A DNA stretch of 64,000 bases from Anaerolineales bacterium (lineage in GTDB: Bacteria; Chloroflexota; Anaerolineae; Anaerolineales; Villigracilaceae): positions 1 to 64,000 of the forward strand of contig JAFGMV010000110.1 of the NCBI GenBank assembly GCA_016927315.1, in the 5' to 3' direction. Positions 1-64,000 of this stretch are shown in pieces. A program made the translations under genes and the position numbers. The notes beneath the pieces are model-generated. The model did no database searches, was not told the origin of the DNA, and saw only the letters and a program-made list of their open reading frames with translations. Each line of letters starts with the position of its first letter. Position 1 is the first letter of the stretch.

Positions 1-74
1 TGGGCGCGGAGGGACTCGAACCCACGACCTCACGGATGTGAACCGTGCACTCTAACCAGCTGAGCTACGCGCCC
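1..74 (-). tRNA. tRNA-Val (anticodon CAC)
   Basis: The minus strand folds into a complete cloverleaf. The acceptor stem GGGCGCG pairs with CGCGCCC, the anticodon stem CACGG/CCGTG encloses the loop TTCACAT, and the T-loop reads TTCGAGT. The loop gives anticodon CAC, which reads GUG valine codons. Base 1 of the window is the discriminator A, so it cannot be seen whether CCA is encoded. Confidence 0.95.
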
Positions 75-103
75 GGGGTGTTGGCAGGTTGCTGCCACGC
101 GGG

Positions 104-132
104 ATTATAGCCCAGGTAGGGGGCTTTGACAA
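104..132 (-). promoter_or_regulatory. Promoter of tRNA-Val
   Basis: On the minus strand a -35 box TTGTCA (132-127) and a -10 box TATAAT (109-104) are separated by 17 bp. The -10 box lies 29 bp upstream of the tRNA 5' end, a typical sigma-70-type arrangement for a stable RNA gene. Confidence 0.75.
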
Positions 133-276
133 GCCCGGAATAATTTTCTGGACGTGTCTTGAGCTTGCTTCTGCCGCGACCCACCTTTAATAGGGCTGCC
201 TTTTTGTGGTGATCGACGCGTTTTTTTGTTTGGGTGTGGTTAATATATAGAAAGCACGTTATCGAGAAAATATACC

Positions 277-349
277 GGCTCGATTTAATTCACCGGCGGG
301 CGGATTAAATCGAGCGGCGGGCGGATTAAATCGAGCCACCGCTCGATTT
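277..349. repeat. 21-bp tandem repeat with inverted half-sites
   Basis: Two perfect adjacent 21-bp units (295-315 and 316-336) each end in ATTAAATCGAGC. Inverted copies of the ATTAAATCGAG core flank them at 277-289 and 341-349, so several alternative hairpins are possible. The cluster lies between the 3' end of the LysM/M23 gene and the tRNA-Val promoter. Seen from the minus strand, AAATCGAG and CTCGATTT around a 6-nt loop just past the stop could act as a terminator. The rest of 133-364 shows nothing else. Confidence 0.7.
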
Positions 350-364
350 GTATAGTTGACTGGT

Positions 365-1582
365 CTATGGAGGCGGCAGATAGTCCCAGGGGTTGGGTTT
401 ATACGAAGGCGTCATCAGCTCGAAATGCAGGTGAGTCCCGGATGACCTGCCGGTGCTTCCAAATGCACCGATCGCATCTCCCTGGCCGACGCTCTGTCCA
501 CAGCCGACATAGATTTCACTCAGGTGGGCATAAAGCGACTGCCAGCCGTTGCCGTGATCCAGAATGATCATATTCCCATAGCCATACTCGTTCCAGCCAG
601 AATAGACAACTACGCCGGCGTCAACCGCATAGATGCCTTCCCCTTCGTAACCGGCGATATCGATGCCCCAGTGGTTTGATTTTGGTGAGTAGTCATAGCC
701 AGATAAATAATGCTTGTTGGATGGCCAGACAAAATATCCATACCCGACTGCACCGCCGGAAACCGGATCGCAGGCGCCGGGGCCAAGCACGCGGGCAGAT
801 GCAGGGTTATCCCGGGTGATTCCCAGCGGCGCGCTCCAGGAGATGAATTCCCGTCTGCCTCCCGGGATGATCAGCCAGGTTCCCGGCTCGATGTCAGGGT
901 TGGTCAAATCACTCATCCCATCCGGGTTCAGGTTGTTGCCCGGATAATTGATAATCTCATTCGCGTCAACGTCGAAGTACTTGGCGACGCCGTTCAATCC
1001 GTCACCCGCCTGCCACTGGTAATACGTCCCATCGGTTGGCAGGATGTTCAATGCCTGGTTTTCCGACAGGTTGTGCGGGTCATCCAGCAGCGTAAAATAG
1101 TTTCCCCACAAGATCGTCTCCGGCTGTAGGCCGTATTTTTCTGCGATCCCGAAGACGGTATCTCCGGCCTGGACCGTGTAGGTGACAACTTCGGTTCTGG
1201 GGCGGGAAGGGATATTGGTATGTATCCTGGCCTGGCGTTGGACGCCATAGGAGAGCGGAGCCAGGTAATTGTCTTCCTCGTTCAGGGGTTCAGCGTTCAG
1301 ATCGGGGGTCGGTGTTGGTTCAATGCTTTCCAATTCCTGGGCGGTCACATTGACCGGTATGTTGTGATAAAAGCGATGCAGCAGCAGGGTCGCTCCAAGG
1401 ATGATCACCAAAGAAAGGATGGTTGTGCCAGCGCGCAGGAGGGTTTCACCCAGGCCCATGCGAAGCAGTATATCCGTCCAGCGGGCAACTATATTCTGTT
1501 CAGGGAGTTGGGATGCACTATTTTCTTCTTCTGACTCCCCCCCAGGCTCCTGAAGGATGTCTTCATGGAATTCATTGTTCAT
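365..1582 (-). CDS. Membrane-anchored LysM / M23 peptidase
   Basis: A 405-aa predicted peptidoglycan endopeptidase. The order is an acidic cytoplasmic N-terminus (about 1-50), one membrane segment (about 53-69), a Pro/Thr-rich stretch, two LysM-like wall-binding regions (about 133-182 and 187-240), and a C-terminal M23 domain. Zinc ligands of the lysostaphin type are visible as HWGID (H304, D308), a YAHL histidine near 353 and HLHFE (384-388). The family cuts peptide cross-links of the cell wall outside the membrane. The ATG is followed by a sensible N-terminus. The gene stands 79 bp downstream of the MFS gene on the same strand and may be read from it. Confidence 0.9.
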   Translation of the reverse strand: MNNEFHEDILQEPGGESEEENSASQLPEQNIVARWTDILLRMGLGETLLRAGTTILSLVIILGATLLLHRFYHNIPVNVTAQELESIEPTPTPDLNAEPLNEEDNYLAPLSYGVQRQARIHTNIPSRPRTEVVTYTVQAGDTVFGIAEKYGLQPETILWGNYFTLLDDPHNLSENQALNILPTDGTYYQWQAGDGLNGVAKYFDVDANEIINYPGNNLNPDGMSDLTNPDIEPGTWLIIPGGRREFISWSAPLGITRDNPASARVLGPGACDPVSGGAVGYGYFVWPSNKHYLSGYDYSPKSNHWGIDIAGYEGEGIYAVDAGVVVYSGWNEYGYGNMIILDHGNGWQSLYAHLSEIYVGCGQSVGQGDAIGAFGSTGRSSGTHLHFELMTPSYKPNPWDYLPPP

Positions 1583-1661
1583 TTAAATTACGTTCTCCGG
1601 GAATCATGATAACACGGCCAAAAATCAGCGTCAAGCTGGTGAAAAAAACACTTATCCGGGA

Positions 1662-2933
1662 TTAAATTGTCAGGTTCCGCAATAAGGGTGTGGTCATGTG
1701 AATGAGCAGCAGTGCAATTCCGCATACGCTGCCGCAAATCACGATGGTGATTGGCAGGTTCCAGTTCTGTGTCATCCAACCGATCAACAGGCTGCCCAAT
1801 GGGGCGGCGCCCTGTAACGCCCACAGGAAGGCGCTGAAGACGCGTCCCCGCAGCTGGTTGGGCACCTGGAGCTGTATGAGTGTAATCATGTTGGCCAGTT
1901 GCATCACGAACCCCCAACCCAGGACGACGACCAGCAGCAGGGTCATTTCGACCTGTCGGGAGAAGGCTGTTCCCAGCAGCGCGGCAATGAAGGTGAACTG
2001 GCCAATCGTCATCAGCAAACCCTTTTTGCTGTAAGAACTGAAGAACGAGATAATCAGGGCTGCGATCAGGGCGCCCACTCCCTGGGCCGTATACAGGTAG
2101 CTGGTGCGAGCGGCGGCAATGGTTTCGGTATCACCGATTTGGTAAAGCACGTCTTTTGCCAGTACCGGGATTTGTTGGATGAATGGGAAACCGGTCAGGC
2201 CAAGGATGGCCGACATCAGGATGATCATCCCTACCGATGGGGTCGATAAGATGTACCGGAAGCCTTGTTTGAATTCCTGCAGCAGGTTTTCACCCGGGGA
2301 TGTATCTGGCGCCTTGTTCTCTTTAAAGCGGGTTTGCACAAAAAACAGCCCGACAATGATAAACAGGTAGCTGATGGCATTGGCAAGAAAAGCCCAGCCC
2401 TCCCCGCCCTCCCGGATAAATAACAGGAATGGCGTCACCAGGGATGGGCCCAGCACGCGTGCCGCATTGAAGATTGTCGCCTGTAAAGCGATGGCGTTGG
2501 GGAGGGCGTTTTTTCCAACCAGTTCAATCAACATGGCCTGTCTGGCGGTTACTTCAATGGCGCTGGCCGTACCGAAAATAAACGAAAGCACCACGATATG
2601 CCATATCTGGATTATCCCCATCAGCGCCAGGGCGGCCATGGTAAAGGCCTGGAGCATCATCAATGCCTGGCAGAGTATGACGGTTTTTCGCTTATCAAGA
2701 TGTTCGACCAGTACTCCACCGGGCAGGGCCAGGAGGAGCATCGGCAGGGTGGCGGCAAAGCCGATTAACCCCAGGTCAAAAGGACGCCCGCTGATGCGAT
2801 AGGCCAGGATTGGCTGGCTGGTATTCTGCATCCAGGTGCCGATCAGCGAAAAGAACTGCCCCACCCAGAAGATAAAAAAGTCGCGGGACTTCAGCGCGGG
2901 GAAATGCGATGACAGGGTTGTCTTGATGGACAT
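1662..2933 (-). CDS. MFS transporter (EntS/TMEffector-type)
   Basis: A 423-aa multi-pass membrane protein. The N-terminus contains FFIFWVGQFFSLIGTWMQ and then the LPGGVLVEHLDKRK loop, a pattern common in the EntS/MFS_3 branch of the major facilitator superfamily. About 12 hydrophobic segments span the whole length. Members of this branch usually export small molecules such as siderophores or drugs; the substrate here cannot be read from sequence. It starts 14 bp after the SRAP stop and is probably cotranscribed with it and selB. Confidence 0.88.
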   Translation of the reverse strand: MSIKTTLSSHFPALKSRDFFIFWVGQFFSLIGTWMQNTSQPILAYRISGRPFDLGLIGFAATLPMLLLALPGGVLVEHLDKRKTVILCQALMMLQAFTMAALALMGIIQIWHIVVLSFIFGTASAIEVTARQAMLIELVGKNALPNAIALQATIFNAARVLGPSLVTPFLLFIREGGEGWAFLANAISYLFIIVGLFFVQTRFKENKAPDTSPGENLLQEFKQGFRYILSTPSVGMIILMSAILGLTGFPFIQQIPVLAKDVLYQIGDTETIAAARTSYLYTAQGVGALIAALIISFFSSYSKKGLLMTIGQFTFIAALLGTAFSRQVEMTLLLVVVLGWGFVMQLANMITLIQLQVPNQLRGRVFSAFLWALQGAAPLGSLLIGWMTQNWNLPITIVICGSVCGIALLLIHMTTPLLRNLTI

Positions 2934-2947
2934 GCGGATTATTAGAC

Positions 2948-3619
2948 TTATTCTGCCGGTTGGATCAACTCGGGAAGATCGTTTGCCGGTTTGTTTACCA
3001 GTGTAGAGACCGGGTACGCGGCCATCCGGTCGGCCGGATAGGGCGTCAACAGGGCGTTCAGCTCGTCAGGCGTGTGTGCCTGCGGGGCGAGCCAGCGCGG
3101 ATACGCTTCAGCAGGCAGGATGACCGGCATGCGGTTGTGAATGGACGCCAGGAGTTGATTGGGCTGGGTGGTGATAATCGTACAACTTTTCAAATGGCTG
3201 CCGTCCGGGCTCTGCCATTCGTCCCATAACCCGGCCAGGGCAAATGGACGGTGGTCATTCATATGGATGAAATAGGGGATCTTGTTGGCGGCGCCGGGTT
3301 GTTGCTTCCATTCATAAAATCCATCCGCCGGGATCAGGCAGCGATGGTATTTATAGCTCCCCCTGAATGCCGGTTTTTCTCCCAGGGTTTCTGCCCGGGC
3401 GTTGATCAGTCGGCTGCCGATCGATGGGTCCCTGGACCATGACGGGATCAATCCCCACAGGAAGAAATCTGCGGTATTACGGTTGTCGTTGGCAATTGCA
3501 AGGACCGGCTGCGTCGGAGCGATATTATAACGCGCCGTATATACAGCCGGGAAACTGAAATCAGAGAAAGCTTGTTGTAGATCGGCGGCATCTACTGTCA
3601 GCGTAAAGCGCCCGCACAT
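2948..3619 (-). CDS. yedK: SOS response-associated peptidase (SRAP / HMCES-like)
   Basis: A 223-aa SRAP-family (DUF159) protein. It starts MCGRFTLT, so Cys2 becomes the N-terminal nucleophile after Met removal; in this family that residue forms a thiazolidine with abasic sites in single-stranded DNA. Other hallmarks are WGLIPSW, the NARAET motif, GFYEWK with the conserved Glu, and HNRMPVIL. A Shine-Dalgarno-like AGAGGAT precedes the ATG. The gene starts 10 bp after the selB stop, so it sits in the selB operon, where a DNA-damage role is not obviously linked to selenocysteine decoding. Confidence 0.93.
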   Translation of the reverse strand: MCGRFTLTVDAADLQQAFSDFSFPAVYTARYNIAPTQPVLAIANDNRNTADFFLWGLIPSWSRDPSIGSRLINARAETLGEKPAFRGSYKYHRCLIPADGFYEWKQQPGAANKIPYFIHMNDHRPFALAGLWDEWQSPDGSHLKSCTIITTQPNQLLASIHNRMPVILPAEAYPRWLAPQAHTPDELNALLTPYPADRMAAYPVSTLVNKPANDLPELIQPAE

Positions 3620-3629
3620 AGATCCTCTT

Positions 3630-5504
3630 TTACTGTTTCAGCCTGCGATGGTCGCCGCTGCGGACTGTTACCCCGCTGGCGTCAAGGTGTTCCATCAAGG
3701 CCAGTACATACTTCCGGCTGGAACCCAGCAGGTCGCGCACTTCAGATACGGTGATCGCTCCCCTGGATTGGATTTCCGCACGGACCTTGGCGACCATCTG
3801 TTCATAGTCTGTTTTCCTGAAAATTATTTCGGGCGAGATGGTTACCAGCTGTCCTGACTGCACCAGAGCATTCAGCAGTTCTTCTCCGACTGCAGACAGG
3901 CATTCTTTTATGGAGGGGGGGCTGAACGGGGATTTTTCGAAATGCAGCAGCAAAGCCCTGACCTTTTCCTTTTGGCTGCTGTTGAACTCCACGCTGTGAC
4001 CCAGGCTGGAAATAATCTCTCCGCGATCGGCCAGGATGTTTTCTTGTGCGAATCGATTGAGCAGGGCGTTGAACAATTGGGGGGATAATTTATGTCGACT
4101 TTTGAGTTCTTCCCGGCCAATACCCAGGCGCAGGGGATGCTCGCGGTGATATTTCAGGATGGTATTAATGATCTCATTTTGCAGCCGCTGCAATTGGGCG
4201 GTGGCAATGACCAGCTTTTCGCCGCCCAGCAGAACAATCTGCCGGTTATCCATAAGTTCTCGCCAGGCGAGTTGGGCAGAGTCTTCGTCAAGATGGGAAT
4301 GATGGACAATTTCCTTTAAAGACACTGGACCAAGCGCCAGGCTGGCTTCCAGCAGGATCTCGGCCGGGGTTCCCTGCTTCAGGGATTCAAGCGACCGGAT
4401 GACAGCCCGGTCTGCGCGCTTATGGCGTCCTTTTGGATGCGGGTCGACGATGATGCCGCCGCCGAGCGTCTCTGCCGGGGAGGGTCTCCGCAGGATGAAA
4501 TGATCCCCGCGGACAGTCACAATCGGATCGCGCAGATCCAACTGCAGCCAGCCTTCTTCCCCGGGGTTGAGCTGGTCAGCGCCAAGTAAACGTACGGCGG
4601 CGATCGTTTCGCTGGCCCCGACAAAGAGTTTGACCTCACTGGCATGCCTGACAGGAGCGCCGATCCCTTTTAACAAGCGGAGATGGATATCAATCCGGCG
4701 GGTGGGTTGGTAGTTTCCCGGCAGGGTCAGCACTTCACCGCGGCGAATATCCTCCACCGCAATACCAGACACATTGACGGCTGTCCGGCTGCCCGGGACA
4801 GCCGTTTCTTCTTTTTTCTTGTGGGTCTGCAGCCCGCGGATCCGGCCCTTTATCCCGGATGGCAGGATAACGACTTCCTGCCCGATGGCAAGTTTCCCGT
4901 CGTTCAGGGTGCCTGTCAGTACGGTGCCAAAACCGGCCATACTGAAGATGCGGTCGATGGGGAGCCGCGGACGACCAAAATCAGGCCGGGCCGGTTTCGC
5001 TCCCAGGATTTCGGCCAGGGAGGCGGTCAGCGCTTCCAGACCCGATTTGTTCTGAGCCGAAACCCGGTGGATAGGAGCGTCCTGCAGGGCAGTGCCGGCT
5101 GCGGTGGTTCTGATGTCCTTCTCGACCAGGTCCAACCATTCCGGATCTTCAACCAGGTCAGTTTTTGTGACGACGATCAGGCCGGTATCGATTTGCAGCA
5201 GGTCGAGGATGGCGAGATGTTCGCGAGTTTGCGGCATAACCCCTTCATCTGCGGCAACAACCAGCAAGACCGCATCAATTCCCCCAATACCGGAAAGCAT
5301 ATTTTCAATGAAGTCCCTGTGCCCGGGCACATCAACAATGCCCAGTTCCTGGCCATCTGGCAGTGTCAGCCAGCCGAAGCCCAGGTCGATGGTCATCTCA
5401 CGTTCCTGTTCTTCTTTCAGCCGGTCTGGGTGGACCCCGGTAAGGGCTGCAATCAGGGTGGACTTACCGTGATCGACATGCCCGGCAGTCCCGATGACGC
5501 GCAT
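3630..5504 (-). CDS. selB: Selenocysteine-specific elongation factor SelB
   Basis: A 624-aa translational GTPase that delivers Sec-tRNA to UGA codons. G1 is GHVDHGKSTL near residue 7, G3 is DVPGH and G4 is TKTD. EF-Tu-like beta-barrel domains follow, then C-terminal winged-helix repeats that in known SelB bind the SECIS RNA. I chose the ATG at 5504 rather than an upstream in-frame one at 5570 because the GTPase fold begins there, an AAGG sits upstream, and the ATG follows the preceding stop by one base. The protein implies Sec decoding in this organism, but selA, selC and selD are not in the window. Confidence 0.95.
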   Translation of the reverse strand: MRVIGTAGHVDHGKSTLIAALTGVHPDRLKEEQEREMTIDLGFGWLTLPDGQELGIVDVPGHRDFIENMLSGIGGIDAVLLVVAADEGVMPQTREHLAILDLLQIDTGLIVVTKTDLVEDPEWLDLVEKDIRTTAAGTALQDAPIHRVSAQNKSGLEALTASLAEILGAKPARPDFGRPRLPIDRIFSMAGFGTVLTGTLNDGKLAIGQEVVILPSGIKGRIRGLQTHKKKEETAVPGSRTAVNVSGIAVEDIRRGEVLTLPGNYQPTRRIDIHLRLLKGIGAPVRHASEVKLFVGASETIAAVRLLGADQLNPGEEGWLQLDLRDPIVTVRGDHFILRRPSPAETLGGGIIVDPHPKGRHKRADRAVIRSLESLKQGTPAEILLEASLALGPVSLKEIVHHSHLDEDSAQLAWRELMDNRQIVLLGGEKLVIATAQLQRLQNEIINTILKYHREHPLRLGIGREELKSRHKLSPQLFNALLNRFAQENILADRGEIISSLGHSVEFNSSQKEKVRALLLHFEKSPFSPPSIKECLSAVGEELLNALVQSGQLVTISPEIIFRKTDYEQMVAKVRAEIQSRGAITVSEVRDLLGSSRKYVLALMEHLDASGVTVRSGDHRRLKQ

Positions 5505-5505
5505 G

Positions 5506-6690
5506 CTATCGGGCCTTGCGTGAATGTCCCATGATGCGTTCATAGGCTGACAGCCATTCATGAGCGACATTCATGAATTCCTGAAGTTGTTTTTCGGTAA
5601 CCTCAGCGGATTGGTTCAATTGGTCCTCGGCAATCTGGGTTCGATCTGAGAGGCTTGTCATGCGTTCGGTGAATTTTTCAAGGTCTTTCTGTACATTTCT
5701 CAGCGTTTCTTCCTGCGATAATGTATACCCGGTCCAGCGTTTCTGGTCGTCGGCTCTAAAGGTCACCCATTCCTGCCGCAGGCGATCTTCTCCAAGCCGC
5801 TGCATTTCAGTGATTTCATTAATCCGGCGTTCGAGTTTCTGATTCAAGTCCACATACGTGTCCTGGGCCCTCTTGGCGGCTCGCAGTGTTTCATCCAGGG
5901 ACTGAATTTGTGATTCGAGGTGGGCGTTTTGTTCAGCGAATTCCTGATATTTATCACTCCATTCTTTCCAGGAGCGCTCCCGGTCAATTTCTAACAGGCT
6001 GTGCTGGTCCATAAAGGTTTCGACGCTTTTTTTGCGTTCATTTTCAACCTTCAGGATATCGTTTACACGGCCGTCAATGACTTTCAGGTTGTCGATATTC
6101 AACTGGACTTTCTCTCTATGTTCATCAAGCCGTTTGCGTAAGGACGTGATTTCACCCTGCAGGTCTGTCATCCGCTTTGAATCCTGCCGCTGGGTTTCTT
6201 CCAGTAGTTTTGTGTTGCGCTGCGCTTCCTCTCCGGAGCGGAGGATCTCTTCGATCTGTTGTTTCAGGTTGATGATCTCTTGATTCAGCCGTTGGTCTTC
6301 GATCGCATGCACTTTGAAATTATTCTTAATATCAGCCGGATCAGCAGATGCTTTGAATTTCTGCAGGACAGTATTTAAGTCTTCCAGGTCTTTTTTTTGC
6401 CGGCTGGTTAATTCTTTTTCTCTTTGTGTAAAGCGTTCTTCAATCTTCGCGATTTCCTTGCTGAAATCATCGCGCTGCTTGTTTATCACCTCGTTAAACT
6501 GATTCAGGCGTGCAGTAGTTATAGTCGCCTCGGCGATATCTTTGCTGATAGATCTTGTTTTTAGTTCGAGGGCATTCAGGGTCCCTTCTATGGACGCCAA
6601 CCGTTCTCCAAGGGTGGTGATCATGGCTTTATCTTTACGGTGTTCTTCGTCGAGCCATTCCAGACGTTTTACGATTTGTTCGAATTCCAT
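5506..6690 (-). CDS. Long coiled-coil protein of unknown function
   Basis: A 394-aa, strongly charged protein with heptad-like Leu/Ile spacing over nearly its whole length and no signal peptide or membrane segment. It therefore looks like a cytoplasmic coiled-coil rod. The ATG at 6690 is preceded by GGAGGG at 4-bp spacing, so the open frame running upstream to 6858 is not needed. Its stop lies one base before selB, which implies coupled translation. I do not recognise a named family. A link to selB is contextual only. Confidence 0.8.
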   Translation of the reverse strand: MEFEQIVKRLEWLDEEHRKDKAMITTLGERLASIEGTLNALELKTRSISKDIAEATITTARLNQFNEVINKQRDDFSKEIAKIEERFTQREKELTSRQKKDLEDLNTVLQKFKASADPADIKNNFKVHAIEDQRLNQEIINLKQQIEEILRSGEEAQRNTKLLEETQRQDSKRMTDLQGEITSLRKRLDEHREKVQLNIDNLKVIDGRVNDILKVENERKKSVETFMDQHSLLEIDRERSWKEWSDKYQEFAEQNAHLESQIQSLDETLRAAKRAQDTYVDLNQKLERRINEITEMQRLGEDRLRQEWVTFRADDQKRWTGYTLSQEETLRNVQKDLEKFTERMTSLSDRTQIAEDQLNQSAEVTEKQLQEFMNVAHEWLSAYERIMGHSRKAR

Positions 6691-6838
6691 CGATCCCTCC
6701 GGGTGATAAGTTGAGCGTTTAGGGGGAGACCCTACAAAAAAAGTGCGTTGGATCGTTATTGCGAAGTCGATTACCACAACGGACTGAGAGTAGATTATAG
6801 CATGGTTGTTTTTGAAGAAGAAGCAATGTGTATTTGGG

Positions 6839-8236
6839 TCAATGTCCCAAATGCTCAAAAGCGACCGGAAGGTAGCGAAAGAACGGATGCACTATTTGTG
6901 GGAACAGGCCCAGCGCAAACAGGGTGAGGATGCCGACCCCAATCAGCACAGTCTGGTATATGTCTTCATTCAACTGCCAGGGTATATTTTCAGTTGTCGT
7001 GGATAAATTTGTCATGGTACGAATGGCGCCTGCCAACAAACCAAATATACCGATCAGTATCCAGAAGATCGTCGTAAGAGATTGTGTGGATAGTTTTTCG
7101 AGCAGCACCAGACGAAACGGGAATCCGGCGGTTAGAGGAAAGCCTGCTGCAGAGAGCTGCGCCAGGGTGAGCCCGATTGTTGCAACCGGGTAGGATCTGG
7201 CAATCCCTTTCAGGTGCAGAAGATTGAGACTGCCAGCTTTCGATTGCAGGACGGAAAGAGAAAGCGCCCAGATGGCCATTGTAAGTGCGCGCGGGATCGT
7301 GAGGCGAAAGGCGATCTCGACGCCAGTTTCAGGCAGCAGACTCAAGGCCAGCAAGTAAAAGCCAGTTTCAACAATGGCTGCGTACCCCAGCATTCGTCCG
7401 AGGTGGTTTTGAAAAGCGGCCCAGATACCGCCGGTAACGACCATGATGAGCCCGGCAATGCGCAGGGCCTGTGGGATCGTTTCAGAGTTTCTCAACCAGG
7501 AGTATCGATCCAGAAAGCCCAGGACAAATAGCATGGCAATCGTCGGTAGTATCCACAGGATGAAACTGACAATATACGGGTGGTTGTCCTCTGACAACAT
7601 CGGTATCCAGCTGTAGAGCGGGAAGACGGAAAATAAGAATGCAAACCCAAGTGACAGCATGATTGTTGATTGGATTGCGAGCGCCAGGTCTCCCGGGCTG
7701 GCCTCTACACCGGGAAGCAACCAGCCTGCAAAGAGAATGAAAGGCATTGCCAGGGTCTGATAGATCAAGAAGCGAATCACACCCCGGCTTACGGGCTTTC
7801 CAAAGGGGACCAGCAAGGGGATGGATAAAAGCACAGCCATTTCGATCAGAAGGGCAGCATAGAGAAAGGGATCTACCGCGAAGGAGGCCACCAGCAGTGA
7901 AGTGATCACCAACCCGAACGGAACCAGGCGTCTGGATACCTGTGCAACTCCGGATCCGAAAAACCAGAAGGCCAGTAAGCCATAGATGATGCCCAGGCCG
8001 GTCTGATCTTCCTGTCCGAGGGTCAGGCTGCGTCCCAGGATTTGCAAAGAGGAAGTGATCTTGTATGAGAACGGCCCGAACCGCAGGGCGAGATCAACTG
8101 GAATGAAAGCAGCAGTCAACGCCAGGATGGCAGAAACGATACCGCCAATAATGACTATGTGCTGCTGTCGATTAATCAAAAGAGTTAAGCCGGCAGCCAG
8201 AACCGGTATGATGATCCACAAGAATATCGCATTCAT
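6839..8236 (-). CDS. Complex I/Mrp antiporter-like membrane subunit (NuoN-like)
   Basis: A 465-aa, entirely hydrophobic protein with about 13-14 membrane helices. Segments such as LGRMLGYAAIVETGFYLLAL and LSAAGFPLTAGFPFRL match the proton-pumping NuoN/NuoL/MrpD superfamily. It is the last gene of a three-gene operon and its ATG overlaps the stop of the preceding gene by 4 bp. No hydrophilic dehydrogenase or hydrogenase subunit is adjacent, so it may belong to a complex assembled from distant genes or act as a separate ion translocator. Confidence 0.8.
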   Translation of the reverse strand: MNAIFLWIIIPVLAAGLTLLINRQQHIVIIGGIVSAILALTAAFIPVDLALRFGPFSYKITSSLQILGRSLTLGQEDQTGLGIIYGLLAFWFFGSGVAQVSRRLVPFGLVITSLLVASFAVDPFLYAALLIEMAVLLSIPLLVPFGKPVSRGVIRFLIYQTLAMPFILFAGWLLPGVEASPGDLALAIQSTIMLSLGFAFLFSVFPLYSWIPMLSEDNHPYIVSFILWILPTIAMLFVLGFLDRYSWLRNSETIPQALRIAGLIMVVTGGIWAAFQNHLGRMLGYAAIVETGFYLLALSLLPETGVEIAFRLTIPRALTMAIWALSLSVLQSKAGSLNLLHLKGIARSYPVATIGLTLAQLSAAGFPLTAGFPFRLVLLEKLSTQSLTTIFWILIGIFGLLAGAIRTMTNLSTTTENIPWQLNEDIYQTVLIGVGILTLFALGLFPQIVHPFFRYLPVAFEHLGH

Positions 8237-8829
8237 TCGGTTTTGTTCCAGTTCGGAGCGATGAGTATGTATGAACCGACCAGGGCTAATCCAAGGGCGG
8301 TACCGGTAAGCAAGGCTGCAACCAGCACCGATCCTTCGATCGCAGCATAAATGGTTTCGAATCCGGCTAGAACGGTTAACAAGCTCAGGATGACCCGGAA
8401 ATACTGTGTTGTGATACCCAGGTGTAAAATGCCGATCCCGATTAAGATTAAACTGCTGGTCACCTCCTGCAAACCGATCCCCGGAAGGAATTGAGGTATT
8501 TGTGGTGTAATGGCAAGTGCAATAACGGATACAATGCTCACAGCAAATATTCGGAAGGCATGCCCTTGCTGCCAGTTTTCTTCAACCTCCCTTACCTGAC
8601 CTTGAATTTCATTATAGGTAATGCCCAGGATCGCCGTAACCATCCAACCGGTTATCAGTTTGGTCGCTGCCATGGCCAGGGGCCAGTGTAGTTGTACCAA
8701 CCAAAAAACGCCCAGGTATTGAACCGCCAGAAGACCCAACTGAATACGCCAATCGCGGCTTAACAATAACCCGGCGGAGGTCAGCAGCATGATAACAGAA
8801 ACAGTCCAGGAAACTATCGTGGTGAGCAT
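8233..8829 (-). CDS. Small membrane subunit between two antiporter-like genes
   Basis: A 198-aa protein with about six membrane helices (an N-terminal pair, another pair around 45-70, further ones from about 90 onward). Its place between two NuoL/NuoN-like genes and its size resemble the HyfE or NuoK/MrpC-type small subunits of membrane-bound hydrogenases and antiporters, but I see no decisive motif. The start lies 3 bp after the upstream stop and the end overlaps the downstream start by 4 bp, so the three products are probably made in step. Confidence 0.7.
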   Translation of the reverse strand: MLTTIVSWTVSVIMLLTSAGLLLSRDWRIQLGLLAVQYLGVFWLVQLHWPLAMAATKLITGWMVTAILGITYNEIQGQVREVEENWQQGHAFRIFAVSIVSVIALAITPQIPQFLPGIGLQEVTSSLILIGIGILHLGITTQYFRVILSLLTVLAGFETIYAAIEGSVLVAALLTGTALGLALVGSYILIAPNWNKTE

Positions 8830-8832
8830 TTG

Positions 8833-10392
8833 TTATGGCGTCCCCAGGTACATGCGGGAAAAGAAAAAAGCCAGGAACAAGAGCGCCCACAAAATTCCGC
8901 CATCCCCTTCGAGAACATTGGAAAATACCAGGCTGAGGCGACAGGCTTGGTGGTACATCCACTGAAAAAAGTTATAGGGCGTATCACTCCAGGAGGTGGT
9001 TGGCCCCTTTGGCCGGGTTGTGTGCAAATTCCTGATCATTCTCAGGCGCGACCCGAAACGATAAATAAGCAGCCCTGACACAAACGCAAGCGGTCCGGCA
9101 ATCAAGTTCCCGGGTTCCTGGGCTCCTTCCCATCCCCAGAGACCAAGCAGGATGTGAATGGAAACCAGGATCACAATACCAGCGGGATAAATATTCCTGG
9201 CCCATATGGGCTGGGATTCGATTTTATTCCCAAATGGGTATAAGACATTTCGTATGTATCCGGAGAGCAGTAAAGCCTGGGTAGCGACAAAAAAGGGTGA
9301 TAACCACCAGTAATCCGTCAGGTGGGATGACCAACCAGATGCGGTTGGAGAGAAAGGCAGGGCGCTCAAGCCCCAGGCGCCAGCCAACAGAAGGCGAGTG
9401 AGCCAGCGCTCCTGGATTGAAGACAGAAACAAAGCGCCGCCGACCAGGATCAGGGCGATGCCCCAGGAGACAGAGCCAGCCGGGTTGCCCTGGAGTGCTG
9501 AAGCGACAGAAAGTGCGGCCAGGGCAATGATCCAGAAAGGACGACCATTCAAATCGTTCGATGAGCGGAACCACATCCAACCGCCATAGACCGCGGCCAG
9601 GGCAGTCAGGACCATCAGGTAGGGTATGGCCGGCGAGTTCGTGCTGACCGGGGGGATTCGGGAAAGCAGCATCATGCTGGAAGCTGCTGATACCAGTCTC
9701 AGCGTTGTTCCAAAGCCGCGCCGGATAGCCGATTCGGACGGATAGGGTAAATGCAGGGGGAAAACCCCAAGGCGCAGGCCTGCCGCAATGATCAGGTAGA
9801 TCGTGATTTGAGGAGGGGTTGATCGAAAATCCAGGGGAGATCCATTTGCCAGACTCAGCAGGCTGGCCCAAATTAAAACACCAATCCCGGCCATGCGTGA
9901 TACGAAGGCGAAAATCACCTGCCTGCTGGCTTGTGTACCGGTCACGGTTCGTAATTGTGTTACCAGTTCCACGAGATCGATAGCCGCCCAGACCATAACC
10001 AGGGTTAGTGGATTATCCGCCAGAACAGCCAGCAAACCAAAACCGATTAATGCCAGGGTACCAGCCCAAGAGAGCGGGTTTGGATAATCCTCCAGGGTGG
10101 CAGAGGTCAATATTACAGATAATGCCAGTGTTGTCAGGCTGATTGCATAAGGCCAGGAGAAAGCGTCGATGACAAATCTAGGCGACTCAGGAAACATGGC
10201 TGCCGGTTTCCAGGATGGGAGTTCAAAGATAACCGGTGTATGAAATTGCCAGATAATGGTGGTGATCCATGCAAGCAGGATGCCGCCTGCTGCAACCAGC
10301 CAGGTGTAGCGAAATTCTGGCCTGATCCATTGCAGGATCAACAGGGTCAAGGCTGTCAGGAAGATGAGAGAAGTAGTTAGAGGGATTATCAT
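8833..10392 (-). CDS. Complex I/Mrp antiporter-like membrane subunit (NuoL/HyfB-like)
   Basis: A hydrophobic protein of about 519 aa that opens the three-gene membrane operon. The stretch LVMVWAAIDLVELVTQLRTV and the later FPLHLPYPSESAIRRG resemble the discontinuous-helix region of NuoL/NuoM/HyfB-type subunits. I chose the ATG at 10392, immediately before the first membrane helix. A TTG at 10440 would add 16 residues and cannot be excluded, since neither start has a strong Shine-Dalgarno site. The family couples redox-driven changes to H+ or Na+ transport; here the redox partner is not visible. Confidence 0.75.
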   Translation of the reverse strand: MIIPLTTSLIFLTALTLLILQWIRPEFRYTWLVAAGGILLAWITTIIWQFHTPVIFELPSWKPAAMFPESPRFVIDAFSWPYAISLTTLALSVILTSATLEDYPNPLSWAGTLALIGFGLLAVLADNPLTLVMVWAAIDLVELVTQLRTVTGTQASRQVIFAFVSRMAGIGVLIWASLLSLANGSPLDFRSTPPQITIYLIIAAGLRLGVFPLHLPYPSESAIRRGFGTTLRLVSAASSMMLLSRIPPVSTNSPAIPYLMVLTALAAVYGGWMWFRSSNDLNGRPFWIIALAALSVASALQGNPAGSVSWGIALILVGGALFLSSIQERWLTRLLLAGAWGLSALPFSPTASGWSSHLTDYWWLSPFFVATQALLLSGYIRNVLYPFGNKIESQPIWARNIYPAGIVILVSIHILLGLWGWEGAQEPGNLIAGPLAFVSGLLIYRFGSRLRMIRNLHTTRPKGPTTSWSDTPYNFFQWMYHQACRLSLVFSNVLEGDGGILWALLFLAFFFSRMYLGTP

Positions 10393-10514
10393 AGGATGAG
10401 ATAATTTTATCAGGTTTGTTGGAACAATTCTGTTGTACAATCGGCAGGTGAACGGGCATACAAGAAATTGACTGACAGGAGCCAGTCGTAGAGATAATTA
10501 TATAGAGGTGATGA

Positions 10515-11813
10515 TTGTCCATTCAAAAACATTCTCGTGGAACAAAGCTGACAGGCTGTATGGTTTTTATTGTGATTATGGCGGGAATGTTCCCGTCTGC
10601 CTGTTCTGGTGTGTCGGAACAAGATCCGGTGTTAATCACACCCGACGGCGCCTTCATTACCTCGACACCTTTTCAACCAGGTGCAGATGCGGCGCCGGTA
10701 ATTTCTGGCACCAAGACACCCATACCCACAACAACCCCGCTCCGGAATATTATTCTCGAAAAATCACAATATCCCACAACAACGGCTGCTGCAGAAATCG
10801 TGGAAAGCGGGGTTCCTTTTCTTCAACCGCAAAGCGTCAATCCCCTGACCGGGCTGCTGGTCGCTGACGCAGCGTTGTTGGACCGCCGGCCAATCGCGAT
10901 AAAGATAACCAATTACCCCCGTTATGTGCGTCCACAGTTTGGGTTATCCCGTTCTGATGTAGTCTTTGAATATTATATTGAAGATCAATTGACACGCTTT
11001 ATTGCGGTCTTTTATGGACAGAGTCCGGAACAGGTCGGGCCGGTTCGATCCGGACGATTCTTTGATGAGCACATTGCCCGTATGTATCATGCGTTTCTGG
11101 TTTTCAAGTATGCCGATGAGCGCGTCTTTACTCATCTCAAGGAGAGTGATATATCCGATTTTCTGGTTGTGCCCAGCAATGGCGCCTGTCCCCCATTCCT
11201 GGTCGGTAAAGATGCTGTAGATACTTATAACAATATATTTTTCAACACGACCCGGTTAAATACCTGTGTCCAGAATAAGGAGATCGATAACTCGCGGCAG
11301 AAAATTAAAAGCGGCTTTTTCTATAACTGGGAAGTACCTTCTACTTTATCCGGCGAAGTAGTCTACACCAGCTATTCAGTGGATGATTATAATTACTGGG
11401 AATACGATCCGGACTCAAAACGCTATTATCGTTACCAGGAAGTGGATGATACGCGTAACGGCAAACCGGAAACGTATGCGTTGTTAAATGACCGGCTGAC
11501 GGGCGAACCTGTTACTGCTGAAAATGTTATTGTACTGTTTGTTTCACATAATTTTGCCAACCAGTGGGACCAGGAAGATGAAGTCTATCATATCGATTTG
11601 TTAAACTCAGGGAATGCGATCGTTTTTCGTGATGGCCTGGCGGTTCGGGGGAAATGGTACCGGTCCGACATCGATCAACCCCTGCTCATTACAGATCTAT
11701 ATGGTCTTGCTGTGCCCTTGCGACCCGGCAGGACCTTTTACCAGATTATCGGCATTTCGTCGGTTTTCTGGCAGGATGGCAAAGAATGGCGTTTTGTTTT
11801 CAGTACACCGTAA
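10515..11813 (+). CDS. DUF3048-family lipoprotein (YerB-like)
   Basis: A 432-aa exported lipoprotein. The signal segment ends in the lipobox PSAC (Cys near 33), followed by a Thr/Pro-rich linker. The mature part carries SVNPLTGLLVADAALLDRRP and GLSRSDVVFEYYIEDQLTRF, typical of the DUF3048 N-terminal domain, and a C-terminal half with WYRSDIDQPLLITDLYG. Its function is unknown in the family. The start is TTG at 10515, supported by GAGGTGA four bases upstream. It is divergent from the antiporter operon. Confidence 0.88.
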   Translation: MSIQKHSRGTKLTGCMVFIVIMAGMFPSACSGVSEQDPVLITPDGAFITSTPFQPGADAAPVISGTKTPIPTTTPLRNIILEKSQYPTTTAAAEIVESGVPFLQPQSVNPLTGLLVADAALLDRRPIAIKITNYPRYVRPQFGLSRSDVVFEYYIEDQLTRFIAVFYGQSPEQVGPVRSGRFFDEHIARMYHAFLVFKYADERVFTHLKESDISDFLVVPSNGACPPFLVGKDAVDTYNNIFFNTTRLNTCVQNKEIDNSRQKIKSGFFYNWEVPSTLSGEVVYTSYSVDDYNYWEYDPDSKRYYRYQEVDDTRNGKPETYALLNDRLTGEPVTAENVIVLFVSHNFANQWDQEDEVYHIDLLNSGNAIVFRDGLAVRGKWYRSDIDQPLLITDLYGLAVPLRPGRTFYQIIGISSVFWQDGKEWRFVFSTP

Positions 11814-12237
11814 CAAGTAAAATGTTCCGGAACCAGGGAATCATTGCGCCGGGTTGAGGGCGGCGGCATAACCGCAGGAAGACATGACAGTTCTTATGGT
11901 GAGGGCAAGCGCGTCTACATGCGATGATCTGGTCGTATTTTGAGCATAACTGATCCTGTTGTGGAAAAAAAGCGCACCCTGCCCTCTCCCGGTGGGAGAG
12001 GGGGAAGTCGTCCTGATTGGCGCCATGCTTGAGGCGATGGAAAATTATCTGGTACAGGATGGATGGCTTTGGAAGACTCTTATACAGGAAAAACAAGCCT
12101 CTAATGGCAATTTGAGCATACATTCAACGCGATTGTCCTGCTCTTAGGGGATTGTCGGAGCGTGGTGGGGAGGGTAAAATACTAAGGTGTCAAAAGGCCG
12201 CAGGTTTGACTGGCGCTTTTTTGCAAGAGGAGACCGT
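11814..12237. other. Intergenic stretch with a short perfect hairpin
   Basis: I find no convincing gene in these 424 bp; open frames here are short and without usable start sites. The one notable structure is a perfect 9-bp hairpin, CCCTCTCCC - GGT - GGGAGAGGG, at 11982-12002. It is not followed by a T run, so it is more likely a dispersed repeat or an mRNA structure than a terminator. Confidence 0.5.
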
Positions 12238-12777
12238 ATGACATTTGACCCTGCTTTTCTGAGCAACTTTGTACTTGTTTTAACGGCTTTCGGAGGGGCG
12301 TTTTTAGCAGCCCTTTGGATCAGTCTGATCTATTGGACTTATCGCGACACCCGGAGTCGGACTCGAGATCGCCTGGTGCAGATCTTGTCGACACTGCTTG
12401 TTGCGGTTTTGAATATTCCCGGGATACTGGTGTATCTGATCCTGCGGCCAAACAGGACGCTTGAAGAAGAGTACCAGCAAACACTGGAAGAAGAGGCATT
12501 GCTGCAGGCATTGGAAGATTTACCTCTCTGCCCGGGTTGTGAACGCCGTGTGAGGGATGACTGGCAGGTCTGTCCAAACTGCCACACCAAACTGAAAAAG
12601 GATTGCCATAACTGTGGGAAGCTGATGGAACTTCCCTGGAATCTATGCCCTTTTTGCGGGACTCCCGCTCCGGGTATGCGAATGGAGGGAGCTAACCTGG
12701 ATGATGCCTTGCGTGAATTGGAATTGTCGCAGCAGGGAAGTGATGATGAAGATCGATCGGGGAAGTCAGTCGGCTGA
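12238..12777 (+). CDS. Membrane protein with double zinc ribbon
   Basis: A 179-aa protein with two N-terminal membrane helices (about 10-35 and 50-70), a short acidic helix, then two zinc-ribbon knuckle pairs: CPGC...CPNC and CHNC...CPFC. The architecture suggests a membrane-tethered cytoplasmic zinc-ribbon (DZR) protein; the partner is unknown. The ATG at 12238 has AGAGGAGA just upstream, so the longer open frame from 12187 is not used. It stands alone between two lipoprotein genes. Confidence 0.82.
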   Translation: MTFDPAFLSNFVLVLTAFGGAFLAALWISLIYWTYRDTRSRTRDRLVQILSTLLVAVLNIPGILVYLILRPNRTLEEEYQQTLEEEALLQALEDLPLCPGCERRVRDDWQVCPNCHTKLKKDCHNCGKLMELPWNLCPFCGTPAPGMRMEGANLDDALRELELSQQGSDDEDRSGKSVG

Positions 12778-12919
12778 TCTTATCCGCGGCAGACCGGCTG
12801 TGATTTACAATTGTTCAATTCGATCACTGTATTCTTATTGATGCTGGCGATTTCATTTAAAAAATGAATTGTGTAAGTCTTTTCAGGCCGTTCTATAGGG
12901 ATTGGCCTGACTTTTTGTC

Positions 12920-14623
12920 ATGGATAATGCGATGCGGAAAAGTTTTTCATTAATATTATTTGTTGTTTCCCTTCTGGCCGCGTGCCGGCCATCGGCAGCC
13001 GGAACACCAACGGTAACCCCAACTCCAACGCCTGTTCCTGTGGCGGCCCCTTCATTCTCGGGTTTATGGATGGGAAAATCTGTCCCGGAAAAACTGCGGC
13101 AGGATGCTTTTTCCTGGGGCCAGCCGGTAGTGACCTCGGCCAAACAGACCGCCCTCCAGCTTGATTTTTCCCCGACTGTTGGCGGCCATTCTATTGATTG
13201 GGTTTATGCCCTGGCGGCGCCGTTTCCGACAATAATAGACGGTGTCACCGAGGAAGAATTACTGCAAGCCTGGAGCGGCTCTCAAGCAGGTGTACTTGAT
13301 GGCCAGGTGTGGATGACAGATGATACCCTGGCAGCGTTCACACTGCTGTGGGGTGAACCGGCTCAGGGACTGGTCCGAATTGAAAATTCTGATGAGCTGC
13401 TCCAGCTGGCCTGGGATAACAAGCCTGCCTGGGCGATTATCCCATTTGAAAATGTTGAGCCGCGCTGGAAGGTGCTGAGCGTAAACGGACAATCTCCTAT
13501 TCACAAAGACTTTGTGAAGGAAGAATACCCGCTGGTCATCCATTTTGAATTAACCTGCACCGCAGACTGTCCGGGCGATCTTCCGTCTGGCAATCACGAT
13601 CCGTCCAAAATAACGACTGTCGTTATGACCGGTGTGACTGCGATGGTACGAGCTACAGCCTACACAATGGAGTTGAAGGGGGCGACTACCCCGGGCGCCC
13701 GCATCCAGGAATGGTTATATCTGGCCGATATCGCCCATGTCAGTAATGAAGTGCCATTTTTTGACAAATGCCCCCCACCGAACCCGAACTATCTGGGTTA
13801 TATTTTTTGCAGTAACCCGGAATATATTGTTCTCTTCGATTATCTTGGGATTGACGTGGTTGAGTTGACTGGCGATCACTTCGATAATTATGGGGTGGAG
13901 GCGATGTTACAAACCCTCGATACTTACAAGCGCCATAACATGCAGTATTATGGCGGCGGCGCTAATATTGATGAAGCCATCCAACCCATTCTGGTTGAAG
14001 CCAATGGAGTAAAGTTCGCCTTTATTGCCTGTAATGCCAAGGGTGAACGATACTATCCGAAAGCCGCCAAGAATCGACCTGGCGCGGCGCCCTGTCTCAG
14101 GGAATATATGACGGATCAGATCGCCTCACTGCGGTCTCAGGGGTATATTCCCATTGCGACCTTCCAGCATGAGGAATACTATTCGCCGGAGCCCCGTCCG
14201 GAGCAGCTGCGCGATTTCCGTATGATGGCTGACGCTGGCGCCGTACTCGTGAGCGGCAGTCAGGCCCATTTCCCGCAGATGATGGAATTCTACGGAGATT
14301 CTTTTATCCACTATGGATTGGGCAACTTGTTCTTTGACCAGATGTATTACACTTATCCAGATGGAAGAGTGACAACGCTTACCCGGAGAGAATTCATTGA
14401 CCGGCATGTTTTTTATGACGGCGCCTATATCAATACGGAACTATTGACTGCAATGCTGTCGGATTATGCCAGCCCTATCCCGATGACCGAAGCAGAGCGA
14501 TATGAATTCCTGGCAGATTACTTTAATGCTTCCGGTTGGGGTCCTTTCCCGCCTTATCCTGAACCGGAGCCGGGTCCAACGCCAACCCCAATCAGCGTGC
14601 CAGCCCTGACCCCGCAGAAGTAA
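12920..14623 (+). CDS. CapA-family lipoprotein (PGA_cap metallophosphatase fold)
   Basis: A 567-aa exported lipoprotein with lipobox LLAAC and a Thr/Pro-rich linker. An N-terminal domain of about 190 aa of unknown type precedes a CapA-like domain. Visible CapA features are ELTGDHFDNYG, FAFIACNAKGE, TFQHEEYY, and a C-terminal VLVSGSQAHFP with FIHYGLGNLFFDQ. CapA proteins were linked to poly-gamma-glutamate capsules, but most family members have no assigned reaction. The next gene begins 13 bp downstream, so the two may be cotranscribed. Confidence 0.88.
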   Translation: MDNAMRKSFSLILFVVSLLAACRPSAAGTPTVTPTPTPVPVAAPSFSGLWMGKSVPEKLRQDAFSWGQPVVTSAKQTALQLDFSPTVGGHSIDWVYALAAPFPTIIDGVTEEELLQAWSGSQAGVLDGQVWMTDDTLAAFTLLWGEPAQGLVRIENSDELLQLAWDNKPAWAIIPFENVEPRWKVLSVNGQSPIHKDFVKEEYPLVIHFELTCTADCPGDLPSGNHDPSKITTVVMTGVTAMVRATAYTMELKGATTPGARIQEWLYLADIAHVSNEVPFFDKCPPPNPNYLGYIFCSNPEYIVLFDYLGIDVVELTGDHFDNYGVEAMLQTLDTYKRHNMQYYGGGANIDEAIQPILVEANGVKFAFIACNAKGERYYPKAAKNRPGAAPCLREYMTDQIASLRSQGYIPIATFQHEEYYSPEPRPEQLRDFRMMADAGAVLVSGSQAHFPQMMEFYGDSFIHYGLGNLFFDQMYYTYPDGRVTTLTRREFIDRHVFYDGAYINTELLTAMLSDYASPIPMTEAERYEFLADYFNASGWGPFPPYPEPEPGPTPTPISVPALTPQK

Positions 14624-14635
14624 GGAAATCAGTAT

Positions 14636-15289
14636 GTGTTACCAGGACACAGGTCTATGAATATATTTGATATTACCCTTCCGGTGTCGAAACGTGTGCC
14701 AACCTGGCCTGGTGACCCGGAGATCTTGGTTCAACAGATCGAAGCGATGGACAAAGGTTCAAGTTACAACCTGACTTACCTCCACACAAGTGCTCACTCC
14801 GGCACCCATGTGGATGCTCCGCATCACTTTTTGAATAACAACAATACTGTCGAGGATCTTCCCCTGGAGGTGTTGACCGGCAGCGCTTATGTGGCAGTGC
14901 TTCGAAGTGATATTATGCAGATTACAGCCGGTGTTTTGGATAGCATGCAAATCCCGCTGGGAGTTGAACGCCTGCTTTTCAAAACGCGGAATTCAAAATT
15001 CTGGGCAAATGGAGAAACTGAGTTCCAAACGGATTACACCGCCGTAGTAAAGGATGGCGCTGAGTGGTTGGTGACCCGGGGGATAAGGCTGGTCGGAATT
15101 GATTACCTGTCAATTGCCCCATTTAAAGATGGAACTCAGGTGCATCGGATATTGTTGAATGCAGGCATGGTCATTGTTGAAGGTCTGGATTTGTCGAAGG
15201 TGTCAGAGGGGCGCTACCAGCTTTATTGCCTGCCGATCAAATTGGTTGGTGCAGACGGTGCGCCCGCCCGGGCGATATTGATCAGGTAA
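14636..15289 (+). CDS. Cyclase-family hydrolase (kynurenine formamidase-like)
   Basis: A protein of about 217 aa of the Cyclase (PF04199) family. It carries the metal motif HSGTHVDAPHH around residues 55-65 and a VPTWPGDP segment near the start, both typical of kynurenine formamidase and related metal-dependent amidohydrolases. The GTG at 14636 follows AAGGA at suitable spacing. An ATG at 14657 would give the more usual N-terminus MNIFDITLP, so the start is uncertain. Without tryptophan-pathway neighbours the substrate stays open. Confidence 0.85.
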   Translation: MLPGHRSMNIFDITLPVSKRVPTWPGDPEILVQQIEAMDKGSSYNLTYLHTSAHSGTHVDAPHHFLNNNNTVEDLPLEVLTGSAYVAVLRSDIMQITAGVLDSMQIPLGVERLLFKTRNSKFWANGETEFQTDYTAVVKDGAEWLVTRGIRLVGIDYLSIAPFKDGTQVHRILLNAGMVIVEGLDLSKVSEGRYQLYCLPIKLVGADGAPARAILIR

Positions 15290-15337
15290 ATAGCCAGATG
15301 GGGACAGATGTCGGGCTGTTAGCCAGGCGGCCGGTTA

Positions 15338-16153
15338 CTATTTTCCGCTGGAATTCATTTCCTTGCGAACGGTATGGTAAAGACTTTCTGCTTTCAACTC
15401 GCTAAGGGCCAGGCAGGGAGCCTCCAGGTGTTTGGATAACATTCGAGCCAGGCCCTGGTCAAATGCCTGGTGTTCCATGTTAATCACGATGCTGCGAACC
15501 TTCTCGTTGGCAATCAAATCAGCGAAGCGATAGGCTTCGTCTTGGGGAGGTTGTGGACCAACGGAAACATTACCGGCGCCATCGGTCAAGATAATGAGCA
15601 GCGGTTCTACATCGGGATGAGAATACTTCTCCTGGCGCAGTACATCATATGCCATTAGCAGCCCGGCCGAAAGCGGGGTCTTTCCGCCAACCGGAATATC
15701 TGCCAGTGCGCGCTGTGCAAGTTGAATAGAATTGGTTGGGGGCAGGATCAGCGTTGCTCGATCTTTTTGAAAGACGATTAATCCAACCCGATCCCTTCTT
15801 TGATAAGCATCAGTCAGGAGAGACAGGATGGCCCCCTTGGTGGCGTTCATCCTTTCCGCGACTGCCATCGACCAGGAAGCGTCTACCAGGAAAAGCACCA
15901 GGTTTGCTACTTTCTTAACGCGTATTTTGCGCTGCAGATCACTTTTGCGGATAGCAAACGCCACTTTTTTGCGCTGCTCACTGCGTTCTTTCTGGTGCGG
16001 GGCGGCAGCCCGGAATGTGGCGTCGAACGCGACGTCGTTGGTCTTGCCATTCGCCGGGGTAGCCCGAATATAGCGACCATGCTTGCGTTCTGTACGGGTT
16101 AGTGAACGACGCCCGGCATGGTGTCTGGTTAGTTTATCGAGCGGGGTATTCAA
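15338..16153 (-). CDS. chlD: ChlD/CobT-like VWA part of a metal chelatase, in the -1 frame relative to ChlI
   Basis: A von Willebrand A domain of the Mg/Co-chelatase D type, with MIDAS residues in FLVDASWSM (DxSxS), GGKTPLSAG and LTDG. The open frame actually continues upstream without a stop to about 16309 as an acidic linker (LDDEVEEGPETGQPEP, then NIKVGETFDPRRLNTPLDKL), but it has no ATG there. The TTG at 16153 is a poor start because the conserved DPRRLNTPL segment is cut by it. The linker joins the ChlI frame exactly at a run of nine A, so this is probably the 3' part of one AAA-VWA gene of about 684 codons. The partner would be a CobN/ChlH-type subunit outside the window. Confidence 0.88.
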   Translation of the reverse strand: MNTPLDKLTRHHAGRRSLTRTERKHGRYIRATPANGKTNDVAFDATFRAAAPHQKERSEQRKKVAFAIRKSDLQRKIRVKKVANLVLFLVDASWSMAVAERMNATKGAILSLLTDAYQRRDRVGLIVFQKDRATLILPPTNSIQLAQRALADIPVGGKTPLSAGLLMAYDVLRQEKYSHPDVEPLLIILTDGAGNVSVGPQPPQDEAYRFADLIANEKVRSIVINMEHQAFDQGLARMLSKHLEAPCLALSELKAESLYHTVRKEMNSSGK

Positions 16154-16293
16154 ACGACGCGGATCGAAGGTCTCACCGACCTTGATATTTTGTCCGCCTT
16201 CCCACCAGTTGCTTGAGGCAGTGTCGAAGACCTCTTTCGAGTTTGGTTCTGGCTGGCCTGTCTCGGGGCCTTCTTCGACCTCGTCATCCAGCC

Positions 16294-16309
16294 TTAAGTT
16301 TTTTTTTGA
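16294..16309 (-). promoter_or_regulatory. Candidate -1 ribosomal frameshift site
   Basis: Read on the minus strand, the 0 frame is GAT CAA AAA AAA ACT TAA. A slip of one base back on the A run (T run on plus at 16299-16307) continues as AAC TTA AGG CTG GAT GAC GAG into the VWA frame. A_AAA_AAA is a classical slippery heptamer. A possible stem GGCTGG / CCAGCC begins about 5 bases downstream. The site lies where homologous single-chain AAA-VWA proteins have their acidic linker. Confidence 0.6.
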
Positions 16310-17391
16310 TCAGTATCCTGTTCGGCCTTTTGGCTGTTGTCGGCTTCACCTTCCGAATTGGTCTCTCCGGCTAACTGCTCAATGCGTTCCTGGAGTTGCT
16401 CGGTAGTCATCTCGGCTTGCTGGAATGGCGTGCGCTTGATCCTGTGCGGGAGCGCCAGTTCAGCTGCCAGGGCAATATCGAGATCGGTGATGGTTGTGCG
16501 TCCGTCGAAGGCGGCCTGGGCGCGGGCTGTCTTTAGGATCACCAGGTCTGCGCGATGACCGTCGACATTTAAAGAAGATGTGAGTGCGGCAATTGACAGC
16601 AAATCCCGATTGGTATAGCTGACCTGATTGACAAGCGTGCGGGCTTGTGAAATTTTGTTGGAGAGTTCCTGCTCTTTTTGCAGCCATTCTTGGCGGAATG
16701 CTTCGGTATCTCTCTCATAAGCCAGATTGCGTTCCATAATGATCACGCGTTCCCGGGCATTTCGAATACCAACTATCTCTACAGAAAGCGCAAAGCGGTC
16801 CAGTAATTGGGGGCGTAGATCACCTTCTTCAGGGTTCATAGTACCGACCAGGATGAAGCGCGCTGGGTGCGAGAAGGAAATCCCTTCGCGTTCAACGATG
16901 TTCATTCCCATGGCGGCCGAGTCGAGCAGCAGGTCTACAACGTGGTCGTCTAGTAAATTCACTTCATCTATGTACAACAATCCACGGTTGGCCGAGGCCA
17001 GGATGCCGGGTTCAAAATGACGTTCCCCTTTCTGGATTGCTTTTTCAATGTCAAGAGTGCCAACCACGCGGTCTTCTGTTGCAGATACTGGCAGATTGAT
17101 GAAAGGGGTCGGTCGGGCTGCTGTGGGAAGTTCAGCGCCGCCGGACGCGCGTTCCCGGCATTCTGTACACCAGGTGTTAGGTTTGTCCGGGTCACAGCCA
17201 AACCGGCAATCCTGGACGATCTCAACGTTGGGCAGCAATGCCGCCAGAGAACGGGCTGCGGTCGACTTGGCAGTACCTCGTTCACCACGAATAAGGACGC
17301 CCCCAATGCGTGTATCGACTGCATTGAGGATTAACGCGCGGATCATACGTTCCTGTCCGACAATTGCTGTAAAGGGAAAAATTGCTGGCAT
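16294..17391 (-). CDS. chlI: ChlI/BchI-type AAA+ ATPase of a metal chelatase
   Basis: A 365-aa AAA+ domain of the Mg/Co-chelatase I type. Walker A is GERGTAKST, Walker B is LLYIDEVNLL, and TMNPEEGDLRPQLLDRF is the diagnostic sensor region. An internal insertion carries cysteines in CRFGCDPDKP and CTECRE, as in cobalt-chelatase relatives. The protein ends in a Glu/Gln/Lys-rich tail and stops at TAA within the A run. It likely energises metal insertion into a tetrapyrrole, with cobalt for B12 as the best guess in a non-phototroph, because chlorophyll genes are absent. A frameshifted long form would add the VWA domain. Confidence 0.93.
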   Translation of the reverse strand: MPAIFPFTAIVGQERMIRALILNAVDTRIGGVLIRGERGTAKSTAARSLAALLPNVEIVQDCRFGCDPDKPNTWCTECRERASGGAELPTAARPTPFINLPVSATEDRVVGTLDIEKAIQKGERHFEPGILASANRGLLYIDEVNLLDDHVVDLLLDSAAMGMNIVEREGISFSHPARFILVGTMNPEEGDLRPQLLDRFALSVEIVGIRNARERVIIMERNLAYERDTEAFRQEWLQKEQELSNKISQARTLVNQVSYTNRDLLSIAALTSSLNVDGHRADLVILKTARAQAAFDGRTTITDLDIALAAELALPHRIKRTPFQQAEMTTEQLQERIEQLAGETNSEGEADNSQKAEQDTDQKKT

Positions 17392-17413
17392 AATAAAATA
17401 ACCTCAGACACGT

Positions 17414-17441
17414 ATTATAATCCACCTCTTCTTTATGACAA
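17414..17441 (-). promoter_or_regulatory. Promoter of the chelatase gene
   Basis: On the minus strand TTGTCA (17441-17436) and TATAAT (17419-17414) are separated by 16 bp, with the -10 box about 22 bp upstream of the chlI ATG. GAGG lies between the -10 box and the start. Confidence 0.6.
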
Positions 17442-17495
17442 GGGGGGCTTTGCCATTGGGTAAGCGCATTAGAAAAAAATTACCCATCATAACGA

Positions 17496-17600
17496 TGTCA
17501 TTGCGAGTGAGTGTTCTTCACCAAGCGAAGCAATCTCCTGATTTCAGGATTTTGCCCATTTAACGCGAGATTGCTTCGGGCTGACGCCTTCGCAATGACA
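17496..17600. repeat. Imperfect palindromic repeat (TGTCATTGCGAG type)
   Basis: The left arm begins TGTCATTGCGAG and continues to CGAAGCAATCTC. The right arm, GAGATTGCTTCG ... CGCAATGACA, is its inverted counterpart, giving an interrupted hairpin of about 105 bp. Elements with this consensus are dispersed in many bacterial genomes. Together with the S1 promoter it occupies the 517-bp gap 17392-17908, in which I see no gene. Confidence 0.75.
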
Positions 17601-17847
17601 GGTCACTCTTGTTTTTGACTGTAAATAATCCAAATGCGCTTGCCCCAGGTGCTTTGCCTTTATGATACCTGATAACTGATGGCTAAACGGTTATTGAAAA
17701 AGCGGGTCTCATGAGGCTGAAAACATTGTCTGTGTTGTTGTTCACAAACCAGGCGTTGATGATGGATATCTACAATCTGACCGATCAGGTGTTTATTTAT
17801 TCCCTTCTGAGCGGATAACTTCATAGTAAAACAACTCCTGCTTAGGG

Positions 17848-17876
17848 TTGCAAAGTTGTTCATTACACCTTATAAT
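17848..17876 (+). promoter_or_regulatory. Promoter of the S1 gene
   Basis: TTGCAA (17848-17853) and TATAAT (17871-17876) are spaced by 17 bp, 33 bp before the start of the S1 gene. Confidence 0.7.
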
Positions 17877-17908
17877 CCAGGTTACATTTTTTAATCGGAG
17901 TTAGTCAC

Positions 17909-19327
17909 GTGATGGAACAACATGAAGCCCAAAATGGGCAGGGGGCTGCTGCGTCAGCAGAAAACCCGCAGACAGAACAGATCGAACAAGTAGAAACAAA
18001 TACTAATCTTCAAAGTATGGAAGCCTTGCTGGAAAATGAGGCGTTTAGTATTGAATTGCCTTCCCAGGGCGAGATTCGCACAGGTACGATTGCGAGTTTG
18101 AGTACCAGCCAGATCCTGGTGAGCATTGGGACCAAATCTGAAGGTCTGATCATTGGTCGAGAGTTGGATCAGATTCCTCCGGAAGAGATCGAAGCTCTTG
18201 AGGTTGGTCAGGAGGTGCCGGTTTATGTAGTTAATCCTGAAGATGCAAACGGCAATGTAATACTCTCCTATACTCGCGCTCGTGAGCAAATTAACTGGGA
18301 TGAGGTTGAAGAATTACAGTCATCCGACCAGGTCATTGACAGCAAGGTGAGCGGGTACAACAAAGGTGGTCTGATTGTTACCGTAAAGGGCTTGCGTGGA
18401 TTTGTACCGGCCTCCCAGGTGGGTGTTGCCCGGCGGAGTATGGCTGTGGGTGACACACCTGAGCAGCGTTGGGGGAAGATGGCAGGCGAAGAGATTTCGG
18501 TTCGCATTATTGAAGTTGACCGGGAACGCCGCCGGTTAATTCTATCTGAGCGTGCGGCGGGTTCTGAATCCCGTCAGGCCATTAAAGAACGGGTGATAGA
18601 AGACCTTGAAGAAGGGAAGGTTTATAAAGGTCGTGTTACCAGTCTGGCAGATTTTGGTGCTTTTGTGAATATCAATGGAGCGGATGGCCTGGTCCACCTT
18701 TCTGAATTGTCCTGGGATCACATTGATCATCCCCGGGATGTCCTGGAGGTGGGGCAGGAAGTTGACGTTAAGGTAATTGGCATTGATAGAGATAAGAAAC
18801 GAATCGGATTGTCTATTCGCCAGTTGAGCGGTGATCCCTGGAAAGACCGTGTTGAGAAGTTCAAGATTGGAGACCTTGTCGAAGGCGTGATTACCCGTCT
18901 GACCAAGTTTGGAGCGTTTGCCCGCCTCGAGAGCGATATTGAAGGCCTGATCCATATTTCTGAACTGAGCGAACAGCGGATTGAGCATCCCAAAGAAGTA
19001 TTGAAAGAAGGAGATGTCGTCAATTTGCGTATCATACGAATTGATCCGGATCAACACCGGATTGGATTGAGTTTGCGCAAGGTTGATTCAGCCGCTTATG
19101 TTGACAAGGATATGAAGATGCTGGCTGAAGAACTCATGGCAGATGATGATGAAGCATCAGAAGATGTACCTGTACCTGAAGAAAAATTAGACTCGGAACT
19201 TGCTTTGGAAACCACAGCTCCCGCAGGTGAAGAGATCGTTGGTGTTGAGGCGGCACAAGAGAGTGCTGAACCTGTTGCTGAAGAAGAGGTAAAAGAAGTC
19301 TCTTCTGATGAAGAGTCAGAAGACTGA
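17909..19327 (+). CDS. rpsA: 30S ribosomal protein S1 family (four S1 domains)
   Basis: A 472-aa RNA-binding protein. After an acidic N-terminal segment there are four S1 OB-fold repeats (about 55-130, 140-210, 225-300, 310-385), seen from recurring GLIHISEL/GLVHLSEL and (D)GFVPASQ-type motifs. A long Glu/Asp/Ala-rich tail of about 75 residues follows. Four-domain S1 proteins are usual outside Proteobacteria and help mRNA binding to the 30S subunit. GTG 17909 and ATG 17912 are both possible starts, with CGGAG upstream. A clear promoter and a strong terminator make it a single-gene unit. Confidence 0.93.
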   Translation: MMEQHEAQNGQGAAASAENPQTEQIEQVETNTNLQSMEALLENEAFSIELPSQGEIRTGTIASLSTSQILVSIGTKSEGLIIGRELDQIPPEEIEALEVGQEVPVYVVNPEDANGNVILSYTRAREQINWDEVEELQSSDQVIDSKVSGYNKGGLIVTVKGLRGFVPASQVGVARRSMAVGDTPEQRWGKMAGEEISVRIIEVDRERRRLILSERAAGSESRQAIKERVIEDLEEGKVYKGRVTSLADFGAFVNINGADGLVHLSELSWDHIDHPRDVLEVGQEVDVKVIGIDRDKKRIGLSIRQLSGDPWKDRVEKFKIGDLVEGVITRLTKFGAFARLESDIEGLIHISELSEQRIEHPKEVLKEGDVVNLRIIRIDPDQHRIGLSLRKVDSAAYVDKDMKMLAEELMADDDEASEDVPVPEEKLDSELALETTAPAGEEIVGVEAAQESAEPVAEEEVKEVSSDEESED

Positions 19328-19333
19328 CAAAAC

Positions 19334-19366
19334 AAAGAGCGCACCCCAGCAGGTGCGCTCTTTTCT
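19334..19366 (+). terminator. Rho-independent terminator after S1
   Basis: A perfect 12-bp stem (19334-19345 with 19352-19363, core GAGCGCACC / GGTGCGCTC) with a 6-nt loop ends in TTTT, 7 bp after the S1 stop. Confidence 0.9.
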
Positions 19367-19383
19367 CCCACTGGCATTTCAAA

Positions 19384-20484
19384 ATGCCCCCACTCATTGA
19401 TTCTCACGAAGACCTGGCCTGGAATATACTGACTTTTGGCCGTGACTACACCCGGTCGGTAATCGAGACACGCCAGTTGGAGCGAAATACCCAGGCTGTC
19501 AAAGAGAATGGGGATGTTCTACTTGGTTGGCCGGAATGGCGGCAGGGGCAGGTGGCTGTGGTATTTTCCACACTTCATGCTGCTCCCGCCAGGCGGGTAG
19601 AGTTTGCCTGGGAATCGCAAATATACCCGGATGGTGATTATGAAAATGCCCACAGGCTTTATCGAAATCAACTGGGGGTGTATCATCGTCTGGTTGAAAC
19701 GCATCCAGATAAATTCTGCTTGATCCGTACGACGGATGAATTGGATCAGGTCTGGGAACATTGGCAGGGGCCATCTTTTCCGGATGCCGAATGCCCGCTT
19801 GGTATGGTGCTTATGATTGAGGGAGCGGACGGAGTCAGAACTCCTGATGAAGTGAGCGAGTGGTGGGATTTGGGAGTGCGAATTATCTGTCCTGCCTGGG
19901 CAGGAACGCGCTATTGTGGCGGAACCTTAGAGCCTGGTCCATTGACGAAAGATGGGGTTGCATTACTGGACGCAATGGATGCTTGTGGTTTTATTCTCGA
20001 CCTTAGCCATATGGATGAAGCTGCGGCCTTGCAAGCATTGGAGATATATGCGGGTGTTGTTGTCGCTACCCATGCCAATGCAGCGGCTTTGCTAAAAGGA
20101 AATGAAAGTAACCGGCACTTGAGTGATCGTGTTTTGTCCGGTCTTATTGAGAGGGGGGGGGTCATTGGCGTAGTCCCTTATAATATGTTTCTCGAGTCTG
20201 GATGGAAAACCAGTGATCCCAGGACTGGCATCACCCTGAAGCATGTTTCCAATCAAATAGACTATATTTGTCAAATAGCAGGAGATGCGTTTCACGTAGG
20301 AATTGGGTCGGATTTCGATGGCGGCTTTGGTTTGCAGGCTGTTCCAGAAGATGTAGACAGTATTGCCGACCTGCAAAAAATTACTCCGTTATTGGAAGAT
20401 CAAGGGTATAGTAACTATGATCTTGAAGCCATATTCAACCAGAATTGGCGGAATATTTTGAACAAGAGCTTACCCAATTCATGA
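19384..20484 (+). CDS. Membrane dipeptidase (M19 family)
   Basis: A 366-aa amidohydrolase-fold dipeptidase. Metal-binding features are the N-terminal DSHED motif (residues 6-10), MIEGADG with the bridging Glu, VVATHANA, and the GIGSDFDGGFG segment near residue 310, all typical of renal dipeptidase homologues. No signal peptide is present, so it is probably cytoplasmic. The family hydrolyses dipeptides, often with D-amino acids. Its start follows the S1 terminator by about 20 bp and its stop overlaps the next gene by 4 bp. Confidence 0.92.
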   Translation: MPPLIDSHEDLAWNILTFGRDYTRSVIETRQLERNTQAVKENGDVLLGWPEWRQGQVAVVFSTLHAAPARRVEFAWESQIYPDGDYENAHRLYRNQLGVYHRLVETHPDKFCLIRTTDELDQVWEHWQGPSFPDAECPLGMVLMIEGADGVRTPDEVSEWWDLGVRIICPAWAGTRYCGGTLEPGPLTKDGVALLDAMDACGFILDLSHMDEAAALQALEIYAGVVVATHANAAALLKGNESNRHLSDRVLSGLIERGGVIGVVPYNMFLESGWKTSDPRTGITLKHVSNQIDYICQIAGDAFHVGIGSDFDGGFGLQAVPEDVDSIADLQKITPLLEDQGYSNYDLEAIFNQNWRNILNKSLPNS

Positions 20485-20969
20485 GCCAAATAAATTTCAG
20501 GCGCTCTGGCCATTCGAGCGGTCTTGGTAATAACCAAGACCCACCTTCCCGTTTTCGGGTGAGAACCGGGTTGTTCGTGACGACACTGGGGTTTGTGGTC
20601 TTTATCATTGGAGCAAAACCTGAGTGGTTCAACCTTGACCGCAGCCCGGTGGTGGGATTTGTCCAGATAGCGGTTTTCCTGATCGGGCTGGCGCTGCTTT
20701 GCGTTGGGGGGTATCTGGGGTTGGTGGTTTTATGGGCGGGCGGGCAGCGTTCTATTCTGGCGGATATCGGTTTGCGCCTGGTGACGACAGGATATGTCGT
20801 TGCGGTTTTTGCTGGTATGGCCGATGTGTTTGGTATGGGTTCTCATCCCTTACCCTCTGTCCCATACTTTGGACCGTGGCAGGCCGGTGGGGTAGTCATC
20901 GGTCAAAGCGTTATTGCTCTTGGTTTCCTGATGTTGATTCCTTATAAGCGAAAACAGAAACCCGGATAA
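20481..20969 (+). CDS. Four-helix membrane protein of unknown function
   Basis: A 162-aa protein with four predicted membrane helices after a basic 30-aa N-terminus. I chose the ATG at 20481, which overlaps the dipeptidase stop as ATGA; the open frame begins earlier but inside the dipeptidase gene. No family is recognised. It is probably translationally coupled to the dipeptidase. Confidence 0.75.
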   Translation: MSQINFRRSGHSSGLGNNQDPPSRFRVRTGLFVTTLGFVVFIIGAKPEWFNLDRSPVVGFVQIAVFLIGLALLCVGGYLGLVVLWAGGQRSILADIGLRLVTTGYVVAVFAGMADVFGMGSHPLPSVPYFGPWQAGGVVIGQSVIALGFLMLIPYKRKQKPG

Positions 20970-21014
20970 GTATTTCCTACGGGGGAACAATAATTTTTAT
21001 GCAAGTAAACCTTC

Positions 21015-21065
21015 TTGACCCAGTTGATTTCAAAATGCTATAATGAATATATACTTGTTGGTATA
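21015..21065 (+). promoter_or_regulatory. Promoter and candidate GntR operator of the microcompartment operon
   Basis: TTGACC (21015-21020) and TATAAT (21039-21044) are 18 bp apart, giving a start site near 21051. Just there is an inverted repeat TATAC-N6-GTATA (21050-21065), followed by a second GGTATA-type half-site to 21076. The position over the start site fits repression by the GntR protein encoded next. Confidence 0.65.
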
Positions 21066-21106
21066 GGTTGGTATATGTTTGTCGCCTAGCCTCCTGAAAG
21101 GGTTTT

Positions 21107-21892
21107 ATGAAGCGCCAACAGCATGTCAGACCCCTGTATCAGGTAGTGATGGATTCGATCCTGGGGCAGATTGAAACCGGAGAGCTGAAGGCTCAGGAAA
21201 GACTCCCCTCTGAAAGTGAGTTATGTGATTTGTTTTCAGTAGGGCGAAATACTGTCCGTCGGGCGCTCAGTGAGCTGGTAGATGAGGGAGTTCTTAAGAC
21301 CCTTCCTGGTTTGGGAACCTTTGTTGAGGATAGCCGGGTCACAAAGACAGCCGAATATTTACTCGGTTTTACGCAAGAAATGCACCTGCACCAGAGAACG
21401 GTTACCAGTCAGGTGCTTGAAGCTAAGATCATTGCTGCCGACCCTTACCTGACACGCCGACTCAGGGTTCAGCTTGGTGCTGAAATTGTATTTTTATATC
21501 GGGTACGAGAGATGGACGGAGAGCCAATAGCCATCGAACGCTCTTATTTACCTCACTCGCTTTGTCCCAATTTATTGGCATATGATTTTTCGAACAACTC
21601 ACTCTATAGAACCTTATCAGATATTTATAACCGGAAGCCCTTTCATGCCGAGCAGGAAATTGAAGCCAGTTTCGCTACTTCTGAAGTAGCGAAACTCTTG
21701 AAACTGCGTATGCCAGCCGTTGTGTTGGTGTTTCATCGAGAAACTTATCTGGCATCGGGTGAAGTAATAGAATATGTTGATTCGGAACTGCGTGCTGATC
21801 GTTTCCGATTTTATGCCAATTTACGGTTACAATCTACGCATGAAGAAGGCGCCTTTCGCCGGCTGCCCGTATATGAGGTTCACAGGGAATGA
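21107..21892 (+). CDS. GntR-family (HutC/UTRA) transcriptional regulator
   Basis: A 261-aa regulator with an N-terminal winged helix-turn-helix (about 10-75; LPSESELCDLFSVGRNTVRR is the recognition region) and a C-terminal UTRA effector domain (about 95-245). AAAGGG precedes the ATG. Its stop overlaps the rpiB start by 4 bp, so it is the first gene of the microcompartment operon and probably autoregulates it. UTRA domains often bind sugar phosphates, which would fit a deoxyribose/ribose-phosphate inducer, but the ligand is inferred. Confidence 0.9.
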   Translation: MKRQQHVRPLYQVVMDSILGQIETGELKAQERLPSESELCDLFSVGRNTVRRALSELVDEGVLKTLPGLGTFVEDSRVTKTAEYLLGFTQEMHLHQRTVTSQVLEAKIIAADPYLTRRLRVQLGAEIVFLYRVREMDGEPIAIERSYLPHSLCPNLLAYDFSNNSLYRTLSDIYNRKPFHAEQEIEASFATSEVAKLLKLRMPAVVLVFHRETYLASGEVIEYVDSELRADRFRFYANLRLQSTHEEGAFRRLPVYEVHRE

Positions 21893-22479
21893 ATGCAATA
21901 ACGGATGTGGAGTTAAAAGAAATCGTTGAGAAAGTTGTGTCGCGTACGCTCAACGGGGAGAAACCCCGGCAGGCTGAAGCGGGCAGCGCAGCAACAGGAT
22001 CCGAAATTGAATTGACTGGATCTCGAATCGTCGCGATTGGCGCCGACCATGGCGGGTATAAGATGAAAGAAATGCTCATTGAACACTTGATGAAATCTGG
22101 TTACAAGGTGTTTGATTGCGGGACTGATAGTACGGAGGCTGTGGATTATCCTGATTTCGCCTTTGCCGTTGCAGAGAAAGTCAGTCAGGGACAGGCCTGG
22201 AGGGGGATTGTGATTGATGGAGCGGGGATTGGCAGTTGTATGGCTGCCAATAAGGTGCCGGGGGTGCGGGCGGCGATGTGTTATGACTATTCTACAGCTG
22301 TAAACAGCCGTGAACATAATGATGCCAATGTACTTACTCTAGGTGCGGGGTTGTTGGGAGATACCCTGGTACGCTTGATTGTCGACGTCTGGTTGAAGAC
22401 CGAATTGGGTGGTGAGCGTCATGCTCGCAGGGTTGCCAAAATCACCACCATTGAGAAAAAATATTTGAAACCTGGATAA
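21889..22479 (+). CDS. rpiB: Ribose-5-phosphate isomerase B with microcompartment targeting helix
   Basis: A 196-aa RpiB/LacAB-type isomerase. The catalytic core starts near residue 43 ([18 protein letters not shown]) and includes [11 protein letters not shown] and [10 protein letters not shown]. The N-terminal 45 residues are extra relative to ordinary RpiB and begin with an amphipathic helix ([17 protein letters not shown]), the hallmark of BMC encapsulation peptides. The usual CGTGIG loop reads DGAGIG, so the catalytic Cys of E. coli-type RpiB is absent. The enzyme interconverts aldose and ketose pentose phosphates; its place next to deoC marks an SPU-type microcompartment. Confidence 0.92.
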
Positions 22480-22483
22480 TTGT

Positions 22484-23404
22484 ATGCCTGCTGATATGAC
22501 AAATGTCGAAAAGATCGTAGAAGTTGTAACCCGGGAGGTCTTACTGGCCCTGGCTGAACAGGAGCAGTTGGCTATAACCGCCCAAACCGACGACAAAATC
22601 AAACACGAATGCGCAGAAGGGATTTGCGTCAAGACTTGCTTCGATGATGTCGGCCAGGTGATTAGCGCCGGTGCAGAGCGATTAACCTCAACTCTGGGGG
22701 GGATACCGAACGATCTGAACGTCGCTTCTACCATAGATCATACCTTGTTGAAACCGGACGCAACGCCTGATCAAATTGCCCAGCTCTGTTTTGAAGCCCG
22801 TAAATATGGTTTTGCCTCAGTTTGTGTCAATCCGGGGCATGTCAGGTTATGCGCTGATCTGCTGCGCGATTCGGAGGTTAAGGTTTGTACTGTCGTCGGC
22901 TTCCCATTGGGAGCTACATCTCCTGAATCAAAGGTTTATGAGACAGAAACAGCCCTCAGGGATGGCGCCACCGAGATCGATATGGTTATCAATATTGGCG
23001 CCCTCAAGGGAGGGGATCATACCTGGGTTGCACGTGATATCCGGGGAGTGGTCAGGGCAGCGCACGCCGCAGGAGCGATTGTGAAAGTTATTATTGAGAC
23101 AGCATTATTGAACAACGACGAAAAAGTGACAGCCTGCCTGTTATCGAAAGAAGCAGGGGCAGATTTTGTGAAAACCTCCACCGGTTTTGCTGGGGGGGGG
23201 GCAACGGTTGAGGATGTCGCTTTGATGAGAAGGGTGGTCGGGCCTGAGATGGGCGTGAAAGCTTCTGGTGGTGTACACACCTATGAAGAAGCGAAAAGCA
23301 TGGTCGCTGCAGGTGCAACCCGTATTGGCGCCAGCGCAGGCGTGAAAATCGTGCAGGAAGCCCCGGAAGATAAAGCAGTATCCGCTCCAGTCAAGGCTTA
23401 TTAG
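22484..23404 (+). CDS. deoC: Deoxyribose-phosphate aldolase with N-terminal encapsulation extension
   Basis: A 306-aa class I aldolase cleaving 2-deoxyribose-5-phosphate to acetaldehyde and glyceraldehyde-3-phosphate. The core from about residue 80 carries [18 protein letters not shown], the Schiff-base region FVKTSTGF and KASGGVHT. The first 75 residues are an addition: an amphipathic helix ([20 protein letters not shown]) like other BMC targeting peptides, then a linker with three cysteines in [10 protein letters not shown]. It starts 4 bp after rpiB. It is the likely signature enzyme of the compartment, producing the volatile aldehyde the shell would retain. Confidence 0.95.
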
Positions 23405-23412
23405 GGATACCT

Positions 23413-23703
23413 ATGCTTATTGCCAGAGTGGTTGGCGCTGCAATTTCAACGATCAAGGATCGTCGCGTTGAGAACACCAAGCTGCTTGTTCTGAAGCAGG
23501 CTGACCATACCGGCCAGGTTATCGGTAAACCTTTCGTGGCGATAGATCTGGTCGATGCCGGTGAAGGGGAGTTGGTGCTGACCGGGCATGGGTCCAGTGC
23601 CAGACAGACATACCTGACCAAAGATTGTCCGGTAGATGCGGTTGTGGTAGCTGTGATTGACCATTTGGAAGTTGATGGTGAAGTCGTATTTCGCAAGGAG
23701 TGA
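23413..23703 (+). CDS. BMC-P pentameric shell vertex protein (EutN/CcmL family), copy 1
   Basis: A 96-aa EutN/CcmL-fold protein. Hallmarks are the start MLIARVVGAAISTIKD, the middle FVAIDLVDAGEGELVLTGHGSSAR and the end PVDAVVVAVIDHLEV. In known compartments pentamers cap the vertices of the icosahedral shell. It is very similar to the next gene, indicating tandem duplication. It follows deoC by 8 bp. Confidence 0.95.
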   Translation: MLIARVVGAAISTIKDRRVENTKLLVLKQADHTGQVIGKPFVAIDLVDAGEGELVLTGHGSSARQTYLTKDCPVDAVVVAVIDHLEVDGEVVFRKE

Positions 23704-23709
23704 GTACGA

Positions 23710-24000
23710 ATGCTGATTTCAAAAGTAATCGGCTCGACGGTTTCCACAGTTAAGAATGAGAATTTGATCGGGTGTAAGTTGTTGATACTGCGCCAGGCTG
23801 ACGAAACCGGTAAGCCATTCGGAAAGCCTTATGTTGCCGTGGACACTCTGGATGCAGGGATTGGTGATCTGGTCTTGACGGCCCATGGTTCCAGCGGCAG
23901 ACAGACAACGCAGACAAAAAATAGTCCGGTTGATGCAGTCATCATGGCAGTGATTGATCATCTCAGTGTTGGTGGTCAGGTTTCGTATCGAAAAGAATAG
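23710..24000 (+). CDS. BMC-P pentameric shell vertex protein (EutN/CcmL family), copy 2
   Basis: A 96-aa close paralogue of the preceding gene, with MLISKVIGSTVSTVKN, YVAVDTLDAGIGDLVLTAHGSSGR and PVDAVIMAVIDHLSV. The two copies are 6 bp apart and clearly arose by duplication, while the two further BMC-P genes near the end of the operon are more diverged. Confidence 0.95.
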   Translation: MLISKVIGSTVSTVKNENLIGCKLLILRQADETGKPFGKPYVAVDTLDAGIGDLVLTAHGSSGRQTTQTKNSPVDAVIMAVIDHLSVGGQVSYRKE

Positions 24001-24030
24001 TTCGATGGATGTTCAGTAAAGGAACGCTTC

Positions 24031-25503
24031 ATGGTCTTGGCAGATAAGGATTTGCTTTCAATTCAGGAAGCCCGCCAGTTGGTCGATCAAGCCTGCGAAG
24101 CTCAACAGAAATGGGCAAAGGCTTCTCAGGCGCAGGTCGATCGTGTTTGTGCGGCTATGGCTGATGCAGCTTATCTTGCTTCGGAACGGTTGGGGCGTAT
24201 GGCGGCTGAAGAGACCGGATTTGGTGTTCCGGAACACAAGAAATTGAAGAACGAATTTGGCTCCAAGTTCGTATGGGAAAGCATTCGTGATATTACAACG
24301 GTTGGCATTATCAACCATGATGTTGAGCGAAAAATATTTGAAATCGCGTGGCCGATGGGTGTGATTGCGGGTTTGATCCCCAGCACCAACCCGACTTCTA
24401 CGGTTATGAACAAGGTGTTGATCTCGGTCAAGGCTCGCAATGCGATTGTGATCGCACCGCATCCATCAGCCAGTCAGTGCTGTCTTGAAACGGCCAGGCT
24501 GATGGCAGCTGCCGCAGAGGCAGCTGGCGCCCCGCAGGGTCTGGTCAATTGCATGACCCAGATAAACCTTCAGGGCACCCAGGAATTGATGTCTCATAAA
24601 CATACAGCCGTTATTTTGGCAACAGGGGGGAGTGATATGGTCCGGGCAGCGCATTCGCAGGGAAAACCGGCCTATGGGGTTGGCCCGGGGAATGTACCTG
24701 TTTATGTGGATCGCAGCGCGGACCTTGAACGGGCTGCCAGATATATTGTTGCCAGCAAAGCGTTCGATCACTCTGTGATCTGTGCTACTGAACAGGCGGT
24801 TGTTGCAGATCTACCCATTGCCGGCCGGCTGGCGCAGTTGATGGAAGCAGAAGGCGCTTACTTCATTGACGAACAGCAGGCCGAGGCGCTTCGGAAAACC
24901 TTATTTTTCCCAAATGGAGCTATCAATCCCGCCTCGGTAGGGAAATCTCCTCAATATCTGGCAGCATTGGCCGGAATTCAAGTACCACCGCGGGCTAGAA
25001 TATTGACGGCGCGTTTGAACAGGGTGGGCAGGGAGGAACCCCTATCGCGCGAGAAACTGACAACTGTGCTGGGTTGGTACGAAGCGGATGGTTGGGAAGC
25101 GGGTTGTGAACGCTGTATTGAGATAATCCGTTTCGGTGGTCGCGGTCACAGTATCGTCATCCATGCTGCCGACGAAAAAGTGATCATGGCTTTTGGATTG
25201 GAGAAGCCTGTTTTTAGAATTGCGGTCAATACCATGGCCACGCTGGGCGCGATTGGTATGACCACCAGGGTAATGCCCTCATTGACCCTGGGTTCGGGAG
25301 GCATTGGGGGCGCTATCACCGGCGACAACATCACCGTGTATCATTTGTTCAATGTCAAACGGATGGCCTATGAAGCAGCGCCTCCTCCGGAAAGCGCCTT
25401 ACGATCGGGTACGGTTCCAGCGGGACCGGTGGCTGGAGCCGATCCGCAAGAAATTACAAAAGTTGTTGAAGAAGTGGTTCGAGAAATCTTGAACTCTAAC
25501 TAA
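24031..25503 (+). CDS. CoA-acylating aldehyde dehydrogenase of the microcompartment
   Basis: A 490-aa aldehyde dehydrogenase of the EutE/PduP type, converting acetaldehyde, NAD+ and CoA to acetyl-CoA and NADH. Landmarks are GVIAGLIPSTNPTSTVMNK, GPGNVPVYVDRSA and the catalytic Cys in SVICATEQ. The C-terminus, after a proline-rich linker, ends in an amphipathic helix (QEITKVVEEVVREILNSN), a BMC targeting peptide placed at the opposite end from those of RpiB and DeoC. AAGGA precedes the ATG. It uses the acetaldehyde released by the neighbouring aldolase. Confidence 0.95.
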   Translation: MVLADKDLLSIQEARQLVDQACEAQQKWAKASQAQVDRVCAAMADAAYLASERLGRMAAEETGFGVPEHKKLKNEFGSKFVWESIRDITTVGIINHDVERKIFEIAWPMGVIAGLIPSTNPTSTVMNKVLISVKARNAIVIAPHPSASQCCLETARLMAAAAEAAGAPQGLVNCMTQINLQGTQELMSHKHTAVILATGGSDMVRAAHSQGKPAYGVGPGNVPVYVDRSADLERAARYIVASKAFDHSVICATEQAVVADLPIAGRLAQLMEAEGAYFIDEQQAEALRKTLFFPNGAINPASVGKSPQYLAALAGIQVPPRARILTARLNRVGREEPLSREKLTTVLGWYEADGWEAGCERCIEIIRFGGRGHSIVIHAADEKVIMAFGLEKPVFRIAVNTMATLGAIGMTTRVMPSLTLGSGGIGGAITGDNITVYHLFNVKRMAYEAAPPPESALRSGTVPAGPVAGADPQEITKVVEEVVREILNSN

Positions 25504-25541
25504 ACCTGGTTTGAATACCAAACCCATTAAAGGAGTAAAGT

Positions 25542-25871
25542 ATGGCTCAAAATCCTGCACTCATCGCACTTGGAATGGTCGAAACCCGTGGACTGGTTGG
25601 CGCTATTGAAGCAGCCGATGCGATGGTCAAGGCGGCAAATGTGACCTTGATCGGTTCGGAGTATGTCGGTGGTGGGTATGTGACTGTCATGGTACGGGGC
25701 GACGTCGGCGCAGTCAAGGCCGCAACGGATGCTGGCGGCGCGGCCGCCAAGCGTGTTGGCGAGCTTGTGTCTGTACATGTCATCCCTCGCCCGCACGATC
25801 ATGTCGAAATGATCCTGCCGCAGAGTTCCAAGGGCAGTATCAGTGGGCGCACTACCAGCGGAGCTAAGTAA
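25542..25871 (+). CDS. BMC-H hexameric shell protein (EutM/PduA-like)
   Basis: A 109-aa single-domain BMC protein with [29 protein letters not shown], a pore loop near VGGGYV and [16 protein letters not shown]. About 15 polar residues extend the C-terminus. Hexamers of this family tile the facets of the shell, and the Gly-rich loop lines the central pore. It is the only BMC-H in the operon and has the strongest ribosome-binding site seen here (AAAGGAGT), as expected for the most abundant shell component. Confidence 0.96.
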
Positions 25872-25903
25872 TTATCACCCGGGAGTGTCTCGCCCGGCCT
25901 GAG

Positions 25904-26770
25904 TTGCTCCAGATTCTCAATCGCGCCGAAGATGTTATCCGTTGGGTCGAGAGTCCCATGGAGAGAACACTTCAAGCTCTTCCGCGGGTTCATCCTCCTG
26001 CAGGAAGAATGCGGGTTGGTGTTGATCTCGGTACCGCTTATCTTGTCCTGGTAGTGCTGGATGAGCATGGACAACCGGTCACCGGTGAATACCAGTTCGC
26101 CCGGGTTGTTCGCGATGGGGTCGTCGTTGATTACGTCGGTGCGGTCGATCGTTTATCGGCCATGAAGCAGCGCGTTGAGTCATCTCTTGGCGTCGAACTG
26201 AAACAGGCTTTTGGAAGTTATCCGCCGGGAGTACCGCAGGCTGAGGTAAGGGCGGTGGCCAATGTCATCGAGGCGGCTGGTATGTTATGTTCGGGTCTGA
26301 TCGATGAGCCGACTGCCGCGAATGCCTTGCTTGGCCTTGAAAACGGAGTCATTGTTGATGTGGGCGGCGGCACAACCGGAATCGCTATCCTGTCTGATGG
26401 GAAGGTGGTTTATTCTTCAGATGAGCCAACCGGCGGCGTCCACTTCTCTTTGGTAATTGCCGGTGCTCATGATATTTCTTTTGAAGAAGCCGAGGCCATG
26501 AAAATTGATCCATCTCAACAGGAACGATTGTTTCCAACCATTCGCCCGGTAATGGAAAAGGTTGCGAGTATCATTGCCCGGCATCTGGATTTTTACCAGC
26601 AGGGAAGCGGCCAATCAGTAGACCATATCGTGCTGGTTGGCGGTACTTCAAAGTTTCCGGGGATCGCAGGTGTGATTGAAGATTTCACCGGAATAAGAAC
26701 GGAAGCGCCAGCCCAACCTCTATTTGTGACGCCGATTGGGATCGCCCTGCACGATCATATTTTGGTGTAG
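25904..26770 (+). CDS. eutJ: EutJ-like actin/Hsp70-fold ATPase
   Basis: A protein of up to 288 aa of the EutJ/MreB-like ATPase family. It shows the phosphate-1 motif VGVDLGTAYLVLVVLD, the phosphate-2 motif VIVDVGGGTTGIAIL and the adenosine motif LVGGTSKFPG. EutJ homologues accompany ethanolamine and other BMC operons and are thought to act as chaperones, though the role is unproven. The open frame starts at a TTG (25904); the ATG at 25958 would shorten the N-terminal helix by 18 residues. Confidence 0.88.
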   Translation: MLQILNRAEDVIRWVESPMERTLQALPRVHPPAGRMRVGVDLGTAYLVLVVLDEHGQPVTGEYQFARVVRDGVVVDYVGAVDRLSAMKQRVESSLGVELKQAFGSYPPGVPQAEVRAVANVIEAAGMLCSGLIDEPTAANALLGLENGVIVDVGGGTTGIAILSDGKVVYSSDEPTGGVHFSLVIAGAHDISFEEAEAMKIDPSQQERLFPTIRPVMEKVASIIARHLDFYQQGSGQSVDHIVLVGGTSKFPGIAGVIEDFTGIRTEAPAQPLFVTPIGIALHDHILV

Positions 26771-26794
26771 TAATGCCGCCAGTCAGGAGAGTTT

Positions 26795-27424
26795 ATGGCA
26801 GCTGAAGGATTTTCACTACGTTGTTATTCTTATCTGGATCGGATGCAGCCGCAGTATGCAGCCTTTGTAGGGACCGTTACCCAGGGTGATCTGCCAACCG
26901 AAGGGATGGCCTCTCTGTACATTGAAATGGCTCCCGGAAATGAGGTATTCCGGACTGTTGATATCGCAGTTAAAGCTACAGAGGCAAAACCCGGTGCACA
27001 GATCGTCGAGCGTGAGTTTGGTATGTTTGAGATACATTCCCATAATCAGGCTGCTGTGCTTGAGGCTGGCAGGATTGTGCTTGAGCGGCTGGGACTAAAA
27101 ATCGAAGATCGTATTCGACCGAAAGTTGCATCGGTCCAGTTGATTACAAATGTTGATCCTTATCAGGCCCAACTGCTTAACCGTTTTCGCCGGGGAAGTA
27201 TGCTTGTACCCGGCCAGACCCTTCTGGTAGTTGAATGTGCACCGGCTGCTTATATCAATTATGCCTGTAATGAAGCTGAGAAAAAAGCCAGCATTGATAT
27301 TGTTCATGTCAGTTCCGTAGGGCGGTTTGGCCGGATGTGGTTATCAGGAACTGAATCTGAAGCCCAGACAGCCAGGGATGCAGCCATTCGCGCCCTGGAA
27401 GACCAGGAAGGCAGGGATGGATAA
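26795..27424 (+). CDS. Tandem BMC-domain (BMC-T) trimeric shell protein
   Basis: A 209-aa protein with two BMC domains. Each is preceded by a segment of about 30 residues that looks like the permuted strand order of EutL/PduB-type trimers (FSLRCYSYLDRMQPQYAAF before the first, SVQLITNVDPYQAQLLNRF before the second). BMC cores run about 38-100 and 140-205. Such trimers form pseudohexamers, often with a gated large pore for cofactors. No iron-sulfur Cys at a PduT-like pore position is evident. Confidence 0.92.
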   Translation: MAAEGFSLRCYSYLDRMQPQYAAFVGTVTQGDLPTEGMASLYIEMAPGNEVFRTVDIAVKATEAKPGAQIVEREFGMFEIHSHNQAAVLEAGRIVLERLGLKIEDRIRPKVASVQLITNVDPYQAQLLNRFRRGSMLVPGQTLLVVECAPAAYINYACNEAEKKASIDIVHVSSVGRFGRMWLSGTESEAQTARDAAIRALEDQEGRDG

Positions 27425-27824
27425 TATGCCCAAGACCTTTTATACCGAACGTGATGTTGAAGTCCTGATAGCTCAAGGTGTGAAATCCCTGATTGTGGAT
27501 GAAGATGTAGTCCTGACTGACCTGGCGTATGAAAAAGCCCAAAAGGTAGGATTAGAATTACTGCGGCAGGACGACAAGCCGCCGGCTGCACCTGTGCGGC
27601 CGTACATTGCGGCGAAGCCTTCGACAGCCGACAGGAGGCCGGCGCCTGTCGCCGACCAACCACAAGCGCCTCCGCAGGAAGCCACAGCGGCTGACGTTGT
27701 TGAAGAGATAGATTTGCACCAACGGGTATATCAGGCAGCCCTGGCTCGTTTGGGGGATGCTGTTGATCCCAAACTGTTGGATACTATCGTTGGGCGAGTA
27801 TTGAAGAGCATCCATACGAAGTAG
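27417..27824 (+). CDS. Small microcompartment-associated protein with C-terminal targeting helix
   Basis: A 135-aa protein of three parts: an N-terminal domain of about 45 residues (FYTERDVEVLIAQGVKSLIV, then VVLTDLAYEKAQKVGLELL), a Pro/Ala-rich linker of about 50 residues, and a C-terminal amphipathic helix (DPKLLDTIVGRVLKSIHTK) like an encapsulation peptide. No catalytic motif is seen. It overlaps the BMC-T stop by 8 bp (ATG at 27417; another at 27426). The layout suggests a lumen adaptor or scaffold that brings its N-terminal domain, or a partner, into the shell. Confidence 0.8.
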   Translation: MDNMPKTFYTERDVEVLIAQGVKSLIVDEDVVLTDLAYEKAQKVGLELLRQDDKPPAAPVRPYIAAKPSTADRRPAPVADQPQAPPQEATAADVVEEIDLHQRVYQAALARLGDAVDPKLLDTIVGRVLKSIHTK

Positions 27825-27832
27825 GTTTTGGA

Positions 27833-28153
27833 ATGTTATTAGGGCGCGTACACGGAACGGCAGTCTGCACGATCAAGTATCCCGATATGAAGGGGTTGAA
27901 GCTGCTGGTTGTCCAACCGTTGGACAATCAGCTCAAGCCTGTTGGGCCAATGCAGGTGGCGGCGGATGTGGTGCATGCCGGGAAGGGGGACTTGTGCGTG
28001 ATGGTCCGGTCAAGGGAAGCAGCCCTGTCAATGGCGGAGCATAAATTCACGCCAGTTGACCTGGCGCTGATCGGTATTGTTGATCAGTTGGATGTGCGTC
28101 CGGACGGCGACTTTGATGTTATCCTAAAAAAGGGCGCAACCCACTATTCATGA
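27833..28153 (+). CDS. BMC-P pentameric shell vertex protein, copy 3
   Basis: A 106-aa EutN/CcmL-family protein (MLLGRVHGTAVCTIKY, VAADVVHAGKGDLCVMVRSR, PVDLALIGIVDQLDV). It is diverged from copies 1 and 2 and has a longer C-terminus. It starts 8 bp after the small targeting-helix protein. The family glycine-rich turn that is GSSAR in copies 1 and 2 reads RSREAALSMAEH here, so the luminal or outer face may differ. Confidence 0.93.
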   Translation: MLLGRVHGTAVCTIKYPDMKGLKLLVVQPLDNQLKPVGPMQVAADVVHAGKGDLCVMVRSREAALSMAEHKFTPVDLALIGIVDQLDVRPDGDFDVILKKGATHYS

Positions 28154-28162
28154 TGAGCACAG

Positions 28163-28441
28163 ATGATACTAGGTAAAGTTACCGGAACGGTTGTGACCAC
28201 AATCAGCCACCCCCATTATGACAATCGTCGTTTGTTGGTTGTCCAGCCACTCATGCTGCCCGGCGCCGAACCGGAAGGCGACTTCATCGCAGTTGACAAT
28301 ACCCAGGCTGGTATAGGGGATACTGTATTGGTTAACCGTGAAGGAAATGGCGCGCGCGCAGTTCTCGATCTACCGGATGGTTGTATTATTTCTGTGATTG
28401 TGGGAATCGTTGATACTGTATATATTGAGGCAATGGAATAA
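28163..28441 (+). CDS. BMC-P pentameric shell vertex protein, copy 4
   Basis: A 92-aa EutN/CcmL-family protein (MILGKVTGTVVTTISH, FIAVDNTQAGIGDTVLVNRE, IISVIVGIVDTVYIE). It is the fourth BMC-P of the operon, 9 bp after copy 3 and 6 bp before tpiA. The C-terminal VGIVDTV sequence is the usual family ending. Confidence 0.93.
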   Translation: MILGKVTGTVVTTISHPHYDNRRLLVVQPLMLPGAEPEGDFIAVDNTQAGIGDTVLVNREGNGARAVLDLPDGCIISVIVGIVDTVYIEAME

Positions 28442-28447
28442 AGAAAA

Positions 28448-29206
28448 ATGCGAATTCCTTTGGTTGCGGGAAACTGGAAACTAAATAACACCTCAACACA
28501 GGCCTATAAGCTGGTTGTTGAAATGATTCCGGTACTCCGTACGATACGGGATGTCGAAATCCTGGTTTGCCCACCGTTTACGGCGCTGATGGCCGTCTCG
28601 CGTTTGACCAGGGACACCAATATTCGCCTGGGGGCCCAGAATATGTACTGGGAAGCCAGCGGTGCTTTTACCGGCGAGATATCACCAATCATGATCGCAG
28701 AGTTCTGTCAGTATGTGATCCTGGGGCATTCTGAACGACGGGCTTACTTTGGGGAAACGGATAATGCAGTTAACCGAAAAGTTCATGCAGCGCTGGCAGC
28801 CGGGTTGAGACCGGTTGTTTGTGTGGGAGAAACACTGGAAGAAAATGAAACCGGCCGGGCCTCGGGTGTGGTTTCCAGGCAGGTGAGAGAAGCACTTTTA
28901 GGAGTTGACCTGCTAGACATAGACAAGCTTGTGATTGCCTACGAGCCGGTCTGGGCGATTGGAACTGGAAAAGCGGCCGCTCCGGATGGGGTAAACACCC
29001 TCCTGGCGGATATTGTGCGAGGCACGCTCCGCGGTATGTTTACTGAAGCTGGTGCACAGGCAGTCCGGATCTTATACGGAGGTTCGGTAAACCCGGAGAA
29101 TGCGGCCAGCTTTTTCAGGCAGCCTGAAATTGATGGCGCCCTGGTTGGCGGCGCCAGCCTGAAGGCTGCTTCCTTTGTTGCTCTGGTTGAGGCTGCTCAA
29201 AGGTAA
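28448..29206 (+). CDS. tpiA: Triosephosphate isomerase
   Basis: A 252-aa TIM with the catalytic residues in view: Lys in GNWKLN (residue 11), His in LGHSERR, Glu in AYEPVWAIGTGKAA, and the phosphate-binding ILYGGSVNP. It has normal length and no targeting extension. It starts 6 bp after the last shell gene, so it is cotranscribed with the compartment and would convert the glyceraldehyde-3-phosphate made by DeoC to dihydroxyacetone phosphate, probably in the cytosol. It may also be the general glycolytic enzyme. Confidence 0.95.
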   Translation: MRIPLVAGNWKLNNTSTQAYKLVVEMIPVLRTIRDVEILVCPPFTALMAVSRLTRDTNIRLGAQNMYWEASGAFTGEISPIMIAEFCQYVILGHSERRAYFGETDNAVNRKVHAALAAGLRPVVCVGETLEENETGRASGVVSRQVREALLGVDLLDIDKLVIAYEPVWAIGTGKAAAPDGVNTLLADIVRGTLRGMFTEAGAQAVRILYGGSVNPENAASFFRQPEIDGALVGGASLKAASFVALVEAAQR

Positions 29207-29249
29207 ACGAATCTTTTGGGCCACCAGAAGGTGGTTTCAAACAAGTCGG

Positions 29250-31697
29250 ATGAACGCGAAAATTGAATCAGGTTCACTCTCCAGAAGGCACTCCTTACAG
29301 TGGTGTCTTTTTTTGTTTTCAGCAGCGGTGCTGGCCTATGAAATCAACCTGACACGATTATTCTCAGTAACGCAGTTTTACCATTTTGCGTTTATGATCG
29401 TCAGTATTGCATTGCTGGGCTTCGGGGCCAGCGGTACTTTCCTGGCGCTGTTTCCGGGTCTTGCTGAGCAAAACCTAAACTCTTTCCTTGGCTGGACCTC
29501 TCTGGCAGCCGGGACCAGCATACTGCTCTCTTATCTTGTGATCAACCGGCTGCCCTTTGATTCGTTCAGCCTGGTGGTTGACCGGCGGCAAATTTGGATC
29601 CTGGTGCTGCATTACCTGGTGCTGACCATGCCTTTCCTTTTCAATGGGTTGGCGATTACAGGTCTGTTGTCAGCCTATCCCGCTGCAGTTGGGAGAACCT
29701 ACGCAGTGAACCTGACAGGTTCTGCCGCGGGTTGTCTCCTCGGGCTGCTGCTGCCCTCCTGGCTGGGCGGTGAGGGGACAGTTGTTTTTAGCAGCGGGCT
29801 GGCAGCACTTGGCGCCTGGGTGGCCCTTTCGGATTCTCTGCGGGGAGTGAAGACAAGGTTCGCTCCGATCTTGATTGCCTCGTTCCTGCTGCTGTTCTCA
29901 TTATCCGATATGGGGATGCGTTTGATGAGTGGTACGGGTATTCCCGGACTCGAACTGCATCTTTCACCCTACAAAGCGCTCTCATACGCCCAGCAGTACC
30001 CGGATGCACAGGTCGTCTTTCAACGCTGGAACAGTTTTTCGCGGGTGGATGTGGTCCGCAGCCAGGGTATACGTTCACTGCCCGGCTTGAGTTATCGTTA
30101 TCTTGCGCAGCTGCCCGCGCAGGATGGTTTGTTTATCGATGGGGATGAACTCAGCCCCATCCTTCATCCGGAGGGTGAGTTAGCGTTTACCGGTTACCTG
30201 CCAGCTGCCATTGCTTATCAACTTCGCCCGCAGGCGGAAGTCCTGGTGGTTGAACCGCTGGGCGGCCTGGATATTGTGACTGCCCGGGCCATGGGCGCCG
30301 GGCAGATAACAGTTGTCGAGGCCAACCCTTTGGTGATCGAAGCCGTAGGGCAGAGCTATTCAGGTGCAGACCTGCAGGTGGTCAACCAGAATGAGCGCAG
30401 TTTCCTGCGCCGGACAGAGCAGGAATTTGATTTAATTGTATTTTCCCTGGCCAGTACCTATCACCCGGTGGGATCAGGGGCATACAGCCTGTCGGAGAAC
30501 TATCGGTACACAGTCGAGTCTTTCCAGGAGGCGCTTGTCCATTTGAAACCGGGTGGAATGCTGGTCATTACCCGCTGGCTGCAGGATCCGCCCAGTGAGA
30601 CCCTGAAAATTTTTGGGTTATCGGTTACCGCCCTGGAAGGAATTGGCGGCCAGCCTGAAGATCAGATGGTTACCTTTCGCGGTTACCAAACCGGAACCTT
30701 CCTGATCAGCAAGAACCCCTATACTGGAGATGAGTTGGAGACAATCCGGAAGTTCCTTGCAGAGCGGAGCTTTGATCTGACCTATGCGCCTGATATTCAA
30801 CCCGCAGAGACCAACCGCTACAACATACTGGCGGAACCAGTCTACAGCCAGGAATACCGCAAGTTGCTGGAAAGCCAACCGCGCAGTACCTATTATGCTG
30901 CTTATCCCAGCCTGGTTGCTCCACCGACCGATGATCATCCTTTCTTTGGTCATTACTTCAAGTGGTCACAGGCGCCGCAGGTCTGGGCCCAGTTGGGGCA
31001 TACCTGGCAGCCTTTTGGCGGGGCGGGATATTTTGTGATTCTGGTCTTGCTGGGTATGGTGATTTTATTGGCGGGCGCTTTGATTTTGCTTCCGGTTGCG
31101 CTGAAGCGGAAAACCTTCAACGGGATGCGGCTAGCCGGGCCGCTGACATATTTTGGTACGATTGGTCTGGCCTATTTATTGGTCGAAATTCCATTGATCC
31201 AGTATTTCATTCTCTTCCTTGGACATCCGTCTTATGCCCTGGCGGCTGTCCTTTTCAGCCTGCTGGTTTTTTCTGGGTTGGGCAGCCGTTTTAGTGACCG
31301 CTTCCCCATACAGTGGGCGCTGGTATTTCTGATTGTTCTGATTCTCAGTTATCCGCATTTGTTACCGGGGGTCTTCAATCTGATGTTAGGGCTGCCCTTG
31401 CCGCCACGGCTGGGGGTGACGCTGGCGCTGCTTGCGCCGGCCGGCTTCTTGATGGGCATGCCATTTCCCGCAGCGATCAGGATTTTTTCAACCGTCACAG
31501 GCCGGACAGAAAAAACAGCCTGGGCGTGGGCCGTCAATGGCGCCGTGTCGGTAATTTCCTCCGTGGTGGCAGCCCTGCTGGCGCTGACATTTGGGTTTAG
31601 TTGGGTGCTAAGGTTGGGGGCGGTCTGCTATCTGGCTGCTTTATTGACCGGGGCGTTTACTTGGCATTGGGGTCGCTCTTTATCCCTTCACCGGTGA
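29250..31697 (+). CDS. Membrane-embedded spermidine synthase-like protein
   Basis: A protein of about 815 aa. An N-terminal block of six to seven membrane helices is followed by a soluble Rossmann domain with the SAM-type motif [20 protein letters not shown] near residues 330-350 and a second membrane block of about seven helices. The soluble part resembles spermidine synthase/methyltransferase domains, but the aspartates that bind polyamine cannot be confirmed. The ATG at 29250 was chosen just before the membrane block; the open frame upstream overlaps tpiA. A role in the microcompartment pathway is not evident. Confidence 0.8.
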
Positions 31698-32448
31698 AGG
31701 GGACGAAGCCAACATCACCGATGTTGTAAGCCTGCAGTTCTCCATCTTCAATGACGAACTTCCATAGGGTCTGGTACCAGCCCGGAGGCCCAATCGGAAT
31801 TACAATCCGCCCTTGATCGGCCAGCTGTTCCACTAGAGGCGGCGGCAGGTGGTCGGGTGCGGCTGTGACGATGATGGCGTCAAAAGGAGCCTGTTCTGGC
31901 CAGCCGTAGTACCCATCCCCCTGCCTGGTATGGATTCCGGTATAACCCAGTTCGTCCAGTACCAGAGCGGCTCTGTCTGCTAATTCCGGGACGATCTCGA
32001 TGGAATAGACCTCAACATAGCCAAGTTCAGCCAGAACGGCCGCCTGATAGCCAGACCCGGTACCGATTTCAAGTACTTTCTGGCCGGGTTTGAGGTCCAG
32101 TAGTTCTGTCATCCAGGCGACAACATAAGGTTGGGAGATGGTCTGACCAAAGCCGATCGGCAGGGCGCTGTCTGTGTAGGCCTGTCCGATCATGTCTTCC
32201 GGTACGAAGCGGTGCCTTGGAACAGTCCGCATAGCTTCCAGCACGTGCTCATCACTGATCCCCCGGCTGGCAATCTGTTTCTCGACCAGTTCAAGACGCT
32301 GATGGGTATAAGGGTCCTGCTCGGCTGCCTGCTGGGAAACGGCTGTGGCAGGGGGGCGGCAGCCGGATAAGATCAATACCGCTGCCAATATCAGTTTGGG
32401 AGGTTGTTTGCGGGCTCTCCCTTGGCTGTTGATCGCCAGTGCGTCCAT
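31657..32448 (-). CDS. pcm: Protein-L-isoaspartate O-methyltransferase as a putative lipoprotein
   Basis: A 263-aa protein. The PCMT fold shows [20 protein letters not shown], the SAM-binding [19 protein letters not shown], and [21 protein letters not shown] repairs isoaspartyl residues of aged proteins. Unusually, the N-terminus has a basic stretch, a hydrophobic segment and a lipobox (ILSGC), suggesting export and anchoring outside the membrane. Export would separate it from SAM, so the enzyme's action there is puzzling. It is convergent with the preceding gene and overlaps it by 41 bp. Confidence 0.9.
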
Positions 32449-32454
32449 AGTTTC

Positions 32455-32483
32455 ATTATAGGTGGTTTTGGTATCGGGGGCAA
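32455..32483 (-). promoter_or_regulatory. Promoter of pcm, suggesting a leaderless mRNA
   Basis: On the minus strand TTGCCC (32483-32478), a 17-bp spacer and TATAAT (32460-32455) form a good promoter. Only 6 bases separate the -10 box from the annotated ATG, so transcription would begin at or next to the start codon. Confidence 0.6.
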
Positions 32484-32522
32484 TCCGAACGCTGCAGGTA
32501 AGCGGATTCCGGGTGTGTTATC

Positions 32523-32573
32523 TTGACATTCCGGGTGGTTCGTAGGATAATAAATGCAAGTAAACACTTGCAT
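32523..32573 (+). promoter_or_regulatory. Promoter and palindromic operator of the TetR-ABC operon
   Basis: TTGACA (32523-32528), 17 bp, GATAAT (32546-32551). Directly downstream, over the expected start site, lies a perfect palindrome ATGCAAGT-AAAC-ACTTGCAT (32554-32573), a likely binding site for the TetR protein encoded 17 bp further on. Confidence 0.8.
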
Positions 32574-32589
32574 GTAAAAAGGCTGACCT

Positions 32590-33198
32590 ATGAGTGATAA
32601 GCCCAGAACTTCTACTTCTGAACTAACCAGAGATCGAATAATTGAAGCCGCTTCCCAACTCTTTGCTGAAAGAGGGTTCTCCGGAACAACCACGCGTGCG
32701 ATTTCAGAGCGGGCAGGGATCAATGAAGTAACCCTGTTCCGTCATTTTGGCAGCAAGGAAAAACTGGCCAGGGCAATCATGGAAAAGCATGGCGGCGAGG
32801 CCATTGCGGGTGATATTGAACTGCGCTTCAGTGGCAATTACGAACAGGATCTGACCCTTATGGGCCGGATGATGATGAAGGTCATGATCGAGAAAGTGGA
32901 CGCCATCCGGATGGCGATTTGCGAATCGGGCAAATTCCCTGAGTTTCAGCAGGTGGTGGCAGAAAACCCACGTCAGCTGCGGAAGATGTTGGCCCGGTAT
33001 TTTCAAAGCCAGATGGATGCCAGGGTCATTCATCCGGGGCATCCGGAAACCCTGGCCCAGGCTTTCCTGGGGATGTTTTTCTCTTATACGGTCTTGAGCG
33101 GTTTGCTGAAGGATTCGCTCGAGCCGGAAATATCTCAGACAGAAATTGTCAACCAGTTCGTGGCCGTGTTCTTACGCGGGACCTGTATTGAGGATTGA
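32590..33198 (+). CDS. TetR-family transcriptional regulator
   Basis: A 202-aa regulator. The N-terminal helix-turn-helix (about 12-58) reads RIIEAASQLFAERGFSGTTT and NEVTLFRHFGSKEKL. The C-terminal helical ligand domain resembles those of TetR proteins that control ABC or MmpL exporters. It is the first gene of an operon with an ATPase and two permeases and most likely represses it through the palindrome at 32554-32573. The inducer is unknown. Confidence 0.93.
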   Translation: MSDKPRTSTSELTRDRIIEAASQLFAERGFSGTTTRAISERAGINEVTLFRHFGSKEKLARAIMEKHGGEAIAGDIELRFSGNYEQDLTLMGRMMMKVMIEKVDAIRMAICESGKFPEFQQVVAENPRQLRKMLARYFQSQMDARVIHPGHPETLAQAFLGMFFSYTVLSGLLKDSLEPEISQTEIVNQFVAVFLRGTCIED

Positions 33199-33201
33199 AC
33201 C

Positions 33202-34140
33202 ATGGAAAATAAAAATGCAATTGAAGTAAAGTCGGTGAGGCGCTGCTTTGGTTCACTGACGGCAGTTGAAGATTTATCGTTTGAGGTTGACAAAGGAGAA
33301 ATTTTTGGTCTCCTGGGGCCGAATGGCGCCGGCAAGACAACCACCATCAACCTGATGCTCGGTTTATTGGCGCCCCAACAGGGGAAGGTCCTTGTACTGG
33401 GTTACGATGTGGCCACCCAGACCCGTCAGGTCTATCATCGCGTTGGCTATGTGCCGCAGGATACCAACCTGTACCAGGACCTCAGTGCAGAAGAGAATCT
33501 CTGGCATCATGCTGCCCTGTATTGTCAGGATTTGAAAGTTGCCGGTGAACGCATGCAAGAACTTCTGAACTTCACTAGTTTGTGGCAGCGCAGGAAGGAC
33601 CCCGTCAGGAACTTCTCGGGAGGCATGAAGCGCCGGCTGGCATTGGCGCGTGCACTCCTGCATGACCCGGATATTATTTTCTTCGATGAACCTACCCTGG
33701 GCGTGGACGTACAGGGACGATTTGCACTTTGGGAGCATATCCAGCTGCAGCGCGAGGCAGGCAAAACTTTCGTTATATCAACCAATAACATGACTGAAGC
33801 CGATACGTTATGTGATCGGTTGTTGATTATTGACCACGGCAGAGCCGTTGCGCTGAACACCCCTGAAAACCTGAAGGCTGATATGCGCTACGATGTGGTT
33901 TCTATCCGGACTTCACCGCCGGTCACTGAACCGCAAAGCTTTCTTTCAAGTTTTCCGGTCCAAAATATTTCTCGTCCGCAGCCCGATGAACTGCGTTTTG
34001 AAATGCAGGGCGCTGAAACCCGGGTAGCCTCATTAATCCAGGCTGTCAGCCGGGACTACCAGTTGAGTTCTATTTTGATTGCACGCCCATCCCTGGATGA
34101 TGTCTTCCTGTTCCATACCGGGCGTGCCTTACGGGAGTAA
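33202..34140 (+). CDS. ABC transporter ATP-binding protein (drug-export type)
   Basis: A 312-aa ATPase with Walker A GPNGAGKTT, Q-loop GYVPQDTNLY, signature NFSGGMKRRLALARA, Walker B IIFFDEPTLGVD and a C-terminal extension of about 80 residues as in DrrA/NatA-type exporters. It starts 3 bp after the TetR stop. It would energise the two ABC-2 permeases that follow. Confidence 0.95.
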   Translation: MENKNAIEVKSVRRCFGSLTAVEDLSFEVDKGEIFGLLGPNGAGKTTTINLMLGLLAPQQGKVLVLGYDVATQTRQVYHRVGYVPQDTNLYQDLSAEENLWHHAALYCQDLKVAGERMQELLNFTSLWQRRKDPVRNFSGGMKRRLALARALLHDPDIIFFDEPTLGVDVQGRFALWEHIQLQREAGKTFVISTNNMTEADTLCDRLLIIDHGRAVALNTPENLKADMRYDVVSIRTSPPVTEPQSFLSSFPVQNISRPQPDELRFEMQGAETRVASLIQAVSRDYQLSSILIARPSLDDVFLFHTGRALRE

Positions 34141-34144
34141 CCTG

Positions 34145-35209
34145 ATGAGGCGTTTCCTTTTTCTGCTACTGAACGAATTCCGGTTATCGCGGACAGCCCT
34201 GGTGGTCCACCTGATTGCGGTCTTACAGCCAACCCTGATGTATGCCTTGATGGCAAGCATCATGGTGGTTCCCACCTTTGATATGCTGGTTGTGCGGTCG
34301 GACACAGAACTGGCAAAAGATTTGACAGCCGCCATGGATCAGGTCGGTTCCCCGATCGGGCCGAACTATATTCACCCGGTCCTGGTTGCGGAAGCAGATC
34401 CCGGTCACCGGCAGGTGATTGAACTTGTTAATCAGGATCAGGAGCCGGTTGCATTTCAGCGCTTTGGATATATTGACAGCAATCTGGTTAAGAACCTGCG
34501 TAACCGCCTGACGGCGGCGCTGCTGGCGCTTTGGAATGAGCGCCTCGGCAGCCGGGCAGTGACTGTCAACCAGCACCCCTGGCTTCCCCGGGATGTGCCC
34601 TACGCGGTTTATTTCGGGATGGCCATGATCCCGCTGGCCGCCTACCTGGCGGCAGCCATGATCGGCGGCTACCTGATGGCCCAGGAATTTGAACAGGGCA
34701 CCATTCTTGAATACCGGCTCAGTCCTGTATCCGCCTTTCTGCTGCTGGCGGCCAAACTGACCCGTTTGCTGCTGACCGGTTTGCTGGCGGCTTCTTTCCT
34801 ATACATCACCCTGGGCCTGGTGACCGGATTTTGGTCCAGTTCGGTCCTGGCCGTTTGTCTGCTCCTGCTGCCCCTGACCCTGATTGCTGCCTGCATCGGT
34901 CTGCTGGCCGGAATGCTGACTCGCAGCAGCCTGCCATCCTTCCTGATTGGGTTGGCCAGCGCTTTTGTGTTTTGGTTGATTGGCAGTGGTTTTGGGTTGG
35001 CGGCCGGTTTTTCGCCGCTCTTTGAGCGGATCAGCCGGCTGATCCCGAATACAGTTGTGATCGAACTGATCTTTCCATATTATTACTACGGCCGGCAGGT
35101 GGCCGCCAATCCGGCTGCGGGTGGGCTGCAGCTGGCAGGCTGCTGTTTGGTTCTGGGAGCCCTGGTGGTGCTCGTATACCGCCAACGTGTACTGAACATG
35201 GAGCCCTGA
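34145..35209 (+). CDS. ABC-2 type permease, subunit 1
   Basis: A 354-aa permease: one N-terminal membrane helix, an external domain of about 130 residues, then five or six helices from about residue 155. This is the layout of YhhJ/YbhS-type drug or polysaccharide exporters. The ATG at 34145 follows the ATPase stop by 4 bp; the open frame upstream lies within the ATPase gene. Confidence 0.9.
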   Translation: MRRFLFLLLNEFRLSRTALVVHLIAVLQPTLMYALMASIMVVPTFDMLVVRSDTELAKDLTAAMDQVGSPIGPNYIHPVLVAEADPGHRQVIELVNQDQEPVAFQRFGYIDSNLVKNLRNRLTAALLALWNERLGSRAVTVNQHPWLPRDVPYAVYFGMAMIPLAAYLAAAMIGGYLMAQEFEQGTILEYRLSPVSAFLLLAAKLTRLLLTGLLAASFLYITLGLVTGFWSSSVLAVCLLLLPLTLIAACIGLLAGMLTRSSLPSFLIGLASAFVFWLIGSGFGLAAGFSPLFERISRLIPNTVVIELIFPYYYYGRQVAANPAAGGLQLAGCCLVLGALVVLVYRQRVLNMEP

Positions 35210-35212
35210 TCG

Positions 35213-36328
35213 ATGAAACGCTTATGGATACTTTTCAAAACGGAATTTAACGTCTGGAGGCATGATCCCATTACCGCCCTGGGCGGTGTCATCCCCTGTA
35301 TCTTTATTTTGCTGGCTTTTGCCCTGCTGTTCGGCGGACGCCTGAGTTTTAAGATCGCGGTGATTAACCACGATCGCGGTCAGTATGGCCGGCGGCTGGT
35401 GGAAACTTTCGACAAAGCCATTTCTCCCCTCGATAATGCACCTTACTATGCGGTCCAAGATCTGGATGAGGCGCAGGCAAGGCAAGCCTTTAAAGAATAC
35501 CGCATCGATGGTTTCTGGATTATCCCGGAAGATTTCTCAGACCGGATCGCAGCTGGAGACCATCCTGAGATTGATATGTATTTCATGAACTACAACGATG
35601 ACCGGGCCAAGAATCACCGTATCTATTCTGCAGAAGTTCTGTGGCAGTTCTACCAGGATATTGGCCAGCCAGCCCCACTGTTGGGGATGAAAGAATCTTA
35701 CCCTCTGCCAGTAATGATCGATTGGGTTTCGATTATCTCGGTCGGCATCGTGCTGCTGTCCATTACACTGGGAGGGATCTTTAATATGTTCATCCTGACC
35801 TATAAAGCCCAAAGCAGCAAGGTTACCCTGGAAATCGGTCTTTCACCGCGCTCCCTTGGCTGGGTACTGTTTCCCAAAACGGTACTGGCCCTGATCTTTG
35901 GGCTGGCGACCGGGACATTATTTTTGCTGCTGATCCGCATCTGGATGGGCTTCTGGCCAGCCGGGTATCTGTGGGCGGTCTTTTTACTGGCCGGGTTGGT
36001 GGCGGTCTTCTGGACCCAGGCGGCGCTGGTAATGGGATTGGTCGCGCGAAATTATATGTCGGGGGCCGTCAGTGTTGTCCTGGGCGCCATGATCATTTTC
36101 TTTATCGGGGGCGGACTTTCAATGGTCCGGGCGAATAAGGATGCGGTCACCTGGGTAGCCTGGATGTTTCCCAATACTCATGCTGTCGACCCAATTCGCG
36201 ACCTGGTGCTGTTCAATATGTGGCCGTTGGATTTCTGGCCGGTATTGTTGCGGTTGTTGGGGTTTGCTGCAGCGGCGCTGCTTTTGGGCAGTATCTTTTC
36301 GGCTCGAAAACTGCGCCGCCTGGGTTAG
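35213..36328 (+). CDS. ABC-2 type permease, subunit 2
   Basis: A 371-aa permease with the same layout as its neighbour: one N-terminal helix, an external domain (about 45-165) with a DLDEAQARQAFKEYRIDG segment typical of YhgE/Pip-like ABC-2 exporters, then six helices. The start lies 3 bp after subunit 1, so the two probably form a heterodimer. The 3' end overlaps the convergent gene by 4 bp. Confidence 0.92.
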   Translation: MKRLWILFKTEFNVWRHDPITALGGVIPCIFILLAFALLFGGRLSFKIAVINHDRGQYGRRLVETFDKAISPLDNAPYYAVQDLDEAQARQAFKEYRIDGFWIIPEDFSDRIAAGDHPEIDMYFMNYNDDRAKNHRIYSAEVLWQFYQDIGQPAPLLGMKESYPLPVMIDWVSIISVGIVLLSITLGGIFNMFILTYKAQSSKVTLEIGLSPRSLGWVLFPKTVLALIFGLATGTLFLLLIRIWMGFWPAGYLWAVFLLAGLVAVFWTQAALVMGLVARNYMSGAVSVVLGAMIIFFIGGGLSMVRANKDAVTWVAWMFPNTHAVDPIRDLVLFNMWPLDFWPVLLRLLGFAAAALLLGSIFSARKLRRLG

Positions 36329-37068
36329 TCTGGCTCAATTATCTGGGTCTGGCTGCACCAGGGGCATTTTGTCAGTTCCCTGGCGATGGTGGCTTTGCAT
36401 TGGGGGTTGGAGCAGGTACGGCTTTCCAGCGGCGACAGGCCTCCTCCGGCCAGGTCCAGAATCTCGGCCGGGGTCAGCAGGGCTGGCTGGGATTCCGGCT
36501 GCGGTTTCTCCTTGCGGGAGAACAGCCGTTTCAGGAATCCGCCCTGTTGCTGCACTTTTTCCCTGCCGGTCCCTTGCGAATGATCTCCCTGTCTGGCTCG
36601 GGAGAAACCAGCCTCCGGTTGAATCCCGCCCCTGTCTTCTTCAGTCTTTGAGACGACTCTTTTCCGGACTCCAACGGATGTTGTACTGGACGGTTGGTAG
36701 GAGCCGGGCAGTTCAAGTTCGGCGCCGCAGCAAGAATAGTTGGGGCGTTTCTGCAGTCCGGCAGGGTTGGAGTGTACCAGTGTCAGATTTCCACACTGTG
36801 GGCAGACCAGCGCCGGGTCACTGGCAGGCAGAGCCTGTGCGTTGATTGCCAGCAGACGGGCGATGGCCAGGATGTTTTCAGGATCGGTTCTCAGGATCTG
36901 CCTGCAGCAGCTGGCTTGCCGGTCAGGATCATTGCTCAGAGCTGCCAGCAGTTCCCAGGCCTGGGCATTATCCGGGTTACCGCGCAGCAAGTATCCCAGA
37001 GCCTTGCTGGCCTCTTCGATTTCACCGGCCTTGATTAATTGGTAGATGAGTTCTCTTTTGAAGCGCAA
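36325..37068 (-). CDS. TPR-like protein with two zinc-ribbon modules
   Basis: A 247-aa protein. The first 85 residues look like TPR helices (LIYQLIKAGEIEEASKALGY, then NPDNAQAWELLAAL). A zinc-ribbon module CPQC...SCCG follows, then a low-complexity Ser/Gly/Lys linker, and the C-terminus has a second cysteine module, CSNPQC...CPWC. No membrane segment is seen. The family is not recognised; the design suggests a cytoplasmic adaptor. Six base pairs separate it from the next minus-strand gene upstream. Confidence 0.75.
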   Translation of the reverse strand: MRFKRELIYQLIKAGEIEEASKALGYLLRGNPDNAQAWELLAALSNDPDRQASCCRQILRTDPENILAIARLLAINAQALPASDPALVCPQCGNLTLVHSNPAGLQKRPNYSCCGAELELPGSYQPSSTTSVGVRKRVVSKTEEDRGGIQPEAGFSRARQGDHSQGTGREKVQQQGGFLKRLFSRKEKPQPESQPALLTPAEILDLAGGGLSPLESRTCSNPQCKATIARELTKCPWCSQTQIIEPD

Positions 37069-37074
37069 CTTTCC

Positions 37075-37587
37075 TCAGAGCTTCCCGAAGGCTACTCCTT
37101 TAAAGGTCCAGCCGCAGCCAATGACTGCTTCCTGGATGGGTTTCTTGATCTCGTGGGTGCTGAATCGGTATTTGTAGACCTGCCCCGGAGTAAGTTCTTC
37201 GGTATACGCATAGGCTGTCCCGAACTCTATCGACTGTTTCTGACCCTGGAAGTATTCCGCGGCAAAGGAGATTTCAGGAATCCCCGCTTTCCAGCTGATA
37301 TTGTACTCACGGTCGCTGGTGCGCACCTCATGCTTTTCGGCATCAAATTTCATAAAAATCCGGAAGACAGATTTGATCCCTGCTTTGGCGAACAACTCAA
37401 ACCAATCGGCATCAACAATCCTCCATTCAGCGATCAGGTCAACATTGTCCTTTTGTCCATCAATAATCCTGAACGGGGCGGTCGGACGATTGATCCCCAG
37501 GATTGCTTCTCGGACTTCCTCTTGTGTTCGTAAGGGTGTGTTTTTGTCGGGTCTCTTGGTAGAGCTCAGCATATCAAAGAGTTTCAT
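37075..37587 (-). CDS. Conserved hypothetical protein (170 aa)
   Basis: A soluble 170-aa protein without signal peptide (start MKLFDMLSSTKRP). The ATG at 37587 has GAGGAAC just upstream, so the open frame extending to 37731 is not needed. It contains DNVDLIAEWRIVDADWFELF and a C-terminal GCGWTFKGVAFGK. I do not recognise a family. It is followed closely by the TPR/zinc-ribbon gene, with which it probably forms an operon. Confidence 0.75.
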   Translation of the reverse strand: MKLFDMLSSTKRPDKNTPLRTQEEVREAILGINRPTAPFRIIDGQKDNVDLIAEWRIVDADWFELFAKAGIKSVFRIFMKFDAEKHEVRTSDREYNISWKAGIPEISFAAEYFQGQKQSIEFGTAYAYTEELTPGQVYKYRFSTHEIKKPIQEAVIGCGWTFKGVAFGKL

Positions 37588-37776
37588 GGTTCCTCGCAGA
37601 GATAGTGGTTTGGGTGTAAGTTCCTTCTTATTATAAAGCAACTGGTCATAAACAGCCTCTCCAGGGTCAGGAAATGGGTGAGTGGATATTCTATTGATAA
37701 GGTAAATTATCGAAAGCAACCAGGCGATCAAGATAGAATATACGGGCTCCAGGCCAGACTCCCCCAGAAGTAAGGA

Positions 37777-39837
37777 TTATTGGACCGTACAGAATAAAAG
37801 CTCCACTTTTTCCATCATGGCTGGATCGTCTGCCGGATTCTGGCGGGTCATTTTGCAGACCTGGCTGTTGACATAGTCATCATTTGCTGTCTTTTCTGCA
37901 ATATCAGTCAGGGTATCCATGTTTCCTGTTTGCATGGATGCGTGTATAAATGGCATCCACTCGATTGTATCCAGGGGGAAATATCCATTTCTGGCTGCCT
38001 CTTCCCCAAGACCAAGGACTTCGTTCCAGTTTTCACGTTGGTGTGCAAGAGAGGCTTTTTCATAATAATAGCACCAGTCATGTTCCGGTTCCGCTCCGAA
38101 TATGTTCTCTGGGGGACGCCGCCCACCCTGTTCCACAAGGACACGGTCGATTTCTGAGTAGGGGGCAATCGTCATAATCGAGTCGCTCTCAAATGAAGAG
38201 TAACCTGGCAGGGAACTGTCCATAACATGTACACAGGAATTTGGCGTTGGCTTGCTGATAACCAGCACGTTGCGATAATTTCGGTAAGTCAACACTGACC
38301 GGCGGTTGCTGAACTCCTGACCCTGTTTGGTCAGGATGTTAAGGGTGGTGTCTCTGTTCAACAGCGCCGCGTAAATACCGCCTTGGATGTAACCTTCTTT
38401 GACCCCCTCGGGATAGTAGATCATATTTGCGGGGCCCCACACATGATAGTCTTCCTTGATGCGTCCGTCTGGATTGTTGGCAACGATTGTGGTCCCCTGT
38501 TCCAGTTGTGGGATCCGCCAGCTGACCTGCCACCAAAATGAGTTCACGATGGAGGCGGTCTTTAGATAGTAAGTAGAATTCGCTCCATGGGTCAGTATTG
38601 CAATAAGAACAAAAAAAGCAGCCAGGGTAGTTCTCAACCATTTTACTGATAGTGAATATAGAATAGCGACCAGTACCATCACGGCCCCGGTAGAACTGAT
38701 CAGGGTATAACGGGAGTAGCCCGGGAACGAGACCTGCCGGTTTACTAAAATGATTGGCAGCAGACCGGCTGCCGCAGCGGCCATTCCCAGAAGGAAGGCC
38801 TCCTTTCTCCAATCTGACTGTTGGGCAGAACCGATATTGGTTTTTTCGTTCGTATTTGAATTCGATTCCAGCCAGTGTTTGAGCAGCACGGTGATACCCG
38901 TTCCAATAGCAGCTATGCCCAACCCGAGGTTCACAAATTGCTGCTCCTGTCCGGTGATGAGTTGAAAGTACGGCATCCCCCAGGCTGTCAAAACTACAGA
39001 GACTGTACTCTGGAACCAATTGACCAGATACCTGCTGCCGGTTCCCAGATGGGAAGATGTCAGGACACTCAGCTGACTGCCTATGTCAGTTGCCGACCTG
39101 GCCGATTCGAAAAAGAAAACTTTCCAGGTCAGGAAGACCAGCGGGATCATAAGAAAGGGCAGCCATCGCACAAGCACCTTCCATGTTTTTTGCAGCCAGG
39201 AACCCTGCTCGCGAAACAGGACAACAACCAATAGAAGTACTCGGATCGCTTCGAAACCGATGTAGTATTCCATTTGCCAGAGATAGAACCATCCCAGGAG
39301 TATCGCGCCAATGGTCCAGGCGGCCCGGGTATTTTTCCTGCTCGCGGTAACTGCCTTGACGGTCAGCGCCAGGGAGAAAGTAGCCGCTGCCAGGGCGATC
39401 AGGTGGCATTGATAGTCAATCGCATTGGGTTGGTTCAAAAAGCCCGGATAGATCAGGAACAGCAGCGCCATCAGCGCGCCGGCAGTCCTTTCTTTCGGCC
39501 ACAATTGGGAGAACAACCAGTAAATCCCCAGACCGCTCATCAGGCGCACGATATAGGCGCTGATGTTGTAGTAAAGGATATTGTCTCCAAACAAACGATA
39601 AACAGGTATCATCACCAGGGCTCTGGCGGGTCGATCTTCACTAAAAACAGACAGGAATGCCGATGGGCCGCCTACCCTGGCGGCATACATGAGATACCAG
39701 TCATCGTTAAAGTAACTGAAGCGGCCGATCCATGGTAAATAGGTGATGGCTGATACGATCACCAGCAGGCAAACCGGTAAGAACCAGGCGGAAGATAGTA
39801 AACGCGTAATTGTCTTTCTCATGTTTGAAATATCCAT
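37777..39837 (-). CDS. Polytopic membrane protein, GT-C glycosyltransferase-like
   Basis: A 686-aa protein with about 11-12 membrane helices in the first 430 residues and a soluble C-terminal domain. The first external loop has FNDDWYLMY, resembling the acidic motif of GT-C glycosyltransferases that use lipid-linked sugars. Such proteins build cell-surface glycans. The resemblance is topological, and the donor and acceptor are unknown. No glycan cluster surrounds it. Confidence 0.7.
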   Translation of the reverse strand: MDISNMRKTITRLLSSAWFLPVCLLVIVSAITYLPWIGRFSYFNDDWYLMYAARVGGPSAFLSVFSEDRPARALVMIPVYRLFGDNILYYNISAYIVRLMSGLGIYWLFSQLWPKERTAGALMALLFLIYPGFLNQPNAIDYQCHLIALAAATFSLALTVKAVTASRKNTRAAWTIGAILLGWFYLWQMEYYIGFEAIRVLLLVVVLFREQGSWLQKTWKVLVRWLPFLMIPLVFLTWKVFFFESARSATDIGSQLSVLTSSHLGTGSRYLVNWFQSTVSVVLTAWGMPYFQLITGQEQQFVNLGLGIAAIGTGITVLLKHWLESNSNTNEKTNIGSAQQSDWRKEAFLLGMAAAAAGLLPIILVNRQVSFPGYSRYTLISSTGAVMVLVAILYSLSVKWLRTTLAAFFVLIAILTHGANSTYYLKTASIVNSFWWQVSWRIPQLEQGTTIVANNPDGRIKEDYHVWGPANMIYYPEGVKEGYIQGGIYAALLNRDTTLNILTKQGQEFSNRRSVLTYRNYRNVLVISKPTPNSCVHVMDSSLPGYSSFESDSIMTIAPYSEIDRVLVEQGGRRPPENIFGAEPEHDWCYYYEKASLAHQRENWNEVLGLGEEAARNGYFPLDTIEWMPFIHASMQTGNMDTLTDIAEKTANDDYVNSQVCKMTRQNPADDPAMMEKVELLFCTVQ

Positions 39838-39998
39838 TGTTTATTATTTTAACGGACCTGGCAATTGGCGGCGGTCGAATGGTCCCTATCCTTTATTCGG
39901 CCTGGCCTCGGTTTTCCAGTCAAGCGAAGATTTACCATGAACAAGGTCTGGTGCAGTATAAACAATCTTCTGGAGTTTTTCAAGCAGAGAATACTGGT

Positions 39999-40868
39999 AT
40001 GATTGGGCAAACGACAAAAACCTTGGACGGCATACTATCAGGAGCTTTACTTCCAATGCTGCTTGGCGCCCGTAAAATTGAATTGAATACCGGTACTCAC
40101 TCTTATTTTGACAGCGGTGGGGATGCTCCCGCGTTGCTGCTGCTGCACAGCTTTTCTTTCCGGGAAGGTGCGTATCCCCTGTTGGAAGAACTCAGCCCAA
40201 ATCTGCGGGTGGTTGTCCCGGAACTGCCTTTTACCGGACGAGAACCTTTTGCGCTTCCACATCGCCTGGACAATTATGTGCACTTCCTGCTGGAATTCGT
40301 GAGGGCGTTGGGACTAGAACAGCCCTCGATTTTCGGTAACTCGGTCGGAGGTACGTTAGGATTGATGTGCTGCCAGCGTGCCTCCAATTCGTTTGATCGC
40401 TTGATCGTCAGGTCCCCGCTGTACACCAGGATTCAACCTCCCGGCTGGCTGCAGAGCAGAACGCTCAACAAACTCCAGTGGCTGCTCTCGGGCAACCGCT
40501 TCCTGGCGTACAGGCTGCTGGAGATTTTCTACAGCCAGGGCGCAAAGGGTTCTCCCTTGAAGGAAGAACAGGGAAAGCGGCCTCTGCCATACCGGGCAGG
40601 TGAGATCGACCCGGTGGTGGTCAGCCGCTTCCTGGGTCACCTGGTTCAGGTTGAGATAGCTGAGCAGCTGCATGAAGTTGCCAATAAGACCCTGATCTTG
40701 TGGGGAGAGCACGATAGTTTTGTTGTGCCTTCGTGGGGTGAGAAGCTGCAGCAACTGCTGCCCGACGCACAGATCAGGCTGATGCCAGGTGAGTACCATA
40801 ATATTGCAACTGTCGATCTGAGCAGGCTGGCGGAGGAGGTTGTCGGGTTTATCGACCAGACCGATTAA
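39999..40868 (+). CDS. Alpha/beta hydrolase
   Basis: A 289-aa hydrolase. The nucleophile elbow is GNSVGG, the acid is in LWGEHDSFV and the histidine in PGEYHNIA, in the usual order. The oxyanion region is LLLLHSFSFREGAYP. The ATG at 39999 gives a sensible N-terminus; the open frame reaches to 39810 but without an alignable sequence. The substrate is unknown. It is divergent from the membrane protein gene before it. Confidence 0.85.
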   Translation: MIGQTTKTLDGILSGALLPMLLGARKIELNTGTHSYFDSGGDAPALLLLHSFSFREGAYPLLEELSPNLRVVVPELPFTGREPFALPHRLDNYVHFLLEFVRALGLEQPSIFGNSVGGTLGLMCCQRASNSFDRLIVRSPLYTRIQPPGWLQSRTLNKLQWLLSGNRFLAYRLLEIFYSQGAKGSPLKEEQGKRPLPYRAGEIDPVVVSRFLGHLVQVEIAEQLHEVANKTLILWGEHDSFVVPSWGEKLQQLLPDAQIRLMPGEYHNIATVDLSRLAEEVVGFIDQTD

Positions 40869-40924
40869 AAGCCAGGTATCGAAGTGCGAATAAACACACA
40901 TTTCCATCCAATATGCGATTGTGC

Positions 40925-41257
40925 TTAGTCTTCCAGCCAATCCCGGTGCGGCTGCCTGTCCATTTCCCGGATTGTCTTTGTATCTTCTTTTGGCATGTCG
41001 CGCATTTCGATCGGGTTAGTTCTCGTTTCTTCCGGGTATTCAGCATAAGCCAGGCTGTCCCTGAAGTCACTTTTGGCGATCTTGACCAATTCCGGGAACT
41101 GCTCCAGGTCCCCGTTGGCGAGTTTCAGGATCTCCAACTGTACCCGTTCCCGTCCAGTTTCATGCCTCCCTTTACCGTACTTATTTAAGAGATCGAAAAT
41201 ATACTGTGCATTCTCCCCTGGCCACATGGTCTTTATTTTCAGCACGCGGTTTTCCAT
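40925..41257 (-). CDS. Small conserved hypothetical protein (110 aa)
   Basis: A 110-aa soluble, charged protein (MENRVLKIKTMWPGENAQYI start, ending PHRDWLED). GAGGAGC precedes the ATG, which supports a real gene. It contains HETGRERVQLEILKLANGDL and no signal or membrane segment. The pattern LVKIAKSDFRDSLAYAEYPEE is seen in small hypothetical proteins of unknown role. It lies 42 bp downstream of the CARDB lipoprotein gene on the same strand. Confidence 0.7.
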   Translation of the reverse strand: MENRVLKIKTMWPGENAQYIFDLLNKYGKGRHETGRERVQLEILKLANGDLEQFPELVKIAKSDFRDSLAYAEYPEETRTNPIEMRDMPKEDTKTIREMDRQPHRDWLED

Positions 41258-41299
41258 TCGTGCTCCTCGTCTATTACAGCCATGTGTCGCTTGAGATCC

Positions 41300-42748
41300 T
41301 TACGGGTTGAGTGTCATTGTAACGGAACAGACTTCAGGGCTTGATTCGCCGGCTGCGTTGTAAGCCCGCACATCGAAATGATATTCAACACCAGCTGTCA
41401 GATTCTCGATGGTGAACGTCAGGGTTTGTGGGCCGACTTCGCCTTCTACACTTGCGCCGGCCTGGAAAATACGAAAGCCTTCCCGGTTCTGATCAGAGAC
41501 AGCGCCCCAGCGCAGGGTAATCGAATCCTGGGTCCAGCTTTCCGCACGGCAGTTGACCGGGTCCTTGAGAGAGACAGCCGGGGGCTGGACCACGATCTCC
41601 CCGGCAGTCCAGTTATTCGTATCATCAGATTCGATCACTTCATTGTCCGGGTCCACGGCTGTCTCCCATTGAAAACTGCCAGCCTGCGGGTAGCCGGGAT
41701 AGGAGCAAACCAGGTCAACCGTTTCGCCAGCTGGTAAACTGCCTGCATCCCAACTGCAGCCCACGAACGCAGGGCCTTCCGGCCACCACTGAACATTGAA
41801 TCCACCCGCTGATGCCTCACCGCCATTAAAAATGCTGACAGCGACCGTAATTTCGTCTCCCTGTATGGGTGAGGCAGGCACAATGGAGACCCTCGATGCA
41901 TGCAGTTCCGGAAGCCCGGCCTGGTCTGGCGCCGGGTCATCCTGCTGTGGCGCTTCGGTTTCCGAAAGATCATCTGCGGGCAGGCTGCTCATTTCCTGTG
42001 GGATCACATCGGGGGGGACTTCGGCGCTGCTTACCGGCGGGGCTTCGATCACGGCAGTCTGCAGGGGTGCGGTCAGGCGCGTGACCAGGATATTGTCTAC
42101 CTGGGCCTGGGAACCGTCTAGAGAGGAGACGCCAATCGTCCCCACGGTGATCGGGTTGGTTGGGTCGACAGTATCGATCCACAGGGCGCGGTCCACCCAC
42201 AATTGGAGATGGCCGGCTTGCGTATCGAATTCGATTTCGTGCCAGGCAGAAGTGCTGATTGGGCCGGTTTGAGCCAGGATCGAGATTGTTCCGATAGGTT
42301 GATCTTTGAGCAGGTATACACCGCTGGGATGGAAATGGACCATATATCGCCCCAGTGAGGTGGTATTGACGTTTAACAGCAGGCTGCCGGTATCTACTCG
42401 TACGGATGCCTGGAAGGCGTACTCCTCCCAGGTTAATCCCTGGGTCACCCAGGCGGCGCCCGCCCCCGTTGTTGTAAACCAGTAATCTGACCCTGCCTGG
42501 TGGACTATCCAGGGTGAGGCTGCCCGCCACTCCTGAGGCTGTCCGTCCTGGAAATCGTCCTGGAAAAGGACCAGGCCGGGAGACCCAGAAACGCCGCTGG
42601 CATTGCCGGATGCGCCGGAAGAGGTCGTTGGTAGTGGTTGGGGTGTATCAGAAAAACGGGCTCCCCGCCGGCAGCCCCCTAATAGTATGCCAGAAACCAA
42701 AAAAGCCATACCGAATAGGAACGGAATCGATTTCATTTTATGTGACAT
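41300..42748 (-). CDS. Lipoprotein with LamG-like, CARDB and fibronectin-III domains
   Basis: A 482-aa exported lipoprotein with lipobox LLGGC. After a Ser/Gly linker comes a concanavalin/LamG-like domain of about 170 residues (FQDDFQDGQPQEW through QVDNILVTRL), an acidic Pro-rich spacer, a CARDB domain (about 280-390; CSYPGYPQAGSFQWETAVDPD) and a C-terminal FN3 domain (ESWTQDSITLRWGAV, YHFDVRAYNAAGESSP). It is likely a surface protein for carbohydrate or protein contacts, with no catalytic motif. Confidence 0.85.
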   Translation of the reverse strand: MSHKMKSIPFLFGMAFLVSGILLGGCRRGARFSDTPQPLPTTSSGASGNASGVSGSPGLVLFQDDFQDGQPQEWRAASPWIVHQAGSDYWFTTTGAGAAWVTQGLTWEEYAFQASVRVDTGSLLLNVNTTSLGRYMVHFHPSGVYLLKDQPIGTISILAQTGPISTSAWHEIEFDTQAGHLQLWVDRALWIDTVDPTNPITVGTIGVSSLDGSQAQVDNILVTRLTAPLQTAVIEAPPVSSAEVPPDVIPQEMSSLPADDLSETEAPQQDDPAPDQAGLPELHASRVSIVPASPIQGDEITVAVSIFNGGEASAGGFNVQWWPEGPAFVGCSWDAGSLPAGETVDLVCSYPGYPQAGSFQWETAVDPDNEVIESDDTNNWTAGEIVVQPPAVSLKDPVNCRAESWTQDSITLRWGAVSDQNREGFRIFQAGASVEGEVGPQTLTFTIENLTAGVEYHFDVRAYNAAGESSPEVCSVTMTLNP

Positions 42749-43106
42749 GATCTGTCTCCTTCCCCGAATTGCGCGTGGTTATTGCATTGTACAGCATTCA
42801 ACTTCAAACAACAAGACGGCTGTTTTGATACATGCGGCTTGCACTGCATGTCAGCTAACAAGCCGAGAAGGCACACTAAAAATCTGCAGAATAACCAGAT
42901 CTGAACGTCCCGAAAGGTTTCTGTCAGCCCCTTACCCGGGCAGAACAACCTTTGGGGTGCTGCACCGAGGATGCCATCCCTGCCATAAACGCGACGCCAT
43001 TCTGGTGCACTCCTGAGCGCTGAAGTCTCACTTCCGGGCGGCAGGAACTTTATTTGTGTTATGATAACCAGTAGTTGGATTATTTTAGAGTTTTGTGAGG
43101 TTATTG
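42749..43106. other. Intergenic stretch holding repeat copy A
   Basis: No gene is supported in these 358 bp. The stretch contains copy A of a dispersed repeat (42894-42989) and, toward the end, the upstream region of the ArsR gene. Confidence 0.6.
42894..42989 (-). repeat. Interspersed repeat, copy A (opposite orientation to B and C)
   Basis: In the sense shown on the plus strand it contains GAACGTCCCGAAAGGTTTC, then CCGGGCAG, then GCTGC-CCGAGGATGCCAT. The reverse complement of copy C (63519-63613) has the same blocks in the same order and spacing. Confidence 0.8.
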
Positions 43107-43427
43107 GTGTTGACTCAATCGATTTTTGAAGTCCAGGCAGAATTGTGCCGGGCGATGGGACATCCCATCCGGCTTGAAATTGTTCATATCCTGCGTGAGG
43201 GACCGAAACGAGTGGGTGACATCACACAGAAGTTAGCCCTTCCCCAGCCAACCGTCTCGCGCCATATTGCCGTACTGCGCAGCGCTGGTATCCTTTCCCA
43301 CCAACGCACGGAAGAAGGTTTGCTTTATCGGATCACCAACCCCAAAATCATGGAGGTGTGTGACCTGATGCGTGAAGTATTGACCGAACAGTATACTCAA
43401 CAATCCCGGCTTATCGATCAGTTGTGA
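43107..43427 (+). CDS. ArsR-family winged-helix regulator
   Basis: A protein of about 106 aa with an ArsR/SmtB winged helix (AMGHPIRLEIVHILREGPKR, KLALPQPTVSRHIAVLRSAG, QRTEEGLLYRITNPKI). No cysteine pair for a metal site is present, so the signal is unknown. GTG 43107 has GAGG at 7-bp spacing. GTG 43095 and TTG 43110 are alternatives. There is no obvious target gene next to it, only decayed sequence. Confidence 0.88.
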   Translation: MLTQSIFEVQAELCRAMGHPIRLEIVHILREGPKRVGDITQKLALPQPTVSRHIAVLRSAGILSHQRTEEGLLYRITNPKIMEVCDLMREVLTEQYTQQSRLIDQL

Positions 43428-43603
43428 TTTGTATATTGCCTGCCAGGGCTGCCTCAGGAAGCTAATACCGCCATCCAGGACGGTTTTAGCATTATGCTCG
43501 TGCGAGGAGCGCAGCGGCGAAGCCGCCCCATGGCAGCCGGGAACGAAGGTTTACCAGGGAACACGGGACTGCCTCGCTCTTCCAACTCGCAGGAGGATAT
43601 GGC

Positions 43604-43790
43604 TTAGAGACCCAGGTACTTATCGATCTTTGGCCGGTTGGAGCCGACTACGATCTTGCCGCCGATATCGATCACCGGCGCTTCCGGCTGGCCCGAACGG
43701 CGCACCTTGTCGCGCAGGGCGGCCATATCTCGGGAGACATCCACATCTTTGAACCGGATCCTCCTCTCACGGAAATATTTCTTGGCGGGA
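43604..43790 (-). pseudogene. Glutaredoxin-like remnant without its N-terminus
   Basis: A minus-strand frame ending in TAA at 43604 encodes AKKYFRERRIRFKDVDVSRD and then PVIDIGGKIVVGSNRPKIDK, which matches the C-terminal two-thirds of glutaredoxin/NrdH-like proteins. The preceding codons give no CxxC redox motif and no usable start before an in-frame TAA. An alternative frame upstream reads GCPW, possibly the shifted remains of the active site. It therefore looks truncated or frameshifted. Confidence 0.65.
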
Positions 43791-44847
43791 GGAGATCTTC
43801 GGGGCGAATGGCAGGGAAATCCATGGGCATCCGGGGAAATTTGGAACCCTGATAGTTTTTAGTAGGAAAAACGTATTATGCTTATTCTCGTGCCGGGTGC
43901 GTTTTCTTTTCCAGGCGGAACTCTGCAGCTCTGCAGGCTTGCAGCGCTGGATGTCGAACAGGTGCTGCACAGTGAGATAGAATTTAAGGCCGCTGGATTG
44001 AAAAATGTAAGGCTGAAAACGGACAAAAAGCAGGCGACTTATTCAAAAAAAGCAGCTTATGCACGGACCAAAGGCGGCTTATCTATGCACCATACATGGG
44101 TTACTTATGGTGCATAGATAAGCCACTTTTTTTGATTTTGTAAGGCTGATATTCAGAATAAGTAAGGCAGATATTCTCGTCGCATTGCCGGGAGTAGAGG
44201 CGACTGGCGTCTCTGTTTCAGAAGGATAGCCTTCTTTCGCACACAGGGATTACAATATCGCTTGTGGCCAAATCACAAATTCGGACGCTCCATATGAAGT
44301 ACCAGTTCAGGCTATTTATGCTTGCCCTGCATGCAGGATTGCTCAGTGTATTAGTTGGTGGCGCCTGCATATCACTCATGGATGGAGTGAAGATAAAATT
44401 CCAGATGAAGTTACTATCAGTCCCATCGCGTCAATCGCTGTTAGCCTAAAAGCAATTGTATCTTTTGTTGGAGCACTTGTTCGCAGCTACAGAGTGCTGT
44501 GTAAATATTTTTTCCTGATTGTCGCGATTTACCCATGTTTTGATTTCTCACAGTTCACCTATTTATGCAAGAAGCAGTAAGAAGAATTCGAGAAGAAGGA
44601 AAAGGTTTATGGGGAAGGTGCGTGATGTTTGACAACGCAACCATTTGTGTTGAGTATGATGGCATGGTTGTCAGTATAGAGTCACGTGATTATACGGATA
44701 CGTCCAATGTTACCCGAGCCTGGGATCCAGATTCTCTAATTCAAAAGCCAATAGAAGCGCCAATGACTGAAGCATTTATGACGATGTTGGCATCAGAAAA
44801 TGTTTTGGCAAAAACATGGAACACTCCACATGTAATTTCTAACTTTA
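43791..44847. other. Gene-poor, decayed stretch
   Basis: About 1 kb without a convincing gene. Open frames at 43878-44117, 44264-44449 and 44565-44993 lack good ribosome-binding sites and recognisable families. The stretch is more AT-rich than its surroundings, carries near-repeats of GCGGCTTAT and TAAGGC(T/A)GATATTC, and holds the strong terminator at 44076-44133. Confidence 0.5.
44076..44133 (+). terminator. Strong Rho-independent terminator without an obvious gene
   Basis: A perfect 19-bp stem (44076-44094 with 44106-44124, core CTTATCTATGCACCATA and its complement) with an 11-nt loop is followed by ACTTTTTTTGATTTT. It would stop plus-strand transcription, yet no supported gene precedes it within 600 bp, leaving an unannotated transcript or a deleted gene. 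Confidence 0.8.
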
Positions 44848-44881
44848 ACCCAAGAACCGCCAATATTGGCGGTTCTTGGGT
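44848..44881 (-). terminator. Perfect 34-bp palindrome downstream of tRNA-Glu
   Basis: ACCCAAGAACCGCCAAT and its exact complement form a 34-bp palindrome that begins 7 bases past the tRNA 3' end on the minus strand. It is followed by TTAAAGTT, only a weak T tract. It probably ends the tRNA transcript. Confidence 0.6.
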
Positions 44882-44887
44882 GTCAGG

Positions 44888-44960
44888 TGCCCCCACGGAG
44901 ATTCGAACTCCGGTCTTAACCTTGAAAGGGTTGCGTCCTGGTCCTCTAGACGATGGGGGC
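44888..44960 (-). tRNA. tRNA-Glu (anticodon TTC)
   Basis: A complete cloverleaf on the minus strand: acceptor GCCCCCA/TGGGGGC, anticodon loop CTTTCAA with anticodon TTC, T-loop TTCGAAT, discriminator A. CCA is not encoded. Confidence 0.96.
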
Positions 44961-45002
44961 AGTGTGTTCGTACAGGGTTTATCGAACTGTTAAGCGGACG
45001 TG

Positions 45003-45031
45003 ATTTTATCATCCCCTGCGGGATCGGTCAA
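45003..45031 (-). promoter_or_regulatory. Promoter of tRNA-Glu
   Basis: On the minus strand TTGACC (45031-45026), 17 bp, TAAAAT (45008-45003), with the -10 box 42 bp upstream of the tRNA 5' end. Confidence 0.7.
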
Positions 45032-45102
45032 GCGTTTTTTTCTGATTGGTGTTTTCCTGATGATTGGGGTGTACTCAACGGTGTAGATCTTAGGCTGGAT
45101 AG

Positions 45103-45176
45103 GGCATCCTCAGAGCGGCGTCCCGCGGGTTGATCTGCTCGGTAGAGGCTCTGATGGAAATCCTTCGGGACGCACG
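45103..45176 (+). repeat. Interspersed repeat, copy B
   Basis: GGCATCCTC-AGAGC-GGCGTCCCG, then CTGC-CGGTAGA, then TTCGGGACG. All blocks recur in the same order as in copy C at 63519-63613. The outer CGTCCCG and CGGGACG are mutually inverted, so the unit can fold into a hairpin. Confidence 0.8.
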
Positions 45177-45250
45177 AAAAGGGCTTGCACAATTTTCTTT
45201 GCGTGTAATTCCACGATCAGTGATATTTGTGATCGTTTTGGGGGGTAGGA

Positions 45251-45787
45251 CTACGCCTTGACCCGCTGGTTCTTCATCGCCAGCAGGTCGACGTGTTTTC
45301 GGTTGAAGAGCATCCCGGCGCTCTGCACCTTGACATTGGGGATCAGGATGGCGGTCAGGGTGGCGTCGAAGATCGGGACGAAATCCCGCGTGCCATCCGA
45401 CATGATGGCAGTGAATTCAAAGCGCCCCGGCCATTCCAGTATGCCCTCCAGTTCATAGACCTGGGTAGTTACCCGGATGTTGTATTCGATAATATTGGCG
45501 TACCCGCCGCGCGTCATTGAGGTGGGCCCCAGGTCCTCCCGCCGGGCAGCGCAGACCACAAAGACCTGCTCTTTGACCAGGCGGATCATCTCGTAATGGT
45601 CGACCAGCTTGGTGGGCATATGGTACTTGGCCATCTTGGCATCCTGGACTTCCATAAAGGAACGGGTGGTATCGTTCATTAACCCGGTAATGCCGGTCGT
45701 AGTGACCATCACCTTGCCGACCACGCGGTACCCGGAAGTCAAGATGTCCGCCGGAACAAAGCGATGGGTTCGTGGGGCATTTTCCAT
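45251..45787 (-). CDS. Conserved hypothetical protein (178 aa)
   Basis: A soluble 178-aa protein beginning MENAPRTHRFVPADILTSGY, with a strong AAGGAGG before the ATG. Features include GRFEFTAIMSDGTRDFVPIF and a C-terminal FNRKHVDLLAMKN. No membrane segment or catalytic motif is seen, and I do not recognise a family. It is the last gene of a minus-strand group containing the YgiT-like and lepB genes. Confidence 0.8.
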   Translation of the reverse strand: MENAPRTHRFVPADILTSGYRVVGKVMVTTTGITGLMNDTTRSFMEVQDAKMAKYHMPTKLVDHYEMIRLVKEQVFVVCAARREDLGPTSMTRGGYANIIEYNIRVTTQVYELEGILEWPGRFEFTAIMSDGTRDFVPIFDATLTAILIPNVKVQSAGMLFNRKHVDLLAMKNQRVKA

Positions 45788-45829
45788 GTTTGAAATCCTC
45801 CTTGGTCGGATGGTGGGTGCGTCAGAAGA

Positions 45830-46120
45830 CTATTTGCTGGTTGTCGGGCGCGGGGGCATCGTTGGTGGAGAAGGTGGAATGTGACCTTGTTTATGGCTGG
45901 ATGCTTGGCCTGTATGTGGACTGAGCAGGGTGGTCAGCCAGGAGATGGCGCGCTCATCATACTCCCGCCGGCTGCAGACATCGCAAACCCAGGCCGGGAA
46001 ATTGGGAACAGTGATCAGTTCGTGACTCAACCAGGTGAAATAGGTGATGAGGCGCATATGCATGATCCCGGCCTGACATTCGGGGCAGGGAACCGGTTCG
46101 GGTAAATGTGGATTCGTCAA
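45830..46120 (-). CDS. YgiT/MqsA-type zinc-finger protein
   Basis: A protein of about 96 aa. CPECQAGIM near the N-terminus and CDVCSRREYDERAI further on are the two CxxC knuckles of YgiT-type zinc fingers, as in the N-terminal domain of the antitoxin MqsA. No toxin partner or DNA-binding helix-turn-helix is present, and the C-terminus is a Pro/Ser/Thr-rich tail. TTG at 46120 has GGAG at good spacing; a TTG at 46138 is an alternative start. Confidence 0.75.
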   Translation of the reverse strand: MTNPHLPEPVPCPECQAGIMHMRLITYFTWLSHELITVPNFPAWVCDVCSRREYDERAISWLTTLLSPHTGQASSHKQGHIPPSPPTMPPRPTTSK

Positions 46121-46169
46121 AATGATGCTCCGGGTCAAGTTAGTGATCCTCTAAAGCGTTTCCTGAAGG

Positions 46170-46772
46170 TTATGGAGCAGCCATGGCTACATTGGTATGA
46201 CTAATTATATTCCATTCTGGCGGAGGCCAGTAGATCAATATGGCCTTTCCGATTACGTTTTCCAGTGGAATTGCGCCGATGTTTCGAGAATCCTGCGAAT
46301 TGTTGCGGTTGTCGCCCATCACGAAGATATGGTCTTCGGGGATGGTCCAGGAGCCGACATTGACCGGTGGGGCGGCAATATATGGTTCGCTGAGTACCAG
46401 TCCGTTGACGTACACCCTGCCATCCTCGATGGTGATCGTATCGCCGGGCAGCCCGATGACGCGCTTGATCAGTTCATCCCCGGGGATGAGCGGCCGGAAG
46501 ACGATGATATCGCCGCGCTCGGGTGTCCCGAATTGATAGGATAATTTTGACACCAGGATAAATTCACCGTCTTCGAGCGTCGGGCGCATACTGGTACCGT
46601 CCACCTGGACGCGGGCGGAAATGGCGTTTATTCCCAGGAATAAAATTACCGCTAAGATCAGGGTTTCCAGCGTATCCAGCGTAAATTGTTTGATGGTCAG
46701 ACGATCGGCTTCTTCATGGGCCTCTGTCTCTGCTGGCTGCTGGATATCAGATTCGGGCTGGTAGGTTTCCAA
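46170..46772 (-). CDS. lepB: Signal peptidase I
   Basis: A 200-aa type I signal peptidase. One membrane helix (about 28-50) is followed by the catalytic Ser in VDGTSMRPTL, the general-base Lys in LIKRVIGLPGD and the box GDNRNNSQDSR. It cleaves signal peptides of exported proteins on the outer face of the membrane. The start is a TTG (46772) preceded by GGAGG. Confidence 0.95.
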   Translation of the reverse strand: METYQPESDIQQPAETEAHEEADRLTIKQFTLDTLETLILAVILFLGINAISARVQVDGTSMRPTLEDGEFILVSKLSYQFGTPERGDIIVFRPLIPGDELIKRVIGLPGDTITIEDGRVYVNGLVLSEPYIAAPPVNVGSWTIPEDHIFVMGDNRNNSQDSRNIGAIPLENVIGKAILIYWPPPEWNIISHTNVAMAAP

Positions 46773-46916
46773 AAATTATGCCTCCAAGGGGTCAGTGTGG
46801 TAGGGATTATACTGCTTTTTATCCGGGAAACGGATTGCATCTGGATTGCACGTCCGTTTCTCCCCGCCCGTGGATGGATGTTTGTTGTCTATCAGATTCT
46901 GATCGAAGCAGGCTTT

Positions 46917-47660
46917 TTAGGCAATCCCCCAGGCATACCAGGTGGGAACATGCAGCACGCGGGTTTTGTCCTCACAGGCTTTCCGTTCGAGTTGTTTGTA
47001 GGCGGCCAGATCTTCAGAGGGGAGCAGTCCGGCCAGGTCGGATTCCAGGACAGCCCACTCGAGGTCCAATTCATCCGGGGAAGCTGGTCCGGTCCCGGTT
47101 CGGGCAAGCGGGCCGCTCTCAACCAGGCGGATGCCGGCCTGCTCGAACAGTTCTCCCAGACGGCTGCCGATGAATGGATCGGCGCCCTGCCTTTCCAGCG
47201 AGTCGGTTTGCAGCGCCCCCAGCACCGCCAGTTCGGGGGGAAGATCGATCCTGGCGTTGTAATCCGGCTCGGCCAGCGCCAGGACGTGCCCGCCGGGCCG
47301 GGTTACTCGCTGCATTTCGCATAGCAGCTGAACAGGCGCTTTCACCCACATCAGCAGGAAATGGCACAGGGTGATATCGAAAACCTGCGAGGCATACGGC
47401 AGCTGCCGGGCGTCTCCGTTGGCCAGCAGGGCCTGCGGGGCATAGATCTCTGCCTGGAGCAGGTGGCTGCGGGCGATATCCAGACCATGGAGCCCGGCTG
47501 TGCAGTGCGCCAGGCTTTCGAGGATGGCGCCTGTTCCGCAGCCGACCTCCAGGATGCGCCTGGCCTCCCACAGGCCGGTCTGTTCGAACAGGTAGGTGCG
47601 CAGGTCGTGCGTCCAGCGTGCCTGCTGAGAGAAGCGTGCATGCCAGTCAAGGGCCGGCAT
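46917..47660 (-). CDS. Class I SAM-dependent methyltransferase
   Basis: A 247-aa methyltransferase: motif I ILEVGCGTGAILESL, acidic loop GLDIARSHL, NGDARQLPYASQVFDITLC and RVTRPGGHVLAL, as in the UbiE/Coq5 group. The ATG overlaps the phosphatase stop (TAATG), so the two are translated together. The substrate is unknown. Confidence 0.9.
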   Translation of the reverse strand: MPALDWHARFSQQARWTHDLRTYLFEQTGLWEARRILEVGCGTGAILESLAHCTAGLHGLDIARSHLLQAEIYAPQALLANGDARQLPYASQVFDITLCHFLLMWVKAPVQLLCEMQRVTRPGGHVLALAEPDYNARIDLPPELAVLGALQTDSLERQGADPFIGSRLGELFEQAGIRLVESGPLARTGTGPASPDELDLEWAVLESDLAGLLPSEDLAAYKQLERKACEDKTRVLHVPTWYAWGIA

Positions 47661-48196
47661 TATCCCCGCGCTTCTGTCCAGCTGCGGACAAATTCAACCT
47701 GCCGGTCGGTTTGCGGTGAGCGGGGATAGAGGGTATGTTTGGGCACCTCCTGCCACCATTTGGCCAGTTGGTCGAGTGCTTGCTGGCCTGTCATCCCGTG
47801 CCGGACAAGGAAGCACCCAACGGTTGTGCCTGTCCGGCCGATACCTCCCCAACAATGAGTGTATACCCTGTTCCCGGAGGCCAGGGCTTCATCGATCGTA
47901 TCCAGGATGGAACGCATCAGTTTCGGTTCGGGAACGTCCATATCCCCGATCATGAAGCGCTTGTGGGCTGCTTCCAGGCCGTATAACCCGGCCTGCTCTT
48001 CCAGGATGAGCTGGTAGGGCTGCAGTTCTCCCGGGTGGGTCAGATCGATAAATGTATTGATCCCCATTTCAAGGAAGCTGTCCAACCGCTTGCGGGTTTG
48101 CACAGCATGCCAGTGTCCTGGATATTCCCCGGCCAGGAACTGGCCCGGGACCACCCAGTACGATTCGCGGATGGGAAGCGGGGGATTGGTGGTCAC
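47660..48196 (-). CDS. Dual-specificity-type protein phosphatase
   Basis: A protein of about 178 aa with the Cys phosphatase loop THCWGGIGRTGTTVG (HCxxGxxR) and a general-acid region near GDMDVPE. The family removes phosphate from Ser/Thr/Tyr or from non-protein substrates. The GTG at 48196 overlaps the stop of the preceding gene by one base (TAGTG). A TTG at 48220 would extend it by 8 residues into that gene. Confidence 0.88.
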   Translation of the reverse strand: MTTNPPLPIRESYWVVPGQFLAGEYPGHWHAVQTRKRLDSFLEMGINTFIDLTHPGELQPYQLILEEQAGLYGLEAAHKRFMIGDMDVPEPKLMRSILDTIDEALASGNRVYTHCWGGIGRTGTTVGCFLVRHGMTGQQALDQLAKWWQEVPKHTLYPRSPQTDRQVEFVRSWTEARG

Positions 48197-49269
48197 TATG
48201 GCTGCGCCAACTGGCTGCAAATGTTGGTCCGGATATGCTCTCGCAGACTGACCAGATCCGGGTACTCATAGAAGAAAAGGATCTTCTGGTCTGCAGTGGT
48301 ATTGCCAGTGGGTTTGGGCTGCAGTACGAAAAAGGTCCACGATTCGGCGATATCTTCTTCCGGGTTGGTTACGGCATAATCGGTGACAAAGTTGTCCTCG
48401 TACTTGTAATAGAAATCGTCGAGCTTTTCATAATAGACATCGTCATCTTCTTCCAGGTTGATATCGAACCATTCATCGTAGATGTCGTCCCAGAAACGGC
48501 CAAAGAAGGAGTTGATGTACGAGTCGCTATCTGCGCAGCCTTCACCCGGGAAGTAGTTCGGGCAGGCGGCTTCGGCCGCATCGTAGGCGGCATCATCTTC
48601 GGGGTCTGCGAATACATTCAGATCCGGTTCGACCTGGTCTTTGTTCAGGGTCAGCAGGTGGCCATATTCATGGATCAGGGTGTAGGTCAGGTTGTACAGG
48701 TCTTCGGAGTCAATGATGTCGATTTCAAGAGACCAGGAATACGGGTCTGCCGGATCCTGCGCAACGGCTGCCAGGCTGTTGTCCTGGCCGTCTGTCATTA
48801 TGATAAAGGCGGTCATCAGGGAACGCTCTCCAGAGGGGATCAGGGCGGCATAGTAGTCCCAGATCTCCTGGTGGGCAGCGGCATCATCCTGGTACGACTG
48901 AAGCTCCCCCGTAACCGATTCATGTTGAGGGTTCAGGATCCGGTCTCCGGAGATCTGGTAGGTTACCAGCACCTGGCCGTCCTCGCCATAGGGAGAATCG
49001 CCCTGGTCTTCAGAACTGTCAACCGGCGTAGTGGCGGCTGCAAGGATGCTGGATAGCACTGCCGGGCAGGCGGCGGCCTCCATTTGCGGTGCGGGTGCCT
49101 GAGGCGCTTCTTCGGCTGCAGCGTTGTAATCGCTCTCTCCGTCGTCATAATTATCGTACCCATCCTGATGTTCCTCATCGAGATAAGTGTTGATTGTCTG
49201 ACAAGAGAGCGTGGTGAACAGGGCCAGCACAAGCAGGGTAACAATAAAAAGTGTGCTTTTTGTTTTCAT
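48196..49269 (-). CDS. Secreted lipoprotein with zincin-like domain
   Basis: A 357-aa lipoprotein (lipobox TLSC) with an acidic linker and one domain of about 270 residues. It contains TYTLIHEYGHLLTL, an HExxH-type zinc motif, and about 90 residues later EEDIAESWTYFVL, where the second Glu fits the third ligand of a gluzincin. The C-terminus ends in EYPDLVSLREHIRTNI. It is likely a surface metallopeptidase of an unnamed family; activity is inferred from motifs. It is the single-domain paralogue of the next gene. Confidence 0.8.
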   Translation of the reverse strand: MKTKSTLFIVTLLVLALFTTLSCQTINTYLDEEHQDGYDNYDDGESDYNAAAEEAPQAPAPQMEAAACPAVLSSILAAATTPVDSSEDQGDSPYGEDGQVLVTYQISGDRILNPQHESVTGELQSYQDDAAAHQEIWDYYAALIPSGERSLMTAFIIMTDGQDNSLAAVAQDPADPYSWSLEIDIIDSEDLYNLTYTLIHEYGHLLTLNKDQVEPDLNVFADPEDDAAYDAAEAACPNYFPGEGCADSDSYINSFFGRFWDDIYDEWFDINLEEDDDVYYEKLDDFYYKYEDNFVTDYAVTNPEEDIAESWTFFVLQPKPTGNTTADQKILFFYEYPDLVSLREHIRTNICSQLAQP

Positions 49270-49323
49270 GTCCTTGTCCTTTGGTTATTGGGTAGTGCGC
49301 CTTTCATAATACGGGAATAAAGC

Positions 49324-51171
49324 TCAGGGATGGCTTAGCTCCTGGCAAATTTGGGACCGGATATGCTGGCGCAAACTGACCAGCTCAGGGTAATCATAAA
49401 AGAACAGGATTTTCTGTTCGGCGAGGCTGTTCCCGGATGGTTTGGGGGTCAGCAGGAAGTAAGTCCAGGATTCGGCGATATCCTCTTCCGGAGCTGAAGC
49501 CGCATACAGGCTGACAAACTGGTCTTCATGTGCTTCAAAGAACGCCTCCAGCGAGGCATCTTGCATGTCATCGTTGTTTTCCAGGCCGATGAGCATCCAA
49601 TCCAGATAGATGGTTTCCCAGAATTGGTTGAAGAAGAGATTAATGAATGAGTATTCTTCGGCGCAGCCTTCCCCGGTGAAATAGCGAGGGCAGGCGTTTC
49701 TTGCCCGGGAGAATACCCGCACGTCTTCCGGGTTCGCGTAAACATCAAGATCTGGGGGGACCTGGTCGGCCTGCAGGGTCAACAGATGGCCGTACTCATG
49801 CAGCAGGGTATAGGTCAGTTTCCCTGTGTCTTCCAGGTCGGCGATATCCACCAGTAAGTTCCAGGTATAGGCATCCTCGCTGGTCTGCCGGACGTACGCC
49901 AGGCTGTTCAATGGGCCGTCGGTCATGATTGAGAATGTGGTCAGGCTGGTGCGTTGTTCGGCCGGGAACAGCCTGGCGAAGTATTCCCAGGTCTGGTAAT
50001 GTGTTTCAGTGTCCTCCTGGAACTCCTGTAAATCACCCTCCACGGGTTCAAGTTCCGGATATAAAAGTTTGTCTCCAGCAATGCGGTAACTGACAAGTTG
50101 TTGGCCGGTTTTTTCATACGGATGGGTTTCGTCCTGGATATGTTCTCGCAGGGCAACCAGCTCCGGGTACTGGTAGAAGAACAGAACTTTTTGTTCCGAG
50201 AGCGTGTCTCCGGAGGGTTTCCGGCCCAGTGCAAACCGGGCCCAGGAGGCGGTGATGTCGTCTATGGGGCTGTAGACAGCAGTAGGTGAGACAAACTCTT
50301 CCCGGTGTTTCTCATAGAAAGCGCTTTGGGTATTGATAGAATTCCCTGGAGTGTCCTGCAGAAAAGCCTCACTCCAATCTTCATACTTGTCTGCCCAAAA
50401 TTGAGCGAAAAAAACTTCGATGTAGGCTTCTTTATTGGCGCAGCCGGTACCGGTAAAGTAGTGCGGGCAGTTTATTTCTGCTGTTTTGAGGAGGTTTTCA
50501 TCCCCCGGATTTTGAAGGAGGCCCTTGTTGGGCGAGACCTGGCTGGTATTCAGGGTCAGAACCCGGCCATATTGTTCAACCAGGGAATAGGTTAGATTCC
50601 TGGAGTCTTCTGCGCCGGTGAAATCAACCAGTAGTCTCCATTCGTCGGGGTCCTGCGGATCCTGCCTGAGATCGGCAAGATAGTTTTCCGGGCCATCGGT
50701 CATAATACTGAAAGAGGTGATCATACCGCGCTGCTCGGCCGGGATCAGGCTGCTGAAAAGCTTCCAAATTTCCCGGTGGGTTTCGGTGTCCTGCTGGGCC
50801 TCTTTCAGAGGAGCTTTCACTTCTTCCTGCACGGGTTCCGACAGTTTGTCTTCCGAAATCTGGTATGTCACCAGCACCTGTACCTTTTCTGCGGTCTTGG
50901 TATCAGGCTGGTATTCACTGACGCCGTTATAGGTTTCTTCTCTTTCATTGAGTATTTCAGCCAGTATCCCGGCACACACCTGTGGGTTGGTTTCAGGTGT
51001 TGGGGTATGGGTGGGCGCCAGAACCTTTTTGCTGCCTTCGCTGTCGGCGGCTTCCGGGGTGCTGCTGGCGCTGTCAATATCTGGCATGATTTGGTAGACA
51101 GCCTGACAGGCCAGGTTGGCTGCCAGCGTCAGTATAATGAGAGTAGCGAGCAGGAAAGTTTTTTTGTTCAT
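49324..51171 (-). CDS. Two-domain zincin-like lipoprotein with one degenerate domain
   Basis: A 615-aa lipoprotein (lipobox NLAC) with two copies of the domain in the preceding entry. The second copy keeps LLHEYGHLLTL and EEDIAESWTYFLL. The first reads LVEQYGRVLTL and DDITASWARFAL, so both His ligands, the HExxH Glu position and the distal Glu are lost. It therefore has a dead and a live domain, probably by duplication and decay. A separate single-domain gene lies 54 bp downstream. Confidence 0.82.
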   Translation of the reverse strand: MNKKTFLLATLIILTLAANLACQAVYQIMPDIDSASSTPEAADSEGSKKVLAPTHTPTPETNPQVCAGILAEILNEREETYNGVSEYQPDTKTAEKVQVLVTYQISEDKLSEPVQEEVKAPLKEAQQDTETHREIWKLFSSLIPAEQRGMITSFSIMTDGPENYLADLRQDPQDPDEWRLLVDFTGAEDSRNLTYSLVEQYGRVLTLNTSQVSPNKGLLQNPGDENLLKTAEINCPHYFTGTGCANKEAYIEVFFAQFWADKYEDWSEAFLQDTPGNSINTQSAFYEKHREEFVSPTAVYSPIDDITASWARFALGRKPSGDTLSEQKVLFFYQYPELVALREHIQDETHPYEKTGQQLVSYRIAGDKLLYPELEPVEGDLQEFQEDTETHYQTWEYFARLFPAEQRTSLTTFSIMTDGPLNSLAYVRQTSEDAYTWNLLVDIADLEDTGKLTYTLLHEYGHLLTLQADQVPPDLDVYANPEDVRVFSRARNACPRYFTGEGCAEEYSFINLFFNQFWETIYLDWMLIGLENNDDMQDASLEAFFEAHEDQFVSLYAASAPEEDIAESWTYFLLTPKPSGNSLAEQKILFFYDYPELVSLRQHIRSQICQELSHP

Positions 51172-51197
51172 GATGCGGATAGGACCGTGCAGCGTAT

Positions 51198-51638
51198 TTA
51201 TTCCCGGGACTGAATCATTTCGTTTACCAGTTCAGCGGCGCTTGCAACCAACGCCGGGCAGATATTCTGGAAGACTCCCTGTTCCTGGGCCCGGGTGCTT
51301 CCCTCGGGGGTGCTGATATCGCAGTCCAGCAGTTCTTTGCAGAGCAGGGAGCCATGGCGTTCCCGGAACCTGTCGAGCAGTACCTGGGAAATCCGGTAGG
51401 TTTCGACTTTTCCTTCCGGGGTCGAAGAGCCAAATTCAAGCCCCAGCGCCATCAGGGCGCCTGTCACTGCGCCGCAGGTCTGTCCCTGGCGAACAATCCC
51501 TCCACCGAACGGGGAGCCGATTTTCAAGGCAGTTTCTTCCGGCAGGTCGTGCCGGCTGGTAAAGGCTGCAAAGACGGCCTGGGAACAGTTGAGTCCTTCA
51601 GTGAAGCGTTTCCTGGCGGTTTCGACTGGGTCTGGCAT
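51198..51638 (-). CDS. C_GCAxxG_C_C family protein
   Basis: A 146-aa cysteine-rich protein: NCSQAVFAAF near the N-terminus, GQTCGAVTGALMALG, LLCKELLDCD and NICPALV give the spaced cysteines of the C_GCAxxG_C_C (redox-related, Cys_C2-type) family, with the central motif slightly altered to CGAVTG. The ATG at 51638 has AGGAGAT at 5-bp spacing. Function in the family is not settled. It lies 19 bp after the prs stop. Confidence 0.85.
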   Translation of the reverse strand: MPDPVETARKRFTEGLNCSQAVFAAFTSRHDLPEETALKIGSPFGGGIVRQGQTCGAVTGALMALGLEFGSSTPEGKVETYRISQVLLDRFRERHGSLLCKELLDCDISTPEGSTRAQEQGVFQNICPALVASAAELVNEMIQSRE

Positions 51639-51657
51639 TTGTATCTCCTGTATCGGA

Positions 51658-52641
51658 TTATGACCCATAGAAGAAAAGTTCTCCGATGGATTCGTGGAAG
51701 TAATTTTTCTTGATCGCTTCCCCAAAGACCGGGGCTACGGACAGGGTGGTCAGTTTGGGGTGTTGTTTCTCAGGAGGCAGGTAGACAGTATCGGTTGTTA
51801 CGATTTCGGAGATCTGGGGAATATCGACCAGTTTTTGCAGGCCGTCATGCACGAAGACGCCATGTGTGCAGGCTACCCAGATATCCTGGATGCCTTCTTC
51901 GATCAGGATACGGCTCAGTTCAATCACCGACCCTCCGGTGGCAATCTCATCGTCATAGATCAGCGCCCGCTTCAGACCTTTCAATGAGTTCCCGATAACA
52001 CCGTTGATGATTACTTTTGTGTCCGAGACCCGTTCCTTGTTCCCAGCGGCTACCGGCAGGTTCATTTCTTTGGCGAACTTGGCCGCGGACTTGGCCTGTC
52101 CCATGTCGGGAGCGACGATGATAGCGTTGGCCAGGTCTTTCTGGGAGAAATAACTCGAGAAGACCGGCCGGCTGGAGAGCGGGTCGGCAGGGATGCTGAA
52201 GAAGCCGTGTACCTGCGGGGAATGGAGAACCATGCTCATCACATGCGTGGCGCCGGCGGTCTTCAGCAAATCTGCAATCAGCCGGGCGGTGATCGAGATA
52301 CGGGGGGCATCCTTTTTGTCCGAACGGGCAAAGGAGAAATAGGGAATAATGGCGTGTACTTCTTTTGCAGATGCCGAGCGGGCAATATCGATCATCATCA
52401 ACAGTTCGACCAGGTTGTCATTAACCGGCTGTGTCAGTGACTGGAGGATGTAGACGATGCGTGAGCGCACACTGGCGCCAAGCTGGATGTACAGGTTGTC
52501 GTTCGAGAAGCGGCTGGTCTTGGTCTCAGCCAGTTCCACCCCCAGGTAGCGTGCGATGTCAGAAGCCAGTTGGGGATGCGAACTGCCGCTGAAAAAGCGT
52601 ACTTCGTTCGGGTCGAGCGTTCGGTCAGTGTCTTTTATCAT
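51658..52641 (-). CDS. prs: Ribose-phosphate pyrophosphokinase
   Basis: A 327-aa PRPP synthetase: FSNDNLYIQLGASVRSRIVY, IIPYFSFARSDKKD, and the PRPP-binding loop ALIYDDEIATGGSVIEL. It makes PRPP from ribose-5-phosphate and ATP for nucleotide synthesis. It uses ribose-5-phosphate, the same pool touched by the microcompartment RpiB elsewhere in the window, although no regulatory link is visible. Confidence 0.95.
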   Translation of the reverse strand: MIKDTDRTLDPNEVRFFSGSSHPQLASDIARYLGVELAETKTSRFSNDNLYIQLGASVRSRIVYILQSLTQPVNDNLVELLMMIDIARSASAKEVHAIIPYFSFARSDKKDAPRISITARLIADLLKTAGATHVMSMVLHSPQVHGFFSIPADPLSSRPVFSSYFSQKDLANAIIVAPDMGQAKSAAKFAKEMNLPVAAGNKERVSDTKVIINGVIGNSLKGLKRALIYDDEIATGGSVIELSRILIEEGIQDIWVACTHGVFVHDGLQKLVDIPQISEIVTTDTVYLPPEKQHPKLTTLSVAPVFGEAIKKNYFHESIGELFFYGS

Positions 52642-52738
52642 ATTTGTTTCATAATCCTTGTTCCAGATTATCTCCAGGTTTCTTATTCTACCTTACCCGC
52701 ACACCCTGGGAAGGGTTATTAACGATTTAGTAATTAAT

Positions 52739-52770
52739 TAACCCGGACGCTGCATGTCGTGCCCGGGTTA
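52739..52770. other. Inverted repeat between divergent genes
   Basis: TAACCCGG at 52739-52746 pairs with CCGGGTTA at 52763-52770 around a 16-nt loop. It lies in the 294-bp gap between prs and the methyltransferase and ends in no long T tract, so it could be an operator or an RNA structure. Nothing else was seen in 52642-52935. Confidence 0.4.
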
Positions 52771-52935
52771 TTCTTCGTCCGTCGAATTTCCTGGTCTTGC
52801 TGTTTGCCAGGGTCCCTCCGGCTGCAGGAATACAAGCGCAATATTTTCAAAATTTCTCCGGCGCAGCTTCATATTTTGTTCACAATGTTTTCCTAGAATC
52901 ATGGCAGTAGAACCAAGTAACAGAGGAGATGGAAG

Positions 52936-53466
52936 ATGGAATACCCTATGTCAAATATTAATTTCAAGATGATGGCGTTCGCATTTCAGGTGAGGGATAT
53001 TGTCCGTCCGCGCGCAGACATCCTGGAGGAGGTCAGGCTTGAGAGCGGAGCCAGGGTGCTGGATTTTGGCTGTGGTCCGGGCAGCTACACGGTCATTGCA
53101 GCCGACCGGGTTGGGCCGGCCGGGATGGTCTATGCACTCGATATCCAGCCGCTGGCCCTGCAGCATGTTCAGGAAAGGGCTCGTAAGCACGGTCTTTCGA
53201 ATATAAAGACGATCTACTCAAGCCGGGATACGGGGCTGGAAACCGGTTCACTTGATGTTGTACTGCTCTATGATATCCTGCATTCGTTTGTTGAACCGGA
53301 GGCTATCCTGGAAGAACTGCACCGGATCTTGAAGCCGGGAGCGGTCTTATCGATCAATGATCATCATATGACAGGGGCAAAGATCGTCGAAAAGGTCATG
53401 AGCACCGGGTTGTTTGCCTTTCAAGCAAAGGGCCGGCACAACTTCACTTTTGTGAAGCGCCAATAG
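52936..53466 (+). CDS. Class I SAM-dependent methyltransferase (176 aa)
   Basis: A 176-aa methyltransferase: motif I VLDFGCGPGSYTVIAADRVG, acidic VYALDIQPLAL, VVLLYDILHSFVEPEAIL and a LKPGAVLSINDHH motif. The ATG at 52936 is preceded by GGAGATGGAAG. The substrate is unknown. A terminator lies 54 bp after the stop. Confidence 0.9.
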   Translation: MEYPMSNINFKMMAFAFQVRDIVRPRADILEEVRLESGARVLDFGCGPGSYTVIAADRVGPAGMVYALDIQPLALQHVQERARKHGLSNIKTIYSSRDTGLETGSLDVVLLYDILHSFVEPEAILEELHRILKPGAVLSINDHHMTGAKIVEKVMSTGLFAFQAKGRHNFTFVKRQ

Positions 53467-53520
53467 CATTTTCTCAATGCCGGGGTGTTTGCAGAAGCCT
53501 TCCGGGAGCCGGCAGGAAGA

Positions 53521-53560
53521 ACAAACAGAGACATGGCGGTTTTCCAATGTCTCTGTTTGT
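53521..53560. terminator. Bidirectional terminator between convergent genes
   Basis: A perfect 14-bp stem, ACAAACAGAGACAT (53521-53534) with ATGTCTCTGTTTGT (53547-53560), and a 12-nt loop. It lies between the methyltransferase (plus) and the radical-SAM-like cluster (minus), serving both. Confidence 0.75.
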
Positions 53561-53577
53561 GTGTGGTGTAAACCTGC

Positions 53578-54726
53578 TTACTGCTTGTAGATCTGTTCCC
53601 AGGGATCTTTGAGGATGTTCCCCAGGAGGGACCCGGCCATTCCCTGTGCGGGGAGCACATCCCCGTCCGGTTCAACGTATAACCAGGTTTTACCGGCCCC
53701 CCTGGGCGCCTGTTCTTCTTTGACTTCCAGGGAAACCGGGTTGTCCTCCGAGTAAGGAACCGGCAGGTCGAAGGTTAGCGCCAGGTCCAGTTCGGCGGCC
53801 CGGTCGGCCAGCATCGCCAGGGTTTCCTTAAGACTCTCTTCCGATATACTCAACGACAGGCTGGTGACGCCCAGGCCTGCAAGTTTCTCGAGGGTCTGGT
53901 TGGCTTCCTTCAGGTGCGCCGGGGTGACTGTCCAGTGCACGGTAACGAAGATGTCTTCTGGCATGATGCTTTCCAGGGCTTTCCATGAGTGCCTGTCTTC
54001 TGGCTGCAGCAAGAAGAGCAGGTGGTCCAGCCCGGTTTGAAGCAGGTTATTCAGGTACTTCTTGTCAGCCAGTTTCAGGCCATTGGTCAATAGGCCGCAA
54101 ACCTGGCCGTTTTGTTCGGCTTTTTCGATAATCTGGGGGAGGTCTTCCCGCAGGGTGGGTTCGCCGCCGGTCAGGGTGATATGGGGGATGCCGGCTGCCC
54201 AGGCGATGTCCAGTACCCGGCGCCATTCGTCCGTGTTCAATTCCCGGTCGACGCGTTTGGTCGGCGCGTAGTCGGCCTGGCTGTCCTTTGGCAGCTGGTA
54301 GGTCAGCGCACAATCCAGGCGCAGAGGAGCGGGCAGGGCTTCGGAATGGGGCGCCACCCGTTCGAAATCCAGATACGTAACCGGGTCCAGGTCCGGGGTG
54401 TCAATCAAGGTTTCGATGCGTTCCGCGAAATTCAGGAAGTCTTCCAGGGCGGTTGCCTTCCGGATGCGGTAACGTCCGGCGATCTCTTTGGCGGTCTGGT
54501 CAGCTGGCGTGCCTTTGACAAAGTGGTAGGCATATTCAGCCGCAGTGGGGTTGAGATGCAGCACGGTGGAAGCGTTGATCACCAGCATCCCGGAGCCGTC
54601 ATTCCTGAGATGCAGATGCAGACGGTACGGGTCTTTGCCCTCCGGAGTGACCAGGGTATGGTGCATCCCGGTGGGGAGCGGTTTTACGGGGGTGAACAGC
54701 TGTTTGATAAACTCGATCGGGTCCAT
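53578..54726 (-). CDS. Degenerate radical SAM/SPASM-fold protein without cluster cysteines
   Basis: A 382-aa paralogue of the radical SAM enzyme encoded upstream. It aligns from a PqqD-like N-terminal domain (about 20-110) through LTLTGGEPTLREDLPQII, the usual SAM-binding GGE. At the CxxxCxxC position (145-152 in the active protein) it reads LPKDSQAD, so all three [4Fe-4S] cysteines are replaced. The C-terminal YVEPDGDVLPAQG also lacks the two SPASM cysteines. It cannot hold the cluster and is probably a non-catalytic partner or substrate-binding subunit. It is the last gene of the five-gene cluster. Confidence 0.85.
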   Translation of the reverse strand: MDPIEFIKQLFTPVKPLPTGMHHTLVTPEGKDPYRLHLHLRNDGSGMLVINASTVLHLNPTAAEYAYHFVKGTPADQTAKEIAGRYRIRKATALEDFLNFAERIETLIDTPDLDPVTYLDFERVAPHSEALPAPLRLDCALTYQLPKDSQADYAPTKRVDRELNTDEWRRVLDIAWAAGIPHITLTGGEPTLREDLPQIIEKAEQNGQVCGLLTNGLKLADKKYLNNLLQTGLDHLLFLLQPEDRHSWKALESIMPEDIFVTVHWTVTPAHLKEANQTLEKLAGLGVTSLSLSISEESLKETLAMLADRAAELDLALTFDLPVPYSEDNPVSLEVKEEQAPRGAGKTWLYVEPDGDVLPAQGMAGSLLGNILKDPWEQIYKQ

Positions 54727-54752
54727 GCTCTCTCTCCTTTTGGACGGGAGTA

Positions 54753-55088
54753 TTAATCGCGAATAAAGTGGGGCATTTCTTCAGGCAAGTGGAAGGTGAT
54801 CTCAACCAAGCCTGAATACTTCCCGTTTTCATACCAGGGGAACTGGTGGATAATTTCCTTTTGACCTTTTTTCTCAATCGTATAGGTGTTGGTCGTCTGG
54901 CTGCGCATCATTTCGACCAGCTTTGTTCGGGCTGGCTCGGGGTGGCAGTCCAGGAGATTAGCGCCGATCAGGCCGCGGCCTCCATTGCTTGCAAAGGCTT
55001 CGGCGGCCTGGTCGTTCATCTCCAGGATGGTCCCCTCCGGGTCGCAGACGGTGACAGAGCCGTTGAATTCCTTGACCCAGTTATTCAT
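54753..55088 (-). CDS. PAS-domain protein
   Basis: A 111-aa single PAS domain (VTVCDPEGTILEMNDQAAEAF, then LIGANLLDCHPEPARTKLVE, then PWYENGKYSGLVEITFHLP). No kinase, cyclase or DNA-binding domain follows, so it would sense a ligand or redox state, or act as a small-molecule binding subunit. It overlaps the radical SAM stop by 4 bp and precedes the degenerate paralogue by 26 bp, so it belongs to the same operon. Confidence 0.85.
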   Translation of the reverse strand: MNNWVKEFNGSVTVCDPEGTILEMNDQAAEAFASNGGRGLIGANLLDCHPEPARTKLVEMMRSQTTNTYTIEKKGQKEIIHQFPWYENGKYSGLVEITFHLPEEMPHFIRD

Positions 55089-56446
55089 GCAGGTGTACCC
55101 TCCTGGTCCAATTCAAACTGCAGCGGACAGCCGCCGCCGCATTCTGCCAGCAGTTCACAACCTTTACATTTCAATGGCAGCCCCTGCCGTTCGCGCAGAC
55201 GGATGCAGAGTTCGTGGTTCCAGATGGTATCCCACTCGTCGCCCAGGAAGTCGCCTACCGGCGTATAGTACGACTGGCAGGGCAGTACTTTACCGTCCGG
55301 TTCAATGCACATGTTGTACAGCGCCGCGGAGCACCCTTTGACCCCCAGTTCCATCTGGACCGGATCGAAGTTGCAGTATTGGGTGGGGGTATACCAGATC
55401 AGGCGCTGGTTGTTTGCCTGGGTCTTCTGGCGGGCAATTTCCAGCAGACGGGGTAGTTCGCTCTCAGGCAGACCCGTACCAACCGTGGCGCCTTGCCCCG
55501 AGTAGATCAGTGCGTTCAGGCCGATGGTTGGTACGCCGAGTTCGGCCAGGAAGTCCAGGGTGGCCGGGATGGTATGGTGATTGTCTTGCAGCATGGTGGT
55601 GTTGGTCATAATGTACAGCCGGGTATCCAGGGCGTTCTTAAGCCCCTGGATGGTCTGCTGGAAGGCTCTGGCGCGCACCATTTGATTGTGGATGGCTTCG
55701 TCGGACGATTCGACTGTAATCTGGATATGATCTAGCCCGGCCTCGACCAGGCTTTGCAGGAAGTTCTTGTCCGAAAGCCGGCGGGCATTGGTGTTCAGGC
55801 CGGTGATCTGGCCGTTGTGTTCGGCGTAGGCAATCAGCTCCGGCAGGTCATCCCGCAGGGTGGGTTCGCCGCCGGTGAAGACAATGTGTGGGATCCCCAA
55901 CTCCCAGGTCTTGTCGATGATCTGCTTCCATGCGGCTGTACCCAGTTCAGAAGAGCGGCCGGTGGTGAGCGGGGGGTGTTCCGGGTTGTAACAGTGGGCG
56001 CAGTCGTTGTTGCAGCGATAAGTGACTGCCAGGTCCATACGGTAGGGCGCTGAAGGGCGGGCGCTGAAGGGAGCGATCGAATCAAGCCCCAGGTCATGGA
56101 TTGGGCAGGCCCCATCCGGCCGGACCAGGTTATCGAGCTGGTCCCGGATCTCCTGGAAATCCATGCAGGCCTGCGCTTCCCTGACACGATACTGCTGCCG
56201 GATGGTCCTGAGGGCCTGATGCTCCGGGGTTTTTTCGAGGACCAGGAAGGCCATCAGGGCTGCCGTCGGATTGAGATGCATGACCTGGTTGGCATTGACG
56301 ATCAAGGTCCCGTGCCCGTCCTGGTCCACACGCAGGTGGACGCGGGATTTCTCACCGTCATCTTCGTATTGATAGTGATAGAGGCCCGCCGCCGGACCAC
56401 CGGCAGTGAATCTGTCGGGAGTTCTCAGCCTTTGGAAGATATTCAT
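55085..56446 (-). CDS. PqqD-like / radical SAM / SPASM enzyme
   Basis: A 453-aa radical SAM protein with three parts: an N-terminal PqqD-like peptide-binding domain (about 25-105), a radical SAM core with CNNDCAHC at 145-152 and FTGGEPTLRDDLP, and a C-terminal SPASM domain with CIEPDGKVLPCQ and CKGCELLAECGGGCP for further clusters. This is the architecture of enzymes that modify ribosomal peptides (PqqE, SCIFF and sactipeptide maturases). The ATG at 56446 lies 7 bp after the DUF2207 stop; the longer frame overlaps that gene's Cys-Ala tail. Its likely substrate is the tail of the upstream protein. Confidence 0.9.
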   Translation of the reverse strand: MNIFQRLRTPDRFTAGGPAAGLYHYQYEDDGEKSRVHLRVDQDGHGTLIVNANQVMHLNPTAALMAFLVLEKTPEHQALRTIRQQYRVREAQACMDFQEIRDQLDNLVRPDGACPIHDLGLDSIAPFSARPSAPYRMDLAVTYRCNNDCAHCYNPEHPPLTTGRSSELGTAAWKQIIDKTWELGIPHIVFTGGEPTLRDDLPELIAYAEHNGQITGLNTNARRLSDKNFLQSLVEAGLDHIQITVESSDEAIHNQMVRARAFQQTIQGLKNALDTRLYIMTNTTMLQDNHHTIPATLDFLAELGVPTIGLNALIYSGQGATVGTGLPESELPRLLEIARQKTQANNQRLIWYTPTQYCNFDPVQMELGVKGCSAALYNMCIEPDGKVLPCQSYYTPVGDFLGDEWDTIWNHELCIRLRERQGLPLKCKGCELLAECGGGCPLQFELDQEGTPA

Positions 56447-56453
56447 CTTGTCA

Positions 56454-58127
56454 CTATCTGCCGCCGCCGGCGCAGGCGCAGGCGCAGCCGGCGCAGGCAC
56501 AGGCGCAGGCGCAGCCGCTGCTGCCGCCGCTGCTGCGGTAGCTTGAACCGGAGGATTTCGGGACCGGGTTGGTCTTCTCAGTGACCGTTCCGGTGAAACC
56601 GCGGATATCTCCCAACACCTTGGAGGACATATTCTGGACGCCCCCCACAACCGACGCGGCAAAAGCGGAACCTGGGATGGAAGCCCCGCCCGGAACTTTC
56701 CCGGTGGTGGAGGTCATGGCCGGCATACCCCCGCCGGTTGAAGGGGCTGAAGGCCGGTAGCCGGGATCATAGTGGTGCCACCAGATGGGCATGAAGATCG
56801 GCCCGGTGAAGGTGCGGCGGGTGCGTTCGTCGTAGTCTTTATCCAGCATGGTCCATTCCAGGGCTTCTTCGAAACGCTGGCTCTTGACTTCCGGTGTGTC
56901 GGCGGCCTCAACCTGGGCCCAGGCCCGTTCGTTGAGCTTCTTATAGTAATCAACGGTTTCCTTGCGGCTGAAGCCTCTCATCTTCTGACCGACGCTCTTG
57001 ACCAGGTTGATGGTCATGGTTTGCAGCTTGTTGCGGCGCACAAGGGGTTTGTTCTCTTCGAAGGCTTCCAGGAATTCTTTTTCGTAGGTGTGCAGCTTTT
57101 CAGGGATGGGTTTGGTAATATCCAGCTGCAGGGGATCCTTGGAGACCACTTTCGCGGCGTCTTTCTTGATGACTCCGAACAGGATCATGGTCATGACCTT
57201 ATCGAGAGGGGTTTCCATCAGGATGGCGGCTTCGACTGCCGATAGACCGCGCTTGATGCCGTGGCCTTCGACCGAAATCTTGGGCGGCAGGTATTTCAAC
57301 TTCCGGTTGCGGTTGCCGATGGCGGCGAGAACAGGCATGCCAAAGAACAGCAGGAAAAAGAAGCCGGGACAGGCGCAGCTCATGAAATTATCAAGATCGA
57401 ACCTGAAGGCAGGAACAACAGGAGGCGCGACGATCGCCTCTTCCGGAATGTAGGTCTTCGGGAAAGAAGCGCCGAATTTATACTGCGTGTGAGCGTTGGC
57501 GTTTGCTGCCCGCCAGGTGTACATCACCCGTCCGGATGAATCTAAACCGGTTTCGGGTTCCTGCGGCCCCGGCCAGCTGCTGCTGGGAACATGGAACTTG
57601 GGCTCTTCAGGCAGTACCCCGGGAGGCAGGTGGTAGACCACAGTCAGGTCTGTACTGCCGGTAACGTACTCACTGCCGAACCACGTCGGTGAAAAGACGC
57701 CGCTGGCGTATGAGTTATCGTCGCTGTCATCATAGATCACATTCCTGACCTGGCCCACATACACATGGACCGTCCCGGTCTGCCCGGCCGGGATCTGTTT
57801 GTTTTCCAGGACTACCGCGAAACCTGAACCGCTGCCCTGGTAATCGGAGCGTGAAACAGAGACGACACTGCCGTCGACATCCGCACTGGCGGTGTTGATG
57901 TCAAAGCTGCTGTTGGGCATGCCCATATCGACAAAGTCGATGGCGTGGGCGCCGCTGTTGTTGGCGAACACCAGGGTATAGTCCAATGACATGGTACCGT
58001 CGGCGTTCCAATAGACATGCACGACCTCTTTGGGTACGCCAAAGGAATAACTCTGCGCCAGGACGCCCGTTGTCAGCACCAGTGCAAAGAGGATCGTCAG
58101 AACAGAAGCCAGAAAACGTCGTTTCAT
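56454..58127 (-). CDS. DUF2207-like membrane protein with a Cys-Ala repeat tail
   Basis: A 557-aa protein: signal peptide (1-25), an external domain of about 220 residues, a membrane helix around 251-271 (CACPGFFFLLFFGMPVLAA), a cytoplasmic region with helical domain (about 300-440), a Gly/Ser/Pro-rich linker, and a tail reading GSSG(CA)4G(CA)3GGGR. Seven Cys alternate with Ala at the extreme C-terminus. By the positive-inside rule the tail is cytoplasmic, where a radical SAM enzyme could act. GGAGGTAACACC precedes the ATG. I infer, but cannot prove, that the tail is the substrate of the adjacent enzyme. Confidence 0.85.
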   Translation of the reverse strand: MKRRFLASVLTILFALVLTTGVLAQSYSFGVPKEVVHVYWNADGTMSLDYTLVFANNSGAHAIDFVDMGMPNSSFDINTASADVDGSVVSVSRSDYQGSGSGFAVVLENKQIPAGQTGTVHVYVGQVRNVIYDDSDDNSYASGVFSPTWFGSEYVTGSTDLTVVYHLPPGVLPEEPKFHVPSSSWPGPQEPETGLDSSGRVMYTWRAANANAHTQYKFGASFPKTYIPEEAIVAPPVVPAFRFDLDNFMSCACPGFFFLLFFGMPVLAAIGNRNRKLKYLPPKISVEGHGIKRGLSAVEAAILMETPLDKVMTMILFGVIKKDAAKVVSKDPLQLDITKPIPEKLHTYEKEFLEAFEENKPLVRRNKLQTMTINLVKSVGQKMRGFSRKETVDYYKKLNERAWAQVEAADTPEVKSQRFEEALEWTMLDKDYDERTRRTFTGPIFMPIWWHHYDPGYRPSAPSTGGGMPAMTSTTGKVPGGASIPGSAFAASVVGGVQNMSSKVLGDIRGFTGTVTEKTNPVPKSSGSSYRSSGGSSGCACACACAGCACACAGGGR

Positions 58128-58155
58128 GGTGTTACCTCCCCGCCATATGCGGAAT

Positions 58156-58183
58156 TCTACAATCTACAATCTACAATCTACAA
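58156..58183. repeat. Short tandem repeat (7 bp, four units)
   Basis: TCTACAA is repeated four times without interruption in the 68-bp gap between the zinc-ribbon gene and the DUF2207-like gene. It lies about 30 bp upstream of the DUF2207-like start on the minus strand. Confidence 0.8.
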
Positions 58184-58195
58184 TCCAAAATTCGC

Positions 58196-58603
58196 CTACC
58201 ACTTGGGTTCTTCGGTTAATTGGTACACCGTGTCACAGTAAGGGCAGTTGACCATGGGGGCGCCGTCGACCAGTTTGATGTTTTTCGAGGTGAGCGCGCC
58301 GCCGCAGGATTGGCACTTCATCTGCTCGATCTTGGTCTGGCCGGGCAGGTCAACCTGCAGGGTTACATTTTGTTGGGCAGCCTGTTCAGCTTTTTGCTTA
58401 CGCATCGCTGTCACCACCAGTACAACACCGCCTGCGACCAGCAGCACGCCGATCAATATCAATCCGACAGCCAGGGGCTGCCAGGCCGTGTCTCCCATTT
58501 GCGGATCGAGTGAACCCAGGTAAATGAAGCCGCCTCCGCCGATGCCGCAGGCGGCCATTGCGAAGAGCACAACCGCGAGTATGTATGCAACGTTCTTGGA
58601 CAT
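58196..58603 (-). CDS. Small membrane protein with zinc ribbon
   Basis: A 135-aa protein with two hydrophobic helices (about 7-30 and 44-65), a short charged segment, and a C-terminal zinc ribbon MKCQSCGGALTSKN ... VNCPYCDTVY. The topology places the ribbon in the cytoplasm. It is the first gene of the five-gene radical-SAM cluster, 68 bp upstream of the DUF2207-like gene. Confidence 0.82.
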   Translation of the reverse strand: MSKNVAYILAVVLFAMAACGIGGGGFIYLGSLDPQMGDTAWQPLAVGLILIGVLLVAGGVVLVVTAMRKQKAEQAAQQNVTLQVDLPGQTKIEQMKCQSCGGALTSKNIKLVDGAPMVNCPYCDTVYQLTEEPKW

Positions 58604-58912
58604 GGATTGCCTCCTGTTAAGATATACGCAGAAGCGTATAGAAAAGTAGCAAGAATTGGACGCATTGTCCCAGCGAGGGGACGAAACAGTATCCTTTTAT
58701 ATACCAGTTAGCAAATACCTGGAACTACAGGATGAGTCTCGTGTTATCAATGCTGACCGTTAATACTTTAGCATCATCCGGTTTTTCGCGCAAATGACTT
58801 TTGTCCTTTTTTGTTTAGGTGATAAAAAGGAACTTCCAGCGTGTATACTTACCAGGCGGCTGCTACCCGTTCCTGGTCGTCTGATGCCATTACCCAAGCC
58901 AATGAGGATCCC
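58604..58912. other. Intergenic stretch between divergent genes
   Basis: About 309 bp separating the radical-SAM cluster from the mutase gene. I see no gene, no riboswitch consensus and no clear promoter pair here, although both transcription units must start in it. Confidence 0.4.
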
Positions 58913-60565
58913 ATGTCCATTAAGAAAGAAATGAATCGCTGGGAAGAAACGACGCTGAAGCAAGTTACAGACCGTTTTCCCGAGCGTAAAGAAAGTTTCC
59001 AACTCTCTTCAGGGATCGAGACGCCCCGCCTGGGTGTTCCCGAAGGCCCTGCCTGCGAATATGAAAGCAAACTCGGTTTTCCCGGCGAGTACCCCTTTAC
59101 CCGTGGTGTTCAGCCAACGATGTATCGCGGCCGTTTCTGGACCATGCGCCAGTATGCCGGTTTTGCGACCGCAGAGGAATCGAACCGCCGCTATCGTTAC
59201 CTGTTGGAGAATGGCCAGACTGGGCTGTCGGTGGCCTTTGACCTGCCCACACAAATTGGTTACGATGCGGATGATCCCATGTCGCTGGGAGAAGTGGGGA
59301 AAGTGGGGGTCTCTATCTCGTCGGTTGAGGAGATGGCCGCTCTGTTCGAACAGATCCCTCTGGATAAAGTATCGACCTCCATGACCATTAACGCCCCGGC
59401 CGGGGTGCTGCTGGCGATGTATATTGCAGTTGCCAGGCGCCAGGGCGTCGAGATGAAAGCCCTGCGGGGCACGATCCAGAACGATATCCTGAAAGAGTAT
59501 GTGGCGCGCGGCACTTACATTTTCCCGCCAGAACCCTCCATGCGCCTGATCACGGATATCTTCCAGTTCTGCTCGCAAGAGATCCCGGGTTGGAATACAA
59601 TCTCAATTTCAGGCTACCATATCCGGGAAGCCGGTTCGACGGCTGCGCAGGAAGTGGCTTTTACCCTGGCAGACGGGATCGCTTATGTCCAGGCGGCTAT
59701 CGAGGCCGGGTTGGATGTGGACGATTTTGGGCCGCAGCTTTCATTTTTCTTCAATGCACACAACAACCTGTTCGAAGAGGCGGCCAAATTCCGGGCAGCC
59801 CGGCGCCTGTGGGCCGGGGTCATGCGTGAACGCTTCAAAGCCCGTAATCCAAAGTCGTGGATGCTGCGTTTCCATACCCAGACGGCCGGTTCGACCCTGA
59901 CAGCCCAACAGCCGGAAAACAATGTGGCCCGGGTTACCATCCAGGCCCTGGCGGCCGTGTTGGGCGGCACTCAGTCTCTGCATACCAACAGCATGGATGA
60001 GGCCTTATGGCTGCCGACCGAACGCTCTGTACAGGTCGCCCTGCGTACTCAGCAGGTGATTGCCTGTGAGTCTGGGGTGGCTGATTCGGTTGATCCGCTG
60101 GGGGGGTCCTATCTGGTGGAGCACCTGACGGATGAGATTGAGCGCATCGCCGGGGAGTATATCCGCAAGATCGATGATCTGGGCGGGGCCCTGCCGGCGA
60201 TCGAGAAGGGATATATCCAGCGTGAGATCCAGGATGCGGCGTATGCGGCCCAACAGGCCGTCGAAACGGGTGAACAGGTTGTGGTGGGAGTCAACAGGTT
60301 CCAGGTTGACGATGAGATCAACCTGGAAAGACTTGCCATCGATCCGGCAGTTGAAGCAGGCGTCAGGGAGCGCCTGGCAGCCCTGCGCGCCGGCCGTGAT
60401 CCTGCCAGGGTGGCTGATCTGCAATCCCGGTTGGACCGCGCTGCCCGGGGAGATGACAACCTGATGCCGCTCTTCATCGAGTGTGTGGAGAACTGCCTGA
60501 CCTTGGGTGAGATCTGCAATACCCTGCGGGGCGTTTGGGGTGAGTACCAGGCCCGGGGTTTTTGA
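58913..60565 (+). CDS. Methylmalonyl-CoA mutase large (alpha) subunit
   Basis: A protein of about 550 aa of the mutase substrate-binding TIM-barrel half. [52 protein letters not shown] and [16 protein letters not shown] are signature segments. The B12-binding domain is absent here and would be a separate gene. It interconverts methylmalonyl-CoA and succinyl-CoA. The ATG at 58913 has GAGG at 5-bp spacing; an open frame from 58841 exists but has no Shine-Dalgarno site. Confidence 0.95.
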
Positions 60566-60643
60566 GGCGATGGTTGTTGATCGAGTCAAGGATGAATCCC
60601 GAATTTATAAGGGCAGGGTTTCCCAAAAATGCCATAGTCCGTG

Positions 60644-60682
60644 ACCAAACCTGTGGCAGTTTTTTACCAAACCAGTGACAGT
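60644..60682 (+). repeat. Imperfect 18-bp direct repeat
   Basis: ACCAAACCTGTGGCAGTT (60644-60661) is followed by ACCAAACCAGTGACAGTT (60665-60682), 16 of 18 matches at a 21-bp period. It is located between the mutase and the MFS gene, possibly a regulator site. Confidence 0.55.
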
Positions 60683-60794
60683 TCTGACGGCCGGCCCGGG
60701 GAAATGCCCGGCTGGTATCCCCCTGGCAGGTTTTCTGATCAAGCTGTCATGCTCTGCTGTATAATGGGGGATATTCTCATCAAGGGAGAGCGCC

Positions 60795-61973
60795 ATGTAT
60801 CAGAACAAAGCACTTCGTTACGGTATGTTTGGTCTGCTGTATTTTATACAGGGTACCATTCTCAGCTATTTTACTGCGTTGAATGCTCTCTATTTCCTTT
60901 CACGCGGGTTGAGTATGACCGATGTGGGGATTTTTGGAGTGATTGCCCTGATCCCGTTTGTGATCAAGGTCTTCCTGGGGATGTTGAGCGACCGGATCAA
61001 CCTGTTTGGCGCCGGGCATCGAAAACCATATATCCTGATCGGCCTGATGGTTCAGGTGGTCTGCCTGGCGGCGGCGCCGCTGGTCGATCCCGGACAGTAT
61101 TACTGGGGTTTTGTGGCGCTGGCCTTTACCCTCCAGATGGGGATGGCGCTGTATGACACCTGTACGGACGGGCTGGCGCTGGATACCACCCCGGCTGAGG
61201 AAGAGGGCGCCATCCAGGCGTTTATGGTTGCCGGGCGAGCGCTGGGGGTGGTGATTACCGCCTCTGTGCTGGGATTGATCGCCGATGCGGTCTCCTGGTC
61301 GGCTGTTTTCTGGCTGCTGGCCGTCGTGACGCTGGTCCCGGCGCCCTTTGTACTGGGGATCAAAGAAGGCGCACGCCCGGTTGAGCGAACCTTTGAGTGG
61401 AGCGCTTTCAGGGTTTTCAAACAACTTGAAGTGGTCTTCCTGGCTTTGTTGGGGTTTGTGTTCTTCTTTATCATTGCCGGCGCAAACCAGCTGGTCAATC
61501 CCTTCCTGCAGGAAACCTTTGGCATTTCTTTGACGCAGGCGGGTTTGTACACCACATTCTGGGGCATCGGTGTCGTCTTGGGCGGCGTTTTTGGAGGCAG
61601 TGTTTATAATGCCATTGGTATGCGCAACGCCTCATTTTCAGCAATTGTGGTTGGAGTGCTGGGGATTACCGCCTTGGCCGTGACCCCCAATCCTATGCTG
61701 GCGTTTGGCCTGGTTTTCCTGTTTGGGCTGGCTTATGGTACCCAGCAATCGGTGTACTATGCCCTATCGATGCATTATACGGATGCCCGTATTGCCGCCT
61801 CCATGTTTTCGATCCTGATGGCGATTACCAATGTGGCCCAGGGCGCTGGGATGGGCGTCAGCGGTCTGCTGGTGGACAATTTTGGCTTCCGCTGGACGTT
61901 CGGTTTCCTGGCGGTCTTTAACTTGCTGGCGCTTCCGCTGCTGCCGCGTATATTCAGCGTCCGGAAAGCCTGA
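60795..61973 (+). CDS. MFS transporter
   Basis: A 392-aa 12-helix transporter with the MFS loop FLGMLSDRINLFGAGHRKPY after helix 2. A TATAAT at 60760-60765 may be its -10 box; a matching -35 is poor. GGGAGAG precedes the ATG. The substrate is not evident; the family includes folate-biopterin-type and sugar-cation transporters. Confidence 0.88.
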   Translation: MYQNKALRYGMFGLLYFIQGTILSYFTALNALYFLSRGLSMTDVGIFGVIALIPFVIKVFLGMLSDRINLFGAGHRKPYILIGLMVQVVCLAAAPLVDPGQYYWGFVALAFTLQMGMALYDTCTDGLALDTTPAEEEGAIQAFMVAGRALGVVITASVLGLIADAVSWSAVFWLLAVVTLVPAPFVLGIKEGARPVERTFEWSAFRVFKQLEVVFLALLGFVFFFIIAGANQLVNPFLQETFGISLTQAGLYTTFWGIGVVLGGVFGGSVYNAIGMRNASFSAIVVGVLGITALAVTPNPMLAFGLVFLFGLAYGTQQSVYYALSMHYTDARIAASMFSILMAITNVAQGAGMGVSGLLVDNFGFRWTFGFLAVFNLLALPLLPRIFSVRKA

Positions 61974-62016
61974 GCCAGAATGGACCTGAAATATCAACTT
62001 ACAGTCAGGATATCTT

Positions 62017-62529
62017 ATGGAAATTAAATTCAATGGACAGTACAACCAGAAGACCTTCTTCCGGGCGGTTCAGGTTGCCAACCAGCCGCGCGGCAGCCGC
62101 CGCTGGATCCGGCCGATCATGCTGGCCGCACTACTTATCTCAGCGGGCGTGCTTGTCTCACGACTGCTTGAAAATGGGGATGTGATGGATAACGCCATGT
62201 ATATTGTGGTTGTGATGATCCTGGGTAGTTTTGTGTACCGTGCTTATACAGCCTCCTATTTTGCGGCGCGCCGGATGTGGACCAACCCGAACCTGCAAGA
62301 ACCGCTGGTGGGGTACGTCAATAAAAAGGGCATCACCTACATACTTGAAGATGGGGTGAATGTAATCCCCTGGGCGCGCTACAACCGGGTGCGGAAAGAG
62401 TCTGATGTGGTCGCCCTGGTAACCCGCGACGGATTGATGACAGCCTTCCCGCGCAGTTTTTTTAAGAAGGATGCAGACTGGCAGAAGTTCATCAAACTGG
62501 TCGGCGCCTCCGTGATTTCTATGACCTAG
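62017..62529 (+). CDS. YcxB-like membrane protein
   Basis: A 170-aa protein with two membrane helices (about 33-52 and 62-80) and a C-terminal soluble domain (GITYILEDGVNVIPWARYNR ... FPRSFF) that resembles YcxB C-terminal regions. The function of the family is unknown. It follows the MFS gene by 43 bp and ends 9 bp before the GNAT gene, so all three may be cotranscribed. Confidence 0.72.
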   Translation: MEIKFNGQYNQKTFFRAVQVANQPRGSRRWIRPIMLAALLISAGVLVSRLLENGDVMDNAMYIVVVMILGSFVYRAYTASYFAARRMWTNPNLQEPLVGYVNKKGITYILEDGVNVIPWARYNRVRKESDVVALVTRDGLMTAFPRSFFKKDADWQKFIKLVGASVISMT

Positions 62530-62538
62530 GAGCCAGGG

Positions 62539-63012
62539 ATGGAGTTCACTATTCGTCATGCCGCCATAGGGGATGCGCCCGAACTGGCTGTTCTGCTGCG
62601 GGAGATCGGTTTCTTCCAGACCCTGGATGACCTCACTTTGGAGCAGGTGGTCGTTCAGGTTCAAGCCCAACTGGCCTGGAATTTTAAAGACGAGAGCCAT
62701 ACAGTCTATGTCGGCGCCAGCCTCGACGGTCAACTATTGGGCTATGCGGCTGTCCACTGGCTGCCGTATTTGTTTCACCCAGGCAGAGAAGGATATGTCT
62801 CTGAATTGTTTGTGAGCGAAGCTGCACGCGGTCAGGGACTGGGACGGGCTCTCCTCGAAGCAGTGAAAGAAGAAGCCCGGAAGAAGCGATGTTATCGCTT
62901 GTCATTAATGAACAACCGTACACGGGAATCGTATCAGCGAAAATTTTACCAGAAGCTGGGCTGGGAAGAGCGGTCCTGCATGGCCGATTTTGTGTTCATG
63001 CTGGATGAGTAA
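62539..63012 (+). CDS. GNAT-family acetyltransferase
   Basis: A 157-aa N-acetyltransferase fold: motif A shows ELFVSEAARGQGLGRALLEA, with the R/Q-x-x-G-x-G/A acetyl-CoA loop, and motif B YQRKFYQKLGWEERS. The acceptor substrate is not predictable. It is preceded by AGGAGCCAGGG. Confidence 0.9.
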   Translation: MEFTIRHAAIGDAPELAVLLREIGFFQTLDDLTLEQVVVQVQAQLAWNFKDESHTVYVGASLDGQLLGYAAVHWLPYLFHPGREGYVSELFVSEAARGQGLGRALLEAVKEEARKKRCYRLSLMNNRTRESYQRKFYQKLGWEERSCMADFVFMLDE

Positions 63013-63115
63013 ACCTGTTCCTGAAGCGCAAGTAGTTTACGTGGATGACTTCACCGAATTAGAGTACAATGGTCTTATATAGGTTTTTTTGCGCCATATA
63101 CGAGAGGCGGTAAAT

Positions 63116-63409
63116 ATGGGCGATAGAATACTGACCCTTCACCCGAGGGGAAAGGCCGGATCGAATATTGACAAGGTCAAATATGAGAAGGTGCGTGCTG
63201 TGATCCTGGAAGTGCTTCAGGAATGCGGCGCGATCACTCTTAAGGACCTGCTGTTGGCTGTCGATGAAAAATTATCGGGGAACTTTGATGGTTCGATTGG
63301 CTGGTATACAACAACGATCAAGCTTGATCTGGAAGCCCGGGGTGAGATCGAATGTGTGCCGGGTTCAAAACCCCAGACGGTGCGCCTGGGCCCCATGCCC
63401 CCGGAGTGA
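63116..63409 (+). CDS. DUF6958-like small protein
   Basis: A 97-aa soluble protein with VKYEKVRAVILEVLQECGAI, IGWYTTTIKLDLEARGEIEC and a C-terminal PGSKPQTVRLG, close to the pattern I associate with DUF6958, a winged-helix-like domain of unknown function. The ATG at 63116 lies 5 bp after GAGGCGG. Assignment of the family is moderate. Confidence 0.7.
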   Translation: MGDRILTLHPRGKAGSNIDKVKYEKVRAVILEVLQECGAITLKDLLLAVDEKLSGNFDGSIGWYTTTIKLDLEARGEIECVPGSKPQTVRLGPMPPE

Positions 63410-63790
63410 CTCTGATCTTTTTTGTTCCCCGGGGGAAATTTGCTTTCCAGGTTCAAGGCCGGCTGAGCAACGGTCGCGGCTGTGGAATTTCCAGCGGGTG
63501 GATGAAAATGTTGTAGTCTTCATCGCAGCAATGGCATCCTCGGAGCAGCGTCCCGAAGCTCGCCCTGCCCGGTAGAAATTCGCATCGAAACCTTTCGGGA
63601 CGTTCGGGTCTGGGGATGCTACGGATTATTGTGCACCCTTTGGGACGATGTATCCTTCTAACGGGCTGTCGTGTATTACAATAGTAGACATCTGGCGCTG
63701 TCCACAGGGATATGCGCACAAGCGGCGGACCTGTGTCTGAATATTTCAACAGTTCCGCTCCTTGCCATTTTGAGCAACCGAGAGGACATT
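63410..63790. other. Intergenic stretch holding repeat copy C
   Basis: No gene is supported in these 381 bp. It contains copy C of the dispersed repeat and the upstream region of the epimerase-like gene. Confidence 0.55.
63519..63613 (+). repeat. Interspersed repeat, copy C
   Basis: GGCATCCTCGGAGCAGCGTC, then CTGCCCGGTAGAAATT, then AAACCTTTCGGGACGTTCG, matching copies A and B. GCGTCCCGAAG and CTTTCGGGACGT at its two sides are inverted, giving a hairpin-forming unit of about 55 bp. Confidence 0.8.
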
Positions 63791-64000
63791 TATGGCTGGC
63801 GTTAAATCGATACATCATGTTGCGGTAGTGGTGGAAGACATAGAAACATCACTCAACTTCTGGCGGGACGCGCTTGGATTGGAAATGACCGGGCGGCGGG
63901 ATGTCCCCGCAGAGGCGGCTGAAATTGCCTTTTTGGAGGTAGGTGGCAGTGAGATAGAATTGGTTCGTCCTACTTCAGAAGAGTCCGGGCTTGCCCGGTA
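63791..64000 (+). CDS. mce: Methylmalonyl-CoA epimerase-like VOC protein (partial)
   Basis: The first 69 residues of a VOC-fold protein, cut by the window end. IHHVAVVVEDIETSLNFWRD contains the metal-binding His and resembles methylmalonyl-CoA epimerase, as does the later FLEVGGSEIELVRPTSEESG. GAGG precedes the ATG at 63791. The epimerase makes the R-isomer of methylmalonyl-CoA needed by the mutase encoded 3.2 kb upstream, which supports this choice over other VOC enzymes. Confidence 0.85.

Follow-up and report, generated by a model that had tools for sequence, protein, structure and literature searches.

Can a radical SAM enzyme of the RiPP type act on the tail of a large membrane protein rather than on a small precursor peptide? 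The question is raised by an operon in the window analysed here, a stretch of 64,000 nucleotides from a contig of an Anaerolineales bacterium (JAFGMV010000110.1), in which a radical SAM/SPASM gene (B) lies directly behind the gene of a membrane protein (A) that ends in Cys-Ala repeats. The sequence-only reading of this DNA had suggested that the system may modify a large anchored protein in place, and this inferred modification proved to be the best-supported reading. In our judgement it is likely that the tail of A is modified by B in situ, irrespective of the reaction involved.

Organisation of the operon

The five minus-strand genes described earlier (E, A, B, C, and D) were all confirmed. 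They are listed here with the two notable parts of A and with a methyltransferase gene found elsewhere in the window.

58196..58603, minus strand: gene E, a small membrane protein with two hydrophobic stretches and a C-terminal zinc ribbon (CQSC...CPYC), the upstream partner
56454..58127, minus strand: gene A, a 557-aa membrane protein and presumed substrate (sequence and structure model)
56559..56672, minus strand: conserved segment of A, residues 486-523 (PGxxFAxxVV...FTxxVTxxTNPxP), mostly predicted helical (column entropies)
56457..56513, minus strand: Cys-Ala tail of A, residues 539-557, CACACACAGCACACAGGGR, the presumed modification site (protein-level invariance)
55085..56446, minus strand: gene B, an RRE-like (PqqD-like)/radical SAM/SPASM enzyme with intact CX3CX2C
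54753..55088, minus strand: gene C, a PAS-like small protein found in a minority of loci
53578..54726, minus strand: gene D, a pseudo-radical-SAM paralogue with an RRE-like N-domain, without CX3CX2C and SPASM cysteines, presumed non-catalytic partner
46917..47660, minus strand: class-I SAM methyltransferase (Methyltransf_11), intact, orthologue of the methyltransferase found directly after the operon in many relatives

A mechanical ORF call puts the start of B at 56662, with the frame running across the tail of A; B more likely starts at the ATG at 56446, just past the A stop. The earlier claim that no small precursor gene is present holds, as the intergenic gaps are too short for any small ORF. 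The sole Cys-repeat partner of B in the operon is the 557-aa membrane protein A, and no other conserved peptide gene was found in the operon. E is conserved next to A in most loci with Cys-Ala (CA) tails.

Conservation of the Cys-Ala tail

The tail, previously described as (CA)4G(CA)3GGGR, is exactly CACACACAGCACACAGGGR. All 47 orthologues of the nG3 class with n >= 3 share the same 17 C-terminal residues, and in these proteins the codons for the tail Cys, Ala, Gly, and Arg vary freely at synonymous sites and the linker before the tail is variable. The CA tail is under strong purifying selection. Tails of the form (CA)nG(CA)mGGGR are present in 82 proteins, the commonest (n,m) being (4,3) and (3,4), and Cys is followed by Ala at 567 of 567 positions. 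At the DNA level the (CA)n pattern occurs a single time in the genome, and the CA-G-CA pattern was found in 70 of 396 genomes of the class versus one match for the reversed control pattern; the tail is thus not a product of chance. In the phylum outside the class, the CA pattern was found in 1 of about 260 genomes, at a locus (L186) where A and B are 0.5 kb apart. Tandem A paralogues located beside one active enzyme have bodies that are 49-59% identical and tails that are near-identical.

The tail sequence is repetitive and GC-rich, as a low-complexity DNA repeat with a coincidental gene neighbourhood would be. This explanation is ruled out for practical purposes, because the amino acids are fixed while the synonymous codons drift, and because the co-occurrence of tail and enzyme described below has a p of about 1e-44 before allowing for relatedness.

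The A family also has a second branch, with 18-24% identity over the alignment, in which the tail consists of HSAC units. These HSAC tails comprise ~50 residues with 11-13 Cys, and Ala directly precedes Cys at 371 of 399 positions.

Family, fold, and topology of protein A

A had been described as DUF2207-like. This description stands as remote homology, since an A profile matches true DUF2207 proteins with 50-112 bits, but not as a domain assignment, since window A has no Pfam or NCBIfam match at E<0.1. Neither PF09972 nor PF20990 was found in window A at the curated cut-off, and in the HSAC-tailed relatives, through which the remote homology is also seen, only the DUF2207 N-domain was matched, below the curated cut-off (E 1.8e-4). 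TIGR04222 has no match in window A, and one HSAC-type relative (locus L069) matches it sub-threshold (E 4e-8, 33.1 bits vs a cut-off of 43). No solved relative of A was found by sequence search. Like DUF2207 proteins (PF09972/PF20990), A combines a signal peptide, an ectodomain, a TM helix, a cytosolic part, and a low-complexity tail, which is Gly-rich in ordinary members; unlike in those, the later TM pair is not predicted in A, and its tail contains Cys repeats. Ordinary DUF2207 genes whose products end in glycine-only, Cys-free tails also occur in the same locus or genome as A, with no radical SAM gene next to them.

The structure model of A (mean pLDDT 85) shows a signal helix, the ectodomain, one TM helix (residues 245-274), a helical cytosolic part, and a disordered tail. 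The ectodomain resembles Ost1/ribophorin I and the M1 aminopeptidase N-domain fold (VIA Z 17.4, rmsd 2.7, 183 aligned against 6ezn chain A). The cytosolic part is modelled as a winged-helix-like element followed by the conserved helices 486-505 and 508-519, and from sequence conservation we propose that residues 486-523 may function as a leader-like RRE recognition segment. The tail of A should face the cytosol, because the model has one TM helix after the signal peptide and a Lys/Arg-rich stretch comes next.

This topology bears on whether A serves as a carrier, with the modified tail being cut off and released as a small RiPP. An RRE plus a C-terminal core is the usual RiPP layout, and secreted metallopeptidase-like genes are located near some loci. 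Against this, the tail is predicted to be cytosolic-facing, the body of A is conserved far beyond leader requirements, and a cytosolic leader peptidase or an ABC exporter is absent from the annotated recurring neighbours, so that release appears improbable and the modified tail probably remains attached to A.

Enzyme B

The earlier description of B as an intact PqqD-like/radical SAM/SPASM enzyme agrees with its CNNDCAHC motif and SPASM cysteines. In 71 of 71 enzymes, C145, C149, and C152 of the CX3CX2C motif are invariant, and so are C358, C372, C390, C427, C430, C436, and C440 of SPASM (including CX2CX5CX3C). Window B matches Pfam Radical_SAM and SPASM (PF13186, E 2.6e-7); PqqD, with 20.2 bits, is below the cut-off of 23.4 in window B and above it, with 32.8 bits, in an HSAC-type enzyme. 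The B model (mean pLDDT 86) begins with N-terminal strands followed by three helices, an RRE-like arrangement, and matches SkfB, SuiB, PqqE, CteB, and anSMEcpe. By sequence, the best matches among solved structures are PqqE, which scores highest, and SkfB. No NCBIfam equivalog was found for B, every match being far under its curated cut-off.

Co-occurrence of tail and enzyme

The sequence-only reading had suggested searching genomes for such tails with a matching enzyme gene, and had named a lack of co-occurrence as grounds for rejection; the survey gave the opposite result. In our survey of 298 genomes of the class, 72 contain A homologues, and all 39 genomes with a CA tail and all 32 with an HSAC tail contain the matching enzyme. 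CA-type B is found in only 4 of the 259 genomes without the CA tail, and the HSAC-type enzyme in 2 of the 266 without the HSAC tail; the HSAC count includes ten genomes whose tails were read directly because these variants miss the DNA pattern. The p-values are about 1e-44 (CA) and 5e-41 (HSAC), both ignoring relatedness and thus overstating independence, because the genomes are related. The two tail repeats, borne on homologous bodies, pair with two separate enzyme clades.

CA tails are spread over 14 families of the survey, and their losses are patchy. None of the five f1 survey genomes without A contains an active B, indicating joint loss, and one of them (G192) retains an intact D and methyltransferase fragments, which are an operon relic. 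The 4 tail-less genomes with a CA-type enzyme are best explained as incomplete assemblies or contig ends in which A was probably missed: B is at a contig end in G006 and on a 3.5-kb contig in G128, and completeness is 68% for G157 and 85% for G005, a member of family f8, where A and B are unlinked.

Alternatively, the Cys tail could be an unmodified metal-binding, Fe-S-binding, or redox tail, with B acting on another substrate or making a small cofactor for A. Poly-Cys tails are capable of metal binding, E has a zinc ribbon, and PqqE, the top sequence match among solved structures, functions in cofactor biosynthesis. We consider this unlikely, as the co-occurrence of tail and enzyme is complete with a separate enzyme clade for each tail type, B has an RRE-like domain, and the operon offers no other conserved peptide gene. 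Rather, the presence of a dedicated radical SAM enzyme in every CA-tail genome suggests that the tail of the anchored protein is chemically remodelled in place.

Mapping of about 115 loci showed that B mostly comes directly after A. Families f23, f37, and f52 have the arrangement E, B, pseudo-B, and A, at times with a second A, and in HSAC loci a coiled-coil protein follows B. Two observations count against in-place modification: A and B are unlinked in G100 and G173, and several f37 and f52 loci have only a pseudo-enzyme close by.

At one locus (L071), a kinase-AAA-TPR protein is joined to the C-terminus of A; this fusion was kept out of the key evidence because it may be a MAG assembly chimera. 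A role in anti-phage defence was considered and rejected, the PADLOC matches being to generic radical SAM and methyltransferase domains only.

Pseudo-enzyme and methyltransferase

The earlier view of D as a radical SAM paralogue without cluster cysteines was correct, as neither CX3CX2C nor the SPASM cysteines are present. Pseudo-enzymes arose at least twice in the enzyme tree, each time without CX3CX2C; the tree was built quickly and has long branches, so its details are unsure. The system often includes a methyltransferase as well, encoded on the same strand at or near the operon end (after D, or after A in f52, f37, and f23). Clustering placed it in 44 loci, where it often overlaps the preceding gene or lies a few bases away, and a profile built from the clustered proteins found ten more loci at high score. 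It is present in 33 of the 39 CA genomes versus 4 of the 259 others; in the remaining 6 CA genomes it was not found at the threshold used, which counts against in-place modification. Among the 32 HSAC genomes only one has it, the one that also carries the CA system. In the window, it is located about 6 kb downstream of D. An apparent in-frame TGA in the window methyltransferase was dismissed, as the alignment had extended into sequence upstream of the start and the frame at 46917-47660 is open. The sequence-only reading had not noted the HSAC tails, the methyltransferase, or the repeated emergence of pseudo-enzymes.

Proposed mechanism

Action of B on the tail of A is supported by co-occurrence, adjacency, the two enzyme clades, selection on the tail, and joint loss; by the peptide-maturase motifs and structures of B, the disordered tail behind one TM helix, and the lack of a small precursor; and by the Gly-tailed DUF2207 paralogues without an adjacent radical SAM gene, the near-identical tails of tandem A proteins, and the Cys-Ala order. 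In the mechanism we propose, the RRE-like domain of B, perhaps together with D, would dock on the segment of A around residues 486-523. B would cleave SAM at the [4Fe-4S] cluster of CX3CX2C and, with its SPASM clusters, would modify the Cys-Ala repeats of the disordered cytosolic tail on full-length A. D would probably be a catalytically dead paralogue serving as scaffold or recognition partner, and the methyltransferase would probably methylate the tail. The product would need neither cleavage nor export and would thus stay at the cytosolic face of the membrane.

The alternation of Cys and Ala suggests thioethers from Cys to Ala carbons, and the single most likely product, which we put forward tentatively from the sequence, would be a chain of intramolecular thioethers from Cys sulfur to a neighbouring Ala carbon, with 2 Da lost per link. 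It counts against in-place modification that a tail of Cys, Ala, and Gly leaves just Ala, Gly, or Cys carbons as acceptors. As a variant of the same explanation, B may modify the tail with other chemistry, such as Cys C-beta oxidation, epimerisation, C-C crosslinks, or a metal-binding heterocycle, with the methyltransferase completing the product. SPASM enzymes are chemically diverse, the fold matches of B include anSMEcpe with Cys peptides, and anaerobic sulfatase maturases can oxidise Cys at C-beta. A methyltransferase accompanies the CA system, and the MNIO enzymes proposed for the related TIGR04222 proteins are thought to target Cys differently (PMC12452194). On the other hand, the strict alternation of donor (Cys) and possible acceptor (Ala) fits crosslinking, and the thioether enzymes SkfB and CteB are among the closest solved relatives, although PqqE scores highest; we regard this variant as a realistic possibility that falls somewhat short of an even chance. 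As for the biological role of the modified tail, our guess, by analogy with bufferins, is that it could form a membrane-anchored metal, redox, or sensing element.

Relation to known systems

Like the sactipeptide and ranthipeptide maturases SkfB, CteB, and AlbA, and like SuiB, B has an RRE-like domain, a CX3CX2C core, and SPASM auxiliary clusters. Unlike these enzymes, B presumably acts on the tail of an integral membrane protein of ~560 aa instead of on a small peptide, has no recognised peptidase or exporter beside it, and is accompanied by a pseudo-enzyme and a methyltransferase. QhpD, the radical SAM/SPASM maturase of the gamma subunit of quinohemoprotein amine dehydrogenase, forms thioethers in a subunit of a functional protein, and the presumed target in A would likewise belong to a functional protein and not to a peptide that is released. 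The QhpD substrate is a soluble periplasmic subunit with Asp/Glu acceptors, without repeat tail or membrane anchor. In Clusters 59 and 115, Asp-Cys dipeptides in up to six repeats form the presumed core beside a SPASM-type radical SAM gene (PMC9062424); unlike A, those are small peptides in which Asp instead of Ala is paired with Cys, and no membrane protein was described.

The closest published idea is that MNIO (DUF692) enzymes modify Cys-rich tails of TIGR04222 membrane proteins, for which a periplasmic tail was proposed and of which about a third of the genomes have no MNIO genes (PMC12452194). Both systems combine a membrane protein of a related superfamily, a C-terminal low-complexity Cys-rich tail, and an adjacent RiPP-type enzyme, and in both the modification of bona fide proteins is proposed (PMC12452194). 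In contrast to TIGR04222/MNIO, the enzyme here is a radical SAM/SPASM protein, the tail, predicted to be cytosolic, strictly repeats CA or HSAC, and the association of tail and enzyme is complete. No MNIO (DUF692) gene was found among the scanned genes of the window or the scanned recurring neighbours. The sub-threshold TIGR04222 match of the HSAC branch suggests that a single superfamily may be targeted by both systems, each with its own chemistry. The literature searched, which covered little of the subscription literature, contained no report that links either DUF2207-like proteins or CA or HSAC tails to radical SAM enzymes, and searches for CXXX repeats and Cys-Ala repeats returned no description of the A/B system.

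In summary, we lean towards the view that the repeat tail of a full-size integral membrane protein is permanently remodelled in situ by a radical SAM enzyme of the RiPP type, giving a polycyclic thioether or otherwise modified poly-Cys appendage, that the CA and HSAC codes evolved on one superfamily, and that RiPP chemistry serves here as protein modification rather than for a released peptide. If so, RiPP-style radical chemistry would not be confined to small precursors but would also modify large membrane proteins permanently, across at least 15 bacterial families in the genomes analysed. A and B form a directly testable enzyme-substrate pair, and the simple core of Cys, Ala, and Gly is suited to a search for new Cys-Ala chemistry. 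Together with the MNIO/TIGR04222 proposal, these results suggest that RiPP enzymes generally target the low-complexity Cys tails found in this superfamily.

Two kinds of gene lie between the gene for D, the pseudo-radical-SAM paralogue, and that for the class-I SAM methyltransferase in the window:

51198-51725, same strand as D and the methyltransferase: putative redox-active protein, C_GCAxxG_C_C
49324-51171 and 48196-49269: adjacent pair of lipoprotein-like genes, HEYG-type motifs

One of the lipoprotein-like genes gave a weak Peptidase_Mx match, and 11 loci of the family have a related cluster in the operon's vicinity. In many family members a further gene is located between B/C (radical SAM/SPASM enzyme and PAS-like protein) and D, or just past the operon:

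L036:4766-5806, and 13 further f1 loci: membrane protein, ~345 aa

This protein was not found in the 64,000-nt window, and the one copy scanned against Pfam (L136) was without match. One locus retains a relic of the operon, where A, B, C and E were not found:

L216:1100-3752: pseudo-radical-SAM gene intact, adjoining methyltransferase in fragments

Parts resembling A, the Cys-Ala (CA)-tailed membrane protein, also occur in fusions:

L071:978-4406: Ser/Thr kinase-AAA-TPR protein (1143 aa) fused to the C-terminal ~130 residues of A, CA tail included
L065:7445-10144: A-type ectodomain-like region, FGE-sulfatase domain and protein kinase in one protein

The former, followed by B, may be an artefact of MAG assembly (a chimera) or reflect a genuine transfer of the domain.

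A second tail type, an (HSAC)n repeat of ~50 residues with 11-13 Cys, is borne by remote DUF2207/TIGR04222 relatives:

L069:6949-10188, L187:5291-8529 and about 30 others: HSAC-tail loci

Here, a dedicated radical SAM gene lies directly 3' of the tailed protein, followed by a coiled-coil protein gene and, farther downstream, a secreted InhA-like metallopeptidase homologue.
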